The position numbers and the translations under genes are program-made. Shown in pieces: positions 1 to 64,000 of a stretch of DNA of 64,000 bases. This DNA comes from Thermodesulfatator indicus DSM 15286 (lineage in GTDB: Bacteria > Desulfobacterota > Thermodesulfobacteria > Thermodesulfobacteriales > Thermodesulfatatoraceae), in NCBI RefSeq assembly GCF_000217795.1, contig NC_015681.1:1107244-1171243 (forward strand), read 5' to 3'. Positions within the stretch are counted from its first letter, which is position 1, and every line of letters starts with the position of its first letter. The notes below the pieces were generated by a model. The model was given only the letters and a program-made list of their open reading frames with translations, made no database searches and was not told where the DNA came from.

Positions 1-183
1 GGTAATGGTGGCCCTTTTCATGCGAAGCTTTTCAGCGAGAACCTGGAGTATCTCTCTTAAAGCGTTGTCCAAATCAAGGGCCTTACCTATTATACGGCAG
101 GCCTCGTGCAAGACTTCAAGCTTACGATGTTCTAACGATTTCTCGTCTATTTTGACTTTTTTGTTAAAACTATCTTTACGCAT
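1..183 (-). CDS. nifA: NifA-like sigma-54 activator, N-terminal fragment
   Basis: The first 61 residues of a protein that continues beyond the left edge of the window. The visible part (LEVLHEACRIIGKALDLDNALREILQ in outline, then LAEKLRMKRATIT) matches the start of the N-terminal GAF domain of NifA-type enhancer-binding proteins, which sense nitrogen or redox state and activate sigma-54 RNA polymerase at nif promoters. Only this family similarity is seen; the AAA+ and DNA-binding domains lie outside. The start codon overlaps the end of nifV by 8 nt, so the two are probably translationally coupled. It could be another GAF-containing sigma-54 activator, but the position beside nifV and a perfect sigma-54 promoter upstream of nifH favour NifA. 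Confidence 0.75.
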   Translation of the reverse strand, partial: MRKDSFNKKVKIDEKSLEHRKLEVLHEACRIIGKALDLDNALREILQVLAEKLRMKRATIT

Positions 184-1351
184 TTGTCAGTTTTGTTGAA
201 AAGTCTATTTTATCAACTTCTTCACTTTTGTTTTTTACGGCAAACTGTTCGTATATTTTTTTAATTTCTTCGTCGCTTAAAGGTCGGCCGTATTTTTGGG
301 CAAGGCTACGAATCTTATTTAACAAAATTGGAAGATATTCCTCTGAAATAGTTAAGCCTAACTCCTTTAATTTTCCCTTTAAAGCTCCAAGGCCTGATTT
401 TTCTCCCAAAACCAGTTTATGTGAAAGCCCAAGCACTTCTGGAGGAAAAGGCTCATAAAGCTTTTTCTTTTTGTAAAGGCCGTCTACGTGCAAACCAGTT
501 TCACAAGTAAACAAATATCTTCCCAAAACGGGTTTAAAAGGAGAGATAGTTTCTCCGGCGTGCCAAGAAAGAAAGTGAGCCGCAAGGGGCAATAACTCAA
601 GGCGGTAGTGCTTTTCCCCGCGGCGGAAATAAAGATAAGCAAGAACTTCTTCAAGAGGGGTAATACCTGCCCTTTCTCCCAACCCTAAAAGACTTACATC
701 CACCCAGTCTGCTCCAGTTTCAAGGGCTGTTACGGCATTTCCTGTAGCCAGACCCAGATCATTATGAAAATGAAAGGATAGCTCTAGGTTCGGAAAACGT
801 TTTTTGAACTCTTCAACGAGTTTTATAACTTTTAAAGGTTGCCAAAAACTAAGGGTGTCCGAAAGACGCAAGCGTCTAACTCCTGCAGCTGAAGCTTCTT
901 CGGCAATTTGATAAAGAAAGCTTGGGGAGGTGCGACTAGCGTCTTCTAGCCCCAAAGATATATAGGAAAAGTATTGAGTAGCTTCCTCTACTAACTTTCT
1001 TATTCTTTTAAGCAGTTCTTCAGAAGTAATTTTGAGCTTGTATTTAATGTGAAGCTTAGAAGCCGGAGCACTTAAATTTATTCTTGTTAGTCCCGGAAAT
1101 AAAGTGTGAGCCAATTCCAAATCTTTTTCATTTAAGCGACACCAAAAACTAAATTTATCTTCTACTTTTTCTTTTCTAATAGCCCGCCAAATATATTCTA
1201 AATCTTTGTCTTTACGGACTATACCCAGTTCTATTTCTTCTATACCAATATCATAAAGTAAAAGCGCCAGGCGTAACTTCACTTCGGGCTTAAGATATAC
1301 TCCGAAGCGCTGCGCTCCTTCTCTTAATGTAGCATCCAGCAATTTCATCAT
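176..1351 (-). CDS. nifV: Homocitrate synthase (NifV-type)
   Basis: A 391-residue member of the HMG-CoA lyase/isopropylmalate synthase superfamily. It would condense acetyl-CoA with 2-oxoglutarate to homocitrate, the organic ligand of the nitrogenase FeMo cofactor. Visible signatures are the N-terminal DATLREGAQRFGV motif (metal and substrate binding), the HFHNDLGLA metal-binding motif in the middle, and GLGERAGITPLEE just after it. It is divergent from the nifH operon and coupled to the nifA-like gene. Superfamily paralogues (2-isopropylmalate or citramalate synthase) are possible from sequence alone, but the length (no regulatory domain) and the nif context favour NifV. No clear ribosome-binding site precedes the ATG ATG start pair. 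Confidence 0.85.
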   Translation of the reverse strand: MMKLLDATLREGAQRFGVYLKPEVKLRLALLLYDIGIEEIELGIVRKDKDLEYIWRAIRKEKVEDKFSFWCRLNEKDLELAHTLFPGLTRINLSAPASKLHIKYKLKITSEELLKRIRKLVEEATQYFSYISLGLEDASRTSPSFLYQIAEEASAAGVRRLRLSDTLSFWQPLKVIKLVEEFKKRFPNLELSFHFHNDLGLATGNAVTALETGADWVDVSLLGLGERAGITPLEEVLAYLYFRRGEKHYRLELLPLAAHFLSWHAGETISPFKPVLGRYLFTCETGLHVDGLYKKKKLYEPFPPEVLGLSHKLVLGEKSGLGALKGKLKELGLTISEEYLPILLNKIRSLAQKYGRPLSDEEIKKIYEQFAVKNKSEEVDKIDFSTKLTNA

Positions 1352-1420
1352 GTTTTTAATTTATAGCAAAATCCATTCCAACTTTTGCTGTTATTTTTAT
1401 ACGAAACACATAGAAAAACC

Positions 1421-1497
1421 AAAAACTACAAAAACTTACAAAATGTTTTCTTTCAAAAAACTTACAATCAATTTATTGTCACTTTCCTAAAAACTAC
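1421..1497. repeat. Direct repeats AAAAACTTACA upstream of nifH
   Basis: The nifV-nifH intergenic region (253 bp) is AT-rich and contains short near-identical direct repeats: AAAAACTACA at 1421-1430, AAAAACTTACA at 1430-1440 and 1456-1466, and AAAAACTAC at 1490-1498. They lie 40-120 bp upstream of the sigma-54 promoter, where an enhancer-binding protein would be expected to bind. The textbook NifA site (TGT-N10-ACA) is not present: none of the TGT triplets I checked here (1351, 1389, 1444, 1477) has ACA at the right distance. A regulatory role is inference. Confidence 0.35.
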
Positions 1498-1538
1498 TTC
1501 TTTATCGGAAACCTTTTAAAAATAAAGAAAAGAAGTTT

Positions 1539-1554
1539 TGGCACACCCTTTGCT
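1539..1554 (+). promoter_or_regulatory. Sigma-54 promoter of the nif operon
   Basis: TGGCAC (1539-1544), a 5-nt spacer and TTGCT (1550-1554) match the -24/-12 sigma-54 consensus exactly. Transcription should start near 1565, leaving a leader of about 40 nt before nifH, which has a good GGAGG ribosome-binding site. This agrees with control by the NifA-like activator encoded next door. Confidence 0.9.
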
Positions 1555-1574
1555 CTCAAGTTTGATCAAAATAA

Positions 1575-2432
<858 letters not shown>

Positions 2433-2457
2433 ACAAGCATATAGGGAGGACTCAAAA

Positions 2458-2775
2458 ATGAAAATGATAAAAGCCATTATCAGGCCTGAAAAGGTAGATG
2501 ACGTAGTAGAAGCGCTTGAAAAGGAAGGTTTTTTGGCCATGACCCGCATAGACGTTGTGGGGCGTGGTAAGCAAGGCGGTCTTACTATGGGTGAAATCGT
2601 TTACGACGAATTGCCCAAGTCAATGCTCCTTTTGGTGGTGGACGAAGAGGCGGTGCCCAAGGTTTGTGAGACCATTATGGAATCCGCACGTACCGGACGA
2701 TTTGGAGACGGGAAAATTTTCGTACTCCCAGTAAACCAGGTGTGGACGGTGCGCACCGGAGCCCCGGAACTTTAG
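2458..2775 (+). CDS. nifI1: PII-family nitrogenase regulator NifI1
   Basis: A 105-residue GlnB/PII-like protein. In the NifI family, NifI1 and NifI2 form a complex that binds NifDK and blocks electron transfer from NifH when ammonium is present; 2-oxoglutarate and ATP release it. The C-terminal PII signature TGRFGDGKIFVLPV is clear. The start at 2458 is chosen because GGGAGGA lies just upstream and the protein begins MKMIKAIIRPEKV, the family N-terminus; an in-frame upstream start at 2425 would overlap the end of nifH. Its place directly after nifH is typical. Confidence 0.95.
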   Translation: MKMIKAIIRPEKVDDVVEALEKEGFLAMTRIDVVGRGKQGGLTMGEIVYDELPKSMLLLVVDEEAVPKVCETIMESARTGRFGDGKIFVLPVNQVWTVRTGAPEL

Positions 2776-2792
2776 GTCTGAAAGGAGGCGTT

Positions 2793-3173
2793 ATGAGCAA
2801 GATATGTGAAATTGTGGCTATTGTAAGGCCTAATAAAATGCTGGCTACTAAGAAGGCTCTCGCTGAAATTGGCCTACCTTCGTTTACGGCCTTTGCCTGT
2901 TTCGGCCGAGGCCGCCAGGGTGGACGGATTGGCGAGCTTTCTTATCCTGTAAGCCCTGAAATTGTAGAAAAGGCTAAAGAATTAAAGCCTACCTTTATTC
3001 CCAAGCGAATTATTCTGGCTGTTGTGCCTGAAGCCATGGTGGAAAAAGTAGTGCAGACCATCATCAAAGTCAATCAAACCGGCCAGCACGGTGACGGAAA
3101 AATTTTTGTCTTACCAGTAGAGGAAAGCTTAAGAATTCGTACCGGAGAGAAAAACCTAGAAGCCCTTTTTTAA
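2793..3173 (+). CDS. nifI2: PII-family nitrogenase regulator NifI2
   Basis: A 126-residue PII-like partner of NifI1 with the C-terminal signature TGQHGDGKIFVLPV and a longer central (T-loop) region, as usual for NifI2. It begins MSKICEIVAIVRPNK after an AAAGGAGG ribosome-binding site. With NifI1 it should give post-translational ammonia switch-off of this nitrogenase. Confidence 0.95.
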   Translation: MSKICEIVAIVRPNKMLATKKALAEIGLPSFTAFACFGRGRQGGRIGELSYPVSPEIVEKAKELKPTFIPKRIILAVVPEAMVEKVVQTIIKVNQTGQHGDGKIFVLPVEESLRIRTGEKNLEALF

Positions 3174-3183
3174 GGAGGAAATT

Positions 3184-4014
3184 ATGCTTAGACATCCTTG
3201 CTTTGACCATAAAGCTCATCGTGTTGTTGGTCGGCTCCATCTGCCGGTAGCACCACGATGCAATATCAAGTGTGCGTATTGTGAACAGGGTATAGGCTGT
3301 GTCAACGAATCAAGGCCGGGGGTAGCGGGCGAAGTAATATTGCCTGAAGAGGCTATTTCTTATGTGGAGAGGGCCCTTTCCTTTGAACCTCGCCTAGAAG
3401 TCATAGGAATAGCCGGTCCAGGAGATGCCCTGGCCAATGAGGAAACATTTGTGGCCCTAAAGGCCGTAAAAGATAGGTTCCCCGAGTTAAAGATTTGTCT
3501 TTCTACTAATGGTCTGGCTTTGCCTGAAAGTCTCCCTAAGATGCTCGAAGTGGGAGTGGAGTTTGTCTCGGTAACCGTAAACTTTATTTCACCAGAAGTC
3601 GGGGCCAAATTAGTTCGCTGGGTTAAAGCTCAAGATTTACTCAAAGGAGAAGAAGCGGCTTATTTTCTTACAACTAAACAACTTGAAGGAATAACTCTAG
3701 CGGCTCAAGCTGGCCTGAGAGTCAAGGTAAATACCGTTTTAGTCCCAGAAGTAAATGAAAAAGAAATTCCTTTGATTGCTAAAGAAGTAGCTCAGGCCGG
3801 GGCCAGCCTTATGAACATAATTCCTCTTATTCCCTTGGGAGAATTTTCTAACCACAGGGCTCCTACTCAGAAAGAACTTAATAGGGCCAGAGCGAAAGCG
3901 GCTAAATATATTCCTCAGTTTCTAGTGTGCAAGCGCTGCCGGGCTGATGCCGTAGGTGTTCCCGGTTTGGCTGATGAGAATTTGTTCAGCATAAAAAATG
4001 CTGTTTCGGTGTAA
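3184..4014 (+). CDS. nifB: FeMo-cofactor radical SAM protein NifB
   Basis: A 276-residue radical SAM enzyme that builds the carbide-containing 8Fe core (NifB-co). The CxxxCxxC cluster motif is CNIKCAYC at residues 26-33. Further conserved NifB cysteines are visible at Cys6, at Cys39 and in the C-terminal CKRC pair, fitting the K1/K2 cluster sites. It lacks the C-terminal NifX-like domain of proteobacterial NifB, so it is the short form of methanogens and deep-branching anaerobes. Its place between nifI2 and nifD is unusual. The ribosome-binding site AAGGAGG fixes the start. Confidence 0.93.
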   Translation: MLRHPCFDHKAHRVVGRLHLPVAPRCNIKCAYCEQGIGCVNESRPGVAGEVILPEEAISYVERALSFEPRLEVIGIAGPGDALANEETFVALKAVKDRFPELKICLSTNGLALPESLPKMLEVGVEFVSVTVNFISPEVGAKLVRWVKAQDLLKGEEAAYFLTTKQLEGITLAAQAGLRVKVNTVLVPEVNEKEIPLIAKEVAQAGASLMNIIPLIPLGEFSNHRAPTQKELNRARAKAAKYIPQFLVCKRCRADAVGVPGLADENLFSIKNAVSV

Positions 4015-4034
4015 TACGATAAAGGAGGGAAATT

Positions 4035-5465
4035 ATGCCTGTAGTTCAGCTTAAATGCAACATATGCATACCCGAAAGAAATCCACATACTATCATTGTA
4101 GATGAAGACAAGAGCACTTTACCAAAGTGCAACGCCCCTACTGTTCCCGGAGATATGACCGAACGTGGGTGATCCTATGCCGGAGCCCGCGGGGTCGTGG
4201 GCGGACCAATAGTTGATATTATCCACATGGTCCATGCTCCGGTAGGGTGTGGTTATTACACCTGGGGCACCAGGCGGCACCTGGGTGATGTTTACAGCTG
4301 GGCCCTACCTGGAGTGCTTGAGAATGAAGCCAATCACCGCCGCCACTGTTTTACCACGGATATGACGGAAAATGACATTGTTTTTGGTGGAATGGATAAG
4401 CTGAAGCAGGCCTTACTTGAGGCCTTTCGTATTAACCCGGGGGCCAAAGGCGCCATAATTTATCTTACCTGTTCTACCGCTCTTATTGGTGATGACATAG
4501 ACAATGTAGCCAAAGAAGTAATGAGAGAAACAGGGAAACCAGTTTTTGCTTGCTCTTCCCCGGGGTTTTGCGGAGTTTCCCAATCCAAAGGTCACCATGA
4601 ATTTAATTTTCAGTTCTACAAATGGCTACTCAAATACCGGGAAGAACATCCTGAAGTATGTCTGAAAGAAGAGGAAAAAACTCCGTATGACATTAACCTC
4701 ATCGGCGAATACAACATTGACTGGGATACCATTACCATCGTGCCCCTTTTTGAAAAAATGGGCATAAGAGTACTTTCCGTATTCACAGGTAATTGCCGTT
4801 TTGAGGACCTTTTTAAGATGCCTGATGCCAAGCTTAGCATTGTCCATTGTCAGCGTTCCGCTACCTATATTGCTGAGCTTATAAAACAAGGCTTTGAGGT
4901 GCCTTATATAAGGGCCAGTTTCTTCGGCCTAGGACAGACAGCCAAAGCCTTAAGGGATACCGCAGAATGGTTCGGCGATGAAAAACTGATTAAACGAACC
5001 GAAGAAGTCATAGAAGAAGAGAGCGCTGCTATTCAGAAGGCCCTTGACTGGTACCGTGATAAGCTGACTGGTAAGAGAATAGCCATCTACGTTGGTGCCC
5101 CGCGGGTGTGGCACTGGATCAAAGCCATGGAGGAGTTGGGCATGGAGGTAGTGGCCTGTATGACCACTTTCGGCCACAAGGACGATTACGAAAAAATTGT
5201 GGCCCGCTTAAAACCAGGGGCCTTGGTTATTGATAATCCTAATGAATTTGAAATTGAAGAAATGATAGAGCGCTGCAAGCCTGATCTGTTTTTGACCGGA
5301 CTTAAAGAAAAATACCTGGTGCGTAAATTCGGGGTCCCTACGCTTAATTCTCACTCTTACGAAAAAGGGCCTTACGCGGCTTTTCGGGGGTTTATCAATT
5401 TTGCCAGAGACATATATCAGGCCCTTTGTGCTCCAATTTGGAAAATTGCCCAGGAAGAATTTTAA
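4035..5465 (+). CDS. nifD: Nitrogenase alpha subunit NifD with in-frame UGA at the P-cluster ligand (putative selenoprotein)
   Basis: Reading starts at ATG 4035 after AAAGGAGGG and runs 476 residues if UGA codon 46 is decoded. Before the UGA the protein reads MPVVQLKCNICIPER... VPGDMTERG; after it SYAGARGVVGGPIVD. This is the NifD TERG-C-AYAG motif with the cysteine replaced by UGA. The remaining ligands are intact: P-cluster Cys72 (PVGCGYY) and Cys146 (LTCSTALIGDD), cofactor ligands Cys272 (IVHCQRS) and His440 (NSHSYEKGPY), and active-site Gln183 and His187 (SQSKGHH). The Sec46-Cys72 spacing of 26 equals Cys62-Cys88 in Azotobacter NifD. The N-terminus and SQSKGHH recall VnfD/AnfD, but no delta subunit follows. 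A nonsense mutation or base error (TGC or TGT to TGA) is the alternative; the exact ligand position, the hairpin and the intact operon argue for selenocysteine. Confidence 0.85.
4170..4172 (+). other. Putative selenocysteine codon (UGA) in nifD
   Basis: In-frame TGA as codon 46 of nifD, between GGG (Gly45) and TCC (Ser47). It aligns with the invariant P-cluster cysteine (alpha Cys62 in Azotobacter vinelandii). Selenocysteine characteristically replaces catalytic or metal-binding cysteines, so the position itself is evidence. The frame is open from 4035 to here and from here to the TAA at 5463-5465. No selA, selB, selD or tRNA-Sec gene is in the window, so decoding ability is not proven here. 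Confidence 0.75.
4185..4202 (+). promoter_or_regulatory. Candidate bacterial SECIS hairpin in nifD
   Basis: The mRNA can fold a 7-bp stem of GCCCGCG (4185-4191) with CGTGGGC (4196-4202), six Watson-Crick pairs and one G-U, closing a GGGU tetraloop (4192-4195). The first loop G is 20 nt past the UGA. Bacterial SECIS elements are short hairpins just downstream of the UGA with a G at the start of a small apical loop, so both distance and loop fit. The hairpin also codes for the ARGVVG residues of NifD. Folding was judged by eye; GC-rich coding sequence can form hairpins by chance. Confidence 0.6.
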
Positions 5466-5480
5466 ACCCAGGAGGAAGCT

Positions 5481-6950
5481 ATGATAAATAACGTCAAAGA
5501 AATTCCCATAGAAGGAATAACCTATAAAGAGCTAAACATTGAAAAAAAGCCTTTGTCTAAAGAATATACTCCTCCACCGGAAGAATTGGTGCCAGCGGCC
5601 AACCGGGCTGTTTGTATTGACCCCTCTCGCACCTGTATGCCTTTTGGGGCCATGTGGGCTACTTTAGGTGTTCACCGGGGAATCCCTTTTGTGCAGGGGG
5701 CTCAGGGTTGCACTACTTATGTGCGTTATACTTTTGCCAGAGTTTTTCGTGAACCAACTCTCATTGCCAACGCCAGCTTTCACGAAGACGCAGCGGTGTT
5801 TGGTGGGCGTAAAAATCTGATAAGAGGCATAAGGAATCTGGTTTGCCGCTATCAGCCGGAGCTTATTTCCATTGTCACCACCTGTTCAAGTGAAGTCATT
5901 GGTGACGATATCCAGAGCTTTTTAGACGAGGCCCTGGAAGTTATGGAAGAAGAAATGGGGCCTGACATTTACGACGCGGTCAAATTCGTCATCGTAAATA
6001 CACCAAGTTTTGCTGGCTCCCATGTAGAGGGCTACAACCGTGCGGCCCGCGAATTTTTAAAAACGCTCGCCAAAAAAACAGGCCAGAGCGAAGATCTTTA
6101 CTTTATCCCCGGCATGATGATGCCAGGAGATATTCGCGAGTTAAAACACATGTTTGAGCTCATGGATGTACCGTACAAGATTCTTTTTGACATAAGCGAT
6201 ACCCTTGATTGCCCGCTTACCGGTATGCCTCAGATGGTTCCTTATTATCCGCCTGGAGGTACCAGAGTGGAAGACTTTGTGCGGGCCGGTAACGCTAAAG
6301 GCATCTTTGCCCTTTCTCCTGATGCTGGTGGGGCTGGGGCCAAATGGCTTGAAAAGCGCTTTAAAGTGCCGGCCTTTGTTATACCTATGCCCATTGGGGT
6401 TAAAAATACCGATAGGATGATAAAAACTATAGCTGAAATTTCAGGTCGAGGTATCCCTGATAGCCTTCGTTGGGAGCGGGGTATCTTACTTGATGCTATG
6501 GCTGACACCCTTCACTATACCATGGGGAAAAGAGTGGCCATTTGTGGTGACCCGGATTTTGTCGCAGCGGCTACGGGCTTTGTATGCGAACTGGGCATGA
6601 TTCCTACTTACATTTTGCCTGGCAGTAAAACCAAGACCGCGCTGCAAACGATTAAAGACGTCTGTGCCGAATACGATGTTGAACCTACCGTATTTGTTGA
6701 CAGTGACCAGTTTGAATGGGAATACGCCCTAAAAAATGATAAGCCCGATGTTATTTTGGGACATTCCCGCTGTGTCAATATTTCCAAAGAAATTAAAGTG
6801 CCTCTGGTGCGCTTTGGCTTCCCAGTTTACGATCGAGTGGGTTATCAGCGAGAGCCCATTGTAGGTTACCGGGGAGGCGAACGCTTCCTGGCTCGTATTA
6901 TAAACGCTATTCTTGATCAATACTTCCCAGACGACCGAGTCCAACAATAA
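5481..6950 (+). CDS. nifK: Nitrogenase beta subunit NifK
   Basis: A 489-residue partner of NifD; the alpha2beta2 complex holds the P-cluster at the alpha-beta interface. Its three P-cluster ligands are all cysteines: Cys52 (SRTCMPFG), Cys77 (GAQGCTTY) and Cys135 (VTTCSSEVIGDD). Spacings of 25 and 58 are the same as Cys70-Cys95-Cys153 in Azotobacter. TPSFAGSHVEGY and NTDRMIKTIAEISG are also typical; several segments look more Vnf/Anf-like than classical Nif. It follows nifD by 15 nt with its own GGAGG site. Because NifK keeps cysteines, only one of the six protein P-cluster ligands would be selenium. Confidence 0.95.
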   Translation: MINNVKEIPIEGITYKELNIEKKPLSKEYTPPPEELVPAANRAVCIDPSRTCMPFGAMWATLGVHRGIPFVQGAQGCTTYVRYTFARVFREPTLIANASFHEDAAVFGGRKNLIRGIRNLVCRYQPELISIVTTCSSEVIGDDIQSFLDEALEVMEEEMGPDIYDAVKFVIVNTPSFAGSHVEGYNRAAREFLKTLAKKTGQSEDLYFIPGMMMPGDIRELKHMFELMDVPYKILFDISDTLDCPLTGMPQMVPYYPPGGTRVEDFVRAGNAKGIFALSPDAGGAGAKWLEKRFKVPAFVIPMPIGVKNTDRMIKTIAEISGRGIPDSLRWERGILLDAMADTLHYTMGKRVAICGDPDFVAAATGFVCELGMIPTYILPGSKTKTALQTIKDVCAEYDVEPTVFVDSDQFEWEYALKNDKPDVILGHSRCVNISKEIKVPLVRFGFPVYDRVGYQREPIVGYRGGERFLARIINAILDQYFPDDRVQQ

Positions 6951-6951
6951 T

Positions 6952-6973
6952 AGAGGGGGGAAGTTCCCCCTCT
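6952..6973 (+). promoter_or_regulatory. Hairpin between nifK and cynS
   Basis: AGAGGGGG (6952-6959) pairs perfectly with CCCCCTCT (6966-6973) around a 6-nt loop. No T-run follows, so it is unlikely to be a strong terminator. It could protect the 3' end of the processed nifHDK message or damp read-through into cynS and nifE, giving more NifDK than NifE. The role is inference. Confidence 0.55.
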
Positions 6974-6992
6974 CCATATAAGGAGGTGTCTT

Positions 6993-7439
6993 ATGGAAAA
7001 ATTTTGTTCTATCGTCAGGAAACTTTTAAAGGCCAAGGAAGACTCTGGCCTTAGTTTTGAAGAACTGGGCAGGGCTATTGGACGAGATAAAGTATGGGTG
7101 GCGGCCCTACTCTATCGTCAAGCAGTGGCTTCTAAAGAAGAAGCTGACAAGTTAAAGGAACTCCTTAATCTCGATGAAGAAAGCTATAAAGCCATCCAGA
7201 AAATACCTTTACGTGGATGGGAGACAGAAACCGTCCCTTCCGACCCGGTTATCTATCGCTTTTATGAGATAATGCGGGTTTACGGCCCGGCTATAAAAGC
7301 TGTTATCAATGAAACGTTTGGGGACGGCATCATGAGTGCTATAGATTTCAGTATAGACATAAAAAAACAAGAAGATCCAAATGGTGATCGGGTTGTAATT
7401 ACTTTTAACGGTAAGTTTTTACCTTTTAAGAAGTGGTAG
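6993..7439 (+). CDS. cynS: Cyanate hydratase (cyanase) inside the nif operon
   Basis: A 148-residue cyanase, which decomposes cyanate with bicarbonate to ammonia and carbon dioxide. The N-terminal helical domain is followed by the conserved catalytic domain. The catalytic triad aligns without gaps: Arg89 and Glu92 in YRFYEIMRVYG and Ser115 in GDGIMSAIDF, each 7 residues earlier than Arg96, Glu99 and Ser122 of the E. coli enzyme. IPLRG and the C-terminal ITFNGKFLP are also family features. It lies 42 nt after nifK and 16 nt before nifE on the same strand, with its own AAGGAGG site, so it should be made only when nitrogen is scarce. Confidence 0.93.
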   Translation: MEKFCSIVRKLLKAKEDSGLSFEELGRAIGRDKVWVAALLYRQAVASKEEADKLKELLNLDEESYKAIQKIPLRGWETETVPSDPVIYRFYEIMRVYGPAIKAVINETFGDGIMSAIDFSIDIKKQEDPNGDRVVITFNGKFLPFKKW

Positions 7440-7455
7440 AATTTAGGAGGCGTTT

Positions 7456-8730
7456 ATGCTTTCTACCTTAAAAACCGAAGTCCTTCCGCCAAAGTCCTGT
7501 GGTTTAAAAACCGAGCCGGGAAGCATGAGCCAGCGAAGCTGTGTTTACTTTGGGGCTCGCTATGTACTTGGGCCGATTAAAGAAGCTGTTCATTTAGTCC
7601 ATGGGGCGGTAGGGTGTAGTTACTACGGGAAGATGGTCCGAGGAACCCCGGCTCCAGTCTGGACTACGAACATGGACGAAGAAAACGTTATCTTTGGGGG
7701 GAGAGAAAAACTAAAGAAAGCCCTTTTTCAGGCCTTACAAATTGATTCCTCAGCCAAAGGGGCCTTCGTCTATTTGACCTGTGTGTCTGGTCTCATTGGT
7801 GAAGATGTAACTTCTGTGGCTCAAGAAGTCTCTGAAAAAGTAGGGAAACCTGTAAAAGTAGTTTCTTGTCCAGGGTTTTCCGGGTTTTCTCAATCAAAAG
7901 GGCATGAACTTTCTTATAAACTCATCTTTGAGCTTATAAAACCAGTTGAACAGGCCAAAGAGCCCGTAGTGAACCTGATAGGAGAATATAACGTTGGCGG
8001 AGAAACAAAAGTTATCAAGGAACTTTTGGAAAAGCTAGGTATTAAGGTTCATGTCTCTTTGACTGGTGAGGCCACCTGGTCAAAGATAGAGACCATGGCC
8101 AAGGCGAGCCTTAACCTCATGTTTTGTGGAGCCACGGCTGAAAACTTTTGTCGAGAGATGAAAAGGACCTTCGGTATCCCTTTTATGAAGGTATCTTTTT
8201 ACGGGTTTAAATCTACTTCGGCGTCTCTAAGAAAGATTGCTGCCTTTTTTGATATTCCTGAAGAAAAAGTCGAAAAAGTAATTGCCGAAGGCGAAAAGTG
8301 GGCCTTATCCAAGATTTTTCCCTGGCGCAAATATTTTTACGGCAAGAAAGCCTTAATAGTGCTTGGTACTTATCGTCTGGGCCCACAAGGAAAAATGCTT
8401 AAAGAACTTGGGCTTGAAGTGGTAGCCGCCGCTTCTATTTTTGGCCGCCTGGATGACCATGTTGAGGCCTATTCTGTAACCTCAAGAGTAACTGACGATC
8501 CAGGTGATTGTGAGGTTGAAGAGGCCCTTAAACTTTTAAGGCCTGATATTGTTCTCACCAACGCTCGCGACCAGTGGCGGCCAGTTAAATTTGGTATCCC
8601 TGTTCTTTCTTTTCCGCAACCAAAAGAGCGAGGCCCTTATGCTGGTTATAAAGGAATGGTGAACTTTGCCCATGATCTTTACCGATGCTTGCGAGCCCCT
8701 GTATGGCAACTTTTAAGAGCAGAACTTTAG
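7456..8730 (+). CDS. nifE: FeMo-cofactor scaffold subunit NifE
   Basis: A 424-residue NifD homologue of the NifE type, which matures the cofactor before transfer to NifDK. It keeps cysteines at the cluster positions: SQRSC (equivalent to the UGA position in nifD), GAVGCSYY and YLTCVSGLIGED, plus LMFCGAT at the cofactor site. It lacks the NifD His442 region (LSFPQPKERGPY instead of NSHSYEKGPY), which separates it from a true NifD. No nifN follows, so the scaffold may be a NifE homo-oligomer, NifN may be elsewhere, or cofactor assembly may bypass NifEN. It is the last gene of the operon. Confidence 0.88.
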   Translation: MLSTLKTEVLPPKSCGLKTEPGSMSQRSCVYFGARYVLGPIKEAVHLVHGAVGCSYYGKMVRGTPAPVWTTNMDEENVIFGGREKLKKALFQALQIDSSAKGAFVYLTCVSGLIGEDVTSVAQEVSEKVGKPVKVVSCPGFSGFSQSKGHELSYKLIFELIKPVEQAKEPVVNLIGEYNVGGETKVIKELLEKLGIKVHVSLTGEATWSKIETMAKASLNLMFCGATAENFCREMKRTFGIPFMKVSFYGFKSTSASLRKIAAFFDIPEEKVEKVIAEGEKWALSKIFPWRKYFYGKKALIVLGTYRLGPQGKMLKELGLEVVAAASIFGRLDDHVEAYSVTSRVTDDPGDCEVEEALKLLRPDIVLTNARDQWRPVKFGIPVLSFPQPKERGPYAGYKGMVNFAHDLYRCLRAPVWQLLRAEL

Positions 8731-8788
8731 TTTATTCTAATACAGATAGACATTCCAGACAGGGTTAATTAGTCATAGGAGCTTCAGG

Positions 8789-8812
8789 GTTTTAGGGACG
8801 GAGCCCCAAAAC
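8789..8812 (+). terminator. Likely terminator of the nif operon
   Basis: GTTTT-A-GGG (8789-8797) pairs with CCC-C-AAAAC (8804-8812) with one internal mismatch, followed by a T-rich stretch (8813-8830). It lies 59 bp after nifE. Much of the rest of the nifE-CGGC gap (8731-9148) is repeat DNA. Confidence 0.5.
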
Positions 8813-8854
8813 TTCATAATTTTTGTTTTAAAAATTTCGAGGTTTCGGGGAAAA

Positions 8855-9020
8855 GATAGATCGCCCAGGGCTACTAAGTTGCCTCGCGACTGGGATTGCT
8901 TCAGCTGCTGGCGCAGCTCCTTGTGACATCAGCCATTTACCATAGGCTATCGACCACCCTGTCACTGCGAGCCTGCACGGGCGAAGCAGTCTCTTAAATA
9001 AGATATTTTGCAAAGCTCTC
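8855..9020 (-). repeat. MITE-like intergenic repeat, copy 1
   Basis: The reverse complement is close to 47185-47366 over about 160 bp: both carry TTTGCAAAATAT, TTATTTAAGAGAC, GGCTCGCAGTGACAG, GGTCGATAGCC, GGAGCTGCGCCAGCAGC and GAAGCAATCCC. The end at 9005-9020 (TTTTGCAAAGCTCTC) matches the terminal inverted repeat of copy 3 with one change; the other end is worn. Open frames across it are not real genes. Confidence 0.75.
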
Positions 9021-9044
9021 AATTACATTAATCCGTTTTAACTA

Positions 9045-9071
9045 CCAAGTCCCGTTTAAGCGGAATCTTGG
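9045..9071. repeat. CTTAAG-type palindromic repeat, degenerate copy
   Basis: CCAAG-TCCCG (9045-9054) faces CGGAA-TCTTGG (9061-9071) around a TTTAAG centre. It is the weakest of four copies of a dispersed palindrome in this window (others at 19268, 21479 and 50791). Confidence 0.55.
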
Positions 9072-9085
9072 CTCAGAAAAAGAAC

Positions 9086-9116
9086 TTGACAAGCAGGCCC
9101 TACGGGAACATATAGT
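9086..9116 (+). promoter_or_regulatory. Sigma-70 type promoter of the CGGC protein gene
   Basis: TTGACA at 9086-9091 is a consensus -35 box; CATATA (9109-9114, spacer 17) or TATAGT (9111-9116, spacer 19) can serve as -10. The start codon at 9149 follows with an AAAGGAGG site. It separates this gene from the nif operon. Confidence 0.55.
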
Positions 9117-9148
9117 AAATGAAAATCCTTCTCAAAAGGAGGCGCGCC

Positions 9149-9496
9149 ATGCCTAAAGTATTAATTATTGCTTGTGGGTCTTATGCTGATAACCAATTTG
9201 GTTGTCCAGGGGACTGGAAGTGTTTAACCGGGGCTGTGGAAAAAAGGGGCCCTTTTGCTAATTATGATGACGACGTGAAAGTAATTGGTTTTTTAAAGTG
9301 CAAGTGCCCTGGTCGCTCTCTCATTGGGAATATCAAAGCTACCAAAGCTAAAGTAGATTTTGACGTGATACACATTTCCAATTGCATGGCCAAAGCTGAA
9401 CCTACCTGTAAAAATCACGATTTAGAAAAACTCCCGGCCCAAATCGAAGAAGCCATCGGAGTAAAAGTTGTGGTAGGTACTCATGATTTTGGCTAA
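9149..9496 (+). CDS. CGGC-domain protein, putative metal-binding
   Basis: A 115-residue protein of the CGGC domain family, known only as a small cysteine-rich putative metal-binding fold. Cysteines lie at IACGSY, GCPGDWKC, FLKCKCPGR (the CGGC-like core), ISNCM and TCKNHD; the C-terminus VVGTHDF is typical. The start at 9149 is chosen for its AAAGGAGG site; an earlier ATG at 9119 lacks one. It stands alone after the nif operon behind its own promoter. The function is unknown; a role in metal or redox handling is a guess from the cysteines. Confidence 0.75.
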   Translation: MPKVLIIACGSYADNQFGCPGDWKCLTGAVEKRGPFANYDDDVKVIGFLKCKCPGRSLIGNIKATKAKVDFDVIHISNCMAKAEPTCKNHDLEKLPAQIEEAIGVKVVVGTHDFG

Positions 9497-9498
9497 AC

Positions 9499-10281
9499 AT
9501 GTTTAGCCTGGCTACTTGGAATGTAAACTCCGTACGCATGCGGCTTGAGCACCTTCTGCGCTGGCTCAAGCTGCGTGCGCCAAATGTAGTTTGCCTTCAG
9601 GAAACCAAAGCAACAGACCAAGAATTCCCTTACACCGAAATCAATGAAGCCGGATATTACGTAGTTCACGCAGGCGGTAAAGGCCGAAACGGGGTAGCTA
9701 TTCTTTCTGATAAAGAGCCCAGAGAGGTGACGATAGGATTCCCTGATGTAGATGACCAGGAAGCCAAAGAAAGGATTATTGCCGCTACCATAGAAGGCGT
9801 AAGGGTTCTCTCTATTTATATACCCAATGGAGGAAGCGTTGGCTCTGATTATTTCCTCTATAAGCTCGAATTTATCTACCGCTTGAGAGAATACCTTGAT
9901 AGTTATTTTGACCCTGACCAAGATCTTTTGGCCCTTTGTGGAGATTTTAACGTAGCCCCTGAGAAAATAGATGTTTATGATCCTGAACTTTTGGCCGGCC
10001 ATATCTGTTTTCACGAACGCGAGCGCACGGCTATAAAATTACTAAAGGAATGGGGCTTGGTGGATACTTATCGGGCTCTTCACCCTGACGAAAAAGGTGC
10101 TTTTACCTGGTGGGATTATCAATTTGGGGCCTTTAAAGCCAATCGTGGTATGCGCCTTGACCATATCTGGGTTTCACGTAAACTAGCCCAAAAACTTAAG
10201 AAGGCTATTATTGACCGAGAACCACGTGGCTGGAAAAAACCTTCTGACCATGCCCCGGTGATAGCCTATTTTGAGCTATGA
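9499..10281 (+). CDS. xth: Exodeoxyribonuclease III
   Basis: A 260-residue AP endonuclease/3'-5' exonuclease of base-excision repair. Family motifs are in order: ATWNVNSVRMRLEHLLRWL at the N-terminus, LQETKATDQEFP (catalytic Glu), YIPNG, the catalytic CGDFNVAP, the RTAIKLLKEWGLVDTYR segment, MRLDHIWVS and SDHAPVIAYFEL (catalytic His) at the end. Its stop overlaps the start of the M42 peptidase gene (ATGA), so the two are cotranslated. Confidence 0.95.
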   Translation: MFSLATWNVNSVRMRLEHLLRWLKLRAPNVVCLQETKATDQEFPYTEINEAGYYVVHAGGKGRNGVAILSDKEPREVTIGFPDVDDQEAKERIIAATIEGVRVLSIYIPNGGSVGSDYFLYKLEFIYRLREYLDSYFDPDQDLLALCGDFNVAPEKIDVYDPELLAGHICFHERERTAIKLLKEWGLVDTYRALHPDEKGAFTWWDYQFGAFKANRGMRLDHIWVSRKLAQKLKKAIIDREPRGWKKPSDHAPVIAYFEL

Positions 10282-11309
10282 GATACGAACTTTTGCGTAA
10301 GCTTTGTGAAGCCCCCGGTGTACCTGGAGCGGAAACTCCGGTAAAAGAAATTTTTCTGGAGGCAGTTAAACCCCTGATTGACGAAATAGAGGAAGACCCT
10401 TTGGGCAATGTTTTGCTCCGCAAAAAAGGCAAAGGTCCGCGGGTTTTAATTGATGCTCATCTTGATGAAGTAGCCTTTATGGTTGCCGGTATAGAGGACT
10501 CTTTTATAAGGGTTGTTCCTCTAGGAGGGGTGGATCCTAAAATTTTTTACGGGCAAAGACTTGAAGTATGGGGCAGGAAAAGGCTTCCTGCAGTAGTAAC
10601 TTCTTACCCACCACATTTAGGTCAATCTAAAAAAGACTTTACCATTGAAGAGTTATATCTTGACGTGGGGCTTAGTACAGAAAAAGTTGCTGAATTGGTA
10701 AAAATTGGAGATTTAGTAACTTTTCCTGCTTATTTCGAAGAAACCGAAGAGGCCATTATGGCCAAGGCCCTTGATGATAGGGTAGGACTCTTTGTAATCT
10801 TTCAAGCCTTGGCTCAAGCAAAATCCAAAGTGGATCTTTTTATTTCTGCCACTGTCCAGGAAGAGGTAGGTCTAAGAGGTGCTCAGGGTTTAAAGATAAA
10901 AGAAGCTCTTGACGCTGTGCTAGCTATAGAAGGCACCTTTGCCGCAGATATACCTGGAGTTCCCGGACATTTACAGGCCACTAAAATAGCTAAGGGACCA
11001 GAGATTCGTCTTTGTGATGCCCGTTTTGTGGCTGATCGCAATTTGGCCCTGGGGCTCGCTGAATTGGCTACCCAAAAAAATATTCCCCACCAGTTGGTGG
11101 TAAAAAACAAAGGAAGTACTAACGCCACAGCCTTTCAAGTGGTTAGAGGCGCTATCCGTTCAACTGCTATTTCTGTTCCAGTAAGATATCTACATACCCC
11201 TGTTAATCTTGCTTTTAAAAAAGATATAGAGGCCACTATTGAACTATTAAAAGCTTTTTTGGAAAATCCTTACCATGCGCTTAATTACCGTTGGTCTTAC
11301 TCCTCATAG
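10278..11309 (+). CDS. M42-family metallo-aminopeptidase
   Basis: A 343-residue dinuclear-metal aminopeptidase of the M42 (FrvX/TET) family, which trims short peptides in the cytoplasm as large self-compartmentalised particles. The metal ligands and catalytic residues are visible in order: DAHLDEV, ALDDR, VQEEVGLRG, IEGT and RYLHTP. The stop of xth overlaps its ATG, and its 3' end overlaps the next gene by 35 nt. Exact specificity (glutamyl, leucyl or other) cannot be read from sequence. Confidence 0.9.
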   Translation: MRYELLRKLCEAPGVPGAETPVKEIFLEAVKPLIDEIEEDPLGNVLLRKKGKGPRVLIDAHLDEVAFMVAGIEDSFIRVVPLGGVDPKIFYGQRLEVWGRKRLPAVVTSYPPHLGQSKKDFTIEELYLDVGLSTEKVAELVKIGDLVTFPAYFEETEEAIMAKALDDRVGLFVIFQALAQAKSKVDLFISATVQEEVGLRGAQGLKIKEALDAVLAIEGTFAADIPGVPGHLQATKIAKGPEIRLCDARFVADRNLALGLAELATQKNIPHQLVVKNKGSTNATAFQVVRGAIRSTAISVPVRYLHTPVNLAFKKDIEATIELLKAFLENPYHALNYRWSYSS

Positions 11310-12276
11310 GCAAGAGTTTCTGGTACCTACCTGGGAATTAATGCGTTGTCATGAGGTAATTATTTTAGAAGAACCACCTGACCCGTATTTTCCTAAAGTT
11401 ATTAAGGGCGAAATCTCTATTGAAACTTATCTCGAAAAAATAGAGTCTGGATTTCCAGAATACACTCGCCTAAACCTTGAATTTTTACAAAAACTTTACA
11501 AGGAAGGAAAAAGCATCTGTCAGGTAGAACCCTATCTTGAACGTTGGCTCATTATTCGTGAGATGCTTGATTCGGGTGTGCCTCGTGAAGAGGTAGAAAA
11601 AATCAGAGAGCTTTCCGAAGTTTATCAAAGTGAGCACGAGACCTTTGGCAAACTGCTTGACTACTACGCCGCTATGCAAGGCCCTTTTGACTCTTTAGTG
11701 CAAAAAATAAAGGATTTCGCCAGAGCTGATGCCAAACGCCTGGCCTTAAGAGATAAAATGCGCGCTAAAGAGATAATTTCTTTAATTCGCAGACTACCAA
11801 ATAAAACCATATACGTTGAAGCCGGATATATTCATTTAAAACTGATCTATTACCTGGCCAAGGTCAAAAAAAATCTATTTTGCTTAAAAGTAGAAAATTT
11901 ACTTTTAAAGGCTTTAAAAGCCAGAGGTTTTAACGGGGTTTTACCCTCACCAGGAGATGGCCTTACTTCTTACTACCTTTTTGGAGGGAAACACCGTAAT
12001 ATTTCAGAAGATTTGTTGGCAGCAAGAAGCATTGTTTATATAAAGTTAATCGAAAAAGAAGAGCTTAGTCCTACACCTGAAGAGCCTTTTCCCCATCTTA
12101 AAAACGAGCTTTTCTGGCGACTTTTTGTGTGGCAGTTATCTTACGAAGAATGTAAAACGCTTGACAAATTTATTCGCCTTCTGACTACTCAAAAAGCTAG
12201 AGAAATGGCTCAAAGACTCTTCCCCGACGCCTATAAAAAGGCTGCTAGCCGTTTGGCCGATAAGGTAGCTCTATAA
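11275..12276 (+). CDS. Conserved hypothetical protein
   Basis: A 333-residue soluble protein that I do not recognise. It starts MRLITVGLTPHRQEFLVP, has EVIILEEPPDPYFPKVIKGE near residue 30, a charged helical middle, and a YVEAGYIHLKLIYYLAK segment near residue 180. There is no signal peptide or obvious membrane segment. The ATG lies within the last 35 nt of the M42 peptidase gene, so it is the third gene of the xth-peptidase operon. Its 3' end overlaps the convergent histidine kinase gene by 32 bp. Confidence 0.75.
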   Translation: MRLITVGLTPHRQEFLVPTWELMRCHEVIILEEPPDPYFPKVIKGEISIETYLEKIESGFPEYTRLNLEFLQKLYKEGKSICQVEPYLERWLIIREMLDSGVPREEVEKIRELSEVYQSEHETFGKLLDYYAAMQGPFDSLVQKIKDFARADAKRLALRDKMRAKEIISLIRRLPNKTIYVEAGYIHLKLIYYLAKVKKNLFCLKVENLLLKALKARGFNGVLPSPGDGLTSYYLFGGKHRNISEDLLAARSIVYIKLIEKEELSPTPEEPFPHLKNELFWRLFVWQLSYEECKTLDKFIRLLTTQKAREMAQRLFPDAYKKAASRLADKVAL

Positions 12277-13342
12277 TGAATTCGGCACCGTGTTCGTAAT
12301 TTCGTGCTTTGATTTTACCGTTGTGGGCTTTAATAATTTTGTGAGAGATTGAAAGGCCAAGGCCTGTGCCCTTCTTTTTAGTGGTAAAAAAAGGCGTAAA
12401 AAGCTGTTTTAAAACATGTTCAGGAATACCAGGCCCCGTATCTCTGATGCAAATTTTAACAATCTTTTCTTCAGGGATAATTTCAACGGTGAGTTTGCCT
12501 TTATCTTGGGGAGCCATGGCTTCTAGGGCATTTTGAAAGATATTAAAAAGAACTTCTTTGATACGGGCTTCGTCAAGAAAAACTTTAATTGGCTTTTTAG
12601 GGAAAATTAGCTCAACGTCTATGCCTTCCTCTTTGAGATGAGAGCGATAAATTTCTAGTGCCTCCTGACAAATAGTTACTATGTCAGCTTCTTTTATTTC
12701 TAACTTGAGGGGTTTGGCAAACTCGCTTATATCTGAAAGGAGTTTTTCAAGACACTTGATCTCTTTAAGAATTAACTCCAATTTTTGCCTTTTTTCTTCA
12801 GAAACTTCTTTTTTGAGAATAGAAAGGACAAGACCTCCTATGGCAATTAAAGGATTTTTGATGTCATGCACAATCCTTGAAGCCGCTAGACCTACAGCCG
12901 CTAGCTTTTCGTTTTCGAGCAGACGGCGTTCAATTTCAAGTTCCTGGGTAACGTCACGAACAATAGCCGTAAAAATCCAGTGATGATCAATTTTGGTAGC
13001 TGAACGAGAAATCTCAATAGGGAAGTTTTCTCCGTTTTTACGTCTAGCTACACCTTCAAGAACCTTCCCCAAGACTGAAGATTCTCCTGTTTCAAGAAAT
13101 CCTTTTATGTAGGAATAATGCTTTGAGACAACTTTTTCAGGTAAAAGAATAGATAAATCGGCCCCAAGGGCTTCTTCTACTTGGTAGCCAAATATTTTTT
13201 CAGCGGCTGGATTATAAAGAATTATTTTATGATTTTCGTCAATTACTACGATAGCATCAGGAGCACTTTCAATAATACCTTCAAGTAATTCATCACTGCG
13301 AACAACTGAAGACTTAAGCCAATAAACTCGATTTGATCCCAT
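12245..13342 (-). CDS. PAS-domain sensor histidine kinase, soluble
   Basis: A 365-residue cytoplasmic kinase without membrane segments. A PAS domain (about residues 16-135, with IIESAPDAIVVIDENHKIILYN) is followed by a HisKA dimerisation domain whose phosphorylated His is in SRIVHDIKNPL. The HATPase domain carries the N box (NIFQNALEAM), DTGPGIP and GTGLGLSISHKI. The start is directly next to the stop of the flavoprotein gene upstream on the same strand, so the kinase may sense a redox state set by that flavoprotein. No response regulator is adjacent. Confidence 0.9.
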   Translation of the reverse strand: MGSNRVYWLKSSVVRSDELLEGIIESAPDAIVVIDENHKIILYNPAAEKIFGYQVEEALGADLSILLPEKVVSKHYSYIKGFLETGESSVLGKVLEGVARRKNGENFPIEISRSATKIDHHWIFTAIVRDVTQELEIERRLLENEKLAAVGLAASRIVHDIKNPLIAIGGLVLSILKKEVSEEKRQKLELILKEIKCLEKLLSDISEFAKPLKLEIKEADIVTICQEALEIYRSHLKEEGIDVELIFPKKPIKVFLDEARIKEVLFNIFQNALEAMAPQDKGKLTVEIIPEEKIVKICIRDTGPGIPEHVLKQLFTPFFTTKKKGTGLGLSISHKIIKAHNGKIKARNYEHGAEFIIELPYRPNG

Positions 13343-14323
13343 TTAACACCCGCGTTCAAGCCTATCTCGATAGCGATTCTTGATAGCCTCCACTACTATA
13401 TGAGCCGAATTAAAAGCAGCCATAATACTGCCCTTTTTAAAAACCAGATCTCCTACCAAGAAAAGGCCAGGTATGTTAGTCTCAAAACACTCATCTATTT
13501 TAGGTCTATTGTCATTCAATTCTATTCCTATAGCCCTTAAAAAATTTTCAGGTGTGGCCCCTCCAAGACAATAACAAACCGCGTCAAAGACCATTTCTTG
13601 CCCATCTTTAAAGTGAACTTTTACTTTGTCATCAGGGGAGGCCGAAAGGGATTCGATATCTGTGTCCATTAGGAGTTTGATTTTTCCTTCTTTAACTCTT
13701 TTTTCAAGTTCTTTGAGATTTTGTTCATTTATACGAAAAAACTTTGGACGACGATAGGAAATATATACTTCTGCGTTTTCACATAGAAAACAAGCAGTCT
13801 CAGCAGCAGAATCCCCTCCACCGACAACGAGTATTTTTTTGGCGCCAGGTGTGCATTGGGTTTGAGTGCCAAAAAACACCTTGTTTTTTACTTCTTTAGG
13901 AATCTTATATCTTGGTTTTACAGGCTTTCCAAAAATTCCTATGGCAATTACTACAATAGGCGTTTCAATAATTGTGTCTTTTCCGGCCCATACCCGAAAA
14001 CACTCGTTAATTTTTTCAATCTTATGTACTTCTTGGCTAGTGCGTAAATCTATATTGTATTCCTGGATATAATTTTCCATTAATTTTAAAAACTCTTCTT
14101 TACTGCAGGTCTCAAACTGACAAATCCCTATTGGTTTAACTTTTCGTCCCTGCCATACCGCGTCAACCCGTTTACCTTCATGGTAATATTTATGGATGGT
14201 ATGGCAGGGATTTTCTTCTTTTTCAAGAACAATTACCGGTTCAATCCCTGCTGCTTTGGCTTCAACCGCGGTGGCAATACCAGCTGGCCCTGCACCCACT
14301 ACCACCATTTTGGCTTTTTCCAT
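13343..14323 (-). CDS. Pyridine nucleotide-disulfide oxidoreductase family flavoprotein (YpdA/thioredoxin reductase-like)
   Basis: A 326-residue flavoprotein with an FAD-binding GAGPAGIATAVEA motif at the N-terminus, a second nucleotide-binding GGGDSAAETA motif near residue 170, and the closing FAD motif GLFLVGDLVFKKGSIMAAFNSA. There is no CxxC redox pair as in true thioredoxin reductase, so it resembles the YpdA-like branch, which acts on small thiols or ferredoxin. It is cotranscribed with the PAS kinase that follows immediately. The substrate is unknown. Confidence 0.82.
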   Translation of the reverse strand: MEKAKMVVVGAGPAGIATAVEAKAAGIEPVIVLEKEENPCHTIHKYYHEGKRVDAVWQGRKVKPIGICQFETCSKEEFLKLMENYIQEYNIDLRTSQEVHKIEKINECFRVWAGKDTIIETPIVVIAIGIFGKPVKPRYKIPKEVKNKVFFGTQTQCTPGAKKILVVGGGDSAAETACFLCENAEVYISYRRPKFFRINEQNLKELEKRVKEGKIKLLMDTDIESLSASPDDKVKVHFKDGQEMVFDAVCYCLGGATPENFLRAIGIELNDNRPKIDECFETNIPGLFLVGDLVFKKGSIMAAFNSAHIVVEAIKNRYRDRLERGC

Positions 14324-14357
14324 GAAGCCCCCAAAAAAGTGATGATTTTATTAAATT

Positions 14358-14810
14358 CTACTTTTTAACTCGAAATGGATTAATTGTCATCACGGGACAG
14401 GGGGCTATTTTAATTACTCTTTCGGTAACACTTCCGATAAGGATTTTTTCTAGACCTTTGCGCCCATGAGTGGCCATAAGAATAAGGCCTGTTTCCTTCT
14501 CTTCGGCTACTTTTGCAATTTCTTCGGCAATTTCTCCACGACGCACTAGAGGTTCTACTGGAAAGTCTTCGAAATGTTCTTCTATAAAAGAAGTTAGCTT
14601 TTTCTGGGCATGTTCCATAAGTTCTTGTTCAAGATTGTCTAGAGCACTGTGGGGTACATAAAAATTGGCATATTTGGATAATTCTTCTACTACAAAAAGT
14701 ACTGTAAGTTTGGCTCCGAATTTTTCCGTCAAATACTTGGCATAAGGTATTACCTTCAAAGAAGCCTCGGTAAAATCCGTTGGGAATAAAATACTTTTAA
14801 TTTCGGCCAT
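14358..14810 (-). CDS. Universal stress protein UspA family
   Basis: A 150-residue single UspA domain. It begins with the family SILFPTDFTEASLKVIPYA and ends with the ATP-binding GxxGx9GS region (MATHGRKGLEKILIGSVTERVIKIAPCPVM). A perfect AAGGAGGG site precedes the ATG. It lies upstream of the flavoprotein and kinase genes on the same strand and may belong to the same unit. Confidence 0.93.
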   Translation of the reverse strand: MAEIKSILFPTDFTEASLKVIPYAKYLTEKFGAKLTVLFVVEELSKYANFYVPHSALDNLEQELMEHAQKKLTSFIEEHFEDFPVEPLVRRGEIAEEIAKVAEEKETGLILMATHGRKGLEKILIGSVTERVIKIAPCPVMTINPFRVKK

Positions 14811-14903
14811 ACTTCCCTCCTTGCGACTAAGAAATGATTTATTATCCTATTCTTTTTAATGCTTTTGTTTTGAAATAGTCAAGATGAAATAGGAGTAAAA
14901 ATT

Positions 14904-15764
14904 ATGAAAATTGTTGACTTACATACTCACTCTACTGCTTCTGATGGCACTTTAACACCCATTGATTTAGTTAAAGAAGCTAAAAATATAAATCTTATTG
15001 CCATTGCTCTTACCGACCATGATACAGTAGCAGGGCTTAAAGATGCTCAAAATATGGCTGAAAAACTCGAAATAGCTTTTGTACCGGGAGTGGAGATAAG
15101 CGTTAAGTTTCAAGGGCCTGGACATTGTCATATCCTGGGATATTTCATTGATTATGAAAATTCTGTATTGAAAGAGACACTGGCTTCTCTTCATGAGGCC
15201 CGGGCCAAAAGAAATATCCTTATGATAGAAAAACTTAAGTCGTTAGGAATCGATATTTCTATCGAAGAACTTAAAAAAATGGCCGGAGGTGGAGAAATCG
15301 GGCGGCCTCACATGGCCAAGATTCTGGTCCAAAAAGGAGTGGTTAAGGATTTTGACGAGGCCTTTGAAAAATATTTAGCCAAAGGCAAGCCTGCTTACGT
15401 GCCCAAGGCCAGACTTGAAGCCGAAGAAGCCATCAAAATAATCCACCAGGCAGGAGGCCTCGTCTCTCTTGCTCATCCATATTATCTAGGGCTTGATGAA
15501 GACTCTCTCATTAGATACGTGGCTGAACTAAAAAACAAGGGCCTTGACGCTATAGAGGCTTACTACACCGACCATGATGAATCCTATACCCAGTTTTGTC
15601 TTGAGTTGGCAAAAAAGTTTTCTCTTCTAATCACTGGCGGAAGTGATTTTCACGGGGAAAACAAACCTGAAATCAAGTTAGGAATTGGCAAAGGCAATTT
15701 GCGAGTTCCTGAAGAGGTGTATGAAAAACTCTTAGAAGCTTTTAAAGCTAGGGCTCAAGGCTAG
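14904..15764 (+). CDS. PHP-domain phosphoesterase (RNase AM/YciV-like)
   Basis: A 286-residue PHP phosphoesterase. The metal-binding motifs are clear: DLHTHSTASDGTLTP at residue 4, ALTDHDTVAGL, GVEIS, GHCHILGYF, GRPHMA, SLAHPY and TGGSDFHGEN. Family members hydrolyse 3',5'-nucleoside bisphosphates or trim RNA 5' ends. The gene is divergent from uspA, and its 3' end overlaps the convergent pseudouridine synthase gene by 17 bp. Confidence 0.9.
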   Translation: MKIVDLHTHSTASDGTLTPIDLVKEAKNINLIAIALTDHDTVAGLKDAQNMAEKLEIAFVPGVEISVKFQGPGHCHILGYFIDYENSVLKETLASLHEARAKRNILMIEKLKSLGIDISIEELKKMAGGGEIGRPHMAKILVQKGVVKDFDEAFEKYLAKGKPAYVPKARLEAEEAIKIIHQAGGLVSLAHPYYLGLDEDSLIRYVAELKNKGLDAIEAYYTDHDESYTQFCLELAKKFSLLITGGSDFHGENKPEIKLGIGKGNLRVPEEVYEKLLEAFKARAQG

Positions 15765-16488
15765 CTGCTTTTTTTAGTTGGCTAAGCTCTTTTGGGCTTA
15801 AAGGCCTTATTTCTCCAGGACGCAATCTTCCCAAAGTAAGAGGCCCAAAGGCTACTCTTTTTAAATGAACTACGGGATGCCCTATTGAAGCAAAAATTTT
15901 TCTTACTTCTCGTTTACGCCCTTCTCCGACTACTATCTCGTAAGTTGAAGTGCGAGGACTCCGTCGTAAAAGGCGAATTTTTTTCGGAAAAACTCTTCTC
16001 CCTTCTACTTCTACCCCTTCTTTTAAAAGACGATCAATAAGTTTTTCATGCGGATGGCCTTTAATCGTAGCGTGATAGACCCTTTTTATTTCATAGCGTG
16101 GATGTAACAACCGATTAGCCAGCTCGCCATCGTTGGTCAAAAGGAGAAGGCCTTCGGTGGCTGCATCAAGTCTTCCCACAGGAAAGACCCGAGTTGGCAA
16201 GCTTTTCAAGAATTCTTTGATAGTTTTGCGTCCATGGGGATCGTAAAGCGAGGTAAGATAGCCTGAAGGTTTATAAAAAAGATAGTAAACAGGTTCTTCA
16301 ATAGTTATCAGCTGGTCATCAACCTCTACATTTTGGGAAGAGGGATCAATTTTAATTCCAGGTTCTCGAACGACTTTGCCGTTAACTTTTACTTTTCCTT
16401 CTTTGATCAATTCATCGGCTTTGCGTCTTGAAGCCACCCCAGCCCGTGAAAGAAATTTATTCAAACGTATTTTTTGGTTTTCAGACAT
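15748..16488 (-). CDS. rluB: RsuA/RluB-type rRNA pseudouridine synthase
   Basis: A 246-residue pseudouridine synthase with an N-terminal S4 RNA-binding domain (LNKFLSRAGVASRRKADELI, residues 9-28) and the catalytic domain with its Asp in PVGRLDAATEGLLLLTNDGEL. KREVRKIFASIGHPV closes the family pattern. It modifies a uridine in 23S or 16S rRNA; the length and S4 domain favour RluB over RsuA but do not settle it. It is the last gene of a leftward run that includes ribF. Confidence 0.88.
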   Translation of the reverse strand: MSENQKIRLNKFLSRAGVASRRKADELIKEGKVKVNGKVVREPGIKIDPSSQNVEVDDQLITIEEPVYYLFYKPSGYLTSLYDPHGRKTIKEFLKSLPTRVFPVGRLDAATEGLLLLTNDGELANRLLHPRYEIKRVYHATIKGHPHEKLIDRLLKEGVEVEGRRVFPKKIRLLRRSPRTSTYEIVVGEGRKREVRKIFASIGHPVVHLKRVAFGPLTLGRLRPGEIRPLSPKELSQLKKAASLEP

Positions 16489-16493
16489 GAAAC

Positions 16494-17426
16494 TTAGTTA
16501 GCAGTTTTAAGAATTTCGCGTGCTTTTTGACAGTCTTCTTTTATTTGAGCGGCGAGATCTTCTGGAGAAGCAAACTTTTTCTCGTCGCGCAGACGTTTTA
16601 CAAAAGAAAGACAGATATCTTTTCCGTAAAGATTTCCTGAAAAGTCAAAAATGTGAACTTCAGCAGACAAATAATTATTCCCAAAAGTAGGGTTAAAACC
16701 TAGATTCATGACACCCGGATGATTTTTTCCATCAAAATACACCCAAACGGCATAAACTCCTTTTTTGGGAAGGAGTTTTTCCCTCGAAAGCTTAAGGTTA
16801 GCAGTAGGGAAACCTAACAGCTTTTGCCCCCGGCCACGACCCGGAATTACCCGACCACAAATTTTATAATAACGGCCTAACAATTTGGCCGCTAAGGCTA
16901 CGTCACCATCGTTTATCAACTGACGAATTAAAGTACTTGATATCGTAAGGCCGTCTATTTTTTGAGGCGGTATAACAGTTACTTCAAAACCGTACCGCCG
17001 CCCAATCACTTTCAAAAATTCTGTGTCTCCCCGTCTCTTTTTCCCAAAACGATAGTCATAACCTACTACTAATTCCTTAATGCCCAGGCCTTTAACAAAA
17101 ATTTCGTAAGCAAATTCTTCCGGCTCAAGAGAAGCAAGCTCAGGTGTAAATTCAAGTAGGAGCAGGTAATCAAGCTCGGCTTTTTCTATAAGCTTGATCT
17201 TTTGTTCAAGCGTACAAATAAGTTTAATGGCCTTTTCAGGTCTTAATACTTGTAAAGGATGAGGATGAAAGGTAATGGCTATGGCTTTACCGTTATTGGC
17301 CCTAGCTCTTTTTACGGTTTCTCGGAAAAGGACCTGATGCCCTAAATGAACACCGTCAAAGTTGCCAATAGTAGCTACAGAATAGGGTACTTTAAGTGGT
17401 AAGTTTTCTTTTTTTAAAATTTCCAT
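16494..17426 (-). CDS. ribF: Bifunctional riboflavin kinase/FAD synthetase RibF
   Basis: A 310-residue two-domain enzyme that makes FMN and FAD. The N-terminal nucleotidyltransferase has GNFDGVHLGHQ near residue 22 and TISSTLIRQLI near residue 160. The C-terminal riboflavin kinase domain has GRVIPGRGRGQKLLGFPTANL and HIFDFSGNLYG. It is in a tight run with rluB downstream and a small membrane protein gene upstream. Confidence 0.95.
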   Translation of the reverse strand: MEILKKENLPLKVPYSVATIGNFDGVHLGHQVLFRETVKRARANNGKAIAITFHPHPLQVLRPEKAIKLICTLEQKIKLIEKAELDYLLLLEFTPELASLEPEEFAYEIFVKGLGIKELVVGYDYRFGKKRRGDTEFLKVIGRRYGFEVTVIPPQKIDGLTISSTLIRQLINDGDVALAAKLLGRYYKICGRVIPGRGRGQKLLGFPTANLKLSREKLLPKKGVYAVWVYFDGKNHPGVMNLGFNPTFGNNYLSAEVHIFDFSGNLYGKDICLSFVKRLRDEKKFASPEDLAAQIKEDCQKAREILKTAN

Positions 17427-17429
17427 GGT

Positions 17430-18080
17430 CTAAGAGATTTCTACTTCAGCAGGAGCCAAAATCTTTTCTTCCCTAGGTTTAGGAAGATTAATTTTTTTAT
17501 AGCGCCAACCAGGGTGTCTTAATATTCCACGAAAAGGAGGCTTACCTTTAACATTTCCTATGAGTCTTATAGCTTTACGATCAAAGTCTTCTTCTATAAG
17601 GATTTCACTACCTTCTTTTGAATCAATTACCGGTGTTATTTCTATCATTTCAAAAAGGGCCTGTTTTAACTGGCGATGAATGGCCCGTACCGCAGCACCT
17701 ATTTGGGCATCGTCATAGTTATCGAGATCTTCGTGCAGGAAATCTAAAAAACGCCCTTCTTTTTGAAGAGTACCTATGAAAGCGGCAATGTATGCTTCTG
17801 GTGGGGTTTCTTGGGTAACAGGTTTTTCTTGAGAGACAAGTGGTTTTTCTGGTGGAGCTTCTTCTTTTATTTTTGTTTTTTTAGGTTTAGGTGGAGATAC
17901 TTCTTCCCTGCGAGCAGGCCTAATTAACAGAAGAAGAGTTAAGCCCCCAAGCATAGGCGCTCCCACCATGGCCCCCATGGCCCAGGGAGGCAAAACTTCT
18001 CTAAAGTAATAGGCAAGGCCTCCTAATGAGGCAGTTACCAAGAGACTTACTAAAATAACGACTACTTGTTCGCGTCTCAT
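17430..18080 (-). CDS. Membrane-anchored hypothetical protein
   Basis: A 216-residue protein not assigned to a known family. Two hydrophobic segments at about residues 7-27 and 33-54 should anchor it in the membrane. A Lys/Pro/Glu-rich linker (about 57-95) leads to a soluble C-terminal domain with acidic helices and a closing basic-aromatic part (RHPGWRYKKINLPKPREEK). Its ATG overlaps the carA stop (ATGA) and it ends 3 nt before ribF, so it is cotranslated with both. No function can be stated. Confidence 0.75.
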   Translation of the reverse strand: MRREQVVVILVSLLVTASLGGLAYYFREVLPPWAMGAMVGAPMLGGLTLLLLIRPARREEVSPPKPKKTKIKEEAPPEKPLVSQEKPVTQETPPEAYIAAFIGTLQKEGRFLDFLHEDLDNYDDAQIGAAVRAIHRQLKQALFEMIEITPVIDSKEGSEILIEEDFDRKAIRLIGNVKGKPPFRGILRHPGWRYKKINLPKPREEKILAPAEVEIS

Positions 18081-19201
18081 TGATATTTACCCTCGGAAAA
18101 GGCCTTTATCATATCCATAAAGCGGTCAAATAGATAAATCGAGTCGTGAGGGCCAGGAGCATTTTCCGGATGATATTGAACGCTAAAAAGGGGAAGTTCC
18201 CGATGTTTAATGCCTTCTAAAGTGCCATCGTTAAGATTTATATGAGAAATCTTCACTTCTTTAGGCAACTCTTCTTGCCTAACACAGAATCCGTGGTTCT
18301 GAGAAGTAATTTCAATGCGGCCGGTGGCCAAGTCTTTAACTGGCTGGTTGGCCCCTCTATGACCAAATTTTAGTTTAAAAGTGCTCGCCCCTAGGGCCTG
18401 GCCAATCATTTGGTGGCCAAGACAAATACCAAAAATAGGCTTTTTACCCAGGAGTTTTTTAGCGGTATCAACTACATAAGGCACAGCCGCCGGGTCTCCT
18501 GGACCATTAGAAAAGAATACACCATCTGGCTCATAAGAAAGAATTTCTTCAGCTGAAGTAGTAGCCGGCACTACCAAGAGCTGAAGACCTCGCTCTTCCA
18601 TAAGCCGAAGCTGATTAAACTTAAGGCCACAATCAATTACCACCACGCGAAAACCACCATTTGGATTAAATGGAAAAAATTCTTTTATTTCTCCATTCAC
18701 CCAGCGATAAGGCTTTTTGCAGGTGACTTCTTTCACCAGGTCGCGGCCTACTAGCCCTGGAGCTGCCTTTACTTTTTCAAGAAGGGAAGCAGGGTTTAAG
18801 TCTTCTGTGGAAATACCGGCTTTCATCGCACCTGAGAGCCTTATATGCCTGGTGATAGCACGGGTATCAACCTGCTCAATGCCAAGTACTCCCTGGCTTT
18901 TAAGCCAGTCTCCAAGAGACCTTTTAGCACGCCAGTTGGAGTAAAAGGGTTGATATTCCCGTACTACAAAAGCCTCTACCTGAATGCGCAAACTTTCGTT
19001 GTCTTCGTCATTTATGCCGTAGTTACCGATGAGGGGATAGGTCATGGTGACAATTTGGCCTCTATAAGAAGGGTCAGTGAGGATTTCCTGATAGCCAGTC
19101 ATAGCCGTGTTAAAAACGATTTCTCCAAATACTTCCCCAGGCCCGGTAAAAGATTTGCCCCAAAAGGTGGTTCCGTCTTCTAAAACTATGAGTGCCTTCA
19201 T
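18077..19201 (-). CDS. carA: Carbamoyl-phosphate synthase small subunit
   Basis: A 374-residue glutamine amidotransferase subunit that supplies ammonia to CarB for carbamoyl phosphate (arginine and pyrimidine synthesis). The N-terminal CarA domain (ALIVLEDGTTFWGKSF, TGYQEILTDPSY) leads to the class I amidotransferase domain with the nucleophile Cys in GICLGHQMIGQA, SQNHGF and the catalytic YHPENAPGP. The start at MKALIVL is chosen because GGAGGAAG precedes it; a farther ATG at 19234 does not have one. carB is not in the window. Confidence 0.95.
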   Translation of the reverse strand: MKALIVLEDGTTFWGKSFTGPGEVFGEIVFNTAMTGYQEILTDPSYRGQIVTMTYPLIGNYGINDEDNESLRIQVEAFVVREYQPFYSNWRAKRSLGDWLKSQGVLGIEQVDTRAITRHIRLSGAMKAGISTEDLNPASLLEKVKAAPGLVGRDLVKEVTCKKPYRWVNGEIKEFFPFNPNGGFRVVVIDCGLKFNQLRLMEERGLQLLVVPATTSAEEILSYEPDGVFFSNGPGDPAAVPYVVDTAKKLLGKKPIFGICLGHQMIGQALGASTFKLKFGHRGANQPVKDLATGRIEITSQNHGFCVRQEELPKEVKISHINLNDGTLEGIKHRELPLFSVQYHPENAPGPHDSIYLFDRFMDMIKAFSEGKYQ

Positions 19202-19267
19202 AGCTTCCTCCGTTCGCCTGGAAGTTTTTAACACAACATTCCCATTTTGACCAGAAGCCCAGAAATA

Positions 19268-19303
19268 TCTCCAAGATTTCCGGTTAACCGGAAATCTTGG
19301 AGA
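19268..19303. repeat. Perfect 36-bp palindrome between carA and a divergent gene
   Basis: TCTCCAAGATTTCCGG (19268-19283) is followed by TTAA and then by its exact reverse complement (19288-19303). It belongs to the same palindrome family as 21479-21508 and 50791-50822. Here it lies between divergent genes, so it is not a simple terminator for either. It could form a long hairpin or cruciform or be an operator. Confidence 0.85.
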
Positions 19304-19369
19304 AGGTTTAGTCTTGCACTTAAGTAAGAAACTTCTTAAGCTTAAAACAAAAAATTTTTGAGGTTTAAT

Positions 19370-19657
19370 ATGGCTGAGATAATTTCCATTAAAGATAAAA
19401 AGCGCATTAAAAAAGGACGTAGCAAGCGCCTTAAGGCCTTAAAAGAAGAACTTCTTCGGGTTTACGGTATAGACCTTGACCGTCTTATGGCCAAAGAGCC
19501 AGCTATAGGCCTTACCATGGATGAATTCCATGAGCTTATAGATCAACTTTTAGAAGTAATTGATACTTTCTGCGAGCAACATTCCCACGTAGCCGTGGAG
19601 GATATTCTTTATGTACTTGAAAACTTAAAAGAAATAATCAGAGATACTGGAGATTAG
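19370..19657 (+). CDS. Small hypothetical protein
   Basis: A 95-residue, mainly helical, charged protein beginning MAEIISIKDKKRIKKGRSKRLKALK (basic start) and ending in an acidic helix. I do not recognise the family. The ATG at 19370 is preceded by TTGAGG; a TTG at 19358 in the same frame is less likely. The last four bases overlap the stop end of the convergent THEP1-Tmk gene. Confidence 0.65.
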   Translation: MAEIISIKDKKRIKKGRSKRLKALKEELLRVYGIDLDRLMAKEPAIGLTMDEFHELIDQLLEVIDTFCEQHSHVAVEDILYVLENLKEIIRDTGD

Positions 19658-20796
19658 CGAAAACGTTCTTTCCAGGCTTCAAGGTGTTTAGATAATGCTT
19701 CCCAAGCTCGCTCTAAAACCTCTTCAGGAGAAGCTGAAGCGTCTATAATTTCGTGCCTAAAATATTTTAGGTTATTTTCATAAATGGAAGCCACCTTAGT
19801 TAAAAATTCTTGGGTTTCAAATACTTCCGGTTTGTAGAATTTTCTTTGGTTTACTCTTTTTAAGGCTTCTTCTACGGAGACTTTGAGATAAAGAATTAAA
19901 TCAGGAACAGGGGCCCAGGTTTCATTGGCTTTTTTAATTTCTTTTATGTCTAGCTCACAGGCTCCCTGATAAGCCATAGTTGAAAGATAATAACGGTCAC
20001 AGAGGATTATTTGCCCGTCTTGTAATTTGGGTATCAGGAAATTTTGGGCGTGTTCACGGCGATCTCGCAAAAAAAGCTCGGCCATGGCCTGGGGTGAAAT
20101 TTTGGAACCAGCCGCCAGGTGTTCCCTAATTTTTTGGCCCCATTCACCAGAAGTGGGTTCCCTGGTGACACAAACTTTTTCGCCCTTTTCCTCAAGTTTT
20201 TGAGCAAGACCTTTAATAAAGGTGCTCTTGCCAGAACCATCCAAACCCTCAATGGCTATCAAAAACCCTGGCCTATAAAATTCAACGGCTATCCGGTCAA
20301 CTAAATAATCTCTACTTTCTGGAGTAACTTCGGCAAAAATGGCATCTTCTCTTTTAAAAAGCTCTTCTACAAAAGGTATTAGACCGTAACCTACAGTGGC
20401 TAAGACAGGGGCCTTTGAATCAAGAACTTTTAGCACTGCCTCCTGAAAAGGTTTAGAAAAGAGTTCCATCTTACCTATCTCGTCTATAATGATCATTTCG
20501 TTTTCTTTTACTTCAGAAATAGTGGGCACAGCTAACTTTTCAAAAAGTTCTACGTAAACTTTATACTTACCCACTTGAGGGTAACCTTTCCCTCTTTTGG
20601 CCAACCAGGCCTCTTTCCCTTCTAAAGTAACGATTTTAAAGCCTATGCGACGTCCTTTTTCGCGAACTTCTCGTGTATAAAAACCCCTTTTGGGATAAGG
20701 AATCTTATTAACCAATCTTTCCACCAGAGTAGTTTTTCCGCTTCCCGGAAGTCCGTGAAGCAGGATATTTTTTCTTCCGTGAAGAGGTAAAAGCAT
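19654..20796 (-). CDS. tmk: THEP1-type NTPase fused to thymidylate kinase
   Basis: A 380-residue fusion. Residues 1-175 form a THEP1-like nucleoside-triphosphatase: P-loop GLPGSGKTT near residue 15, RGFYTREVRE, and a Walker B EMIIIDEIGKMELFS. Residues 178-380 form a complete thymidylate kinase (dTMP to dTDP): P-loop IEGLDGSGKSTFIKGL, VTREPT, the LFLRDRREH lid-side segment and ILCDRYYLSTMAYQGA. Two intact P-loops are present, so both halves are probably active. The start has GGGAGG. THEP1 proteins are common in archaea and thermophiles; the fusion would tie a broad NTPase to dTTP synthesis. Confidence 0.92.
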   Translation of the reverse strand: MLLPLHGRKNILLHGLPGSGKTTLVERLVNKIPYPKRGFYTREVREKGRRIGFKIVTLEGKEAWLAKRGKGYPQVGKYKVYVELFEKLAVPTISEVKENEMIIIDEIGKMELFSKPFQEAVLKVLDSKAPVLATVGYGLIPFVEELFKREDAIFAEVTPESRDYLVDRIAVEFYRPGFLIAIEGLDGSGKSTFIKGLAQKLEEKGEKVCVTREPTSGEWGQKIREHLAAGSKISPQAMAELFLRDRREHAQNFLIPKLQDGQIILCDRYYLSTMAYQGACELDIKEIKKANETWAPVPDLILYLKVSVEEALKRVNQRKFYKPEVFETQEFLTKVASIYENNLKYFRHEIIDASASPEEVLERAWEALSKHLEAWKERFR

Positions 20797-20807
20797 TTTC
20801 CACCTCC

Positions 20808-21437
20808 CTAAGTACAGCCAGCTAAAGTTTTTTTCAACGGCTTAGAGGACAACAACACATAAGTAGCTCCAAGGCCACCGTCGCATTGTCTAGCAGTACA
20901 AAAACCTATAATATGCTTACGATAAGGGCCCTTTTTAAACCATTCGTGCACTTTAGTTTTTAAAACTGGGTCCTTTGGTGAAGAAAGCCCTCGGCCATGA
21001 ATAATAAGCACACAATGGTCTCCGCGAATCAAAGATTCCTTAATAAAGTTCTCAAGGGCTTCTAAAGCTTCTGGAACCAGTAGTCGCCGCAGATTCAAAG
21101 TGCGACATACTGATATCTTTCCTTCATGTAAGGCATCAAAAATTTCTTTTTGAAAGCCCCTAACTAATTCTTCTACATACTCTGACGTTTCTCTTATCCT
21201 GATTCTTAGCAATTCCCTCGTCGAAAATTTTTCTTCAGTAGAAAATTTAGGACGCTTAGAGGTTAGCTTCCAAAAAAGTTTTTCTTTATCAGGAAGCTTT
21301 TTTACCCCATTCATGACTTCTTCAAAATCAATGTCTTCAGAGTCTGAAGCTATAATTCGCTCAGGAGGCAACAATTCTTTTGAAATTTTCCCCTGCAAAA
21401 CTTGAAAAGGGCAGTTAAGGCCCTTTTTACCGTTCAT
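20808..21437 (-). CDS. Smr-domain protein
   Basis: A protein of about 209 residues with a C-terminal Smr (small MutS-related) domain: VCRTLNLRRLLVPEALEALENFI, VLIIHGRGLSSP (the Smr HGxG motif) and the closing DGGLGATYVLL. Smr domains nick DNA or cleave RNA. The N-terminal 90 residues (KELLPPERIIASDSEDIDFEEVM) are typical of YdaL/YfcN-like Smr proteins. The start is uncertain: an in-frame TTG at 21473 would add 12 residues but lies against a palindromic repeat and has no ribosome-binding site. It is just upstream of the THEP1-Tmk gene. Confidence 0.85.
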   Translation of the reverse strand: MNGKKGLNCPFQVLQGKISKELLPPERIIASDSEDIDFEEVMNGVKKLPDKEKLFWKLTSKRPKFSTEEKFSTRELLRIRIRETSEYVEELVRGFQKEIFDALHEGKISVCRTLNLRRLLVPEALEALENFIKESLIRGDHCVLIIHGRGLSSPKDPVLKTKVHEWFKKGPYRKHIIGFCTARQCDGGLGATYVLLSSKPLKKTLAGCT

Positions 21438-21478
21438 AAAATAATCATAACTCAAGTTATCCGCTTTTGGCAAAGAAA

Positions 21479-21508
21479 CCTAGATTCTCGCTTAAGCGGG
21501 AATCTAGG
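21479..21508. repeat. CTTAAG palindrome, possible terminator
   Basis: CCTAGATTC (21479-21487) faces GAATCTAGG (21500-21508) around TCG-CTTAAG-CGG. With one T-G wobble the whole 30 bp folds. It lies directly after the stop of the hybrid kinase gene on the minus strand and is followed there by TTTCTTT, so it can act as an intrinsic terminator. It is one of four family copies in the window. Confidence 0.75.
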
Positions 21509-21510
21509 AG

Positions 21511-23379
21511 TTAAGAATTTTTATACAAAATAGTTTGAACAGTTCGCAACAACTGAGAGAAGGAATAAGGCTTTGAAATAAAAGTAACATCTTCAAGTTT
21601 TCCATTCACAGGAACCGAACTTTCTGGATAACCTGAAGTTATAATAACTTTTATATGGGGATAGCTGGCTTTAATTTTTTGAACAAGCGCCTCTCCACCC
21701 ATTTTAGGCATAACAAGATCAGTAAGAACTAAATCAATTCTTGTCTTAGAAAGAATATCTAGAGCCTCTAGGCCATCCTGAGCAGCTTCTACCTGGTAAC
21801 CCGCACTTTTAAGGAGTTCGATAACAGGCTCCCTTACCAAAGGATCATCTTCCACTACTAAAATAGAGCATGTTTTTTTGTCTTCTTTAGAAACAAAACT
21901 TTCTTCCACAGAAGATTTTTCGTGAGTAGTATTTTCAGTTAAGGGCAAAAGAATCTTAAAGGTTGTCCCTTTGCCTTCTTCTGTATAAACGGAGATATGC
22001 CCCTGGTATTGTTTTACTAAGGAATACACCATAGCCAAGCCAAGCCCAGTGCCCTTTCCCGATGGTTTTGTAGTAAAAAAAGGTTCAAAGATATACGGTA
22101 GATATTTTTTGGGTATTCCCGGGCCTGAATCTGAAACACTTAAAATAGCGTAAGTCTTGCCTTTTAAATCTAATTTTTTGAGAAAATGTTCATCAAAATC
22201 TTTCCGTTCCAAATTAATTTCTATCTTCCCACCATCAGGTAAAACATCTTTGGCATTTATTAATAAGTTCATTACTATTTGTTGTAAGTGTGTTTCGTCT
22301 ATTTTTGCCCAAATATCATCTGTGATATTTATATTGAGTTCTATATTTTCTCCTAGTAAACGTTGCCAAAAGTCCTGCATTTCAAGCAAAAACTTAGAAA
22401 TATTTAAACTGCCGCTTTTTTGCGGTTGTTTACCACTAAAAGTCAAAAGTTTTTGAGTAATATTTCCGGTACGTTCCAGAACAAGCTTTATATTTTCGGC
22501 GATATTTTCTATTTTCTGACGATTTTCTTTGTTTAAAGAGAGAAGCTCTATGTAATTTTTAAGAGCAGTTATTAGGTTATTAAAATCATGAGCAAGGCCA
22601 CCGGCCAAGCGACCAACTGCTTCCATCTTTTGGGCCTGGATTAATTGCTCAGCCAGCCTTTTTTCTTCAGTAATATCTTGAGCAATATTTAAAATAACAG
22701 AACTTCCTTCTAAATCTACTTTAAAACAAGTATTTCTAAGCAACTTTTTGCTACCATCTTTCGCAAAATATAAAATTTCCAATTCTTCTTTTTCTTCCCC
22801 TTCACAAAGCGTTTTACAACATTGCCTGGCTTTTTCTCTCTCTTCTTTGACAAGAAAATCAAACACTTTTTGGCCAATGACATCGCGTACATCATAACCA
22901 AGGATTTTTTTGAACTTTTCATTGGCAAATATAATTTCACCCGTTTTTGGCTCTATGGCGAGTATTATAAAAGGGGCCTTTTGCCAGATAGCCTCAAAAA
23001 GTCGTCTGTTTCTTTCTGCTTCTTTTTGAGCAGCAATTTGATCGTGAATATCAAATACGATAGAAAGCAAGGCTTTTTCACCACTAGAAAGAACAATTGG
23101 CAAACTAGCTATTCTATACCAATGGTTATCTAAAAGACTTAATCTTTCCCAGGTAACCGGGCTATCCTCATCTAAAAGATCCTCTAACGGACAATCCGGA
23201 CAAATATTTTCTAAATTGTGAAAGACTTTATAACAGGGATAACCAGTGGGATCATATCCCCTCCATTTGATTAAACTTTTGTTGGCAAACAAAACAGTCC
23301 TTGAAGAATCAACTAAGGTTATAAAACCGGGAAAAAGATCTGTTATTTCGTTTAAGATACTCTTTTTATTAATGTTCAT
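21511..23379 (-). CDS. PAS-PAS hybrid histidine kinase with receiver domain
   Basis: A 622-residue soluble sensor. An N-terminal PAS-like domain with a cysteine pair (NICPDCPLE) is followed by a second PAS (residues about 130-250, AIEPKTGEIIFANEKFKKILGY). The HisKA domain has its His in GGLAHDFNNLITAL, the HATPase domain has DSGPGIP and GKGTGLGLAMV, and the C-terminal receiver (about 500-620) has the acidic pair VVEDD, the phospho-acceptor Asp in LVLTDLVMP, and Lys in FISKPYSF. ATG 23379 is preferred, with AAGGTG upstream; a farther in-frame start would overlap the dGTPase gene. Confidence 0.92.
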   Translation of the reverse strand: MNINKKSILNEITDLFPGFITLVDSSRTVLFANKSLIKWRGYDPTGYPCYKVFHNLENICPDCPLEDLLDEDSPVTWERLSLLDNHWYRIASLPIVLSSGEKALLSIVFDIHDQIAAQKEAERNRRLFEAIWQKAPFIILAIEPKTGEIIFANEKFKKILGYDVRDVIGQKVFDFLVKEEREKARQCCKTLCEGEEKEELEILYFAKDGSKKLLRNTCFKVDLEGSSVILNIAQDITEEKRLAEQLIQAQKMEAVGRLAGGLAHDFNNLITALKNYIELLSLNKENRQKIENIAENIKLVLERTGNITQKLLTFSGKQPQKSGSLNISKFLLEMQDFWQRLLGENIELNINITDDIWAKIDETHLQQIVMNLLINAKDVLPDGGKIEINLERKDFDEHFLKKLDLKGKTYAILSVSDSGPGIPKKYLPYIFEPFFTTKPSGKGTGLGLAMVYSLVKQYQGHISVYTEEGKGTTFKILLPLTENTTHEKSSVEESFVSKEDKKTCSILVVEDDPLVREPVIELLKSAGYQVEAAQDGLEALDILSKTRIDLVLTDLVMPKMGGEALVQKIKASYPHIKVIITSGYPESSVPVNGKLEDVTFISKPYSFSQLLRTVQTILYKNS

Positions 23380-23425
23380 TTTTAAAACACCTTGATAAAC
23401 TTTTCGGATGCGCAGAAAAAACTCT

Positions 23426-24463
23426 TTAAATTGGCCAGGGTCTGGGGACAAAATATTTCTCAAACAAAGAAAGGGCGTAACGGTCGGTCATGCCAGCTAT
23501 GAAATCACAAATTTTTTGGTGAATAGAAGTTTCTTTTTGGTAGATGGAACTCTTTTCCCAAGGAAGGCCGTTTTCTAGAAAATAAAAATAAAGTTCTCGC
23601 AATAATTTTTTAGCTTTTTGCATTTCATCATAAACAGGAGATGCCTCGTAAACCTTTTCAAAAAGGAATTCTCGCAACTTTTCCATGGCCCACATTACAT
23701 GCTCTTCAATATGAAGCTCGCCGTCATCAGCTCCAAGGGTTGAGTAAATTATACTCCTTACCATGGTATTTATTCTTTCTGAGTGTCTTTTACCAAGTAT
23801 CCTTAAACACTCTTTAGGAATATCGGCCTCTTTAATAACATTTCCTCTTAGGGCGTCGTCTAAATCATGGTTCAAATAAGCAATAATATCAGCCACTCTA
23901 ACTAGCTGGCCTTCAAGGGTGGCGGCAAGTTGTGTCTTGTCTTTCGGAAGAATGGGGCCCTTTCCTTTGGAATGCTTTAGAATGCCGTCTCTTACTTCCC
24001 GGGTTAGATTTAACCCCTTTCCTTCTTTTTCAAGGAAGTCAACCACCCGCAAGCTTTGTTCATAATGGCGAAATCCTTCGGGATTAAGCTCGTTTAGTAT
24101 AGCTTCTCCCGCATGGCCAAATGGAGTATGGCCAAGGTCATGACCAAGGGCAATGGCTTCAGTTAAGTCTTCATTTAGCCTCAGAGCCCTCGCCATAGTT
24201 CGTGCTATCTGAGCCACTTCAAGGGTGTGTGTAAGTCTTGTGCGGTAATGATCTCCCCCTGGTGAAAGAAAGACCTGTGTTTTGTGCTTAAGCCTTCTAA
24301 AGGCCTTGGCGTGGACAATGCGGTCCCTATCCCGCTGAAAGGAGGTGCGTACTTCGCACTCTTCTTCTGGTCTAAGGCGCCCTTTGGTTCTGGCAGACTT
24401 AGCCGCAAAAGGAGAAAGGACTTGTTCCTCTATTTTTTCGAGTTCTTGGCGTAAGCTTTTCAC
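23426..24463 (-). CDS. dgt: Deoxyguanosinetriphosphate triphosphohydrolase-like protein
   Basis: A 345-residue HD-domain dNTPase that splits dNTPs to deoxynucleoside and triphosphate, keeping pools balanced. Conserved blocks are [27 protein letters not shown], the metal-binding His in [17 protein letters not shown], the HD pair in [17 protein letters not shown], and [22 protein letters not shown]. It starts with GTG, 4 nt after the queA stop on the same strand. The family is the short Dgt-like type 2 group. Confidence 0.93.
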
Positions 24464-24467
24464 ATTT

Positions 24468-25523
24468 TTATAAAATTAACGTGGCATCACCATAAGAAAA
24501 AAAGCGGTATCGTTTGGCCACAGCTTCTTGGTAAGCCTTTTTAGTCAGCTCAAGACCAGCAAAGGCTGCCACCAAAACCAAAAGACTAGATTTTGGCAGA
24601 TGAAAGTTGGTTATGAGATGATCCACGGCTTTAAATTCAAAACCAGGATAAATATATAAATCACACCACCCAGATATAGGTTCTATTTTACCTGTTCGAC
24701 GAGCGGCAAATTCTAAGGTCCTCATAGTAGTAGTGCCAATAGCAAAAAGGCGTCGGCCTTCTTCACGCGAAGTATTTATAAGTTCCGCTACCTCAGGACT
24801 AATTTCCACATATTCCTCGTGAATCTGAAACTTTCTTATGTCTCTTACTTTAACAGGCTCAAAGGTTCCGTAGCCTACATGTAGTGTAATAGTGATAAAC
24901 TTAACACTTTTTTCTTGCAAACGATTTAGTAGCTCTTCAGAAAAGTGAAGACCTGCGGTAGGTGCCGCTACAGAACCAAGCTTTTTAGCGTAAACTGTTT
25001 GGTATCGAGAAAAATCTTCTTTTTTGGGCTCTCTTTTTATGTATGGAGGAAGCGGCACATTACCTATCTCGTAAAGGACACCTAAGACATCATCTACTCC
25101 CTCAAGGCTTATTAAAATTTTACCTTCGCCAAGATTTTCAAGAACTCTTGCCACTAAGCCCTTTTCAAACTTAATTAGCGAGCCCTTTTTTATCTTTTTG
25201 CCTCGGTGCAGTGCAGGTACAGGCTTGCCTTTTTCTGGCAACCTTAAAAGTAAAACTTCTACCTTCCCTCCGGTTTCCTTCTGGCCGTAAAGCCTGGCCG
25301 GAAATACCCGGGTATCATTAGCTACTAACAAATCTCCTTCACGAAAATACTTTTCAATTTCAGCAAATTTATCATGGTGGATTATTTCTTTTTTTCCGCG
25401 ATCGATCACCAGTAAACGGCTCTCTTCACGCTGCTGACTGGGATATTGAGCAATTAGTTCCTCTGGGAGCTCGTAAGTGTAAGTTTCAAGATCATAAATA
25501 GGAGGTATTTTTTCTTCACTCAT
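24468..25523 (-). CDS. queA: S-adenosylmethionine:tRNA ribosyltransferase-isomerase
   Basis: A 351-residue QueA, which moves the ribosyl group of SAM onto preQ1 in tRNA to make epoxyqueuosine. Visible are the N-terminal [48 protein letters not shown] and [18 protein letters not shown]. The ATG chosen overlaps the glnE stop as ATGA; this fits the family N-terminus better than an in-frame ATG 9 nt upstream. Confidence 0.96.
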
Positions 25524-28255
25524 GCCAACCATTCTTCGAAAAGTTTTCGATTTTCTTCACAAATTTGCTTGAGTTTCTCTTCAAGCCCTGAACCAAGATA
25601 AGACTCACAGAGTTTTATTTCCGAAAAGGAGTATTCTTTTTCCTCTCCTGATTTGTCCAGCAATAAAATAAGGAGCTGCTCTAAACGGCGCAAAAAAAGA
25701 TAATTAGCTTCGAGTTTTTTAGCAACTTTTGAGGGAACAATTCCTTTTTGAGCCAGTTTATTTAAAACTAGCGGTATCGGCCCTCCCCAGAGGTCTTTTT
25801 CTCTTATATTTTTAAGAATTAACCAAAAAGTAACAAATTCGATATCAGCCAAGCCTCCTCGGCTAACCTTGGGATTAAATCTGCCAGGCGTAGTTCTTTC
25901 TTTTTCCATTTTAAAACGCATCTGGCGTATTTCTTCGGCTTGAGAGGCCCCGAATTCAAAAGAGCTCAAAACTTCTCTTAGCCTTTTAAGCAAAAGTTCT
26001 CCGGCCTCAAGATCTCCGGCAAGAGGCTTCAAACGTAATAATGCAAGCTTTTCCCATAAGCCAGAATCTTCTTGGTGGTACTTTAAGAAGCCTTCAACAG
26101 TAGCTACCAAAGGGCCTTTTCTGCCCTCAGGCCTCAAACGGGTATCAACTTCGTAGCCAGGCCCTTCTGGCAAAGGGGTAGTCAAATAATGCATAAAACG
26201 CTGGACAAGTTTGGTAGCTGGAACCATCTCTTCTTCTGAAGGAGCGATAAACACCATGTCAAGATCTGAGCGGTAGCCGAGTTCTTTTCCGCCAAGTTTT
26301 CCTAGACCCAAAATTGTCAGTAAATGAGGAGGATACTGCTTAGAGGAGGAAGCCAGATTGTATGTTTCCTTGATTATGCTTTCAGCAAGAATTGAAAGGC
26401 GTTCTGGGACCTGAGGAAAAGGAATTTTTTGTTTTAAATCCAGATAGGCTACGCGAAAAATTTCTTCATTTTTAGCCATTCGTAAAAGACCCAAGGCCTG
26501 TTCGAGTTCCATACCCGAGGGAATAACAGGAAGGATAAAAGAGATTTCAAGTTCAAATAAAGCCTCGGCGGCTCCTGGAACTTCCATCAAAAGATGGCTC
26601 AAAAAAGCACTTTTTTCAAAAATTTCCAGTAAGTCTTCTATTTTTTCAGGATCGTGTCTTAAAGCGTGGTAAAAGGAAAGTCTTCCTCCTAAGCGCTCAA
26701 AAAAACTTAATAGCTTGGCTAAGGTCTCTGTTTTCACTCCCCAAATAACAGCCTTTTCCAGAACCACTTTAAATATGTCTTTAAGTAAAGGCGCTCGGCG
26801 TGCTGCAAGAGGCCCTTTAGCTACTAAAATGTTTTTTATGTCTTTTAAAAGATGCGAAGGAAGATTTAGTTCTCCTGCTAATTCTTTAGAGGATATCTCC
26901 CCATCAAAAAACAAATCAATCTTTCCCGATAGATTGGAAGCTTTTGATTTTTCCGGCTCAAGAAGAGACAAAAAAATTCTTTCGGTCTGCTGGCGAAGGA
27001 CGTTTAGTTCATCAAGAAAGATTCTATGTGCTTCTTCACCCTGATAACCAAGGCTTTTAGCTAAGCGTTTCAAAGAAGTTTCCTCTTCGGGAAGGGTATA
27101 GGTTTGTCTAAAATGAACTGTCTGGATCCGGTGTTCTACCTGTCGTAAGAAAACATAGGCTTTTTTTAAGAACAAGGCCTCATCTGAGGGTAATATTTTA
27201 TATTTAGCTAAATGGTTGAGGGCCCAGAGGGTATGGCGTGTTCGAAGATATGGGTGTTTGCCGCCAAAAATCATTTGTAAAGTCTGACAAAAAAATTCTA
27301 CCGATCGAATCCCTCCAGGACCAATTTTTATATTCCTCTCAGCGCCTTTTTTACGAGCTTCTTTTTCAATACGTGCCTTAAGGTCTTTTATATGTTCCAG
27401 ATACGCAAAATCTAAAAACTGGGGATAAATAACTGGTCGCAAAACTTTCAAAAAGCTTTTACCAAGTTTTATGTTTCCAGCTACTGGCCTGGCTTTAACC
27501 ATAGCCAGCCTCTCGAAAGGGTGGGCCTGGTAAAAATAGTAATTGACGCCAGCCCTGGCGGAATAAACCAGCTCGCCATCTTTTCCACCAGGACGCAAGC
27601 CAAGATCCACACGAAAAACTCGGTCTCCTTCAATAAGGGTGTCCATGATGCGGGTAATTTCTCGAGCTAAAGCGATAAAACGTTCTTTTTCATTTAAGGG
27701 AGCGTGGAAGAAGTAGATAATGTCAATGTCAGAGCTATAGTTTAGCTCTCTTGCGCCAAACTTCCCCATACCAAGGATAAAAAACTTTTCTCGGAAATCT
27801 TCAGGATAAGAAGTGCTGGTAAGCCAAAAAAGAATTGCCTTAAGGCTGGCTTCAGCGAGAGCAGTGATTGCAAAAACGGTCTTTCTAAATTCCCTGCCGG
27901 CTAAATCATGGGCCAAAATTTTAATCATTTCTCTTTGCTTAATCCTTCGCAAAAAAACAGCCAGGTCTTTCCAATCTTTCAAAGAGTCGGTTTTTTGGGC
28001 TATCTCTCTAAAGAGATTTCGGCTTCCTTTGGGCTTGGGAAGGGGGTAGCTACAAAAGAGTTCAAGTACATCTTTACGTCTTAAAAGTATGTTGGTTGCG
28101 TAAGGGGAGAATCCGAGCAGATTTTTAAGAAGAGAAAGGTTTTCATGAGGAATTCTTCCCCAGGGAAAATCAGAATGGGCCTCTTTCAGTCTTTCTAAGT
28201 TGAAAGAAGCCCATTCTGAATCGGGTGGTTCTAGGCATTTAAAATTAACCTGCAC
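25520..28255 (-). CDS. glnE: Bifunctional glutamine synthetase adenylyltransferase/deadenylase
   Basis: About 911 residues. GlnE adenylylates and deadenylylates glutamine synthetase in answer to PII and glutamine, so it is part of the ammonia control that also governs the nif genes. Two nucleotidyltransferase domains are seen: the first with GMGKFGARELNYSSDIDIIYF and the second with GLGKLGGKELGYRSDLDMVFI, each followed by a GlnD/GlnE helical domain. RLRPGGKDG-type and TRLRPEGRKGPL motifs are intact. The start is uncertain: GTG 28255 gives an 11-nt overlap with ccsB; a TTG at 28324 would add 23 residues. Confidence 0.92.
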   Translation of the reverse strand: MQVNFKCLEPPDSEWASFNLERLKEAHSDFPWGRIPHENLSLLKNLLGFSPYATNILLRRKDVLELFCSYPLPKPKGSRNLFREIAQKTDSLKDWKDLAVFLRRIKQREMIKILAHDLAGREFRKTVFAITALAEASLKAILFWLTSTSYPEDFREKFFILGMGKFGARELNYSSDIDIIYFFHAPLNEKERFIALAREITRIMDTLIEGDRVFRVDLGLRPGGKDGELVYSARAGVNYYFYQAHPFERLAMVKARPVAGNIKLGKSFLKVLRPVIYPQFLDFAYLEHIKDLKARIEKEARKKGAERNIKIGPGGIRSVEFFCQTLQMIFGGKHPYLRTRHTLWALNHLAKYKILPSDEALFLKKAYVFLRQVEHRIQTVHFRQTYTLPEEETSLKRLAKSLGYQGEEAHRIFLDELNVLRQQTERIFLSLLEPEKSKASNLSGKIDLFFDGEISSKELAGELNLPSHLLKDIKNILVAKGPLAARRAPLLKDIFKVVLEKAVIWGVKTETLAKLLSFFERLGGRLSFYHALRHDPEKIEDLLEIFEKSAFLSHLLMEVPGAAEALFELEISFILPVIPSGMELEQALGLLRMAKNEEIFRVAYLDLKQKIPFPQVPERLSILAESIIKETYNLASSSKQYPPHLLTILGLGKLGGKELGYRSDLDMVFIAPSEEEMVPATKLVQRFMHYLTTPLPEGPGYEVDTRLRPEGRKGPLVATVEGFLKYHQEDSGLWEKLALLRLKPLAGDLEAGELLLKRLREVLSSFEFGASQAEEIRQMRFKMEKERTTPGRFNPKVSRGGLADIEFVTFWLILKNIREKDLWGGPIPLVLNKLAQKGIVPSKVAKKLEANYLFLRRLEQLLILLLDKSGEEKEYSFSEIKLCESYLGSGLEEKLKQICEENRKLFEEWLA

Positions 28256-29078
28256 CGTAACTGTGGAGCCCGGATAACAAGAAGTTAACCCCAAAATAGG
28301 TGAAAAGAACCGAAGCAAAGCCAATGATAGAAAGGAAAGCTATCCTCGTACCGCTCCAACCTCGCATAAGCCGGGCGTGAATAGCTGCGGCATAAACAAA
28401 CCAGGTGATGAGGGACCAGGTTTCTTTAGGGTCCCAGCTCCAGTAACTTCCCCAGGCCTGTTCCGCCCAAACTGCCCCGGTTATTATGCCTACCGTTAGC
28501 CAGAAAAACCCAAAAAGAATGGTCTTATAAATTAAGTCATCAAGAGATTTAAGATCCGGCAGATGAGACCAGAGCCCTTCATCAGACTTGGCTTTAGAGC
28601 GCACGAGATACATTATGCCAAGCGCACAAGCTACAGTAAAAGCGGCATAGCCCAGAAAACAAGTGATGACGTGCACGGTCAACCAGTTACTCTGTAAAGC
28701 AGGTATAAGAGGCTGAATTTCTTGATCAGTAGAAAAAGACGCATAAGCCATGCTCAAAAAGGCAAAGGGCATTACAAAGGCACCCATTGCCCGATTTTTA
28801 AACTTAAATTCCATAAATAAATAAACTGCTACGATTGACCAGCCGAAAAATATAAGAGACTCATATAAATTAGTGAGGGGGATACGACCATAGCCCAGTT
28901 GATGAGATTCCCACCAGCGAAAAAAGAAACCGGCGGTATGAAGAAGAAGACCAGAGATAGCTGTGGCTGTTCCAGCTATACCAAATTTTTGCCAGTGGAA
29001 AATCCAGTTAAAAAGATAAAAGATAGCCGCCGCCAAATAAAGAAAAGTAGCAATACTTAAAAGGAGGGAGCTGGTCAT
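28245..29078 (-). CDS. ccsB: Cytochrome c biogenesis protein CcsB/CcsA type
   Basis: A 277-residue integral membrane protein with about eight transmembrane helices. The tryptophan-rich haem-handling motif WGSYWSWDPKETWSLITW is complete, and conserved His residues lie in HTAGFFFRWWESHQLGYGR, WLTVHVITCF and AIHARLMRG. In system II cytochrome c maturation this type of protein carries haem across the membrane with a ResB/Ccs1 partner, which is not in the window. Its 3' end overlaps glnE. Confidence 0.93.
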   Translation of the reverse strand: MTSSLLLSIATFLYLAAAIFYLFNWIFHWQKFGIAGTATAISGLLLHTAGFFFRWWESHQLGYGRIPLTNLYESLIFFGWSIVAVYLFMEFKFKNRAMGAFVMPFAFLSMAYASFSTDQEIQPLIPALQSNWLTVHVITCFLGYAAFTVACALGIMYLVRSKAKSDEGLWSHLPDLKSLDDLIYKTILFGFFWLTVGIITGAVWAEQAWGSYWSWDPKETWSLITWFVYAAAIHARLMRGWSGTRIAFLSIIGFASVLFTYFGVNFLLSGLHSYGAG

Positions 29079-29140
29079 AAATCACCTCACTATACAATTA
29101 TTTAAATTAGAATTAATCTAAAAATTAAAAGGTGGCAAGT

Positions 29141-31441
29141 ATGGCTTTTAAAATTCTTATTGTCAACGACGAGCCGGTTCAGAGATTTCGTCTGACTTCT
29201 ATGCTAAAAAAGGCGGGCTATCTCGTAGAACAGGCTGAAGATGGCCTGGAAGCTATTGACTTGCTATCTTCTGGCCTAAAGCCTGATTTAATTATTACCG
29301 ATCTTTACATGCCACGCATTGATGGTTGGGGCCTTTGTCGGTTTTTATGGGAAAACAACTACAATTTGCCGGTACTAATAATTTCTTCATATTTTGCTTC
29401 TGAAGAAATAGAAGGAATTATAAAAGCTCTAGGAGTTGAAGGATTTTTATCTTATCCTTGCTCCACCAAAGAGCTTCTTAAAAAGATAAAAGAAGTTTTT
29501 AGCTCTCCTAAAAAGGAAAAATATTATAATGTCTTTTTACTCGCCTACGATCCAAAAGAAAAAAAACGGTGGGAAGATATACTTACTAGAGCTGGATTTA
29601 AAGTAACCTCTCCTGTAAGTTTAAATGACGCTATTGAAAACTTGAAAAAAAATAACTTCGAGGCCTCTTTTATCTCCTCAAAACTTGCGCCTGATGAAGT
29701 TTTTTTTATAAAACAAATGGCCCCAGCTCTTCCTATCATTATTTTCCCTTCTAAAAATGCAGAACCTTTAGACCCGTTTTCTTACATCATAAAAGGGGCT
29801 CGTTATGTGTTACCCCAGAACGCGGGGCCAGAATATGTTCGCTTTATGGTTGAAAGAGAAATTAAAGAAAAAGCCCTGCTTTTGGGACAAAAACTCTTAC
29901 GCCAAAAAACTAAAGAGTTGGAAAACATTAGTGCCGAATTAACTCGCATACAGAATGTTCTTCAACTTATAGTTGAGCAGGCTACTGATGTGGGCTTAGT
30001 GATCACCAATGAAAAAATGGAACCCTTTTTTACTAATCCTAAAGCTGAAGAATTCTTTTTATTGTCCAAAAATAAAGATTTTTATTCTTTTCTCGAATTT
30101 TTATTAGGTAAAGTTGATATTGCTGAAATTACAGCAGTGATAGAGAAAGAAGGGCTTTTTCAGTGTGAAGTCAAGCTTCCAGATGAAGAAACAATTTTAT
30201 CTCTAAAAGTTAGGGCTTTTTTTGATAAGGAAAAAGATAAAATCCTAGGCTATGTCTTTATGATTGAAGACTTAACGCAGGAAAGAAAATTTCAAGAACG
30301 ATTAATTCAAATGCAAAAAATGGAAGCGATAGCCACTTTAGCCGCAGGAATAGCGCATGATTTTAATAACATTTTGGCCGCTATTAGGCTTAAAGCAGAG
30401 CTAATAACTGAATATTTAAGTTTTCCACATATAAAGAATGTAAACGACATTTTGGCTCTTTGTGATCGTGCAGCTCAAATAGTTAGCCAGATGATAACTT
30501 TTGCCAGACCAGAAGAAAAAGAGCCTTCAGAAGTTTCAGACCTCAATCAACAGTTAAAAGAGGCTCTTTATTTTATCCAGGAATCCATTCCCAAGGGAAT
30601 AAAAATAAAAATCAATTTGAACGAAACAGCCCTTTTTGTGCCTTTATCTAAGGCCCAACTAACACAAATTATCATGAATCTATGTCTTAATGCCATCCAA
30701 GCTATGGAAAAAGAAGGAACTCTTTCTTTAAAAACTTTTAAAGTCAGCTTAGAAGAAGCCCCTGAAGGGTATATTCCAGGAGGTAAAAAACACATAAAGG
30801 GCCGCTTTGCCTGTTTAGAAGTAGAAGATACCGGCACAGGCATCCCGCCAGAATATCTTAGGCGAATTTTTGATCCATATTTTTCCACCAAAAATTCTCA
30901 TTCTGGTACCGGTCTGGGTTTAGCTGTAACTCTGAGAATTGTAGAAAATGTTAAAGGTTTTATCCTGGTTCGCACTAAAAACAAAGAAGGCTCTCTGTTT
31001 AGAATTTATTTACCAGAAGTTTCTCCACCTAAAGACCTTAAAAAAGAACTGAAAAGAGATCTAGCCACCATGTTTCCCGCACCTAAAATAATGATTGTCG
31101 AGGACGAAAAAGGCATCGCGGATGCAGTAGCGAAATATCTCTTAGAAAAAGGCTATCAAGTAGAATGCTGTTTTTCTGGAGAAGAAGCCTGGTCCAGAAT
31201 TAAAGGTGGACTGACTCCTGATGTTATCCTATTAGATTTAAATTTACCTGGACTGTCAGGAAAGGATGTTATAAAAAAGATCAGAAAAACAGGAAAAAAT
31301 ATCCACATAATAGTAACTACTGGTTATATAGATGAAAAAAGTCGAGAATTTTTAGAAACTATGGGTGTTGATGCTATTTTATATAAACCTTTTCGTTTAG
31401 AAGAAATTCCCCGCAACTTAACTTCGATTATGAAAAATTAA
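29141..31441 (+). CDS. Receiver-PAS-histidine kinase-receiver hybrid
   Basis: A 766-residue soluble hybrid. Residues 1-120 are a receiver (ILIVNDEPVQR, Asp in LIITDLYMPRIDGW). A second, degenerate receiver-like stretch (about 130-245) lacks the usual Asp-Lys set. A PAS-like region (about 275-380) leads to HisKA with His in AAGIAHDFNNILAAI, an HATPase domain (DTGTGIPPEYL, HSGTGLGLAVTLRI), and a C-terminal receiver (IMIVEDEKG, Asp in VILLDLNLPGLSG, Lys in LYKPFRLEE). The ATG at 29141 is used because AAAGGTGG precedes it. It is followed 11 nt later by a nitroreductase gene. Confidence 0.9.
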   Translation: MAFKILIVNDEPVQRFRLTSMLKKAGYLVEQAEDGLEAIDLLSSGLKPDLIITDLYMPRIDGWGLCRFLWENNYNLPVLIISSYFASEEIEGIIKALGVEGFLSYPCSTKELLKKIKEVFSSPKKEKYYNVFLLAYDPKEKKRWEDILTRAGFKVTSPVSLNDAIENLKKNNFEASFISSKLAPDEVFFIKQMAPALPIIIFPSKNAEPLDPFSYIIKGARYVLPQNAGPEYVRFMVEREIKEKALLLGQKLLRQKTKELENISAELTRIQNVLQLIVEQATDVGLVITNEKMEPFFTNPKAEEFFLLSKNKDFYSFLEFLLGKVDIAEITAVIEKEGLFQCEVKLPDEETILSLKVRAFFDKEKDKILGYVFMIEDLTQERKFQERLIQMQKMEAIATLAAGIAHDFNNILAAIRLKAELITEYLSFPHIKNVNDILALCDRAAQIVSQMITFARPEEKEPSEVSDLNQQLKEALYFIQESIPKGIKIKINLNETALFVPLSKAQLTQIIMNLCLNAIQAMEKEGTLSLKTFKVSLEEAPEGYIPGGKKHIKGRFACLEVEDTGTGIPPEYLRRIFDPYFSTKNSHSGTGLGLAVTLRIVENVKGFILVRTKNKEGSLFRIYLPEVSPPKDLKKELKRDLATMFPAPKIMIVEDEKGIADAVAKYLLEKGYQVECCFSGEEAWSRIKGGLTPDVILLDLNLPGLSGKDVIKKIRKTGKNIHIIVTTGYIDEKSREFLETMGVDAILYKPFRLEEIPRNLTSIMKN

Positions 31442-31452
31442 AGGAGTGCTAT

Positions 31453-32034
31453 ATGAATTTAGAAGATTTAATTCTTAAATGTAGAAGTTACCGCCGTTTT
31501 GATGAAAATTATTCCATAAAAAAAGAAGAGCTTCTTTATTTTATAAAGCTAGCCAGGTTAGCCGCCTCAGCTGGTAATTTACAGCCCCTTAAATACATTT
31601 TATCTTGCGAAAAAGATGTGAACCAAAAAATATTTTCCTGTCTTAGATGGGCAGCTTATTTAAAAGACTGGCCTGGCCCGGCCAAAGGAGAACGCCCAAC
31701 GGCTTATATAGTGGTTTTGGGAGACAAAGATATTGCTCAAGTATTTGGGGTAGATGCCGGGTTGGCTACGCAAAATATACTCCTGGGAGCAGTAGAAAAG
31801 GGCCTAGGGGGATGCATTATCGCCTCTCTTGATCGCGAAACTTTAAGAGAGAATCTAAACATCCCCCCTCGCTTTGAAATGCTACATGTAATAGCTTTAG
31901 GTAAACCCGCCGAAAAGGTAGTTATAGAAGATATTCCGCCTGGAGGAGATATAAAATATTTCCGAGACGATGAAGACATTCACCACGTACCCAAGAGACC
32001 TCTTGAGGAGTTAATACTGGATATTTACTGTTAG
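31453..32034 (+). CDS. Nitroreductase-family flavoprotein
   Basis: A 193-residue FMN-dependent NAD(P)H oxidoreductase of the nitroreductase fold. The family start MNLEDLILKCRSYRRFD and AASAGNLQPLKYIL (FMN contacts), the central DAGLATQNILLGAVEKGLGGC, and LGKPAEKVVIEDI are visible. It has an AAAGGAG site and follows the hybrid kinase closely, so the two are probably cotranscribed. The physiological substrate is not predictable. Confidence 0.9.
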   Translation: MNLEDLILKCRSYRRFDENYSIKKEELLYFIKLARLAASAGNLQPLKYILSCEKDVNQKIFSCLRWAAYLKDWPGPAKGERPTAYIVVLGDKDIAQVFGVDAGLATQNILLGAVEKGLGGCIIASLDRETLRENLNIPPRFEMLHVIALGKPAEKVVIEDIPPGGDIKYFRDDEDIHHVPKRPLEELILDIYC

Positions 32035-32060
32035 CCGGCCTTGCGTTAGATATCTCCTTC

Positions 32061-32936
32061 ATGGATTTGGGAATCTTTCTGCAATTTGTGGTTGCGGGCC
32101 TTTCAGCCGGCTCTATTTACGCCCTTATAGCTCTGGGGTTCAGCGTCATCAACAATGCCACGGGCATTGTCAACTTTGCCCAAGGCGACTTTGCCGTGAT
32201 TGCGGCTTTTTTGGCCTACTCGCTCTTGGTTGGTTTTGGCTGGCCTTACTGGCTGGCTTTTTCTGCTGGGGTATTGTTAGCTGCCCTTGTAGGTTTTTTT
32301 CTTTGGCGCTTTGTCTTGAGCTACGCCAAGTCTAAAGAAATAATCTTTCTAGTTTTTATTACCGTTGGTTTTTCCGTTTTTCTTCACGGAGCAATCAAAG
32401 AATTATGGGGGAAAAGGCCTATCTCTTTACCGCCTTTAGAAGGAGGTTATATCCAACTTGGGAATCTTAATTTTGAAATTCAAACTTTCTGGATTATTGG
32501 TACTACTCTCTTTGCTTTTTTGGCCTTGCATCTTTTCTTCAAATATACCCTCTGGGGCAAAGCTATTCGGGCGGTAGCTGTCGATGCTCAAGCAGCTGCT
32601 CTTATGGGAATACCCGTTTCCAAGGCTATTGCCTGCTCCTTTGCTTTAGCAGGGGCCTTAGGAGGACTTGCCGGAATCCTTGTAGCCCCGGTTTGGCCCC
32701 TTTCCTTTGAAAGCGGTGTTTATATTGGCCTAAAAGGTTTTGCTGCTGCGGTTTTAGGAGGCTACGGGAATTTCGCAGGAGCTTTGTTAGGCGGGCTTCT
32801 TTTAGGCCTGCTAGAGGGAGTGGGGGGCTATTTTGCCTCTGCATTCAAAAATGTAGTAGCTTATAGTGTTTTATTTTTAGTATTGCTCTTCAGGCCGCAG
32901 GGGCTTTTAGGAAATAACGAGGAAGAACGTTTATGA
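32061..32936 (+). CDS. livH: Branched-chain amino acid ABC transporter permease LivH
   Basis: A 291-residue LivH-type inner-membrane permease with about eight hydrophobic segments. Motifs: GLSAGSIYALIALGFSVINNATGIVNFAQGDF at the N-terminus, VDAQAAALMGIPVSKAIACSFALAGALGGLAGIL, and KGFAAAVLGGYGNFAGALLGGLLLGLLE (the ABC-interaction loop). It overlaps livM by 4 nt. No ATP-binding subunits (LivG, LivF) or LivK are next to it. Confidence 0.93.
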   Translation: MDLGIFLQFVVAGLSAGSIYALIALGFSVINNATGIVNFAQGDFAVIAAFLAYSLLVGFGWPYWLAFSAGVLLAALVGFFLWRFVLSYAKSKEIIFLVFITVGFSVFLHGAIKELWGKRPISLPPLEGGYIQLGNLNFEIQTFWIIGTTLFAFLALHLFFKYTLWGKAIRAVAVDAQAAALMGIPVSKAIACSFALAGALGGLAGILVAPVWPLSFESGVYIGLKGFAAAVLGGYGNFAGALLGGLLLGLLEGVGGYFASAFKNVVAYSVLFLVLLFRPQGLLGNNEEERL

Positions 32937-33874
32937 GGTCTTTTCTGGTACTTTATCTAATTATTTATTTATTGCCTATCTTTGTAAAAAATCCCTATTA
33001 TTTGAATGTATTAGCCTTTATAGGCCTATATTTTTTAGTAGCTCTAGGACTAACTATTTTTATTGGTTTTGCTGGCCAAATTTCACTGGGCCACGGTGCT
33101 TTTTACGCCATGGGGGCTTATGGCTCAGCCTTAAGCTATTTTTATCTAAAATTGCCCCCTTTCTTTGGAACTTTGTTGGCTATTTTTGTTACAAGCCTGG
33201 TAGCGGGTATCCTTGGGCGTTTTGTATTGCGCCTTAAAGGTCATTATCTGGTTATGGCAACCCTTGCCCTAAATCTAATTGTTTACATCTCTCTTTGTGA
33301 AGCAGAGACCATCACTGGTGGTATATCTGGATTACCAGGTATTCCACCATATTGTATTGGAGGCTTTTGTTTTAATACTGACAAAGCCAACTATTATTTG
33401 ATATGGACTATTGCCCTAACAATATTCTTTTTTATCTTGCGCCTCTTACAAGGCCGTCTGGGAAGAGAGTTAAAAGCTATCAAATCAAGCGAGGCAGCCG
33501 CTAGAGCTTTAGGTCTTCCAGTTTTACGCTACAAGGTGTGGTCTTTTGTTTTTAGCGCGGTTTTAGCAGCTTTGGCCGGAGCTCTTTATGCCCACTATCT
33601 TTCTTTTATTAGTCCTAAAACTTTCGATATTTTTTATTCAGTAGAAGTGGTGACAATCGTACTAGTGGGTGGCATGGGTAGTCCTTGGGGGGCCTTAGCG
33701 GGAGCGGCCTTCTTAACCCCTTTACCTCAAATTCTTTCCATTTTTGAAGAGTTAAAAGATATATTTTATGGCTTAAGTCTAATGTTAATCCTTATATTTT
33801 ATCCGCAAGGCCTTATTTCTATCCTGAAAACAACTACCTGGAAAAAATTTTTTCTTCCAAAATCTCTTCGTTAA
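32933..33874 (+). CDS. livM: Branched-chain amino acid ABC transporter permease LivM
   Basis: A 313-residue LivM-type permease. GLTIFIGFAGQISLGHGAFYAMGAYGSA, GITGGISGLPGI-like sequence (ETITGGISGLPGIPP) and AIKSSEAAARALGLPVLRYKVWSFVFSAVLAALAGALYAHY are family marks. It is coupled to livH by an ATGA overlap, and a T-tailed hairpin follows. The missing ATPases and binding protein must be encoded elsewhere; two LivJ-type proteins in this window (52820 and 59178) seem tied to signalling instead. Confidence 0.93.
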   Translation: MRSFLVLYLIIYLLPIFVKNPYYLNVLAFIGLYFLVALGLTIFIGFAGQISLGHGAFYAMGAYGSALSYFYLKLPPFFGTLLAIFVTSLVAGILGRFVLRLKGHYLVMATLALNLIVYISLCEAETITGGISGLPGIPPYCIGGFCFNTDKANYYLIWTIALTIFFFILRLLQGRLGRELKAIKSSEAAARALGLPVLRYKVWSFVFSAVLAALAGALYAHYLSFISPKTFDIFYSVEVVTIVLVGGMGSPWGALAGAAFLTPLPQILSIFEELKDIFYGLSLMLILIFYPQGLISILKTTTWKKFFLPKSLR

Positions 33875-33878
33875 TTTT

Positions 33879-33908
33879 CTAGTTTTCACAAAAAAACTGG
33901 ACTTTTTT
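33879..33908 (+). terminator. Intrinsic terminator after livM
   Basis: CTAGTTTT (33879-33886) pairs with AAAACTGG (33893-33900), one wobble pair included, followed by six T residues (33903-33908). Confidence 0.7.
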
Positions 33909-33975
33909 CTCTATCGACATAATGTTACAAAGGGTAAAATATGTGAAACCTTTATTTAAAAGAGGTGAAAAATAT

Positions 33976-35259
33976 ATGTACAGTGCTATTGAGTTGCAAA
34001 AAAGGCTAGGGATATTTCACTCGAAAGTAAGCTCTTTATTTAAGGCCCTATTGCTCTTAGCAAGTTGCTACAAAGACTTAAAGACGAATGCTATCTTACC
34101 TAAAAAGCCCCTTAGACCAAGGCCAAAAGGCTCGCCCCTTAAAATAGCTATTGTAACCGAATACTACTATCCGATTCTTGGTGGAATCACCGAACACGTG
34201 CATCATTTTGCTAAAGAACTTCTGGCTAAAGGGCACGAAGTAACCATCATAACTCCTGAAGCCGGCCCTTTTGGACGGGATGTAGGTGAGATCGCCAATC
34301 ATATTATCAAGTTAGGCCGTTCCGTTTCTATCTATTCAAATGACTCTTTTGCCCGAATAAGCTTGGGTCAAGATTTAGGCTCCCAACTGGAAAAAATTTT
34401 ATTTGAAGGCCAATTTGACTTAGTTCACGTCCATTCCCCGTTAACACCAACTCTTCCTCTCCTGGCTATTTATCATTCGCCTGTCCCTGTGGTGGGAACG
34501 TTTCATACCCATTTTGAAGAAAACTTGTGGCTTTCCATGTTTAAAGAACGCTTACGTCCATTTATGGAAGCCATGGCCTTAAGGATAGCTGTTTCTCCCA
34601 TTTGTATTGCTTCTATGGAAAAGTTTTTGCCTGGTTTTTCCTATGTAGTAGTACCAAACGGTATTGATACGAACTGGTATTCACCTGAACAAAAACCAAT
34701 TTCTCGTTTTACAGATGACCATTTTAACATCCTTTACGTAGGCCGTTTTGACCCTAGAAACGGGCTTGATATCCTTATAGAAGCATTCAAAATACTAGCC
34801 CGAGAAAAACCTAATATCAGACTCATAATTATGGGCTTTGGCCCCCTTGAACCCACTTATCGGAAAATGGTCCCCAAAGAACTTACCGAAAAAATTATAT
34901 TTGTTGGCAAAATAGATGAAGAACGCCCGGCTTATTATCGAAGTGCTCATGTGCTTTGTTTCCCTGCTAAAAAAGGAAGTTTTGGTATTACTCTTCTTGA
35001 GGCTATGGCCTCGGGAGTGCCTGTTGTTACTACAGACATAGAAGGCTTTCGTTTCGTGATGGAAGACGGAAAACATGGCCTTATGGTAAAACCAGAACAT
35101 GGAGCCGAAGGGTACGCCAGAGCCTTAAAATTCCTTCTAGAAAATCCCGAGAAAAGAAAAGAAATGGCGCAAAAGGCTCGGGAAAGGGCCTTAGAGTTCT
35201 CGTGGGACAAAGTAACCGCCGATCTCCTTGACCATTATTACGAAATACTTCCTTCTTAA
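33976..35259 (+). CDS. GT4-family glycosyltransferase
   Basis: A 427-residue GT-B fold retaining glycosyltransferase (PimA/PimB-like group). IAIVTEYYYPILGGITEHVHHFAKELLAKGHEV marks the acceptor-side N-terminal domain; PNGIDTNWY, ILYVGRFDPRNGLDIL and the donor-binding EAMASGVPVVTTDIEGF (E-x7-E region) mark the C-terminal domain. The ATG at 33976 follows AGAGGTG; an in-frame start at 33922 lacks a site. It heads an operon with a polysaccharide deacetylase and a flippase-like protein, so it likely builds a membrane glycolipid or exopolymer. Confidence 0.9.
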   Translation: MYSAIELQKRLGIFHSKVSSLFKALLLLASCYKDLKTNAILPKKPLRPRPKGSPLKIAIVTEYYYPILGGITEHVHHFAKELLAKGHEVTIITPEAGPFGRDVGEIANHIIKLGRSVSIYSNDSFARISLGQDLGSQLEKILFEGQFDLVHVHSPLTPTLPLLAIYHSPVPVVGTFHTHFEENLWLSMFKERLRPFMEAMALRIAVSPICIASMEKFLPGFSYVVVPNGIDTNWYSPEQKPISRFTDDHFNILYVGRFDPRNGLDILIEAFKILAREKPNIRLIIMGFGPLEPTYRKMVPKELTEKIIFVGKIDEERPAYYRSAHVLCFPAKKGSFGITLLEAMASGVPVVTTDIEGFRFVMEDGKHGLMVKPEHGAEGYARALKFLLENPEKRKEMAQKARERALEFSWDKVTADLLDHYYEILPS

Positions 35260-35261
35260 AC

Positions 35262-36083
35262 ATGTTTAGATTCTGGTATGTTTTGCCCCCAAAAATTAAA
35301 AAGCGCTTTCTTCTTGTTTTGGGGGCTGGTCTATCTTCTTGTCCAATATTCTTGAAACCAGCTTTTCGTCGTACTGCTCCCTGGTTTATAGGAAGCAGCT
35401 TATTGGCCCTGGATACCTTTGTTCCCCAAGTAAACATTTTATCCAAAAGTTTCTGGCGAGCTAAAAATGTTATCCAAGAAATAGCCATCACCTTTGACGA
35501 CGGGCCAGATGCCGAAATAACCCCTAAACTGCTCGATTTACTGGCTCAAGAGAAAGCCAAGGCCACTTTTTTTGTCTTGGCTAAAAGGGCTAAACGCCTC
35601 CCTGAACTTATCCAGAGAATAGAAAAAGAAGGCCACGAACTGGCTTTCCATGGCCTAGATCACCAAAAAATATGGAAGCTTTCCCTAAAAAAATTTAGCC
35701 GACAAATAGAACAGGGATTAGCTATCCTTGAGTCAATTTCCTCTAAACCAATAATTTGGTACCGACCGCCCCACGGTTTTATTCGCTTTGACCAATATCT
35801 ATGGTTGCGTAAAAAAGGGCTTCGTTTAGCTGGATGGACAATTGGTGTGTGGGATACCGATGAAAACGTTACCGCTCAAGAAATCTCAGAAAGAATTTTA
35901 GCCTCTTTAAGGCCTGGAGATATTTTACTTTTGCACGATGGCGTGGCTGACCGTCTTCGTCCTCAAACAGCTATGCTCAAAGCCTTTAAAAAGACCCTTC
36001 CTGTAATAAAAAAACAGGGGTTAAAACCGCTTACCCTTTCTTCTTTGTGGCGAATTTCTCAAGGGGGCATTAGTGCGTTCTAA
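35262..36083 (+). CDS. Polysaccharide deacetylase (CE4 family)
   Basis: A 273-residue NodB-homology deacetylase. The catalytic and metal motifs are in order: EIAITFDDGPD (motif 1, near residue 76), LAFHGLDHQKI in the place of motif 2 (H-x3-H), WYRPPHGFI (motif 3), LAGWTIGVWDTD and DILLLHDG. A hydrophobic N-terminal stretch suggests membrane anchoring. It starts 3 nt after the glycosyltransferase stop and overlaps the next gene by 11 nt. Its substrate is probably an N-acetylated glycolipid or sugar polymer made by its neighbour. Confidence 0.9.
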   Translation: MFRFWYVLPPKIKKRFLLVLGAGLSSCPIFLKPAFRRTAPWFIGSSLLALDTFVPQVNILSKSFWRAKNVIQEIAITFDDGPDAEITPKLLDLLAQEKAKATFFVLAKRAKRLPELIQRIEKEGHELAFHGLDHQKIWKLSLKKFSRQIEQGLAILESISSKPIIWYRPPHGFIRFDQYLWLRKKGLRLAGWTIGVWDTDENVTAQEISERILASLRPGDILLLHDGVADRLRPQTAMLKAFKKTLPVIKKQGLKPLTLSSLWRISQGGISAF

Positions 36084-36993
36084 AAAATTTCGGCTAATTT
36101 TTTCCATTATTTTTGGTCTTAGTTGTCTCGTCATTTTATTTTTGAAGACAGACCTTTCTAAAACTTGGCAAACAATAAAACAGGCAGATATTCGGCTTTT
36201 ACTTTTAAGCGCTCTACTAAACATAGGAGTTGTTTATCTTAAATCAGAACGCTGGCGCCTGATAGTCTCTCCTCTGTCTAGACTGGGACCTCTGCGTAGT
36301 TTTTGCCTGACTGTTTTGGCCTTTTGGGGGAATACCATTTTGCCTATGAGGGCCGGAGATTTTGGCCGAGGCCTTTATCTTATAAAACAAAAACTTAATT
36401 GGGGGACAGGATTAAGCACGGTAGCAGCAGATAAATTTATAGATGGTCTGGGGTTAACAAGTTTTGTCTTGCCTTTTTATTTTAATGACATCCTCCCGCC
36501 CATTTTGAAAAGAGGCATTCTTTGGCTTTCTGTAAGTATGTTTTTATTGTTTATAGTTCTTTTGGGCTTTTTAAAGCGTATAAAAATTGAAGAACTCTCC
36601 GTTAAACATCCTTTATTAAACTGGTTAATAGCTGCTTTTAAAGGCTTAGAAAGCCTGAAAGACAAAAAAATATTAGTGATTACTTATTTTCTTTCTATCC
36701 TTTCTTGGCTGGCCCAAGTATATATTTTGATGTTAGCAGCCAAGGCTCTAAATTTGAATCTTTCTTTTATTGAAGCTATCATCACTTTGCTTGGTCTAAA
36801 CCTGGCTTTACTATTACCCAACCCACCAGCAAACATAGGATTAACTCATGCAGCCATTGTTTTAGTATTAGGGCTTTTGGGATTTCCTGAAAGCCAGGCA
36901 ATGGCCATTGCCCTAGTTTACCATGGTGTCCAAACCCTAACTATTGTAGTGCTCGGGCTCACTTTTAGCCTTCTTGAGTCACGGATTCTTTAA
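36073..36993 (+). CDS. Lysylphosphatidylglycerol synthetase-like flippase domain protein (UPF0104)
   Basis: A 306-residue integral membrane protein with about eight helices and the family pattern LLLSALLNIGVVYLKSERWRLI, RAGDFGRGLYLI, and LGLNLALLLPNPPANIGLTHAA. The fold is that of the membrane part of MprF, which moves lipids between leaflets. GTG start at 36073. It closes the glycosyltransferase-deacetylase operon and may flip the glycolipid these make. Confidence 0.88.
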   Translation: MRSKKFRLIFSIIFGLSCLVILFLKTDLSKTWQTIKQADIRLLLLSALLNIGVVYLKSERWRLIVSPLSRLGPLRSFCLTVLAFWGNTILPMRAGDFGRGLYLIKQKLNWGTGLSTVAADKFIDGLGLTSFVLPFYFNDILPPILKRGILWLSVSMFLLFIVLLGFLKRIKIEELSVKHPLLNWLIAAFKGLESLKDKKILVITYFLSILSWLAQVYILMLAAKALNLNLSFIEAIITLLGLNLALLLPNPPANIGLTHAAIVLVLGLLGFPESQAMAIALVYHGVQTLTIVVLGLTFSLLESRIL

Positions 36994-37179
36994 AAAATCT
37001 CTTGCCTACTTGTCATCTACTTTAACCTGCTTCTTCACTTTAGACATAGAATTTCTCTATAGGGTCTGCTCAATAAATAGAAATTTTCTATATAACAAAC
37101 TTATATTCTTTTGGGTCTTAATTTTTACAGAGATTTAATTAAAATAGTTAAACTAAAAAATTCGCCAAAAGGAGAAGGT

Positions 37180-37770
37180 ATGAAACAGATTGACTGCCGT
37201 GGTCTTCCCTGCCCACAACCAGTTATCAATACTAAAAATGCCCTTGACGAGATAAAAGAAGGAGAAGAAGTTCTGGTACTTGTTGACAATGAAGCAGCGG
37301 TAAAAAATGTCTCCCGCTTTGCTGAAGCCCAGGGGCACGCTATTTCGGTTACTGCCAAAGATGGTTTTTGGGAACTCAAAATCACCAAAGGAGCTAAGAC
37401 AGCTTCCATCTCTCCAGATATTTCCTGTGGAACTCAAGAACCTGTTTGTATAGCTTTAACTTCCAAAACTATGGGCAAAGGGGACGAAACCCTGGGAAAA
37501 ATTCTTTTGCGAGCCTTTATAAAGACTCTGAAAGAAGTCTCTCCAAGGCCCCAAGTCATTGTTTGTTACAATGAAGGAGTCTTTTTGGCCCTTGAAGATT
37601 CGGAACTCTTGCCTGACCTTAAAGACCTTGAAAAACAAGGTGTTGAAATTCTAGTATGCGGAACCTGCCTTGATTATTACAAAGTAAAAGACAGGTTAGG
37701 CGTAGGGCAAATTTCAAACATGTTTGATATTTTGCAAAAACTAGTATCCTCCAAGGTTGTTAAACCATGA
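37180..37770 (+). CDS. yedF: Selenium-associated YedF-type protein (TusA-like plus DsrE-like)
   Basis: A 196-residue protein. Residues 1-70 are a TusA/SirA-like domain with the CRGLPCPQP sulfur- or selenium-carrier motif; residues about 90-190 are a DsrE-like domain with GKGDETLGKILLRAFIKTL and VLVCGTCLDYYKVKDRLGVG. This two-domain architecture is the YedF family, which occurs mainly in selenium-using bacteria. The start at MKQIDCRG follows AAAAGGAG. It is translationally coupled (ATGA) to a cysteine desulfurase-type gene. A role in passing selenium from the lyase to SelD-type chemistry is an inference. Confidence 0.88.
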   Translation: MKQIDCRGLPCPQPVINTKNALDEIKEGEEVLVLVDNEAAVKNVSRFAEAQGHAISVTAKDGFWELKITKGAKTASISPDISCGTQEPVCIALTSKTMGKGDETLGKILLRAFIKTLKEVSPRPQVIVCYNEGVFLALEDSELLPDLKDLEKQGVEILVCGTCLDYYKVKDRLGVGQISNMFDILQKLVSSKVVKP

Positions 37771-38909
37771 TTTACTTAGACCAGGCGGCCACTTCTTTTC
37801 CTAAGCCTTCAGAAGTAATAGAGGCCGTAGGACAGGCCCTCAGGAACACTCCGGGAAGCCCTGGGCGCTCTGCCCACCAGGGGGCTCTGGCGGCAAGCCA
37901 TATAATTTTTGAAGCCCGTGAAAAGATAGCCTCTTTCATCGGCGCTGAAGACTCAACACAAGTAATTTTTACCTCAGGCGCCACCGAGAGCCTTAACCTG
38001 GTTATCATGGGACTTCTTAACCCAGGAGACCGTGTAATAGCTACCCATGTGGAACATAATTCCGTAGCCAGGCCGCTTGAGTATCTTAGAAAAACAAGAG
38101 AAGTAAAAGTAGTCTATGCCCCGTGCAACGAAGAAGGTTTAGTTGAGCTTGAGACATTAGAAAGGCTAATAAAAGAACATAAGCCCAGGCTCTTGTGCGT
38201 GAACCTAGTTTCAAATGTAACTGGTGCCATACAGCCCCTTGCAGAAATTCTTAAAATAAAAGGGAAAAGTTTAGTTCTTGTAGATGCTGCCCAGGCCGTA
38301 GGACATATTCCCGTAGATGTTACTAGGTGGGACATAGATTTCCTGGCCTTCTCGGGGCACAAGGGAGTTTTTGGTCCACCAGGCGTGGGTGTGCTTTATA
38401 TCAAACCCGGGCGAGAAAGTGAACTCTCTCCTATTAAACTTGGAGGGACAGGAAGTCGTTCAGAATCGCTTGAGGCTCCTGAGTTTTTGCCAGATCGCTT
38501 TGAGCCCGGAACTCCCAATCTTTGTGGTATCGCCGGCCTTTCTGCTGGAATTGATTTTATTGAAGAAACGAGTCTTATGAAAATTCATCGCCACACCACC
38601 GCCCTTGCAGATCTTTTTTTAGAAAAAATTAAAGACCATCCCAAAATTAAAATTTATGGTCCCAAAGAAAGAATCAAAGCCATTCCTATTGTTTCCATAA
38701 ACATTGAAGGCCTTTCGCCCTCTGAAGTAGCCCTTCGTCTTGATAAAGAATTTCAGGTTGCGGTGCGCCCTGGCCTCCACTGTGCCCCATTGGCACATAA
38801 AGCCATAGGAACTTTCCCTCAAGGAACGGTAAGATTTTCTTTCGGCTACTTTAACCGTGTAAGTGAAGTGGAAAAGGCAGCTGAAGCCTTATTAAAAATA
38901 GCAGCATGA
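37767..38909 (+). CDS. Class V aminotransferase, cysteine desulfurase/selenocysteine lyase type
   Basis: A 380-residue PLP enzyme of the SufS/CsdB-related family. MIYLDQAATSFPKP opens the fold, the PLP lysine is in FSGHKGVFGPPGVG near residue 206, and the catalytic loop cysteine is in RPGLHCAPLAHKAIGTFP. It would release S0 or Se0 from cysteine or selenocysteine and hand it to the YedF carrier cysteine. It overlaps yedF and the DUF3343 gene by ATGA on both sides, a three-gene unit found with selenium metabolism in other genomes. Confidence 0.9.
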   Translation: MIYLDQAATSFPKPSEVIEAVGQALRNTPGSPGRSAHQGALAASHIIFEAREKIASFIGAEDSTQVIFTSGATESLNLVIMGLLNPGDRVIATHVEHNSVARPLEYLRKTREVKVVYAPCNEEGLVELETLERLIKEHKPRLLCVNLVSNVTGAIQPLAEILKIKGKSLVLVDAAQAVGHIPVDVTRWDIDFLAFSGHKGVFGPPGVGVLYIKPGRESELSPIKLGGTGSRSESLEAPEFLPDRFEPGTPNLCGIAGLSAGIDFIEETSLMKIHRHTTALADLFLEKIKDHPKIKIYGPKERIKAIPIVSINIEGLSPSEVALRLDKEFQVAVRPGLHCAPLAHKAIGTFPQGTVRFSFGYFNRVSEVEKAAEALLKIAA

Positions 38910-39151
38910 AGGTTATCTTGCTCTTTCCTTCTATTCATTACGTTTTAAAAGCAGAAAAAATCCTTAAAAAAGAGGGCGTAAACCTTGATTTAGTACCTGT
39001 TCCCAAAGAAATAAGCAGTGATTGCGGCATGGCGCTTGAGATAAAAAAAGACGACCTTCCTTTAGCTTTGAAAACACTTGCCTCCAAGAATCTTAAACCT
39101 TCTTCCTGCCAAGAAAAGACTCCGCAAGGGTATCAAGAAGTTATCCTCTAG
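38906..39151 (+). CDS. DUF3343 protein (putative Se/S carrier-like)
   Basis: An 81-residue protein with the DUF3343 pattern: VILLFPSIHYVLKAEKILKKEGVNLDLVPVPKEISSDCGMALEI, the cysteine of SSDCGMA being the conserved one. Such proteins often sit next to YedF and cysteine desulfurases and are linked to selenium traits by co-occurrence. It is coupled to the desulfurase gene by ATGA and ends 35 nt before smpB. Confidence 0.88.
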   Translation: MKVILLFPSIHYVLKAEKILKKEGVNLDLVPVPKEISSDCGMALEIKKDDLPLALKTLASKNLKPSSCQEKTPQGYQEVIL

Positions 39152-39186
39152 ACGGCAGGCTAAATTAGTTTTACCATAAATTTGCT

Positions 39187-39642
39187 ATGGAAAAGACAGT
39201 TTGCACCAACAAAAAGGCTCGGCACCTTTATGACATTGAAGAAACCATTGAAGCGGGCATGGTGCTCCTTGGGCCAGAGGTAAAATCTTTAAGGCTTGGG
39301 CGGGCTAATTTGGCTGATAGTTTTGCCCGTATAAAAGATGGCGAAGTATATCTTTACAACGTCCATATCAGTCCTTATCCTTTTAGTCGTGAGGCGCAGG
39401 TGCTTGACCCGACGCGCACACGCAAGCTCCTTTTAAAGAAACAGGAGATAAGACGGCTCCTTGGCAAGGTACAGCAAAAAGGTTATACTCTAATTCCTTT
39501 AAGGATTTATTTTCGGGATGGTAAAGCCAAGGTAGAGTTAGCCTTAGCCAAGGGAAAGAAGGTTTATGACCGGCGCGAAACCATACGCCGCCGGGATGTT
39601 GAGCGCGAGCTAAGGCGCCGTTACAAAGGGCGTATAAAATAA
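39187..39642 (+). CDS. smpB: SsrA-binding protein SmpB
   Basis: A 151-residue SmpB, the partner of tmRNA in trans-translation rescue of stalled ribosomes. Conserved blocks: KKARHLYDIEETIEAGMVLLGPEVKSLR, ANLADSFARIKDGEVYL and the basic tail KKVYDRRETIRRRDVERELRR. The tmRNA gene follows 54 bp downstream on the same strand. Confidence 0.97.
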   Translation: MEKTVCTNKKARHLYDIEETIEAGMVLLGPEVKSLRLGRANLADSFARIKDGEVYLYNVHISPYPFSREAQVLDPTRTRKLLLKKQEIRRLLGKVQQKGYTLIPLRIYFRDGKAKVELALAKGKKVYDRRETIRRRDVERELRRRYKGRIK

Positions 39643-39696
39643 TTGCTCTTTTAAAATTGGGAAAAGCCCAAACCTTCGTCGGCTTTAGCGCACAAA

Positions 39697-40055
39697 GGGG
39701 GCGAAATGGGTTCGACGGAGGTGCCTAGGGCTGAACAGCGTGCCGAGGTGCCCACCGCCTCGTAAAAAAGGTGGGGCAAACACAAGTGCCGACGAATATA
39801 ACTACGCAATGGCTGCTTAATATAACAGCAGCCCGCCCTGAATCCAGCCTCTGCCCGTGGGCGGTTCAGGGCGTCAGCTAGCGGGCTGGCCTAGAAGGTG
39901 TGCCTGCCACCTTCTAGGCGAGATTTCTGCAGGCTAGGCTGGAGAAGGCCAGCCTGGGGAGCCTTCCCAGCCGAAAGTCACGGCCCAGGCTACGCACGTA
40001 GAAGTTCAGTCTGAAACACCTCCGGACGCGGGTTCGATTCCCGCCGCCTCCACCA
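39697..40055 (+). ncRNA. ssrA: Transfer-messenger RNA (tmRNA)
   Basis: The 5' GGGGGCG (39697-39703) pairs with CGCCTCC before ACCA at the 3' end (40052-40055), forming the alanyl acceptor stem. GGGTTCGACGG near the 5' end and GCGGGTTCGATTCCCGC near the 3' end are the tRNA-like hallmarks. The tag reading frame starts at GCA 39776 and encodes ANTSADEYNYAMAA, followed by TAA at 39818-39820. Pseudoknot-forming GC-rich segments fill the rest. CCA is encoded. Confidence 0.96.
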
Positions 40056-40058
40056 AAA

Positions 40059-41768
40059 TTAATCTAACCAGCTCCAACGTCTTACAAAGTTCATTCCTCC
40101 AAGAGGCACATAAACTTTTTCATAACCTGCCGCATAAAGTACTCGTGCCGCTTCATAAGCCCTCATAGAAGTATTGCAAATAAGTACAATCTCTTTGTCT
40201 CTTGGTATCTTGTCGATATTGAACCTTACTTGATCATAAGGAATAAAAATCCAGCGTCCGGGATATTTTTCCATGAAAGGAGCTGCTTCGCCTTCAGTTC
40301 TTACGTCTATAAAAATGGTATTCGGGTCGTTTTCTTTTAGACGCTTAAATACTTCGTCAAGCTCTATAGGTTTAAATAAACCATCAGCCAAGTTATTAGC
40401 CACCATGGAAACCACGTTTATAGGATCAAGGGCCGAATTGAACGGAGGAGCGTAAGCAAGTTCCATGTAAGCAGTATCTTCAAGACGCGGTTTAAACTCA
40501 AGAATTTTGGCCACAGCGTTTACCCGAGCCATGGCCCCGTCAGTCATCGGGCCTACGGCCTGAAATCCTAAAACCCGGCGATCTCTTTCGTCTGCTACTA
40601 TTTCTACGAAAATAGGACCTGCCCCTGGATAATAATGGGCTCTTTCTGGCTGACTATGTAGGGCATAAAAGGTCTTAAATTTTTCTAATTTAGCCACTTC
40701 ATAAGATAGACCACAGCTGGCAATAGCCAGGTCAAAACATTTCATTACAAAGGTTCCCACTGCTCCGCGAAAAGTTTCTGTGCCTCCAGCTAAATTCGTG
40801 CCAATTATACGGCCGTGACGATTGGCTAGCGCTCCTGAGGAGAGAACCATCTTCTTGCCAGATATAAGATGGGTTATTTCTACACAATCACCACCGGCAT
40901 AGATATCAGGGTCAGAAGTTTGCAAGCGTTCGTTTACGATTATACCTCCGGTTAGAGGTGATACTGCTAGCCCTGCTTCACGGGCCAGCTGAGAATTAGG
41001 GCGAACCCCTGTGGCCATGATAACCAGGTCACATTTGTAACGACCGTCTTCGGTGATTACAGCCACTACTTTTCCGTCTTTGCCTTCAATCTTTTTGGTA
41101 CGGGCATTAACCACTAGTTTTACTTCTTTTTCTTTCAGGTGCTGAGCCACTATACGGGCTAGAGGGGGGTCAAGCAAACGTGGCAAAGGCTGACTAAAGT
41201 ATTCGAGCACTGTGACCTCTACTCCCCACAGGTCTTTAAAGGCCTCGGCCATCTCAAGGCCTATGGCCCCTGCCCCAATAATTACCACTTTGCCCACTTC
41301 CCCTCTGGCCAAACGATTCTTTATCTCTATGGCGGAGTGAAGGTTTGAGACAGCAAAAACTCCGTCAAGATCACGCCCAGGAATAGGTAAAAGAAAGGGA
41401 GAGGCCCCTGTAGCTAAAACTAGTTTATCATAGGGAAGGGTATCCTCTTTACCAGAATCAAGATATTTTACGTGAACTACTTTTTTTTCACGGTCTATTT
41501 TGGTAGCTAATGTTTTTGTAAGAGTATGGACTCCTTTGGCGTTTTCAAAAAATTTTTCATCTTTTAACATTTTAAAAGCTGTAAGACGCAACTCTTTTTC
41601 ATCAGGGATATCTCCAGAAACATAATAAGGAATTCCACAGCCTCCGTAGGAAATGAGGTCGTCTTTATCTATCATGATTACTTCAGCATCGGGGTTTAGC
41701 CTCTTAACTCGGCAAGCAGCTCTCGGGCCAGCCGCCACCGCTCCAATTACTACTATTCTTTCTTTCAT
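40059..41768 (-). CDS. CoA-disulfide reductase fused to rhodanese domain
   Basis: A 569-residue fusion. Residues 1-450 are a CoA-disulfide reductase/NADH oxidase-like flavoprotein: FAD motif IGAVAAGPRAACRVKR, active-site Cys in SYGGCGIPYYVSG, NAD motif VIIGAGAIGLEMAEAF, and DIYAGGDCVEI. Residues 465-569 are a rhodanese domain with catalytic Cys in ICNTSMRAYEAARVLYAAG. Such enzymes reduce CoA persulfides, polysulfide or S0. Start fixed by AGGAGGTG. The stop codon lies 3 bp from the tmRNA 3' end, so the genes converge with no gap. Confidence 0.93.
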   Translation of the reverse strand: MKERIVVIGAVAAGPRAACRVKRLNPDAEVIMIDKDDLISYGGCGIPYYVSGDIPDEKELRLTAFKMLKDEKFFENAKGVHTLTKTLATKIDREKKVVHVKYLDSGKEDTLPYDKLVLATGASPFLLPIPGRDLDGVFAVSNLHSAIEIKNRLARGEVGKVVIIGAGAIGLEMAEAFKDLWGVEVTVLEYFSQPLPRLLDPPLARIVAQHLKEKEVKLVVNARTKKIEGKDGKVVAVITEDGRYKCDLVIMATGVRPNSQLAREAGLAVSPLTGGIIVNERLQTSDPDIYAGGDCVEITHLISGKKMVLSSGALANRHGRIIGTNLAGGTETFRGAVGTFVMKCFDLAIASCGLSYEVAKLEKFKTFYALHSQPERAHYYPGAGPIFVEIVADERDRRVLGFQAVGPMTDGAMARVNAVAKILEFKPRLEDTAYMELAYAPPFNSALDPINVVSMVANNLADGLFKPIELDEVFKRLKENDPNTIFIDVRTEGEAAPFMEKYPGRWIFIPYDQVRFNIDKIPRDKEIVLICNTSMRAYEAARVLYAAGYEKVYVPLGGMNFVRRWSWLD

Positions 41769-41905
41769 AATCACCTCCTAAATTTTTTTAGCAAACATTG
41801 AATTTATTTTGATATAATCACTATTGGAAAAGAGACATCGTTATAAAGAGTGTTTATTTTTTTCTTAGAAAAGTAAAGTCCAAATAAACTTGAGGGAGAC
41901 TCAAA

Positions 41906-42379
41906 ATGAAAAAAGAAAGAATTCTCAAAAAAGATTGGCCTACATTTTTAAAGCAGTTCAACGCGGAACACCAGTTTCGGCCAGTTTGTATCTTGGTAGG
42001 TGGCCATGAAGTTTGCCGAGATATGCCCTTTTTGGGTTTAGTATATGAAGCCAAAAAGAAAGACGTAGAAGTTATTGTAGGTGGGGTTAACGCAGAACAT
42101 ACAGAACACCTTATTCATACTTTACGCTCTCCGAGAGCTATATACGTACTCAAAGAAAATGGTGAAGTGAAAGGAATTGAAGTACAGTCGGCTAAAGAAG
42201 ACAATCTCGTTATTGAATTTATTGGTTCACCTGAAGAAGCCCAAAGAATGAAAAAAGAACTAATCGAAAAAATTGCGTACGAAATATACCTCAAACGTGG
42301 CCAGGAACCAGGCAAAGCCCTTGATGACTGGCTTGAGGCTGAAAAAATCGTAGAAAAAGCAGCCAAAATGTATGTTTAA
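41906..42379 (+). CDS. Conserved protein, DUF5335-like with DUF2934 C-terminus
   Basis: A 157-residue soluble protein. The N-terminal part (KDWPTFLKQFNAEHQFRPVCILVGGHEVCRDMPFLGL) resembles DUF5335, and the C-terminal part (AYEIYLKRGQEPGKALDDWLEAEKIV) resembles DUF2934. Both are of unknown function. It has GAGGGAG upstream and is divergent from the CoA-disulfide reductase gene, with a TATAAT at 41813-41818 as a possible -10 box. Confidence 0.7.
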   Translation: MKKERILKKDWPTFLKQFNAEHQFRPVCILVGGHEVCRDMPFLGLVYEAKKKDVEVIVGGVNAEHTEHLIHTLRSPRAIYVLKENGEVKGIEVQSAKEDNLVIEFIGSPEEAQRMKKELIEKIAYEIYLKRGQEPGKALDDWLEAEKIVEKAAKMYV

Positions 42380-42417
42380 AGAATATTGAAAAAGGCTTTT
42401 CTTTAAAGACTTTTTAC

Positions 42418-42510
42418 CATACAGGCTCGCAGTAGCATTTTACCTTGCCACTGCGAGGGGTTGACTACTTTTTTGGTTTTAAGAGAGCCCTTCGCTAACA
42501 CAAGGTTCTT
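42418..42510. repeat. Degenerate fragment of the intergenic MITE-like repeat
   Basis: In the 324-bp gap before the molybdoenzyme gene, CAGGCTCGCAGTAGC and CCACTGCGAGG, then TTTAAGAGAGCCCTTCG, echo the GGCTCGCAGTGAC and TTTAAGAGAC parts of the 47185-47366 element. Ends are not recognisable. The rest of the gap has only an inverted repeat (42604-42633). Confidence 0.45.
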
Positions 42511-42603
42511 CGATAATCTTGTAGCCTTCCTTTATGTTTTGTCTGTAAAAATTTTCCCATCAATAGCTAATCGATAGCCAAGTTATATAACCTCTAAAGA
42601 TTA

Positions 42604-42633
42604 TATCTATAAATCGGGTTCGTTTTATAGATA
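42604..42633. promoter_or_regulatory. Inverted repeat upstream of the molybdoenzyme gene
   Basis: TATCTATAAA (42604-42613) and TTTATAGATA (42624-42633) are perfect 10-bp inverted repeats with a 10-nt spacer, about 70 bp before the start codon. The AT-rich arms and even spacing look like an operator for a dimeric regulator rather than a terminator. Inference only. Confidence 0.4.
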
Positions 42634-42703
42634 TTTTCTATTTGATTTATTTTTTCTGTCGATATAAGTCTTTCCAATCAAGTTTGACCTGAAAGGAGTG
42701 GCG

Positions 42704-45700
42704 ATGAAAAGAAGAACTTTTCTTAAGATTGCTGGCGTGACCTGTTTAATTGGACCGGTCTTAAAAGTTCAGCAGGCAATGGGGGATATGCTTTTGAGGC
42801 CTGTTCTTATATGGGACTCAGAACGTTGTATCAGATGTAGGGCCTGTATGGCTGCCTGTCAGATGGCCCACCAGCTGGCCCCTGAAGAAACTTTTATGAA
42901 AGTGCATCTTCAAGAGGAAGGGAAATATCCAGAGGTTAAACTCTCTTTTAAGCAAGAAATATGTAAACAATGTCAAGAAGCTCCCTGCCTTGAAGTGTGT
43001 CCAGAAGGAGCCTTAAAGCGCCATAAAACCGGGGTGATATTGGTAGATAAGGCCCTATGTAAGGGAGATGGAGCCTGTGTAGAAGCCTGCCCTTATAACG
43101 GAATAAAAGTTTTTAGAGGCAAAGCCCATAAATGCGATTTATGTCTTGAACTTATCAGCCAGAAAGAGATTCCGCGGTGTGTAGCGGTCTGCCCTTCAGG
43201 AGCACTAATTTTTGGTGACCTTTACCATCCAGAAGGGGCTTTGGCGGCGCTTTTAGCTAATAATAAATCTCTCGCTAAAGAATTGCACCAATATCAGCGT
43301 GCCGAGATTAAAAATCAAACTAAAGAACTCCCTTGGGTCAAAACAGAGGGAGCCAGACTAAACCCAGGCGAACGCCTGGTAACCACGGTATGTCTGGCCT
43401 GTAACGCCCGCTGTGGCCTGAGGATCAGAGTAAAAGACGAAAAAATCGTCCGTGTTGAAGGAAACCCTTATCATCCTTACAACAGAGCGGGAGAGCCGAT
43501 TCCTTACGAAACACCTTTGAAAGATTCTTTTAAAGAAACAGCTGGTATCTGCGCCAAGCCCCTTTTTGATAACGATTATCTCAACAATCCTTATCGCCTA
43601 AAAGTTCCCCTTAAAAGAAACGGCCCTCGCGGCTCTGGTAAATTCAAACCTATTTCCTGGAGCCAGCTTATTTACGAAATAGCAAATGGGGGCCGGCTTT
43701 TTGAAGATTTAGGAGACCAGCGCCATTACCCTGGCTTAAAAGAAGTTCTTTCTGATAAGCCTATTGACCCGAAGGCACCAGAGCTAGGGCCAAAACGCAA
43801 TCAACTGGTTTGGATAACTGGACGTTCTCAAGGGGGGCGCAAACATTTCATTAAACGTTTTGTTAACAAGTCCGTTGGCTCTATCAATTACATAGGACAT
43901 ACCGATATATGCGGTCTTGGTTTCAGGATGGGCAATTTTGCCTTCTCCAATGGCAAACAGGTAGAATTCAAGGCTGACTTATGGAATTCAAAATATGTTC
44001 TGGTATTTGGCGCTAATTTGTATGCGGCCCTCCAGCCTGGGCCTACCACGGCGGGAAGCGTTTTTGCCAGACGGGCCGCGGAAAAAAATCTCAAATTTGT
44101 AATCATTGATCCTCGTGCTCACGAAGCCTTAGCCGCCGCTGATGAGTGGATTCCTATTAAACCAGGGAAAGATGGTGCCCTGGCTTTGGGACTGCTTTCC
44201 GTTCTTCTTAAAGAGAAGCTTTTTGATACTTCTTTTCTCGCCCTTACCAACCTTAAAGCCGCCAAAAAAGAAGGACGAAATGTCTTTACCAATGCCACTC
44301 ATCTGGTTATCACCGAGGGGCCTGAAGCCGGCCGCTTCTTGAAAGTTAAGGATCTGCAAGGGTTGTCTGGCCAACCTGAAGAGCCTGTAGTTGTAGATAA
44401 AAAAGGGGTATTAAGACCTGCCTCAGAGGTAACTCGTGCCACTCTTTCCTGGGAGGGCACTTATAAAGGGTTTAAACTGAAAACAGCCTTCAAACTTCTT
44501 GAGGAAAGCGTTTTTGCCCATGACCTTGACTTTTACGCTCGCGAAAGTGGAGTTTCCAGAGAAACCATTGAGCGTTTAGCTAAAGAGTTTGCCAGCCATG
44601 CTCCTTATAGTGCCGCTTTTGCCTATCATGGTGGCGGAAACTACGTTGGAGGAGCATACGCCAGCTACGCCGTAGCCCTACTTAATGCCTTAGCGGGAAA
44701 TGTTAATCGAGTAGGCGGCTATCTTTGTGCCGGAGGAGGGGCGGCTAAATGGCAAACGGGTTGCTACAATCTTAAATCCTTTCCCGGTGCTCATAAGCCC
44801 AGAGGCGTAAAAATATCTCGCGAGAAAGCCTCTTACGAAAAGACCAGTGAATTTAAACGTCAGGGTTATCCTTCTAAACTCCCCTGGTTTCCTTTTACCA
44901 AAGGTGGACTTTCGGTTTCAGCCCTGGCAGGTATAGATCAGGCTTATCCGTATCCCATCAAAGTGCTTTTTACTTATTTTTACAATCCCGTTTACACTAC
45001 CCCTGGAGGAAGGCGTTTTATCAAAACCTTTACAGATCACGATAAAGTCCCTCTCCATGTTTCTATAGACGTTACGGTAAACGAAACCAATATTTACGCA
45101 GATTATATCGTCCCTGATATAACTTATCTGGAAGGCCAGTATGGATTTTTAAACCCTCATGCTCCGGCGCAAAAGTTTACTGCTGTTCGCACGCCAGTTC
45201 TTTCTCCAAAAACAGAAAAGACCCCTGATGGCCGCCCTTACTGTCTGGAAACTTTTTTAATTGATCTGGCCAAATATCTGAAATTACCTGGCTTCGGCCC
45301 CGGAGCCATCAAAGGAAAAGATGGGGCTTTCTCCCTTGATAAGGCTGAAGACTACTACTTAAGGGGAATAGCTAATCTGGCTGTAAATGCCGAAGTAAGC
45401 AAGGCTTCTTATGAAGAAAAGGCCTTTGTAGAAGCCAACTATCCCATAGCTGCTTATAAAAGCCTTTTGTCAGAAGACGAATGGTTATGGGTTTGTACTG
45501 TTTTGGCCAGAGGAGGTGTTTTCTTGCCGCCTCAAGCGGCGTTTGATAGCCAAGGCAATCTGAAAAAAGGCATCCCGCAAGTTTGTATATGGAATGAAAA
45601 AATGGCCCGTAGCAAAAATTCCTTAAACGGCAAGAATTTCTGGGGCACAACACGTTATGAAGTAGCCCAAAACGCTGCCGGTAAAACATTGTCCGAGTTA

Positions 45701-46198
45701 GAGGCAGATTATCCGTTATTTCTTATCAGCCATAAAACAGCCCTCCATACCCAATCACGGACTATTTGTTATCGTCAGGCCCTTGCCTATGAAGGAGAGC
45801 CTCTACTTTTGTTAAACCCTGAGGACGCCAAGTCTTTAGGCCTTGAAGATAACTCGCTAGTTAAGGTTTGTTCCAGTTCTTTTAAGGAAGGTGTCTTAGC
45901 TCGTATAAAATTGTCTCCGCGTGTAAGGCCAGGAATTGTAGCCTATCCCTTTCACTACGGACATACCCAGCATGGAGCCTCGGAACTAGAAATTATTAAA
46001 GGCGAAAAAGTCCTTCTGGGAGGAGCAAAGATATTTAAAAATGGCCGAGTAACCCCGGATAATTTGCGAAAAAGAGGCTTTAACCCCAATGTTTTGAGCT
46101 ATCTTGATTCCAGCCTGTTTGATTTGCCCTTAGTAGATATTTTGGGAGGGATTCCCGATTTTAGCAGCACAAGAGTTTCTTTAACTCCAGTCAAATAA
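42704..46198 (+). CDS. Fused iron-sulfur/molybdopterin oxidoreductase, tetrathionate/polysulfide reductase-like
   Basis: A 1164-residue Tat-exported protein. The N-terminus MKRRTFLKIAG is a Tat signal. Residues about 30-200 are a TtrB/PsrB-like ferredoxin with four cysteine groups (CIRCRACMAAC, CKQCQEAPCLEVC, CKGDGACVEAC, CDLC...CVAVC). From about 225 comes the molybdopterin subunit with CLACNARCGLRI...GICAK for an extra [4Fe-4S] cluster and a Cys in HTDICGLGFRMGN as likely Mo ligand. The C-terminal MopB domain carries RVRPGIVAYPFHYGH. Normally A and B subunits are separate genes. No membrane subunit is adjacent. The start has AAAGGAG. The substrate (tetrathionate, polysulfide or other) is uncertain. 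Confidence 0.88.
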   Translation: MKRRTFLKIAGVTCLIGPVLKVQQAMGDMLLRPVLIWDSERCIRCRACMAACQMAHQLAPEETFMKVHLQEEGKYPEVKLSFKQEICKQCQEAPCLEVCPEGALKRHKTGVILVDKALCKGDGACVEACPYNGIKVFRGKAHKCDLCLELISQKEIPRCVAVCPSGALIFGDLYHPEGALAALLANNKSLAKELHQYQRAEIKNQTKELPWVKTEGARLNPGERLVTTVCLACNARCGLRIRVKDEKIVRVEGNPYHPYNRAGEPIPYETPLKDSFKETAGICAKPLFDNDYLNNPYRLKVPLKRNGPRGSGKFKPISWSQLIYEIANGGRLFEDLGDQRHYPGLKEVLSDKPIDPKAPELGPKRNQLVWITGRSQGGRKHFIKRFVNKSVGSINYIGHTDICGLGFRMGNFAFSNGKQVEFKADLWNSKYVLVFGANLYAALQPGPTTAGSVFARRAAEKNLKFVIIDPRAHEALAAADEWIPIKPGKDGALALGLLSVLLKEKLFDTSFLALTNLKAAKKEGRNVFTNATHLVITEGPEAGRFLKVKDLQGLSGQPEEPVVVDKKGVLRPASEVTRATLSWEGTYKGFKLKTAFKLLEESVFAHDLDFYARESGVSRETIERLAKEFASHAPYSAAFAYHGGGNYVGGAYASYAVALLNALAGNVNRVGGYLCAGGGAAKWQTGCYNLKSFPGAHKPRGVKISREKASYEKTSEFKRQGYPSKLPWFPFTKGGLSVSALAGIDQAYPYPIKVLFTYFYNPVYTTPGGRRFIKTFTDHDKVPLHVSIDVTVNETNIYADYIVPDITYLEGQYGFLNPHAPAQKFTAVRTPVLSPKTEKTPDGRPYCLETFLIDLAKYLKLPGFGPGAIKGKDGAFSLDKAEDYYLRGIANLAVNAEVSKASYEEKAFVEANYPIAAYKSLLSEDEWLWVCTVLARGGVFLPPQAAFDSQGNLKKGIPQVCIWNEKMARSKNSLNGKNFWGTTRYEVAQNAAGKTLSELEADYPLFLISHKTALHTQSRTICYRQALAYEGEPLLLLNPEDAKSLGLEDNSLVKVCSSSFKEGVLARIKLSPRVRPGIVAYPFHYGHTQHGASELEIIKGEKVLLGGAKIFKNGRVTPDNLRKRGFNPNVLSYLDSSLFDLPLVDILGGIPDFSSTRVSLTPVK

Positions 46199-46220
46199 AC
46201 CTAAATTAAAGGAGGTTATT

Positions 46221-47147
46221 ATGAGAAGAAGTTTGTTTTTGGCGTTGATGTTAGTGTTTGTTTTAAGCTCCTGGTCTCTAGCAGCCAAGACTTACCTGTT
46301 AAAAACAGAAGTACAGGTAGAACCAATTTCCAAGGCCAGGTTAATAGAATTGTGGGTTCCCATTCCGCTTGAGGACAATTTTCAAAAAATTGAATCCATA
46401 AAAGTGAAAGCTCCTGGGCCTTATGAAATTATGAAGGAAAAAGAGTACGGCAACAAGTTTTTACACATGGCCTGGGAAAGTGCCTTGCCCAAAGGGGCCA
46501 AACTAGAAATAGAAGTAAAGTTAACTCGTCAAGAAGTTTCTCCCAGGCCTTGGAAAAAAGACATTCCCCTTCGTTTACTTTTGCCAGATCAGTTAGTTCC
46601 GGTAGAAACCTTTGAAAGCATGGCCAAAGAGATAGCCGGGGACAAAAAAGATCCGGTAGCCAAGCTTAGAGCCATATACGACTACGTGATAACCCACATG
46701 AAGTATCAAAAAACCGGCACCGGCTGGGGCCGAGGCGATGCTATCTGGGCCTGTAATAACCGCCGCGGAAATTGTACGGATTTTCACAGCCTGTTTATGG
46801 GCTTAGCCAGAGCTCAGGGCATTCCGGCTCTATTTCAGATGGGATTGCCTGTCCCTTCTAACGGGGGGTTAATTAAAGGCTATCACTGCTGGCTTTTAAC
46901 TTTTCCTGACGGCATGCTTTACGGCATAGATGCTTCTGAAGCGGCTAAACATCCTGAAAAAAGAGAGTATTTCTTTGGTCACCTTTGTGATAGCCGCATA
47001 GCCCTTACCCAGGGACGCGATATTCTCCTTGCTCCAGCCCAACATGGGCCTAGATTAAATTTCATCTATAAGGCTTATCTAGAAGTGGATTTAAAGCCTT
47101 CTCCCAAAAAAGTTAAGACCACTTATAAGGTGGAAATAGTCAAATAA
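46221..47147 (+). CDS. Exported transglutaminase-like protein
   Basis: A 308-residue protein with a signal peptide (RRSLFLALMLVFVLSSWSLAA). The catalytic triad region of the transglutaminase-like fold is seen: Cys in NNRRGNCTDFHSLFMGLAR, His in GYHCWLLTF, and Asp in YGIDASEA. It follows the molybdoenzyme by 22 nt with AAAGGAGG and ends at a strong hairpin, so the two form an operon. Bacterial members are peptidases or cross-linkers; a role in maturing or anchoring the exported neighbour is possible. Confidence 0.85.
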   Translation: MRRSLFLALMLVFVLSSWSLAAKTYLLKTEVQVEPISKARLIELWVPIPLEDNFQKIESIKVKAPGPYEIMKEKEYGNKFLHMAWESALPKGAKLEIEVKLTRQEVSPRPWKKDIPLRLLLPDQLVPVETFESMAKEIAGDKKDPVAKLRAIYDYVITHMKYQKTGTGWGRGDAIWACNNRRGNCTDFHSLFMGLARAQGIPALFQMGLPVPSNGGLIKGYHCWLLTFPDGMLYGIDASEAAKHPEKREYFFGHLCDSRIALTQGRDILLAPAQHGPRLNFIYKAYLEVDLKPSPKKVKTTYKVEIVK

Positions 47148-47150
47148 TTA

Positions 47151-47180
47151 TAAAGGGCGGTCAATAATGACCGCCCTTTA
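47151..47180 (+). terminator. Hairpin terminator after the transglutaminase-like gene
   Basis: TAAAGGGCGGTCA (47151-47163) pairs perfectly with TGACCGCCCTTTA (47168-47180) around an ATAA loop. It lies 4 bp after the stop codon. Confidence 0.8.
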
Positions 47181-47184
47181 TGTT

Positions 47185-47366
47185 GAGACTTTTGCAAAAT
47201 ATTTATTTAAGAGACATACGGGCTCGCAGTGACAGTGTGGTCGATAGCCGCTGGTAAATGGCTGATAGCACAAGGAGCTGCGCCAGCAGCCGAAGCAATC
47301 CCTGTCACGAGGCGCCGATGGCACCGTGGTGATCTATCTATATTATTTGAATTTTGCAAAGGTCTC
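47185..47366 (+). repeat. MITE-like element with terminal inverted repeats, copy 3 (best preserved)
   Basis: The ends GAGACTTTTGCAAAAT (47185-47200) and ATTTTGCAAAGGTCTC (47351-47366) are inverted repeats with 15 of 16 matches. The body is shared with 8855-9020 in reverse orientation. At 182 bp with no open frame it looks like a non-autonomous miniature element. No transposase is in the window and I see no clear target-site duplication. Confidence 0.75.
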
Positions 47367-47371
47367 ATATT

Positions 47372-49462
47372 TTACAATTTGATTATATCATCAACAGATC
47401 TTGGATAAATCTGAGGAGAATAATAGTACCCAACCACACCGGTTACAGAGATATTATCTCCAACATTTAGAAGTGAAGAAGGATCAAATCCTGCCTTGCC
47501 GCAATAGATAGTAATAGAATTGTCTCCATCGGTAACAACTATTTTACTTGAAGAAACAGAAGTAATTTGGAGATTTTCTACTTTTACTAGTGTACCGTAA
47601 TTTTGGTCTATTTCAGCAAGAGAAATAACTTTAGGTTCAGGAACTGTTGCTTCTCCTGTAATTTTTAAATCTTCATCATTTAGAGGAACTATTTCTACCA
47701 TACCTTTATATTGACTTAAGCCTCCTTGAACAGTAACTACTTGGCCAGGATATAATTCTGGAGCAGTAATTTCACCTAGCCAAAGAGCGATTCCCTGAGT
47801 ATCATCTTGAATAAAAACAAGATTTCCAAATACAGCCGTAATAACTCCGCTAGTTTTAACAATCTTATTTTCCAAAGAATCATATTGTTCATAAGCTTGC
47901 TTAATATTTTCAAGCTCTACAACCTGATTTTCTAAATCTTCATGTCCATATATTTCTACATCATCTGAACTAACTAATTTTAACTCTTTAGTTCCCTTAA
48001 ACTGAGTAACCTGCCCGCGCAGTTTTACTTTATCGCCTACTTGAAATTCCGGATGATGACAGTCACCAGCCCAAACCACAATACTTCCAGTATCATCCTG
48101 TAAAGTAAGTAAGTTTCCACTATACATAACAGCGGTCACAACAGCATCTACGGTTACAAATCTACCATAAAAATTAGTAAAGTTCTCATCATTTATTATT
48201 TCACTTATAGGCATAATTTTTTCATCAGAAAACTTACAAACTATATCTTTTTGATATTCTTCGCCAGTTTTAGTTTTGACAATTACACTGATTTTATGAA
48301 GATTATCATCAATATTTAAAGCTTTGATAGTACCAGTAGCGTGATACCAAGTTATTTGGGGAGTTTCTATCTTTTCCAAATTAAAACATCCCTGAGGGGA
48401 ATTATCTATTTTATAACAAACACTATCAACTTCTTTGTCCTTATAATAGACATTAAATTCAGCATTAACCTCTCCGCTTATAACTACGTCATCGGGAGAT
48501 AAAAGGTTAATCTGTTTATCTTTATCTATTCCTTTGTAAAAACGTTGTACTTTTTTATCTTTGATATAATAAATAGCATAACCCATGGGGTTACCATCAG
48601 GAGTTTTCCCTGTTTGCCACCAATCACCACAAATGGCTCCATCCTGATATTCTGGAATGCCATCGCGATAGATGACTCTATTATCATGAGTATGGCCTGC
48701 TACCAAAATAATATCATCTTTATAAGGTTTAATAGTATCCATAAAACTTGAGTAGCTATCTTCGGTCCAAGAACCTAACGGTTGATGATATGATATTATT
48801 ATAAACTTATCTTTATTAGCTTCTAATTCTGTCTTTAACCAGTCTAATTGCTCTTCAGGTAAACGGACAGCTCGATATCCAGTTTCAGGTATTTCTTCTG
48901 GATCAAGCATAATAAAAAGATAGTTATCTTCTGAGTAAGAATAATAACTCTTTTCTTTATCTGTATCAATATACTTAAAAATTAATCCATTATCATATCT
49001 CGGATCGGTAATATCTACATTATCTAGCTTAATGCCAGCTCTATCATGATTGCCAGGAGCGTAGAGAAAAGGAACCCCATTATCTACTACAGGATCTTTT
49101 ATATATTGCTTCGCCATTTGAAACCATTTTTCACCAGTATCCAAATCTTTGCTATCAGCTAGGGCAACAATATCTCCTGTTTGGATTAAAACATCTGGAT
49201 CATAACTTAACGCTTCATTTACAGCTTTCTGAACAGTTTCTACAGGAGGTATGGTACCACTAAAAATTTCAGATACTTCTTGATCATCTGCCAAATGGAC
49301 ATCGGCAAAATGTACGAATAAAGTGCTTTCTTCGGTAGATGTTTCATTGGCTGGGCTCTCTAGCTGACTTAAAACATCGTTTAAATTACAACTGGTGGTT
49401 AAAAAAGCCAGATAAACCAGAGACAATAAAACAACAAACGTTTTTAATTTTGTAAATCTCAT
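47372..49462 (-). CDS. Lipoprotein metallophosphoesterase with OB-fold repeats
   Basis: A 696-residue secreted lipoprotein: signal sequence with lipobox FLTTSC (Cys about 25). Residues about 47-300 are a calcineurin-like phosphoesterase with DVHLAD, TGDIVALAD, PGNHDRAG, ISYHQPLG and AGHTHDNRV. Residues about 395-696 hold three OB-fold-like repeats (TVDAVVTAVMYSGNLLTLQDDTGSIVVW, VKTSGVITAVFGNLVFIQDDTQGIALWLG, VKVENLQITSVSSSKIVVTDGDN), as in exported nucleases. It probably cleaves extracellular nucleotides or nucleic acid. The base composition seems richer in AT than its neighbours, which may point to transfer. Confidence 0.87.
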   Translation of the reverse strand: MRFTKLKTFVVLLSLVYLAFLTTSCNLNDVLSQLESPANETSTEESTLFVHFADVHLADDQEVSEIFSGTIPPVETVQKAVNEALSYDPDVLIQTGDIVALADSKDLDTGEKWFQMAKQYIKDPVVDNGVPFLYAPGNHDRAGIKLDNVDITDPRYDNGLIFKYIDTDKEKSYYSYSEDNYLFIMLDPEEIPETGYRAVRLPEEQLDWLKTELEANKDKFIIISYHQPLGSWTEDSYSSFMDTIKPYKDDIILVAGHTHDNRVIYRDGIPEYQDGAICGDWWQTGKTPDGNPMGYAIYYIKDKKVQRFYKGIDKDKQINLLSPDDVVISGEVNAEFNVYYKDKEVDSVCYKIDNSPQGCFNLEKIETPQITWYHATGTIKALNIDDNLHKISVIVKTKTGEEYQKDIVCKFSDEKIMPISEIINDENFTNFYGRFVTVDAVVTAVMYSGNLLTLQDDTGSIVVWAGDCHHPEFQVGDKVKLRGQVTQFKGTKELKLVSSDDVEIYGHEDLENQVVELENIKQAYEQYDSLENKIVKTSGVITAVFGNLVFIQDDTQGIALWLGEITAPELYPGQVVTVQGGLSQYKGMVEIVPLNDEDLKITGEATVPEPKVISLAEIDQNYGTLVKVENLQITSVSSSKIVVTDGDNSITIYCGKAGFDPSSLLNVGDNISVTGVVGYYYSPQIYPRSVDDIIKL

Positions 49463-49554
49463 CTTCCCCCTCCTAAATAAAGTTTTGGACTTTATTTAAA
49501 CTGGTAGGTGTTAAAGTATCTTTAATATTTTTTGACAAAAAAATGACTTATTAT

Positions 49555-49728
49555 AGACCTTTGAAAACTCAAAATTTAGAATTGCTTCGCTCAGGTTAGT
49601 GAGAAGTGAAAAGAGAGAAATAAGAATCTCTCGTTGGTTTGCCAACAGCCATCTGCCATTGGCCAAATACCAATTAGTCACTACGAGGAGGCTCGTTAAG
49701 GCCGACGAAACAGTCTCTTAAATTCCAA
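49555..49728. repeat. Degenerate MITE-like repeat, copy 4
   Basis: AGACCTTTGAAAACTC at the left and ACAGTCTCTTAAATTCC at the right, with GAATTGCTTCGC, CAACAGCCATCTGCCATTGGCC and CACTACGAGGAGGCTCG between them, recall the body and ends of the 47185-47366 element. Only parts align. Confidence 0.5.
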
Positions 49729-49735
49729 AAAACTA

Positions 49736-50497
49736 CTACCACTTGGGCAAATATTCTGGATTGCAATTAAAAATGGCGTGGAAGATATTGCCTTTAAATT
49801 TAGGATTTTCGGGATAGAGTTTTTCGTTTAAAAAACGTTCCATCTTGGCGCGTCTGGTTTCAGCGCTGAGAGGGCAGGGGTTGGGGAAAACAGGCAAGTT
49901 TTCGGCTTTGGCGTAAGCTGAAATCAACTTTTTTTCCACAAAGGTCATAGGCCGAATAATGTAAAGTTCCCCTTTAAACATCTCCTGCTTGGGAAGCATG
50001 GTGGCTAATTCTCCGTGATAACACATATTGAGAAAAAAAGTTACGATAATGTCGTCTTTGTGGTGACCAAAGGCAATTTTGTTGTACCCTTCAGCTCCTG
50101 CCAGCTTGAAAAGATGTTTTCGTCTGAACCAGGAACAAACAAAACAGGGAGAAACTTTTTTCTCCTTGGCCTCAAGGGCCATTTTTCCATAATTGGTGAA
50201 TTCTACCTTAAAAGGAACTTCTAAGTTTTCACAATATTTGGCCAGGGCTTCAATTTTTTGCTGGTGGTCTTCCGGAGCTTCAAAGCCCATGTCCAGATGA
50301 ATGGCCAAAAGTTCCCACTTAAAAGGGGTCTTGCGCCGCCATTCTGCCAGGAAGGCCAATAGAACAAGGCTATCTTCTCCCCCAGAAAGGCCAAGAAGAA
50401 CCCGGTCTCCCTCAGCTAAGAGGTCATAGCGATGGATAGCTCGGCCAATAAGGCGTTTTATACGAGGATAAAGCTTTCGGCTACTTCGGCTTGGCAT
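49736..50497 (-). CDS. ttcA: TtcA-like tRNA 2-thiocytidine synthase
   Basis: A 253-residue PP-loop ATPase of the TtcA/TtuA group, which thiolates tRNA with a [4Fe-4S] cofactor. The ATP-binding motif is LLGLSGGEDSLVLL near residue 31. The cluster cysteines are in SPCFVCSWFRRKHLF (CxxC) and FPNPCPLS. FGHHKDD follows the family pattern. It acts on cytidine 32 in typical TtcA, or on other positions in related enzymes; the paralogue cannot be fixed from sequence alone. Confidence 0.85.
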   Translation of the reverse strand: MPSRSSRKLYPRIKRLIGRAIHRYDLLAEGDRVLLGLSGGEDSLVLLAFLAEWRRKTPFKWELLAIHLDMGFEAPEDHQQKIEALAKYCENLEVPFKVEFTNYGKMALEAKEKKVSPCFVCSWFRRKHLFKLAGAEGYNKIAFGHHKDDIIVTFFLNMCYHGELATMLPKQEMFKGELYIIRPMTFVEKKLISAYAKAENLPVFPNPCPLSAETRRAKMERFLNEKLYPENPKFKGNIFHAIFNCNPEYLPKW

Positions 50498-50543
50498 AAG
50501 GAGCAGGACAAGATTGAGGCACCCCCTGGGTGCCAGTAATATT

Positions 50544-50627
50544 TCAGATACTTACCGGCTGGCCCCTTAAAAAGGAAATAGCCAACCAGACTAGCAAAAG
50601 CACTATCCAAAACCACCAGAATCGCAT
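50544..50627 (-). CDS. Possible 27-residue membrane peptide
   Basis: An ATG-started frame that encodes MRFWWFWIVLLLVWLAISFL plus seven more residues, one full hydrophobic helix. It is in the otherwise empty 332-bp stretch before the chemoreceptor gene. There is no convincing ribosome-binding site, so it may be chance. A 7-bp hairpin (GGCACCC with GGGTGCC, about 50520-50535) lies just downstream. Confidence 0.3.
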   Translation of the reverse strand: MRFWWFWIVLLLVWLAISFLRGQPVSI

Positions 50628-50790
50628 GAGCAAAACTTTATCAGTTTAATGGGAAATTGGCTAGAGGTTTAAAAATAAATTAGGGAGTAAGACCTCAGGG
50701 GCTACGTCCCCAACCCCCACATTCTTTTTTAAATTTTCTTTAAATTTTCGGGATTTCAGGGATAAAACCCCTGATGTATCATTAAAAATT

Positions 50791-50822
50791 GCCTTGACTC
50801 CCGCTTAAGCGGGAATCAAGGC
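50791..50822. repeat. CTTAAG palindrome, terminator of the chemoreceptor gene
   Basis: GCCTTGA (50791-50797) faces TCAAGGC (50816-50822) around CTCCCG-CTTAAG-CGGGAA, with one mismatch. On the minus strand it follows the chemoreceptor stop and is itself followed by AATTTTTAA, so it fits an intrinsic terminator. Same family as 9045, 19268 and 21479. Confidence 0.75.
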
Positions 50823-50829
50823 TTAAATT

Positions 50830-52806
50830 TTATAATTTGAATTTTCTAAGAGAGTCTTCCAGATTTTCGGCTACGGTTTTTACCTCGTGAGAGGTCTCTT
50901 TTACTGCCTGAGCATTTTCAGCATTAGTTTCTGACATTTCTTTAATTCCCTGGGCCATTTCGGTAATTGCTGAAATGCCGTCACTTGTATTCTGGGCTTG
51001 AGTTCTTATCTCTGAGACTACAGCTGTTTGCTCTTCAATGCTAGCCGCTACTGAAGCTGAAGCCTCAACAATTTTATTCATGGTTTCCGTAGTCTCTTCA
51101 AGGGCAATGGTAACGTCTTTTACATTGTTCTGGAGTTCTTTCACAATGCGGTCTATCTCTTCTACGGAATTGCCGGTTTGTTTGGCCAGTTCTTTAACCT
51201 CATTGGCCACCACGGCAAAACCCTTACCTGCCTCTCCGGCCCGGGCAGCTTCAATTGTGGCATTTAGAGCAAGAAGATTAGTTTGCTCGGCGATATTACC
51301 AATAAATTTGCTAACTTCACCAATTTTTTCAGAAGCTCTGGCCAGAGCCTGAGCGGTGCGGTTGGCATTTTCCAGTTTATCCTGAGCTTCTTGAGCGATA
51401 GCGCTTGTGGCAGACGTATTTTGCGAAATTTCGTTTATAGCAGTGGTAATTTCTTCTATAGCCAAAGACATTTGTTTAGCAAGTTCCTGAGCCTCCAAAG
51501 CTGTCTGATAAATACCGCTGGCATTTTCTTCGGTATTGTTGGCCGAAGTAGCCATTTCTTCGGCAACTTTTTCCATTTTTTGAGCATCAGATAACAACTG
51601 ATGAGAAACAGCTTTCGTCTTATTAAGCATGTCTGCTATCTTTTGGATGGCTATAGAAAGTTCTCTCTGAACAGTTGATAGCTCATCTTTGCCATCAAGT
51701 TGGTATTCTCTGGCTATAGCTAAGTTGCCAGAGGATATATTTTGAATAAAAGCTCCCAGGTCAGCTAGTCTATTTTTCAGAAATCTACTTATTAAGTTAC
51801 AAAGCAATAAATTGAGCAATATACCCATCGCTAATAACGTTGCTAAAATTATTGAAAAATTATGCATTTTATGTTTTAAAGTAGATGTTTCTTCGGCTAA
51901 TTTTTTGTTTATCTGTTTTTGAAGATTTACGGCTAGATCTGTAAGTTGTTCCTTGATATTTTCTGCCTCTTTCTCTATATCTTTGCCCTTTTTTAACAAA
52001 GCGAGCTCTTTTTCCTTTGCTTTAAAAAGATCTTCTGACAATAAAAGTAATTTTTTTAATTTGTTTTCTACTTCCGTTAGCCCATTTATATTTTCTTTCT
52101 TTAAAGAACCTATTATTTTTTCTGTCTTTTTCTTAGTAGATAACAATATGCTTTTTCTGGGAACTAGATAATCCGGATCACTAACTTTGTCTATTTTTGC
52201 CTGCAAGGCTACTAAGTTGCTTACCTGTTCTTTAAGGTCTTTAAGGTTATTGATTTTATTATACTCTCTTTCTATTTTATTAGCCAATTGAGGATCTCTG
52301 CTTAAACTATCTAGGTTTGTAAGGAGTTTTGCCTCTTCATTATCAATAATTTCTAATAGTTTTTTTTGGATATTATTGGCTATGTTTTGAGCCTCTTTCG
52401 TCTTTTTATCCCACTCTTTTTGGGCTGCAAAAAGGGCCATTTTAAATTTTTTGATGTTTTCTATTTCATCTCTCGTTTGTTGATATAACTCTCTACCCAT
52501 AATAGGTTTTAGATTATCCAAAAGGGTAATCGCTTTTTGATACTTTACTTGAATATCTTTTTCGTTTTCACTGTGAAGAACATCGTATAAATATCTTTTA
52601 AGTCTTTCAATGTCTTTTATAGCTGATAAACTTGTTTTTTTGTCATCGTTAGCTGTCACTAGAGAAGTAAGTTTGGCAAAACCTTTCTGTCCCGTATTTA
52701 TTCCTTTATAAGCTACAACTCCGACTAGAAGCATCATTATCAAAGTTACGGCAAAAAACATACAAAGAGTTTTATTTATACCAAACTGAGCCAATATCTT
52801 TTGCAT
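50830..52806 (-). CDS. Methyl-accepting chemotaxis protein
   Basis: A 658-residue transmembrane chemoreceptor. Membrane helices lie at about residues 14-34 and 315-340. A long helical periplasmic domain of about 280 residues separates them, followed by a HAMP domain and a coiled-coil signalling domain with the conserved hairpin tip [45 protein letters not shown] in outline. It lies 13 nt downstream of a LivJ-type binding protein gene with AAAGGAGG. The pair suggests that the binding protein presents its ligand to this receptor. No cheA, cheY or flagellar genes are in the window. Confidence 0.92.
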
Positions 52807-52819
52807 GGCTTCCTCCTTT

Positions 52820-53953
52820 TTAGTAGTTAACGGGTTTAAATTTTCCGTTTTTAATTTCGACTAGATAAACCTTTTCGAACCCTTGGTGATCATTAGGAGA
52901 AAAGCTTATCTTTTCGCCTACACCCGGGTCGTAATCTCTTAAATTTTCCGCTGCTTGAAGAATGCTTTCGCGTGTTAAAGAACTTGCTCTATTAAGGATT
53001 TCTACTAAGGTTTTGGCCGCTAAAAAGCCCTCGAGACTCACGAATCCGGGTTCAAAGTCTGAATAAAACTGCCGCATAATGCGCTGATACTCGGCCACCG
53101 CTGGTATTGAAGTATCCCAAGGGAAGGGAACCACCTGGGTTATTAACACGCCATCACCGGCTGGCCCCAGTTCTCTGGCCAGGGCCTTGCTTCCCACAAA
53201 AGAAATGTTGATGAATTTGGTCCGGGTAAGCCCCATTTCTTTAGCGGTCTTGATAAAAACAGCACAAGGCTTATAGGCTCCTATCATTACAATGGCCTGA
53301 GGCTTTAACTTTTTCATCTCATAAGCCGCTCTTTTAACAGCTACTGTATTGCGCGGATAGGTAGCCTCACCCAAAATAGGGAGCCCCCTTTTTTCCATAG
53401 CTTTTTTAAAGCCCGCAAGACCTGCCCAGCCAAAAGAATCATCCTGATAAAATATGGCTATTCTTTTAAGGCCTAACTTGTCAGCCAGGTAGTGAACCAT
53501 TTCTTCGGTTTCCATGTAGTAAGAGGCCCTTAAATTAAAAACCAGTGGTCTTACTGGATTCCGTAAAAATTCAGCACCAGTAAAAGGGAAGAAAAAGGGA
53601 ACTTTGTGCTCTTCGGCAACAGGGACTGCGGCTTTAGAAGTAGGCGTCCCTACATAGCCTGCCAGTATAAGCACTTTGTTGTCATTTATAAGAATTTTAG
53701 TGTTGGTAATAGCCCTATCGGGCTCGTAGCCGTCATCTCTTACTATAAACTTTATTTTTTGGCCATGTATACCACCTTTCTGATTAATATAGCGAAAGTA
53801 GGCCAAAAAACCCTTGCTATATTCTTGGCCCAAAAACTTTGCGGGCCCACTATGGGCGTTTGAAGCCCCTATAAGAATTTCTGCTACAGCCTGACCTGTT
53901 CCCCAAAGGAGCAGACCTAATAAGGCCACTGCTAAACACCAGAACTTCTTCAT
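52820..53953 (-). CDS. LivJ-type periplasmic binding protein next to a chemoreceptor
   Basis: A 377-residue exported type I periplasmic binding protein. Signal peptide: [23 protein letters not shown]. The mature start [42 protein letters not shown] and the domain-linking [13 protein letters not shown] are family features. Such proteins bind amino acids, amides or similar small ligands. It is not beside ABC permeases but directly before the chemoreceptor, so sensing rather than uptake is likely. It is about 40-50 percent alike by eye to the 59178 protein. Confidence 0.9.
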
Positions 53954-54104
53954 ATAATCCTCCTGTCTTATTATTCAAATAATCTTTTCGGATGTTCCGA
54001 GGAAAAGTTAAAATTAGAGGGAGTAGAAAGGGCTTATGTGTTTATGGGGTGATGCGTTTTATAAGTTTATGGTGTAATACAAGGACAAAGCTCCTTTAGG
54101 GTAG

Positions 54105-54902
54105 TCATTTTATCAGGCTTTTTCCTGGAAAATAACCTGGCCCGGCAGTTGTATTAGGTAAGATTAAAGAGTGTGGAGCTATTAAAGTTCCAGGATTAGT
54201 TACCGAGTTACAACCAGTTTGCACTTGATCTCCCAAGATAGCACCTAGTTTTCTTAGGCCTGTATCTATTATTTCTTCGCCAATTCTTATTTTTATGGTG
54301 TTTCCTTTTAATTTTAAATTGGCAAGTTTAGTTCCTGCCCCTAGATTAACATTATTTCCCAATATACTGTCCCCAAGGTAGGCAAAATGTCCGGCTTTAG
54401 CGTTGTTTAACATGATGCTATTTTTTATTTCGGTGGTGTGGCCTACCACACAGCGTTCCCCCACATAAGTGCTTCCCCTGATATAGGCCCCTTGGCGAAC
54501 TTCAGAAAAATCGCCTATACAAGTTGGTCCCTTAATCAAAGCTCCTGGTTCTACCAAAACCCCTCTCCCAATTTCTATAAAAGAGTCGAAAAAAACAGCT
54601 CCAGCACATAAAACACTAGCCCCTGCCAGCACTCGATTGGCCATTTCAACACGAAGCTTTTCCTTGGTAGCATCTCCAAAATTAATATGAGCTTCTTTAG
54701 CGGGAATAAGCTCGCCTTCAAAGAGGATATAAGTTTTGGGAAGGGGTTCAGCTAAAGGAACACCTGAAATGTTAGGCTGAATAAAAGAAGCGAGACGCTC
54801 TTTGAGTTTGGCGATGGCCTGCCAGACAGGCTCATTAAGCTCAAAAAAGTCCCCTACAGAAGAAAAATCAGCCTCAGGGAAAAAATCGTGAGGGAAAATC
54901 AT
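54105..54902 (-). CDS. Left-handed beta-helix sugar-nucleotide transferase-like protein (GlmU C-terminal type)
   Basis: A 265-residue protein whose residues 85-255 form hexapeptide repeats (left-handed beta helix; e.g. GVLVEPGALIKGPTCIGDFSEVRQGAYIRGSTYVGERCVVGHTTEIKN) as in the acyltransferase half of GlmU, without the pyrophosphorylase half. The N-terminal 50 residues are non-repeat. Its ATG overlaps the KaiC-like stop (ATGA). With glgC it could form a storage or surface-polysaccharide unit, but the substrate is unknown. Confidence 0.85.
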   Translation of the reverse strand: MIFPHDFFPEADFSSVGDFFELNEPVWQAIAKLKERLASFIQPNISGVPLAEPLPKTYILFEGELIPAKEAHINFGDATKEKLRVEMANRVLAGASVLCAGAVFFDSFIEIGRGVLVEPGALIKGPTCIGDFSEVRQGAYIRGSTYVGERCVVGHTTEIKNSIMLNNAKAGHFAYLGDSILGNNVNLGAGTKLANLKLKGNTIKIRIGEEIIDTGLRKLGAILGDQVQTGCNSVTNPGTLIAPHSLILPNTTAGPGYFPGKSLIK

Positions 54903-55783
54903 TTAGAACCTCCTCTGGCCCTGAGTACTTCCACCAACGGAGGGCCTATCTCTACTAAACCTAGTTCGGTTATATCCATAAGATGGACTTTGGTGTCATG
55001 ACCACACATACGGCAGCCGTCTATACGGAAAAGCCTGACTATCTCGCCAATATCAACTTTGTAAAGCTGGGCGGCTCTGGCTGAAAGAATAAGTTCTTTT
55101 GAAAGAACCATGGTGCTATCAACAATGTGGCCCACCGCGTAACCACCAGCGGCCTCTGCTGAAAGCTCTTCGTGTGAGGAACGCTTTTGAGAAATAAAAA
55201 GGGCCGTTTGATACCACTTTTTGCAAAAAGTGTAAAGAGCTCTTACCACACTACGAGCTAGCATTTCACGAGCTTCATAAAGCCCGGTAATAGAATCAAT
55301 TACTGTACGGTGAACCTTATAAGTACGGTAAATGTGAGCTAGTGTATCAAGAAGGGTAGGCATATCTTCTCGTAAACGACTGTAGCTAGCAGCATCAAGA
55401 ATGATAATTTTGTCTTCTATTTCTTTAAAGTCCACACCCATAGCCTTGGCCCTCTGTTCAAGGCCCACCGAAAGATAAGAAGCGGGAGTTTCTACAGTCA
55501 CGAAACAGACCGGTTCTCCGAGACTTGCTTGTTTGATAGTGAACTGTTCCGCCATAAGGCTTTTTCCCGTATCTGGCATACCTGTTAAGTTAACTACACA
55601 ACCAAGAGGGATTCCTCCGAGAGGTTTGCGCACGGGTTTCCCCTCTTTCCATTCAACCGTGTAAAATAATTCATCAAGCCCTTTAACCCCTGTGGGGACT
55701 CCTACCAGCTTGGGAGCCTTTTTCTGGGCATCAGAAACTTTATAAATAGCGTCATAAACTATATGGCGTTCTCTTTCATCCAT
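54899..55783 (-). CDS. KaiC/RecA-like ATPase
   Basis: A 294-residue single-domain KaiC-family ATPase: VPTGVKGLDELF opening, Walker A GMPDTGKS near residue 70, Walker B-like TVIDSITGLY, and C-terminal RIDGCRMCGHDTKVHLMDITELGLV with a CxxC. Proteins like this act as ATP-driven switches; the true clock needs KaiA and KaiB, which are not seen. Its ATG overlaps the glgC stop (TGATG) and its stop overlaps the next ATG, so it is translationally coupled in the middle of a three-gene sugar operon. A direct link to glycogen control is inference. Confidence 0.88.
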   Translation of the reverse strand: MDERERHIVYDAIYKVSDAQKKAPKLVGVPTGVKGLDELFYTVEWKEGKPVRKPLGGIPLGCVVNLTGMPDTGKSLMAEQFTIKQASLGEPVCFVTVETPASYLSVGLEQRAKAMGVDFKEIEDKIIILDAASYSRLREDMPTLLDTLAHIYRTYKVHRTVIDSITGLYEAREMLARSVVRALYTFCKKWYQTALFISQKRSSHEELSAEAAGGYAVGHIVDSTMVLSKELILSARAAQLYKVDIGEIVRLFRIDGCRMCGHDTKVHLMDITELGLVEIGPPLVEVLRARGGSK

Positions 55784-57057
55784 CACTTACTCCCTTTCTC
55801 TAAAGTAGAACCGTCTTTTATTACAAAATCCTTGGGATAATCTTCCACCGTTACATCTGGATAAATAATGCAGTTAGTGCCTATCTGGCTTCTACCAGGA
55901 ATGTAGGCGCCTTTACCAATAAGGGTAAGCCCGGTAAAAAGATGTTTGGGAAAACGTTCGTTGGCTACTTTGGCCTCACCAAACCCCACCCGGGCTTCCT
56001 CGCCAACAAAGACTTCTTTATCGCTAATAACCCTAAAAAGTCTGGCTCCCCTTGAAACCCTAACACCGTGCATTAGAACGCAGTCTTTCACATAAGCGTC
56101 TTTTTCTACTACCACCCCTGGAGAAAGCACGGAATTTTCCACCCTTCCTCCGATGAGGCAACCAGGAGATATAACGCTATTTTCTACCTGGCCTTCACAT
56201 AGAACCTGAGCTGGCGGCCAATCATAACTCAACCCATGAGGCATAACGTTGGTCATGGTTCCCCAGGCTTCAGGATCAAGCCCGGAATTTGGATTAAGTA
56301 GATCCATATTGGCACGAAAATAAGATTCAAGCGTTCCCACGTCACGCCAGTAGCCTTCAAAGCGATAGGCATAAACTCTGGTTTCATTTAAGGCCTGCGG
56401 TAACAAGTGCATACCAAAATCAAGGTCCTCAATAGTAGAATTTTTTAAAGCATCGATTAAATAGGAAGTATCAAATACATAAACCCCCATTGAGGCCAGA
56501 TTAGAACGAGCTTTTTGGGGTTTTTCTTCCCAGTTAACGATGCGGCCCGTTTTATCGGTAATGGCGATACCAAAGTGATGAGTCTCCTCCCAGGGGACTG
56601 GCATCATAGCCACCGTTACCTTGGCCCCTTTTTCACGATGATAAGCAATAAGAGGGCGGTAGTCCATGTGATAAACATGGTCTCCAGAAAGAATTATCAC
56701 CTCGCGCGAAGGTCTGTGAGTAATAAAATCTAAATTTTGCCGAACCGCATCGGCTGTACCGCGATACCAATCCCAATCTTTTTCACCGGTTTTAGGAGGA
56801 AGTATTCGTACTTCACGGGTACGGCCTGAAAGATCCCATGGTGAGCCATCACCAATATGATCCATCAAAGAAAGGGGCTTATACTGGGTAAGCACGGCCA
56901 CACAGGTCAGGTCAGAATTGGAAATATTTGAAAGAGTAAAGTCAATTATGCGGTAAATCCCCCCAAATGGAACCGCTGGTTTAGCCCTTTTGCGGACCAA
57001 AATATTAAGCCTGCTACCCACCCCACCAGCCAAAAGAATGGCTAGGACATCCTGCAT
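55783..57057 (-). CDS. glgC: Glucose-1-phosphate adenylyltransferase
   Basis: A 424-residue ADP-glucose pyrophosphorylase, the first committed step of glycogen synthesis. Motifs: ILLAGGVGSRL at the N-terminus, KPAVPFGGIYRIIDFTLSN, YRGTADAVRQNLDFI, SGDHVYHMDY, NWEEKPQ and the C-terminal beta-helix (SPGCLIGGRVENSVLSPGVVV). The start follows AGGAG. It leads an operon with the KaiC-like ATPase and the beta-helix protein. Confidence 0.94.
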   Translation of the reverse strand: MQDVLAILLAGGVGSRLNILVRKRAKPAVPFGGIYRIIDFTLSNISNSDLTCVAVLTQYKPLSLMDHIGDGSPWDLSGRTREVRILPPKTGEKDWDWYRGTADAVRQNLDFITHRPSREVIILSGDHVYHMDYRPLIAYHREKGAKVTVAMMPVPWEETHHFGIAITDKTGRIVNWEEKPQKARSNLASMGVYVFDTSYLIDALKNSTIEDLDFGMHLLPQALNETRVYAYRFEGYWRDVGTLESYFRANMDLLNPNSGLDPEAWGTMTNVMPHGLSYDWPPAQVLCEGQVENSVISPGCLIGGRVENSVLSPGVVVEKDAYVKDCVLMHGVRVSRGARLFRVISDKEVFVGEEARVGFGEAKVANERFPKHLFTGLTLIGKGAYIPGRSQIGTNCIIYPDVTVEDYPKDFVIKDGSTLEKGSK

Positions 57058-57078
57058 AAAAGACTCCTAGTTTGATCT

Positions 57079-57232
57079 ATATGACTTTAGCAAAACTTCG
57101 GATGAAATCGTCCTGGCTATAGTACCATCTCTTTACTTGCCTTTACCCCTAGCCATCTGCCAGCGGCCAATTACCAATTTCCCACTACGAAGCCGTTGGG
57201 TAAAACAATCTTTTAAACTTGTAAAGGTCTTA
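57079..57232. repeat. Degenerate MITE-like repeat, copy 5
   Basis: GACTTTAGCAAAAC (about 57080) and TTGTAAAGGTC (about 57220) echo the terminal inverted repeats of the 47185-47366 element, and AGCCATCTGCCAGCGGCCAATTACCAATT with CCACTACGAAG match copy 4 in part. It fills most of the 245-bp gap between glgC and the SYLF gene. Confidence 0.5.
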
Positions 57233-57302
57233 ATCTATTTTTAGCATTTTCAACGAGCAATGTCATACGAAGTTTTATTTACAAAAAACAAACAATAAAG
57301 CG

Positions 57303-57977
57303 TTATCGACTGTATTTTCTCAAAAGAGCTCGCAAAGTATCAGCATGGTTATTTTTTACTTTTTGTCCGTAAATTATATCTATGGGACGCAGTTTTCGGC
57401 CGTAATATTCTTGATTCCAGGAATTTCGCACTTTAACCACAGCACCTTCTAGGCTTACTCCTATAAAGGCTCCTTTTGAACGAGCAAAGGCCAAAACATC
57501 AGCTAACTGAGCTTTAGCACCTTTGCCCACAGGCCCGGCGGCTACGCTAACATCTGCGCCGAGCTTCACCGATGTGGCCAAAAAAGAGTCAAGACCTTGT
57601 TGAGTCATGATAAGAAGGATTACCTCTGAGACCTCGCCACCTATTTGCAGACCAAAAGAAACTGAACCAATGGTATAAAAAGCAGGGTAAGACCAGGTTT
57701 TCCCCGGATAACGGGCCAAAAGCACTCCGTCTCCCCAGGAACCTCCCAGGAAATAAGCACCCTTTATCATTTGGGGAATGATTATTATGCCTTTAGCCTC
57801 TTTTAAATGAGTACGCAGCCAGGACATTTGCTCATCGTTCATAAAATTTTTAAAAGTAATGGAGGCTTTATCTACCAATTCATAGGGAGTACTATATTTT
57901 TTAGCCTCTACTGGGCAAGGACAGACAAAAAAGGTCCAAATAGCCAGTAATAAGCCTATAAAACAAAATTTTTTCAT
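57303..57977 (-). CDS. Exported SYLF-domain (Ysc84-like) protein
   Basis: A 224-residue protein with a signal peptide (KKFCFIGLLLAIWTFFVCPCPVEA) and a SYLF/DUF500 domain: LKEAKGIIIIPQMIKGAYFLGGSWGDGVLLAR, TIGSVSFGLQIGGEVSEVILLIMT and VSLEGAVVKVRNSWNQEYYG. The eukaryotic fold binds phosphoinositides; bacterial ones are probably envelope lipid-binding proteins. AGGAGG precedes the ATG. Confidence 0.88.
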   Translation of the reverse strand: MKKFCFIGLLLAIWTFFVCPCPVEAKKYSTPYELVDKASITFKNFMNDEQMSWLRTHLKEAKGIIIIPQMIKGAYFLGGSWGDGVLLARYPGKTWSYPAFYTIGSVSFGLQIGGEVSEVILLIMTQQGLDSFLATSVKLGADVSVAAGPVGKGAKAQLADVLAFARSKGAFIGVSLEGAVVKVRNSWNQEYYGRKLRPIDIIYGQKVKNNHADTLRALLRKYSR

Positions 57978-58004
57978 GTTAGCCTCCTAGTTAAGAGGAT
58001 TTTT

Positions 58005-58706
58005 ATGGAACTCTTTATTGTTTTTGATAATGAACACGCTAATGAACACTTTATTTCTGGCTGGGGCTATAGCGTCTATTTAGCCCCGCTAGGCCTCCTT
58101 TTTGATACGGGTTCAGAAACGGCCTCTCTTCTTCACAATCTGCGTCTTTTTGAAATTAGCCTAGACACTCTTAATACCATCTTTCTTTCTCATTTTCACT
58201 GGGACCATACCGGAGGCCTGCTAGGCCTTCTTCCTGGTATTAAAAATACTACCGTAGTTTTACATCAAGGATTTTCCAAAAAATTTGTGGCTGAAATTTC
58301 ACGTTTAGGTGGAAAAATTAAAGAAATCAATTCTCCTTCACAGCTAACCTCGGAAGTTTACTCCACAGGCTGCTTCCCCAAGCCCATACCTGAAGCAGGG
58401 CTTGTTTTAGAAACAGAAAAACATTTAGTTCTCTTAACGGGTTGTGCACACCCAGGTATCCTTTTTATGGCCCAGGAAACTAAACGCCTCTTCGGTAGAC
58501 CTCCTAGCTTGCTAATGGGTGGCTTTCACCTTTTAAACAAAACAGGAGCCGAAATTTTGGCTATTGCCCACGAGCTAAAACGTTTAGGAGTAACTCAGGT
58601 AGCTCCTTCTCATTGTACTGGTAAAAAGGCCCTGGCCATCTTTGCCGATGTATTTGGCGATGGTTTTCTCAAAGTAGGCGCGGGAACCAAGTTACTAGTT
58701 GATTAA
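58005..58706 (+). CDS. Metallo-beta-lactamase fold hydrolase
   Basis: A 233-residue MBL-fold protein with the metal-binding LSHFHWDHTGGLLGLL near residue 62, VLLTGCAHPGI, and MGGFHLLN plus the C-terminal PSHCTG. This arrangement is that of the 7,8-dihydropterin-6-yl-methyl-aminobenzene 5'-phosphate synthase-like group. Function in bacteria is not settled. It is divergent from the SYLF gene. Confidence 0.88.
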   Translation: MELFIVFDNEHANEHFISGWGYSVYLAPLGLLFDTGSETASLLHNLRLFEISLDTLNTIFLSHFHWDHTGGLLGLLPGIKNTTVVLHQGFSKKFVAEISRLGGKIKEINSPSQLTSEVYSTGCFPKPIPEAGLVLETEKHLVLLTGCAHPGILFMAQETKRLFGRPPSLLMGGFHLLNKTGAEILAIAHELKRLGVTQVAPSHCTGKKALAIFADVFGDGFLKVGAGTKLLVD

Positions 58707-58739
58707 AAAAGGGACAGGCAAAAAATTTTTCAGTAGGTT

Positions 58740-59060
58740 TGTGTCACGTTTCCCCCGTTTTTTGCTGGATGATCCACGAGCCGCCTATCATGTAATTTCT
58801 AGGCTTTGACCACGCACAGGAATCTCTTGAAGGGAAGCTGGTGGTTATTGGTCGATGTTTTTACAGGAACAGGAGATGTATCACCACGGCGAACAACCTT
58901 TCTATGCCACTGCTAGGAGCCCTTCAGTCGAGTCTTTATGGGTAGGTCTGTTATGGCCAACGAAATAATCCAACTAGGTCGTTACTAGTAGCGCGAAAGC
59001 TCGACGAAGGGATCTCTGAGATTGCTTCGCTTAGCTTTCATCAATGACAGTAATTCTCAT
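58740..59060. repeat. Gap with worn repeat sequence before the second binding protein gene
   Basis: The 471-bp gap 58707-59177 has no supported gene. It contains GAGATTGCTTCGCTTAGC, GCCACTGCTAGGAGCCC and GGCCAACGAAATAATCC, which recall the CACTGCGAG and GAAGCAATCTC words of the dispersed repeat, in a scrambled and degenerate form. Confidence 0.35.
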
Positions 59061-59129
59061 CTGTTTTGCTCCCTCATTTATCTAAATTTAAGTTCCTCCT
59101 ATATTAAAACCGAAATAGATATAAAAAGT

Positions 59130-59159
59130 TTGACCAAAAAGCTAGAGTTTTTGTATAAT
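59130..59159 (+). promoter_or_regulatory. Sigma-70 type promoter of the binding protein-kinase operon
   Basis: TTGACC (59130-59135) and TATAAT (59154-59159) with an 18-nt spacer. The expected start of transcription is about 59166, only some 12 nt before the ATG at 59178, and there is no ribosome-binding site, so the leader is very short or translation is nearly leaderless. Confidence 0.65.
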
Positions 59160-59177
59160 ACTTTTTAAAAATTTTTT

Positions 59178-60332
59178 ATGAGATTAGTTTTTTTATTAAT
59201 AATTTTTTTGTTTAATTTTAATATTGTCTGGGGCGGGCAAGATTCCTTAAGGCCTTCCTCTACTATTATCAAGCTTGGTACTTCCCTTCCTTTAAGTGGT
59301 CATGCTGCCTACCTAGGGCAAGAAGTTCTTTCAGGTATGCAAGCTTATTTAAAAGCGATAAATGAAAAGGGAGGAATTAATGGTTATAAAATAGTACTTA
59401 AGGTCTATGACGATAGATATAGTCCTCCTTTAATGATTGGCAATGTAAAAACTTTAGTTGAAAAAGACAATGTCTTAGCTCTTATAAGTTTAGTGGGTAC
59501 CCCCACCACTCTAACTGTAGTTAAGTATTGTGAAGAAAAGGGTATTCCTCTGTTGTTTCCTGTCACTGGTGCAATAGAGCTTAGAAAGCCAATTAAACGA
59601 ACTATCTTTAACTTGCGTCCTAGTTATTGGAACGAATGTAGAGTTGCTGTTGACTTTTTGGTTAAAAAAGGTTTTCGAAGGTTTGCTATTGTTTATCAGC
59701 ATGATGCCTATGGTTTAAACGGTCTTGAAGGTATAAGAAGACGGCTCTTCCGTTATGAATTGGAGCCAATTATTTGTATTCCTTATTTTCGCGGACAGGC
59801 TATGGTTAGCCAAATAATAGAGAAATTAATAAAAGCTCACCCTGACGTGGTATGCTTTATTGGTACATCAGATATTGGAATTTCTTTGATTAAAAGATAT
59901 GTAAAACTATCTTCAAAAATACCAGTATTTTATGGTGTTTCCTTTGTAGGTATAAAAAATATGGTTGAAAATTTAAGCAATACGCCAGTTACTTTATATA
60001 TGACTTCTGTTTTCCCTTATTATATAAAGGAAGAAAATAAGGCTATAAGAGAATATAAAAATTTAATGTTACGTTATTCTAAACAAAAATATTTTTCAGC
60101 CCTTTCTTTTGAGGGATTTTTGAACATGAAGTTGTTAGTTATGGTTCTTAAAAATTTAGAAAAAAATCCTTCTCGTGAAGCTATTATTAAAGCTTTAGAA
60201 AATATTCAAAATTTTGATATAGGATTAGAAGAAAAAGTTTCTTTTGGTCCTAACGATCATCAGGGTTTAAAAAAAGTATTCTTAATAAAGATTAAAAATG
60301 GAAAAATTAAGCAAATTTCTACTAAAAACTAA
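59178..60332 (+). CDS. LivJ-type periplasmic binding protein next to a hybrid kinase
   Basis: A 384-residue exported type I binding protein. Signal peptide RLVFLLIIFLFNFNIVWGG, then IKLGTSLPLSGHAAYLGQEVLSGMQAYLKAINEKGGINGYKI and GIPLLFPVTGAIELRKP as in LivJ/AmiC-type proteins. It overlaps the following sensor kinase gene by 35 nt, so it is cotranslated with it. Presentation of a bound ligand to the kinase's periplasmic domain is the likely role. The closest relative in the window is the 52820 protein beside a chemoreceptor. Confidence 0.88.
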   Translation: MRLVFLLIIFLFNFNIVWGGQDSLRPSSTIIKLGTSLPLSGHAAYLGQEVLSGMQAYLKAINEKGGINGYKIVLKVYDDRYSPPLMIGNVKTLVEKDNVLALISLVGTPTTLTVVKYCEEKGIPLLFPVTGAIELRKPIKRTIFNLRPSYWNECRVAVDFLVKKGFRRFAIVYQHDAYGLNGLEGIRRRLFRYELEPIICIPYFRGQAMVSQIIEKLIKAHPDVVCFIGTSDIGISLIKRYVKLSSKIPVFYGVSFVGIKNMVENLSNTPVTLYMTSVFPYYIKEENKAIREYKNLMLRYSKQKYFSALSFEGFLNMKLLVMVLKNLEKNPSREAIIKALENIQNFDIGLEEKVSFGPNDHQGLKKVFLIKIKNGKIKQISTKN

Positions 60333-62481
60333 AAAACTAATAACTATTTTGTGGAAAAAAGATCCTAACTATCAAGTTACACGTTCTTTTGCCTTTTTAA
60401 TGTTGCCACTAACCTTTGTAGCTGGTCTATTCATTTGTTTTGTTTTACCAGTTAGCTATTATTATTTTTCTAAACAAGAAAAACTCAATCAGGCAGAGTT
60501 TCATGCTAAATATTTAGCTTCTATTTTTCGGGAAGTTATAGAGACTTATCCCTTAAACTGGGAAGATGTGATAAAACAAAAACTTAAAATAATAAATGCC
60601 GATTGTGTGGTTTTTTATGATTCAAAGAATCGTATTATTGCTACTTTAGGGAAAAGGCCTGAAACTTTTATAGATAAAATAACTACTGTTAAAGTCAAAT
60701 GTCCTGTTCATTTTAACAATGAATTATATGGTTTTGTTGAGGTTTCTCTTTCTATTCTTCATGTTTGGTTAAATATTGTAAAGATTTTAATTATTTCCAT
60801 TTTAATAGGGACAATAGAAGGTTTGGCTTTGTGGTTGATTCCTGTTTTTTATATTTGGCAAGATGAAAAAAATATTAATCAGTCACGTCGAGAACTTCTT
60901 CAAGAAAGAGAAAGGCTGAAGGCATCTGAAGATAGATATAGAGTTTTATTTGAATTTGCTCCTGATGGATTTGTTGTTTCGACTTTAGAAGGAGAAATCG
61001 TTCATTTTAATAAAAGATTTGCAAATATGATTCGTTTTGAAGGAGAAAGTCCTACAAGATTAAATGCCAAAAAGTTTTATGTTGATCCTTTAGAAAGAGA
61101 TAGATTGATTGATGAATTAGTAAAAAATGGTGAAATACGCAATAAAGAAGTTTTGTTACGGAGAATTGATGGTGAAGAGTTTACGGCATTGCTTTCTATG
61201 CGCTTAATTGGTGCTTCTGTTTTCAAGGAAGAAGTTTCTATTTCTAATACTACCCATACCCTAATTTTTGCTGCTATTAGAGATATTTCTAAGTTAAAAG
61301 AAATGGAAAAGCAACTTCTTCAAGCTCAAAAGTTAGAAAGTGTAGGGCTTTTGGCTGGTGGTATAGCTCACGATTTTAATAATATTTTAGCTGTTATCTC
61401 GGGATACAATGAACTTTTAAGGCATTCTTTAAAGGATTCTAATTCTATTAATTATACTAAAGTTATCGAAAAATCTATAAAACGGGCTAAAGAATTAGTT
61501 AATAATCTTTTGGCTTTTGCAAGAGCAGGTAAATATAAAACAGAACTTATTAATTTGAATGATATTTTAAAGGATTTAGAATCTTTGCTAGTTCATACTT
61601 TTGATAAGCGTATTGTTTTCCGTTTCGAACTTTCTTCTGATTTGTCTTTTATTTTTGCGGACTCATCGCAAATTACTCAAGTTATAATGAATTTATGTAT
61701 TAATGCTAGGGATGCCCTGCTTTCTAAGGGAGGAGGTCGTATTCTGATTAAGACATATTCCCAATTTATCCAAAAAGATACCTTCACTATTACCGGAGAT
61801 AGAATTCCCCCAGGACAATATGTAATCCTCGAGATAGAAGACAATGGTCCTGGCATACCTCCTGAAATTATAGGAAAAATTTTTGAGCCGTTTTTTACTA
61901 CTAAGCCAGTAGGAGAAGGTACAGGTTTAGGGCTTTCTGTAGTGTACGGAATAGTTAGGAATCATGGTGGCTATATTGATGTAAGATCTAAGCCTGGTGA
62001 GACAAAATTTTTGGTCTATTTTCCTAAAGCGCAGGCTATAGATCAACCTAAAAAAATCTTAGTTGGAAAATCTATCCCTATAGATTTAAGAGGACAGGGT
62101 ACCATTTTAGTCGTAGATGATGAAAAAGAAATTAGACAATTCATTCGTTCAGTTCTTGAAGAACACGGTTACCGTGTAATTGAGGCCCAAAATGGATACG
62201 AAGCTATTGAAATTTTTCAAGAGAAAGCGCATGAAATAGACCTAGTGCTCCTCGATTTAATTATGCCTGAAATGGATGGTAAAGATACTTTTTGGAATCT
62301 AAAAAAGCTGTTACCAAATATAAGAGTTATACTTCTTACTGGTTACGTTGCAGATAGTACGGTACGTTCTATGCTGAATAACGGAGCCAGAGCTTTTTTG
62401 ACCAAACCCTTTCGTCTTCAAGACTTATTAGTTGTAGTTAACCAGGTATTGACAGAGACAAAATATAGCGGAGCTTCTTAA
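60298..62481 (+). CDS. Membrane PAS hybrid histidine kinase with receiver
   Basis: A 727-residue sensor. Membrane helices at about residues 32-58 and 158-183 bracket a periplasmic domain of about 100 residues. A PAS domain (about 215-345; VLFEFAPDGFVVSTLEGEIVHFNKRF) is followed by HisKA with His in AGGIAHDFNNILAVISGY, an HATPase domain (DNGPGIPPEIIGKIFEPFFTT, GEGTGLGLSVVYGI), and a C-terminal receiver (VVDDEKE, Asp in LVLLDLIMPEMDG, Lys in FLTKPFRLQD). It forms a unit with the overlapping binding protein. Confidence 0.92.
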   Translation: MEKLSKFLLKTKKLITILWKKDPNYQVTRSFAFLMLPLTFVAGLFICFVLPVSYYYFSKQEKLNQAEFHAKYLASIFREVIETYPLNWEDVIKQKLKIINADCVVFYDSKNRIIATLGKRPETFIDKITTVKVKCPVHFNNELYGFVEVSLSILHVWLNIVKILIISILIGTIEGLALWLIPVFYIWQDEKNINQSRRELLQERERLKASEDRYRVLFEFAPDGFVVSTLEGEIVHFNKRFANMIRFEGESPTRLNAKKFYVDPLERDRLIDELVKNGEIRNKEVLLRRIDGEEFTALLSMRLIGASVFKEEVSISNTTHTLIFAAIRDISKLKEMEKQLLQAQKLESVGLLAGGIAHDFNNILAVISGYNELLRHSLKDSNSINYTKVIEKSIKRAKELVNNLLAFARAGKYKTELINLNDILKDLESLLVHTFDKRIVFRFELSSDLSFIFADSSQITQVIMNLCINARDALLSKGGGRILIKTYSQFIQKDTFTITGDRIPPGQYVILEIEDNGPGIPPEIIGKIFEPFFTTKPVGEGTGLGLSVVYGIVRNHGGYIDVRSKPGETKFLVYFPKAQAIDQPKKILVGKSIPIDLRGQGTILVVDDEKEIRQFIRSVLEEHGYRVIEAQNGYEAIEIFQEKAHEIDLVLLDLIMPEMDGKDTFWNLKKLLPNIRVILLTGYVADSTVRSMLNNGARAFLTKPFRLQDLLVVVNQVLTETKYSGAS

Positions 62482-62553
62482 ACAAAGAAAATTTGCAAAA
62501 AAGGGCAACGGAGTTTAAGCTTTTAGAAAAAAGAAAGAGAGAGGTGAATTTTT

Positions 62554-63051
62554 ATGGGTGGTCGCTCAAGGAAATCAGCCCTGCGCCAAAAGTTGGCCAA
62601 ATATTATAGGGAAAGAGAAAATCCTCTGGCAGTAGGTTTTTTGCAGGAAGAGATTATCAAGCTAAATCGCGAACGTATGGATATGCTTAATGAAAACACG
62701 GCTCTTTTGCAGGAGCGCCAGCAAAATATTCCGAAAGAAGGCGAAGAAGGAGAAAATGTTTCCAGGTTAGTTATTCGAAAATTTGGAAGTGAACCAGACA
62801 AAAAGTTTATAAATAGGGCTTTTTATGAAGCTCTATATCCTATTACGCTAGAGTATCAATGTATTCCTCTTCATGCTATTTTTATCTGGTATCTCCAGGC
62901 ACTAGAAATGGTTTATGGTGAAAAGGGTAATCAAGCTCATTTTAACCGTGTCCAAAAATGGATTAGGCGCTGGCTTACCAATTTGACCGAAGAAGACAAT
63001 ATGAAGCTAAAAAGTGAAATCGTAACCTGGATACTTAATAAATTTGCTTAA
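62554..63051 (+). CDS. Hypothetical protein
   Basis: A 165-residue soluble, helical protein that I do not recognise. The first 70 residues are highly charged (GGRSRKSALRQKLAKYYRERENP, then a likely coiled coil). The C-terminal 90 residues are hydrophobic-helical (FINRAFYEALYPITLEYQCIPLHAIFIWYLQALEMVYG). It has GAGAGGTG before the ATG and ends in the hairpin at 63049-63078. Confidence 0.7.
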   Translation: MGGRSRKSALRQKLAKYYRERENPLAVGFLQEEIIKLNRERMDMLNENTALLQERQQNIPKEGEEGENVSRLVIRKFGSEPDKKFINRAFYEALYPITLEYQCIPLHAIFIWYLQALEMVYGEKGNQAHFNRVQKWIRRWLTNLTEEDNMKLKSEIVTWILNKFA

Positions 63052-63078
63052 GAGAAGGCGCTTTTGCGCCTTCTCTTA
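63049..63078. terminator. Bidirectional terminator between convergent genes
   Basis: TAAGAGAAGGCGC (63049-63061) pairs perfectly with GCGCCTTCTCTTA (63066-63078) around TTTT. It covers the stop codons of both the hypothetical gene (+) and thiC (-) and can end transcripts from both sides. Confidence 0.85.
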
Positions 63079-64000
63079 TTCATCCTTGGAAAAGAACTTT
63101 TTAAGCTTAGCTCTTTCAAAAACTTTTATAGCGCAATACTCTCCGCACATAGTGCAGGCTTTCCCTTTAGATACCCCACCTTCTTTACGGTAATGTTTAG
63201 CTTTTTCTGGATCGATAGAAAGTCTTATTTGTTCTTCCCAGTCAAGCCGAGCCCTGGCTTTAGCCATAGCGATATCCTTTTCAATTGCGCCAGGGACGCC
63301 TTTTACGATATCTGCCGCATGTCCCGCTATGCGAGCGGCAATTACTCCTTCACGTACATCTTCTACAGTGGGCAGTCTTAAATGTTCGGCCGGTGTAACA
63401 TAACATAAAAAATCTGCTCCTGCGGCCGCAGCAATTGCTCCTCCTATGGCACAGCCGATGTGGTCATATCCAGGAGCAATATCAGTAACCAGTGGCCCTA
63501 ATACATAGAAAGGTGCTCCATGACATATACGCTTTTCAAGTTTGACATTAGTTTCCACTTGGTCTAACGGTACATGACCTGGTCCTTCAATCATTACCTG
63601 AACACCAGCTTCCCAAGCTTGTAAGGTAAGCTCTCCGAGGATTATTAACTCCTGAATCTGGGGACCATCGGTAGCATCGGCTAAACAGCCGGGCCTTATG
63701 CCATCACCAAGAGAAAGAGTTATGTCATATTCTTTGGCTATAGCTAGAAGATCGTCAAAATTTTCGTAAAAAGGGTTTTCTTTATCATTATAAACCATCC
63801 ACTCTACTAAAAATGAACCCCCTCGAGAAACTACACCTAAAATTCTTTGTGAATAATTAAAGCGTTCTAATACCGTTCTGGTAACCCCGCAGTGTATAGT
63901 CATAAAATCAATGCCGTCTTCGGCTTGTTTTTCAATTACTTTGAACATGTGATCAACAGTCATTTCAACGATAGATTTATTATTTTGGACTGTTTCTACA
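63076..64000 (-). CDS. thiC: Phosphomethylpyrimidine synthase ThiC, C-terminal part
   Basis: The last 308 residues of ThiC, cut by the right edge. ThiC is the radical SAM enzyme that turns aminoimidazole ribotide into HMP phosphate for thiamine. Seen are [56 protein letters not shown], the [36 protein letters not shown] run, and the C-terminal cluster motif CTMCGEYC (CX2CX3C). A TPP riboswitch, if present, would lie outside the window. Confidence 0.96.

Follow-up and report, generated by a model that had tools for sequence, protein, structure and literature searches.

A predicted selenocysteine ligand of the nitrogenase P-cluster in Thermodesulfatator indicus and its alternation with cysteine in related NifD proteins

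The nifD gene of Thermodesulfatator indicus almost certainly encodes a protein with selenocysteine (Sec) at residue 46, as judged from comparative sequence analysis. The residue corresponds to alpha-62 of A. vinelandii, in the numbering of PMC3760896, a terminal ligand of the P-cluster. A Sec-containing NifD in this organism is already known: Howard, Kechris, Rees and Glazer (2013) assigned Sec to position alpha-62 of NifD from T. indicus, Ca. Desulforudis audaxviator and Desulfotomaculum kuznetsovii (PMC3760896), and an initial annotation of this DNA, which knew of no such protein, was wrong on this point. Nitrogenase component I alpha also figures among the selenoprotein families of a 2026 review (PMC13188914). 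Our additions are a wider distribution, a frozen hairpin after the UGA, repeated switching between Sec and Cys, and the failure of a proposed covariation with beta-Ala92; none of these was found in the literature searched, consisting mostly of papers available without subscription, nor did that literature yield any experimental follow-up of a selenolate P-cluster ligand since 2013.

The interrupted nifD frame and its distribution

The window, that is, the whole stretch of 64,000 nucleotides analysed, carries a nifD frame that runs from ATG 4035 to TAA 5463-5465 and is interrupted only by the TGA at 4170-4172 (Table 1). This is codon 46, within TERG-U-SYAG. The initial annotation had described this single interruption and assigned it to the P-cluster ligand alpha-Cys62. 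Both statements hold, as codon 46 aligns with Cys46 of the solved homolog 9spz_A (652 bits; the best PDB relative) and with Cys in all 27 Cys-type relatives. The whole-genome search (2,322,224 bases, one contig) returned one nifD, one nifK and one nifE-like gene; the second intact nifD that had been named as grounds for abandoning the Sec reading was not found anywhere in the genome. NifD is 95% identical to that of T. autotrophicus.

Table 1. Features of the nif region and other elements discussed in the text. Positions are those of the window, except for selD, which lies on L108.
Feature	Position	Strand	Evidence or remark
nifV-like (homocitrate synthase family), divergent from nif operon	176-1351	-	TIGR02660 308.5 bits, below cut-off 462.9; Pfam HMGL-like, HCS_D2
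nifH	1605-2432	+	TIGR01287 463 bits, over cut-off
P-II family regulator, nifI1 position	2425-2775	+	NF008111 76 bits, below cut-off; position conserved; start probably inside ORF
P-II family regulator, nifI2 position	2742-3173	+	NF008111 70 bits, below cut-off; position conserved; start probably inside ORF
nifB-like radical SAM	3184-4014	+	TIGR01290 259.5 bits, below cut-off 343.65
nifD, one in-frame TGA, predicted selenoprotein of 476 residues	4035-5465	+	TIGR01862; only nifD of the genome
TGA, predicted Sec46 (A. vinelandii alpha-62, terminal P-cluster ligand)	4170-4172	+	column TGA in 23 genes, TGC/TGT in 27
SECIS-like hairpin GCCCGCG-GGGU-CGUGGGC	4185-4202	+	synonymous constraint, predicted fold; near-invariant block to 4207
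nifK, ligands Cys52/Cys77/Cys135, beta-92 Ala	5481-6950	+	TIGR01286 355 bits, below cut-off 427; 9spz_B 488 bits
cyanase (cynS), between nifK and nifE-like	6993-7439		TIGR00673 195.5 bits, over cut-off
nifE-like	7456-8730	+	TIGR01283 321 bits, below cut-off; position conserved in related loci
CGGC-domain protein (PF08821), just 3' of nif operon	9119-9496
tmRNA gene, tag ADEYNYAMAA	39697-40055
selD, predicted selenoprotein (AGUASK)	L108, 1399-2436	-	UGA at usual Sec position

Conservation of the UGA in relatives, a check proposed with the initial annotation, was found in two phyla. Among the 12 full-length orthologs recovered from 60 relatives in Thermodesulfobacteriota, 11 had exactly one stop, a TGA at the equivalent of codon 46. 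One TGA was also present in nifD of 10 of the 20 matching genomes of one class of Bacillota and in 6 of 21 genomes sampled across that phylum, the two samples overlapping in part. The deduplicated clade set held 23 distinct TGA genes and 27 TGC/TGT genes (these 50 members and four more distant rows make up a total of 54). No TAA or TAG interruption occurred in the full-length orthologs examined, and the codon-46 column alternates between TGA and TGC/TGT only. Such a pattern, TGA only and always at one codon, is far beyond chance. Howard et al. called the codon an "amber stop codon, TAG" in their three sequences (PMC3760896), whereas it is TGA here, in 23; the two descriptions agree on residue 46/alpha-62, the Sel genes, the bSECIS and the absence of nifN.

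The initial annotation saw its main rival in a base-call error or a nonsense mutation; nifD would then be misread or in decay. TGA is one substitution away from TGC and TGT, and in a 2024 paper on Desulfofundulus the nifD of some strains is described as fragmented, with absent or weak N2 fixation attributed in part to this "fragmentation" (PMC11206085). Nevertheless, the conserved codon excludes an error in practice, being shared by 23 distinct genes whose genomes span two phyla and were sequenced independently, and the sequence is constrained on both sides of the UGA and shows a Sec-specific synonymous constraint, so that we give this explanation almost no credence. The median pN/pS was 0.35 for the 45 codons upstream of the UGA and 0.27 for the rest of nifD, with synonymous sites near saturation in many pairs; this similar purifying selection indicates that the upstream and downstream parts form one protein. 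Since one Desulfofundulus nifD (L043) and near-identical genes carry the UGA, the "fragmented" NifD is probably a Sec codon misread. A UGA taken for a broken gene may thus mislabel organisms as non-fixers, the 2024 report on Desulfofundulus probably being one case.

A near-invariant hairpin and the selenocysteine machinery

A SECIS-like hairpin begins 12 nt 3' of the UGA. The block GCCCGCGGGGTCGTGGGCGGACC (23 nt) is identical in 20 of the 23 Sec-type genes, across the two phyla. Codons +5 to +11 after the UGA encode A R G V V G G, and their synonymous divergence (codon pairs differing) was 0.00-0.17 among Sec-type genes versus 0.54-0.75 among Cys-type genes, the gene-wide medians being 0.54 and 0.53, respectively. 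In the Sec set, this was the lowest synonymous divergence of 472 such windows. The energy of the hairpin relative to shuffled sequences was not unusual (z = -0.21; mean z of -1.0 in Sec genes and -0.33 in Cys genes), and no covariation was measurable because the element is almost invariant. The case for a SECIS therefore rests on the synonymous constraint. In two Sec-type genes, L050 and L132, two pairs of the common register are broken; the fold predicted for them is a 7-bp stem that keeps the same 3' strand in a shifted register. A third, L040, is without the common hairpin. The Rfam model SECIS_1 gave no match to nifD, and likewise none to its controls.

In Escherichia coli fdhF, Sec is decoded by SelB and a SECIS, a short hairpin 3' of the UGA within the coding region. 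The nifD element resembles it in being a short intragenic hairpin immediately 3' of the UGA and in having GGUC in or near the apical loop; it differs in its stem and shows no obvious 5' bulged U. The predicted hairpin at 4185-4202 would be the downstream SECIS expected of a bacterial selenoprotein gene.

The genes for the remaining machinery, which the initial annotation had listed for a search, are all found in the T. indicus genome: selA (637.8 bits), selB (394.7 bits), selD (372.1 bits), which has an in-frame UGA of its own, and tRNA-Sec with anticodon UCA, the full set expected for a bacterial selenoprotein. This bears on the explanation that an altered code or a suppressor tRNA makes the UGA a codon for Cys or Trp. 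The open frame alone fits any sense reading, but neither Cys nor Trp would account for a Sec-type hairpin under synonymous constraint, the presence of tRNA-Sec, SelA, SelB and SelD, and a UGA in selD at that gene's usual Sec position; moreover, there was no other convincing read-through gene within the window. We find such recoding scarcely credible. The reading of the UGA as Sec, put forward in the initial annotation, is upheld by the conservation of the codon, the synonymous constraint on the hairpin, the Sec machinery and the lack of another nifD. The machinery was rejected as a predictor of Sec-NifD: selB scored above cut-off in all 27 NifD genomes tested, of both Sec and Cys type, and is necessary yet non-discriminating.

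SelB carrying Sec-tRNA would bind the nifD hairpin, and Sec would be inserted at the UGA in place of termination. By homology, Sec46 would then take over from Cys alpha-62 the role of a terminal Fe ligand in the P-cluster, and ligation by Sec46 is likely. Alternatively, the UGA could be a regulatory stop at which translation mostly terminates, with Sec inserted only when selenium is sufficient, the codon and the hairpin chiefly setting NifD dosage. Howard et al. raised control of NifD synthesis (PMC3760896), the UGA comes soon after the start codon, and relatives function with Cys in its place. However, dosage control leaves unexplained why a cluster-ligand residue alternates with Cys alone. 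We consider it improbable as the chief function, and it is compatible with a Sec ligand.

The nif locus and the type of enzyme

The locus reads nifH, two P-II genes, nifB-like, nifD, nifK, cyanase and nifE-like, with the nifV-like gene divergent upstream. The initial annotation called the neighboring nif genes intact; they are indeed all open, but it was silent on nifN, which was not found anywhere in the genome in a whole-genome search. Caldicellulosiruptor fixes N2 without nifN (PMC8209448), so this absence is compatible with activity. NifD exceeds the cut-off of TIGR01862, nitrogenase component I alpha (549.9 versus 486 bits), and falls below that of TIGR01282, the Mo-nitrogenase NifD equivalog (455 versus 653.55 bits), and it is therefore filed under the broader family and not the Mo-specific equivalog. 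Howard et al., who also reported the SECIS and the Sel genes, placed the Sec proteins in their Group Nif-III and pointed out that nifN was absent and 15N proof lacking (PMC3760896). Two features of that group, no nifN and Sec or Cys at alpha-62, are found in T. indicus, and its enzyme would be an otherwise ordinary nitrogenase of the NifDK type belonging to this group without NifN.

The other ligands are in place, as the initial annotation had stated, and do not vary among relatives: Cys72, Cys146, Cys272 and His440 are invariant in the 50 NifD compared, and Cys52, Cys77 and Cys135 in the 49 NifK. It is conceivable that Sec is inserted but that the enzyme is a nitrogenase-like reductase acting mainly on a substrate other than N2. 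NifB, NifK and NifE score under their NCBIfam cut-offs, and nifN is absent; D. kuznetsovii was reported as non-fixing and D. salinus as fixing at a very low rate (PMC11206085), while N2 fixation is untested in three Thermodesulfobacteria with nif genes (PMC5877335). For strains of the Sec type, the published activities are thus very low or nil (PMC11206085). This reading is nonetheless unlikely, given that the residues matching Gln191, His195, Cys275, His442 and Arg96 by motif are invariant in Sec and Cys types, that the locus has nifH and a nifV-like gene, and that growth on N2 and acetylene reduction are documented for Caldicellulosiruptor, which is also devoid of nifN (PMC8209448).

The cyanase gene at the nifK/nifE position was intact in only 1 of 24 related loci (L051); in T. 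autotrophicus (L031) it lies in pieces in different frames, and the other related loci have no cyanase there.

Residue beta-92 of NifK, which we place three residues before the second ligand cysteine, is Ala in 23 of 23 Sec forms and in all 21 scorable Cys forms of the inner clade. Among the Cys genes, Ser is confined to the five outliers L145-L149; the alignment also places Ser there in 9spz_B. The covariation of Sec62 with beta-Ala92 proposed by Howard et al. (2013; PMC3760896) is thus unsupported: Ala marks the inner clade, not Sec. No other column of the 50 NifD or 49 NifK cleanly separated Sec from Cys. The five outlying genes appear to be of the Caldicellulosiruptor/9spz Nif-III type, whose NifD is homologous to that of T. 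indicus and which shares the lack of nifN in Caldicellulosiruptor, but differs from it in having Cys instead of Sec and, in L145-L149 and 9spz_B, Ser at beta-92.

Switching between predicted selenocysteine and cysteine

The NifD tree implies at least eight Sec/Cys changes, seven of them forced by well-supported branches. With a single gain followed only by losses, 14 losses are needed on the tree as drawn, and 10 if Sec was regained in L040; all of these counts could shift with horizontal transfer or mis-binned metagenome contigs. Four Cys genes (L004, L048, L125 and L131) are one base off the consensus of the Sec hairpin, and two of them, L004 and L048, share an identical GTG-to-GTA change that breaks a stem pair. 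These four look like recent reversions from Sec to Cys. The Sec-type gene of Desulfovirgula thermocuniculi (L040; nifD from 4243, TGA at 4378) is nested among Cys-type genes, has a divergent sequence after the UGA and carries Asp in place of an otherwise conserved Gly; its UGA would be either an independent gain or part of a decaying element.

A tentative reading of these patterns, one that we would not yet favor, is that the Sec ligand is a labile selected trait, gained once long ago with a single SECIS, repeatedly lost to Cys with the SECIS surviving as a nearly intact remnant, and regained at least once with an unrelated hairpin (L040). If this is true, nature has provided matched pairs of Sec and Cys nitrogenases. 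It is also possible, though short of an even chance, that the selenolate tunes the P-cluster (in its kinetics, redox properties or resistance to ligand damage), with a benefit confined to some conditions, since the lineage switched repeatedly between Sec and Cys. The effect on redox potential or on tolerance of heat, sulfide or oxygen proposed in the initial annotation found neither support nor contradiction in our analysis. Closely related versions of the two types, such as L126 and L125 or those of Desulfofundulus and Moorella stamsii, make the role of the ligand testable.

Two further observations concern individual branches of the tree. The NifD of L010 (G002), listed under the same genus as the window, is identical to that of L037, and both group with genes of another family, which points to either a transfer or a mis-binned contig. 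L051, grouped with L004, has a Cys-type nifD with a near-consensus SECIS-like block.
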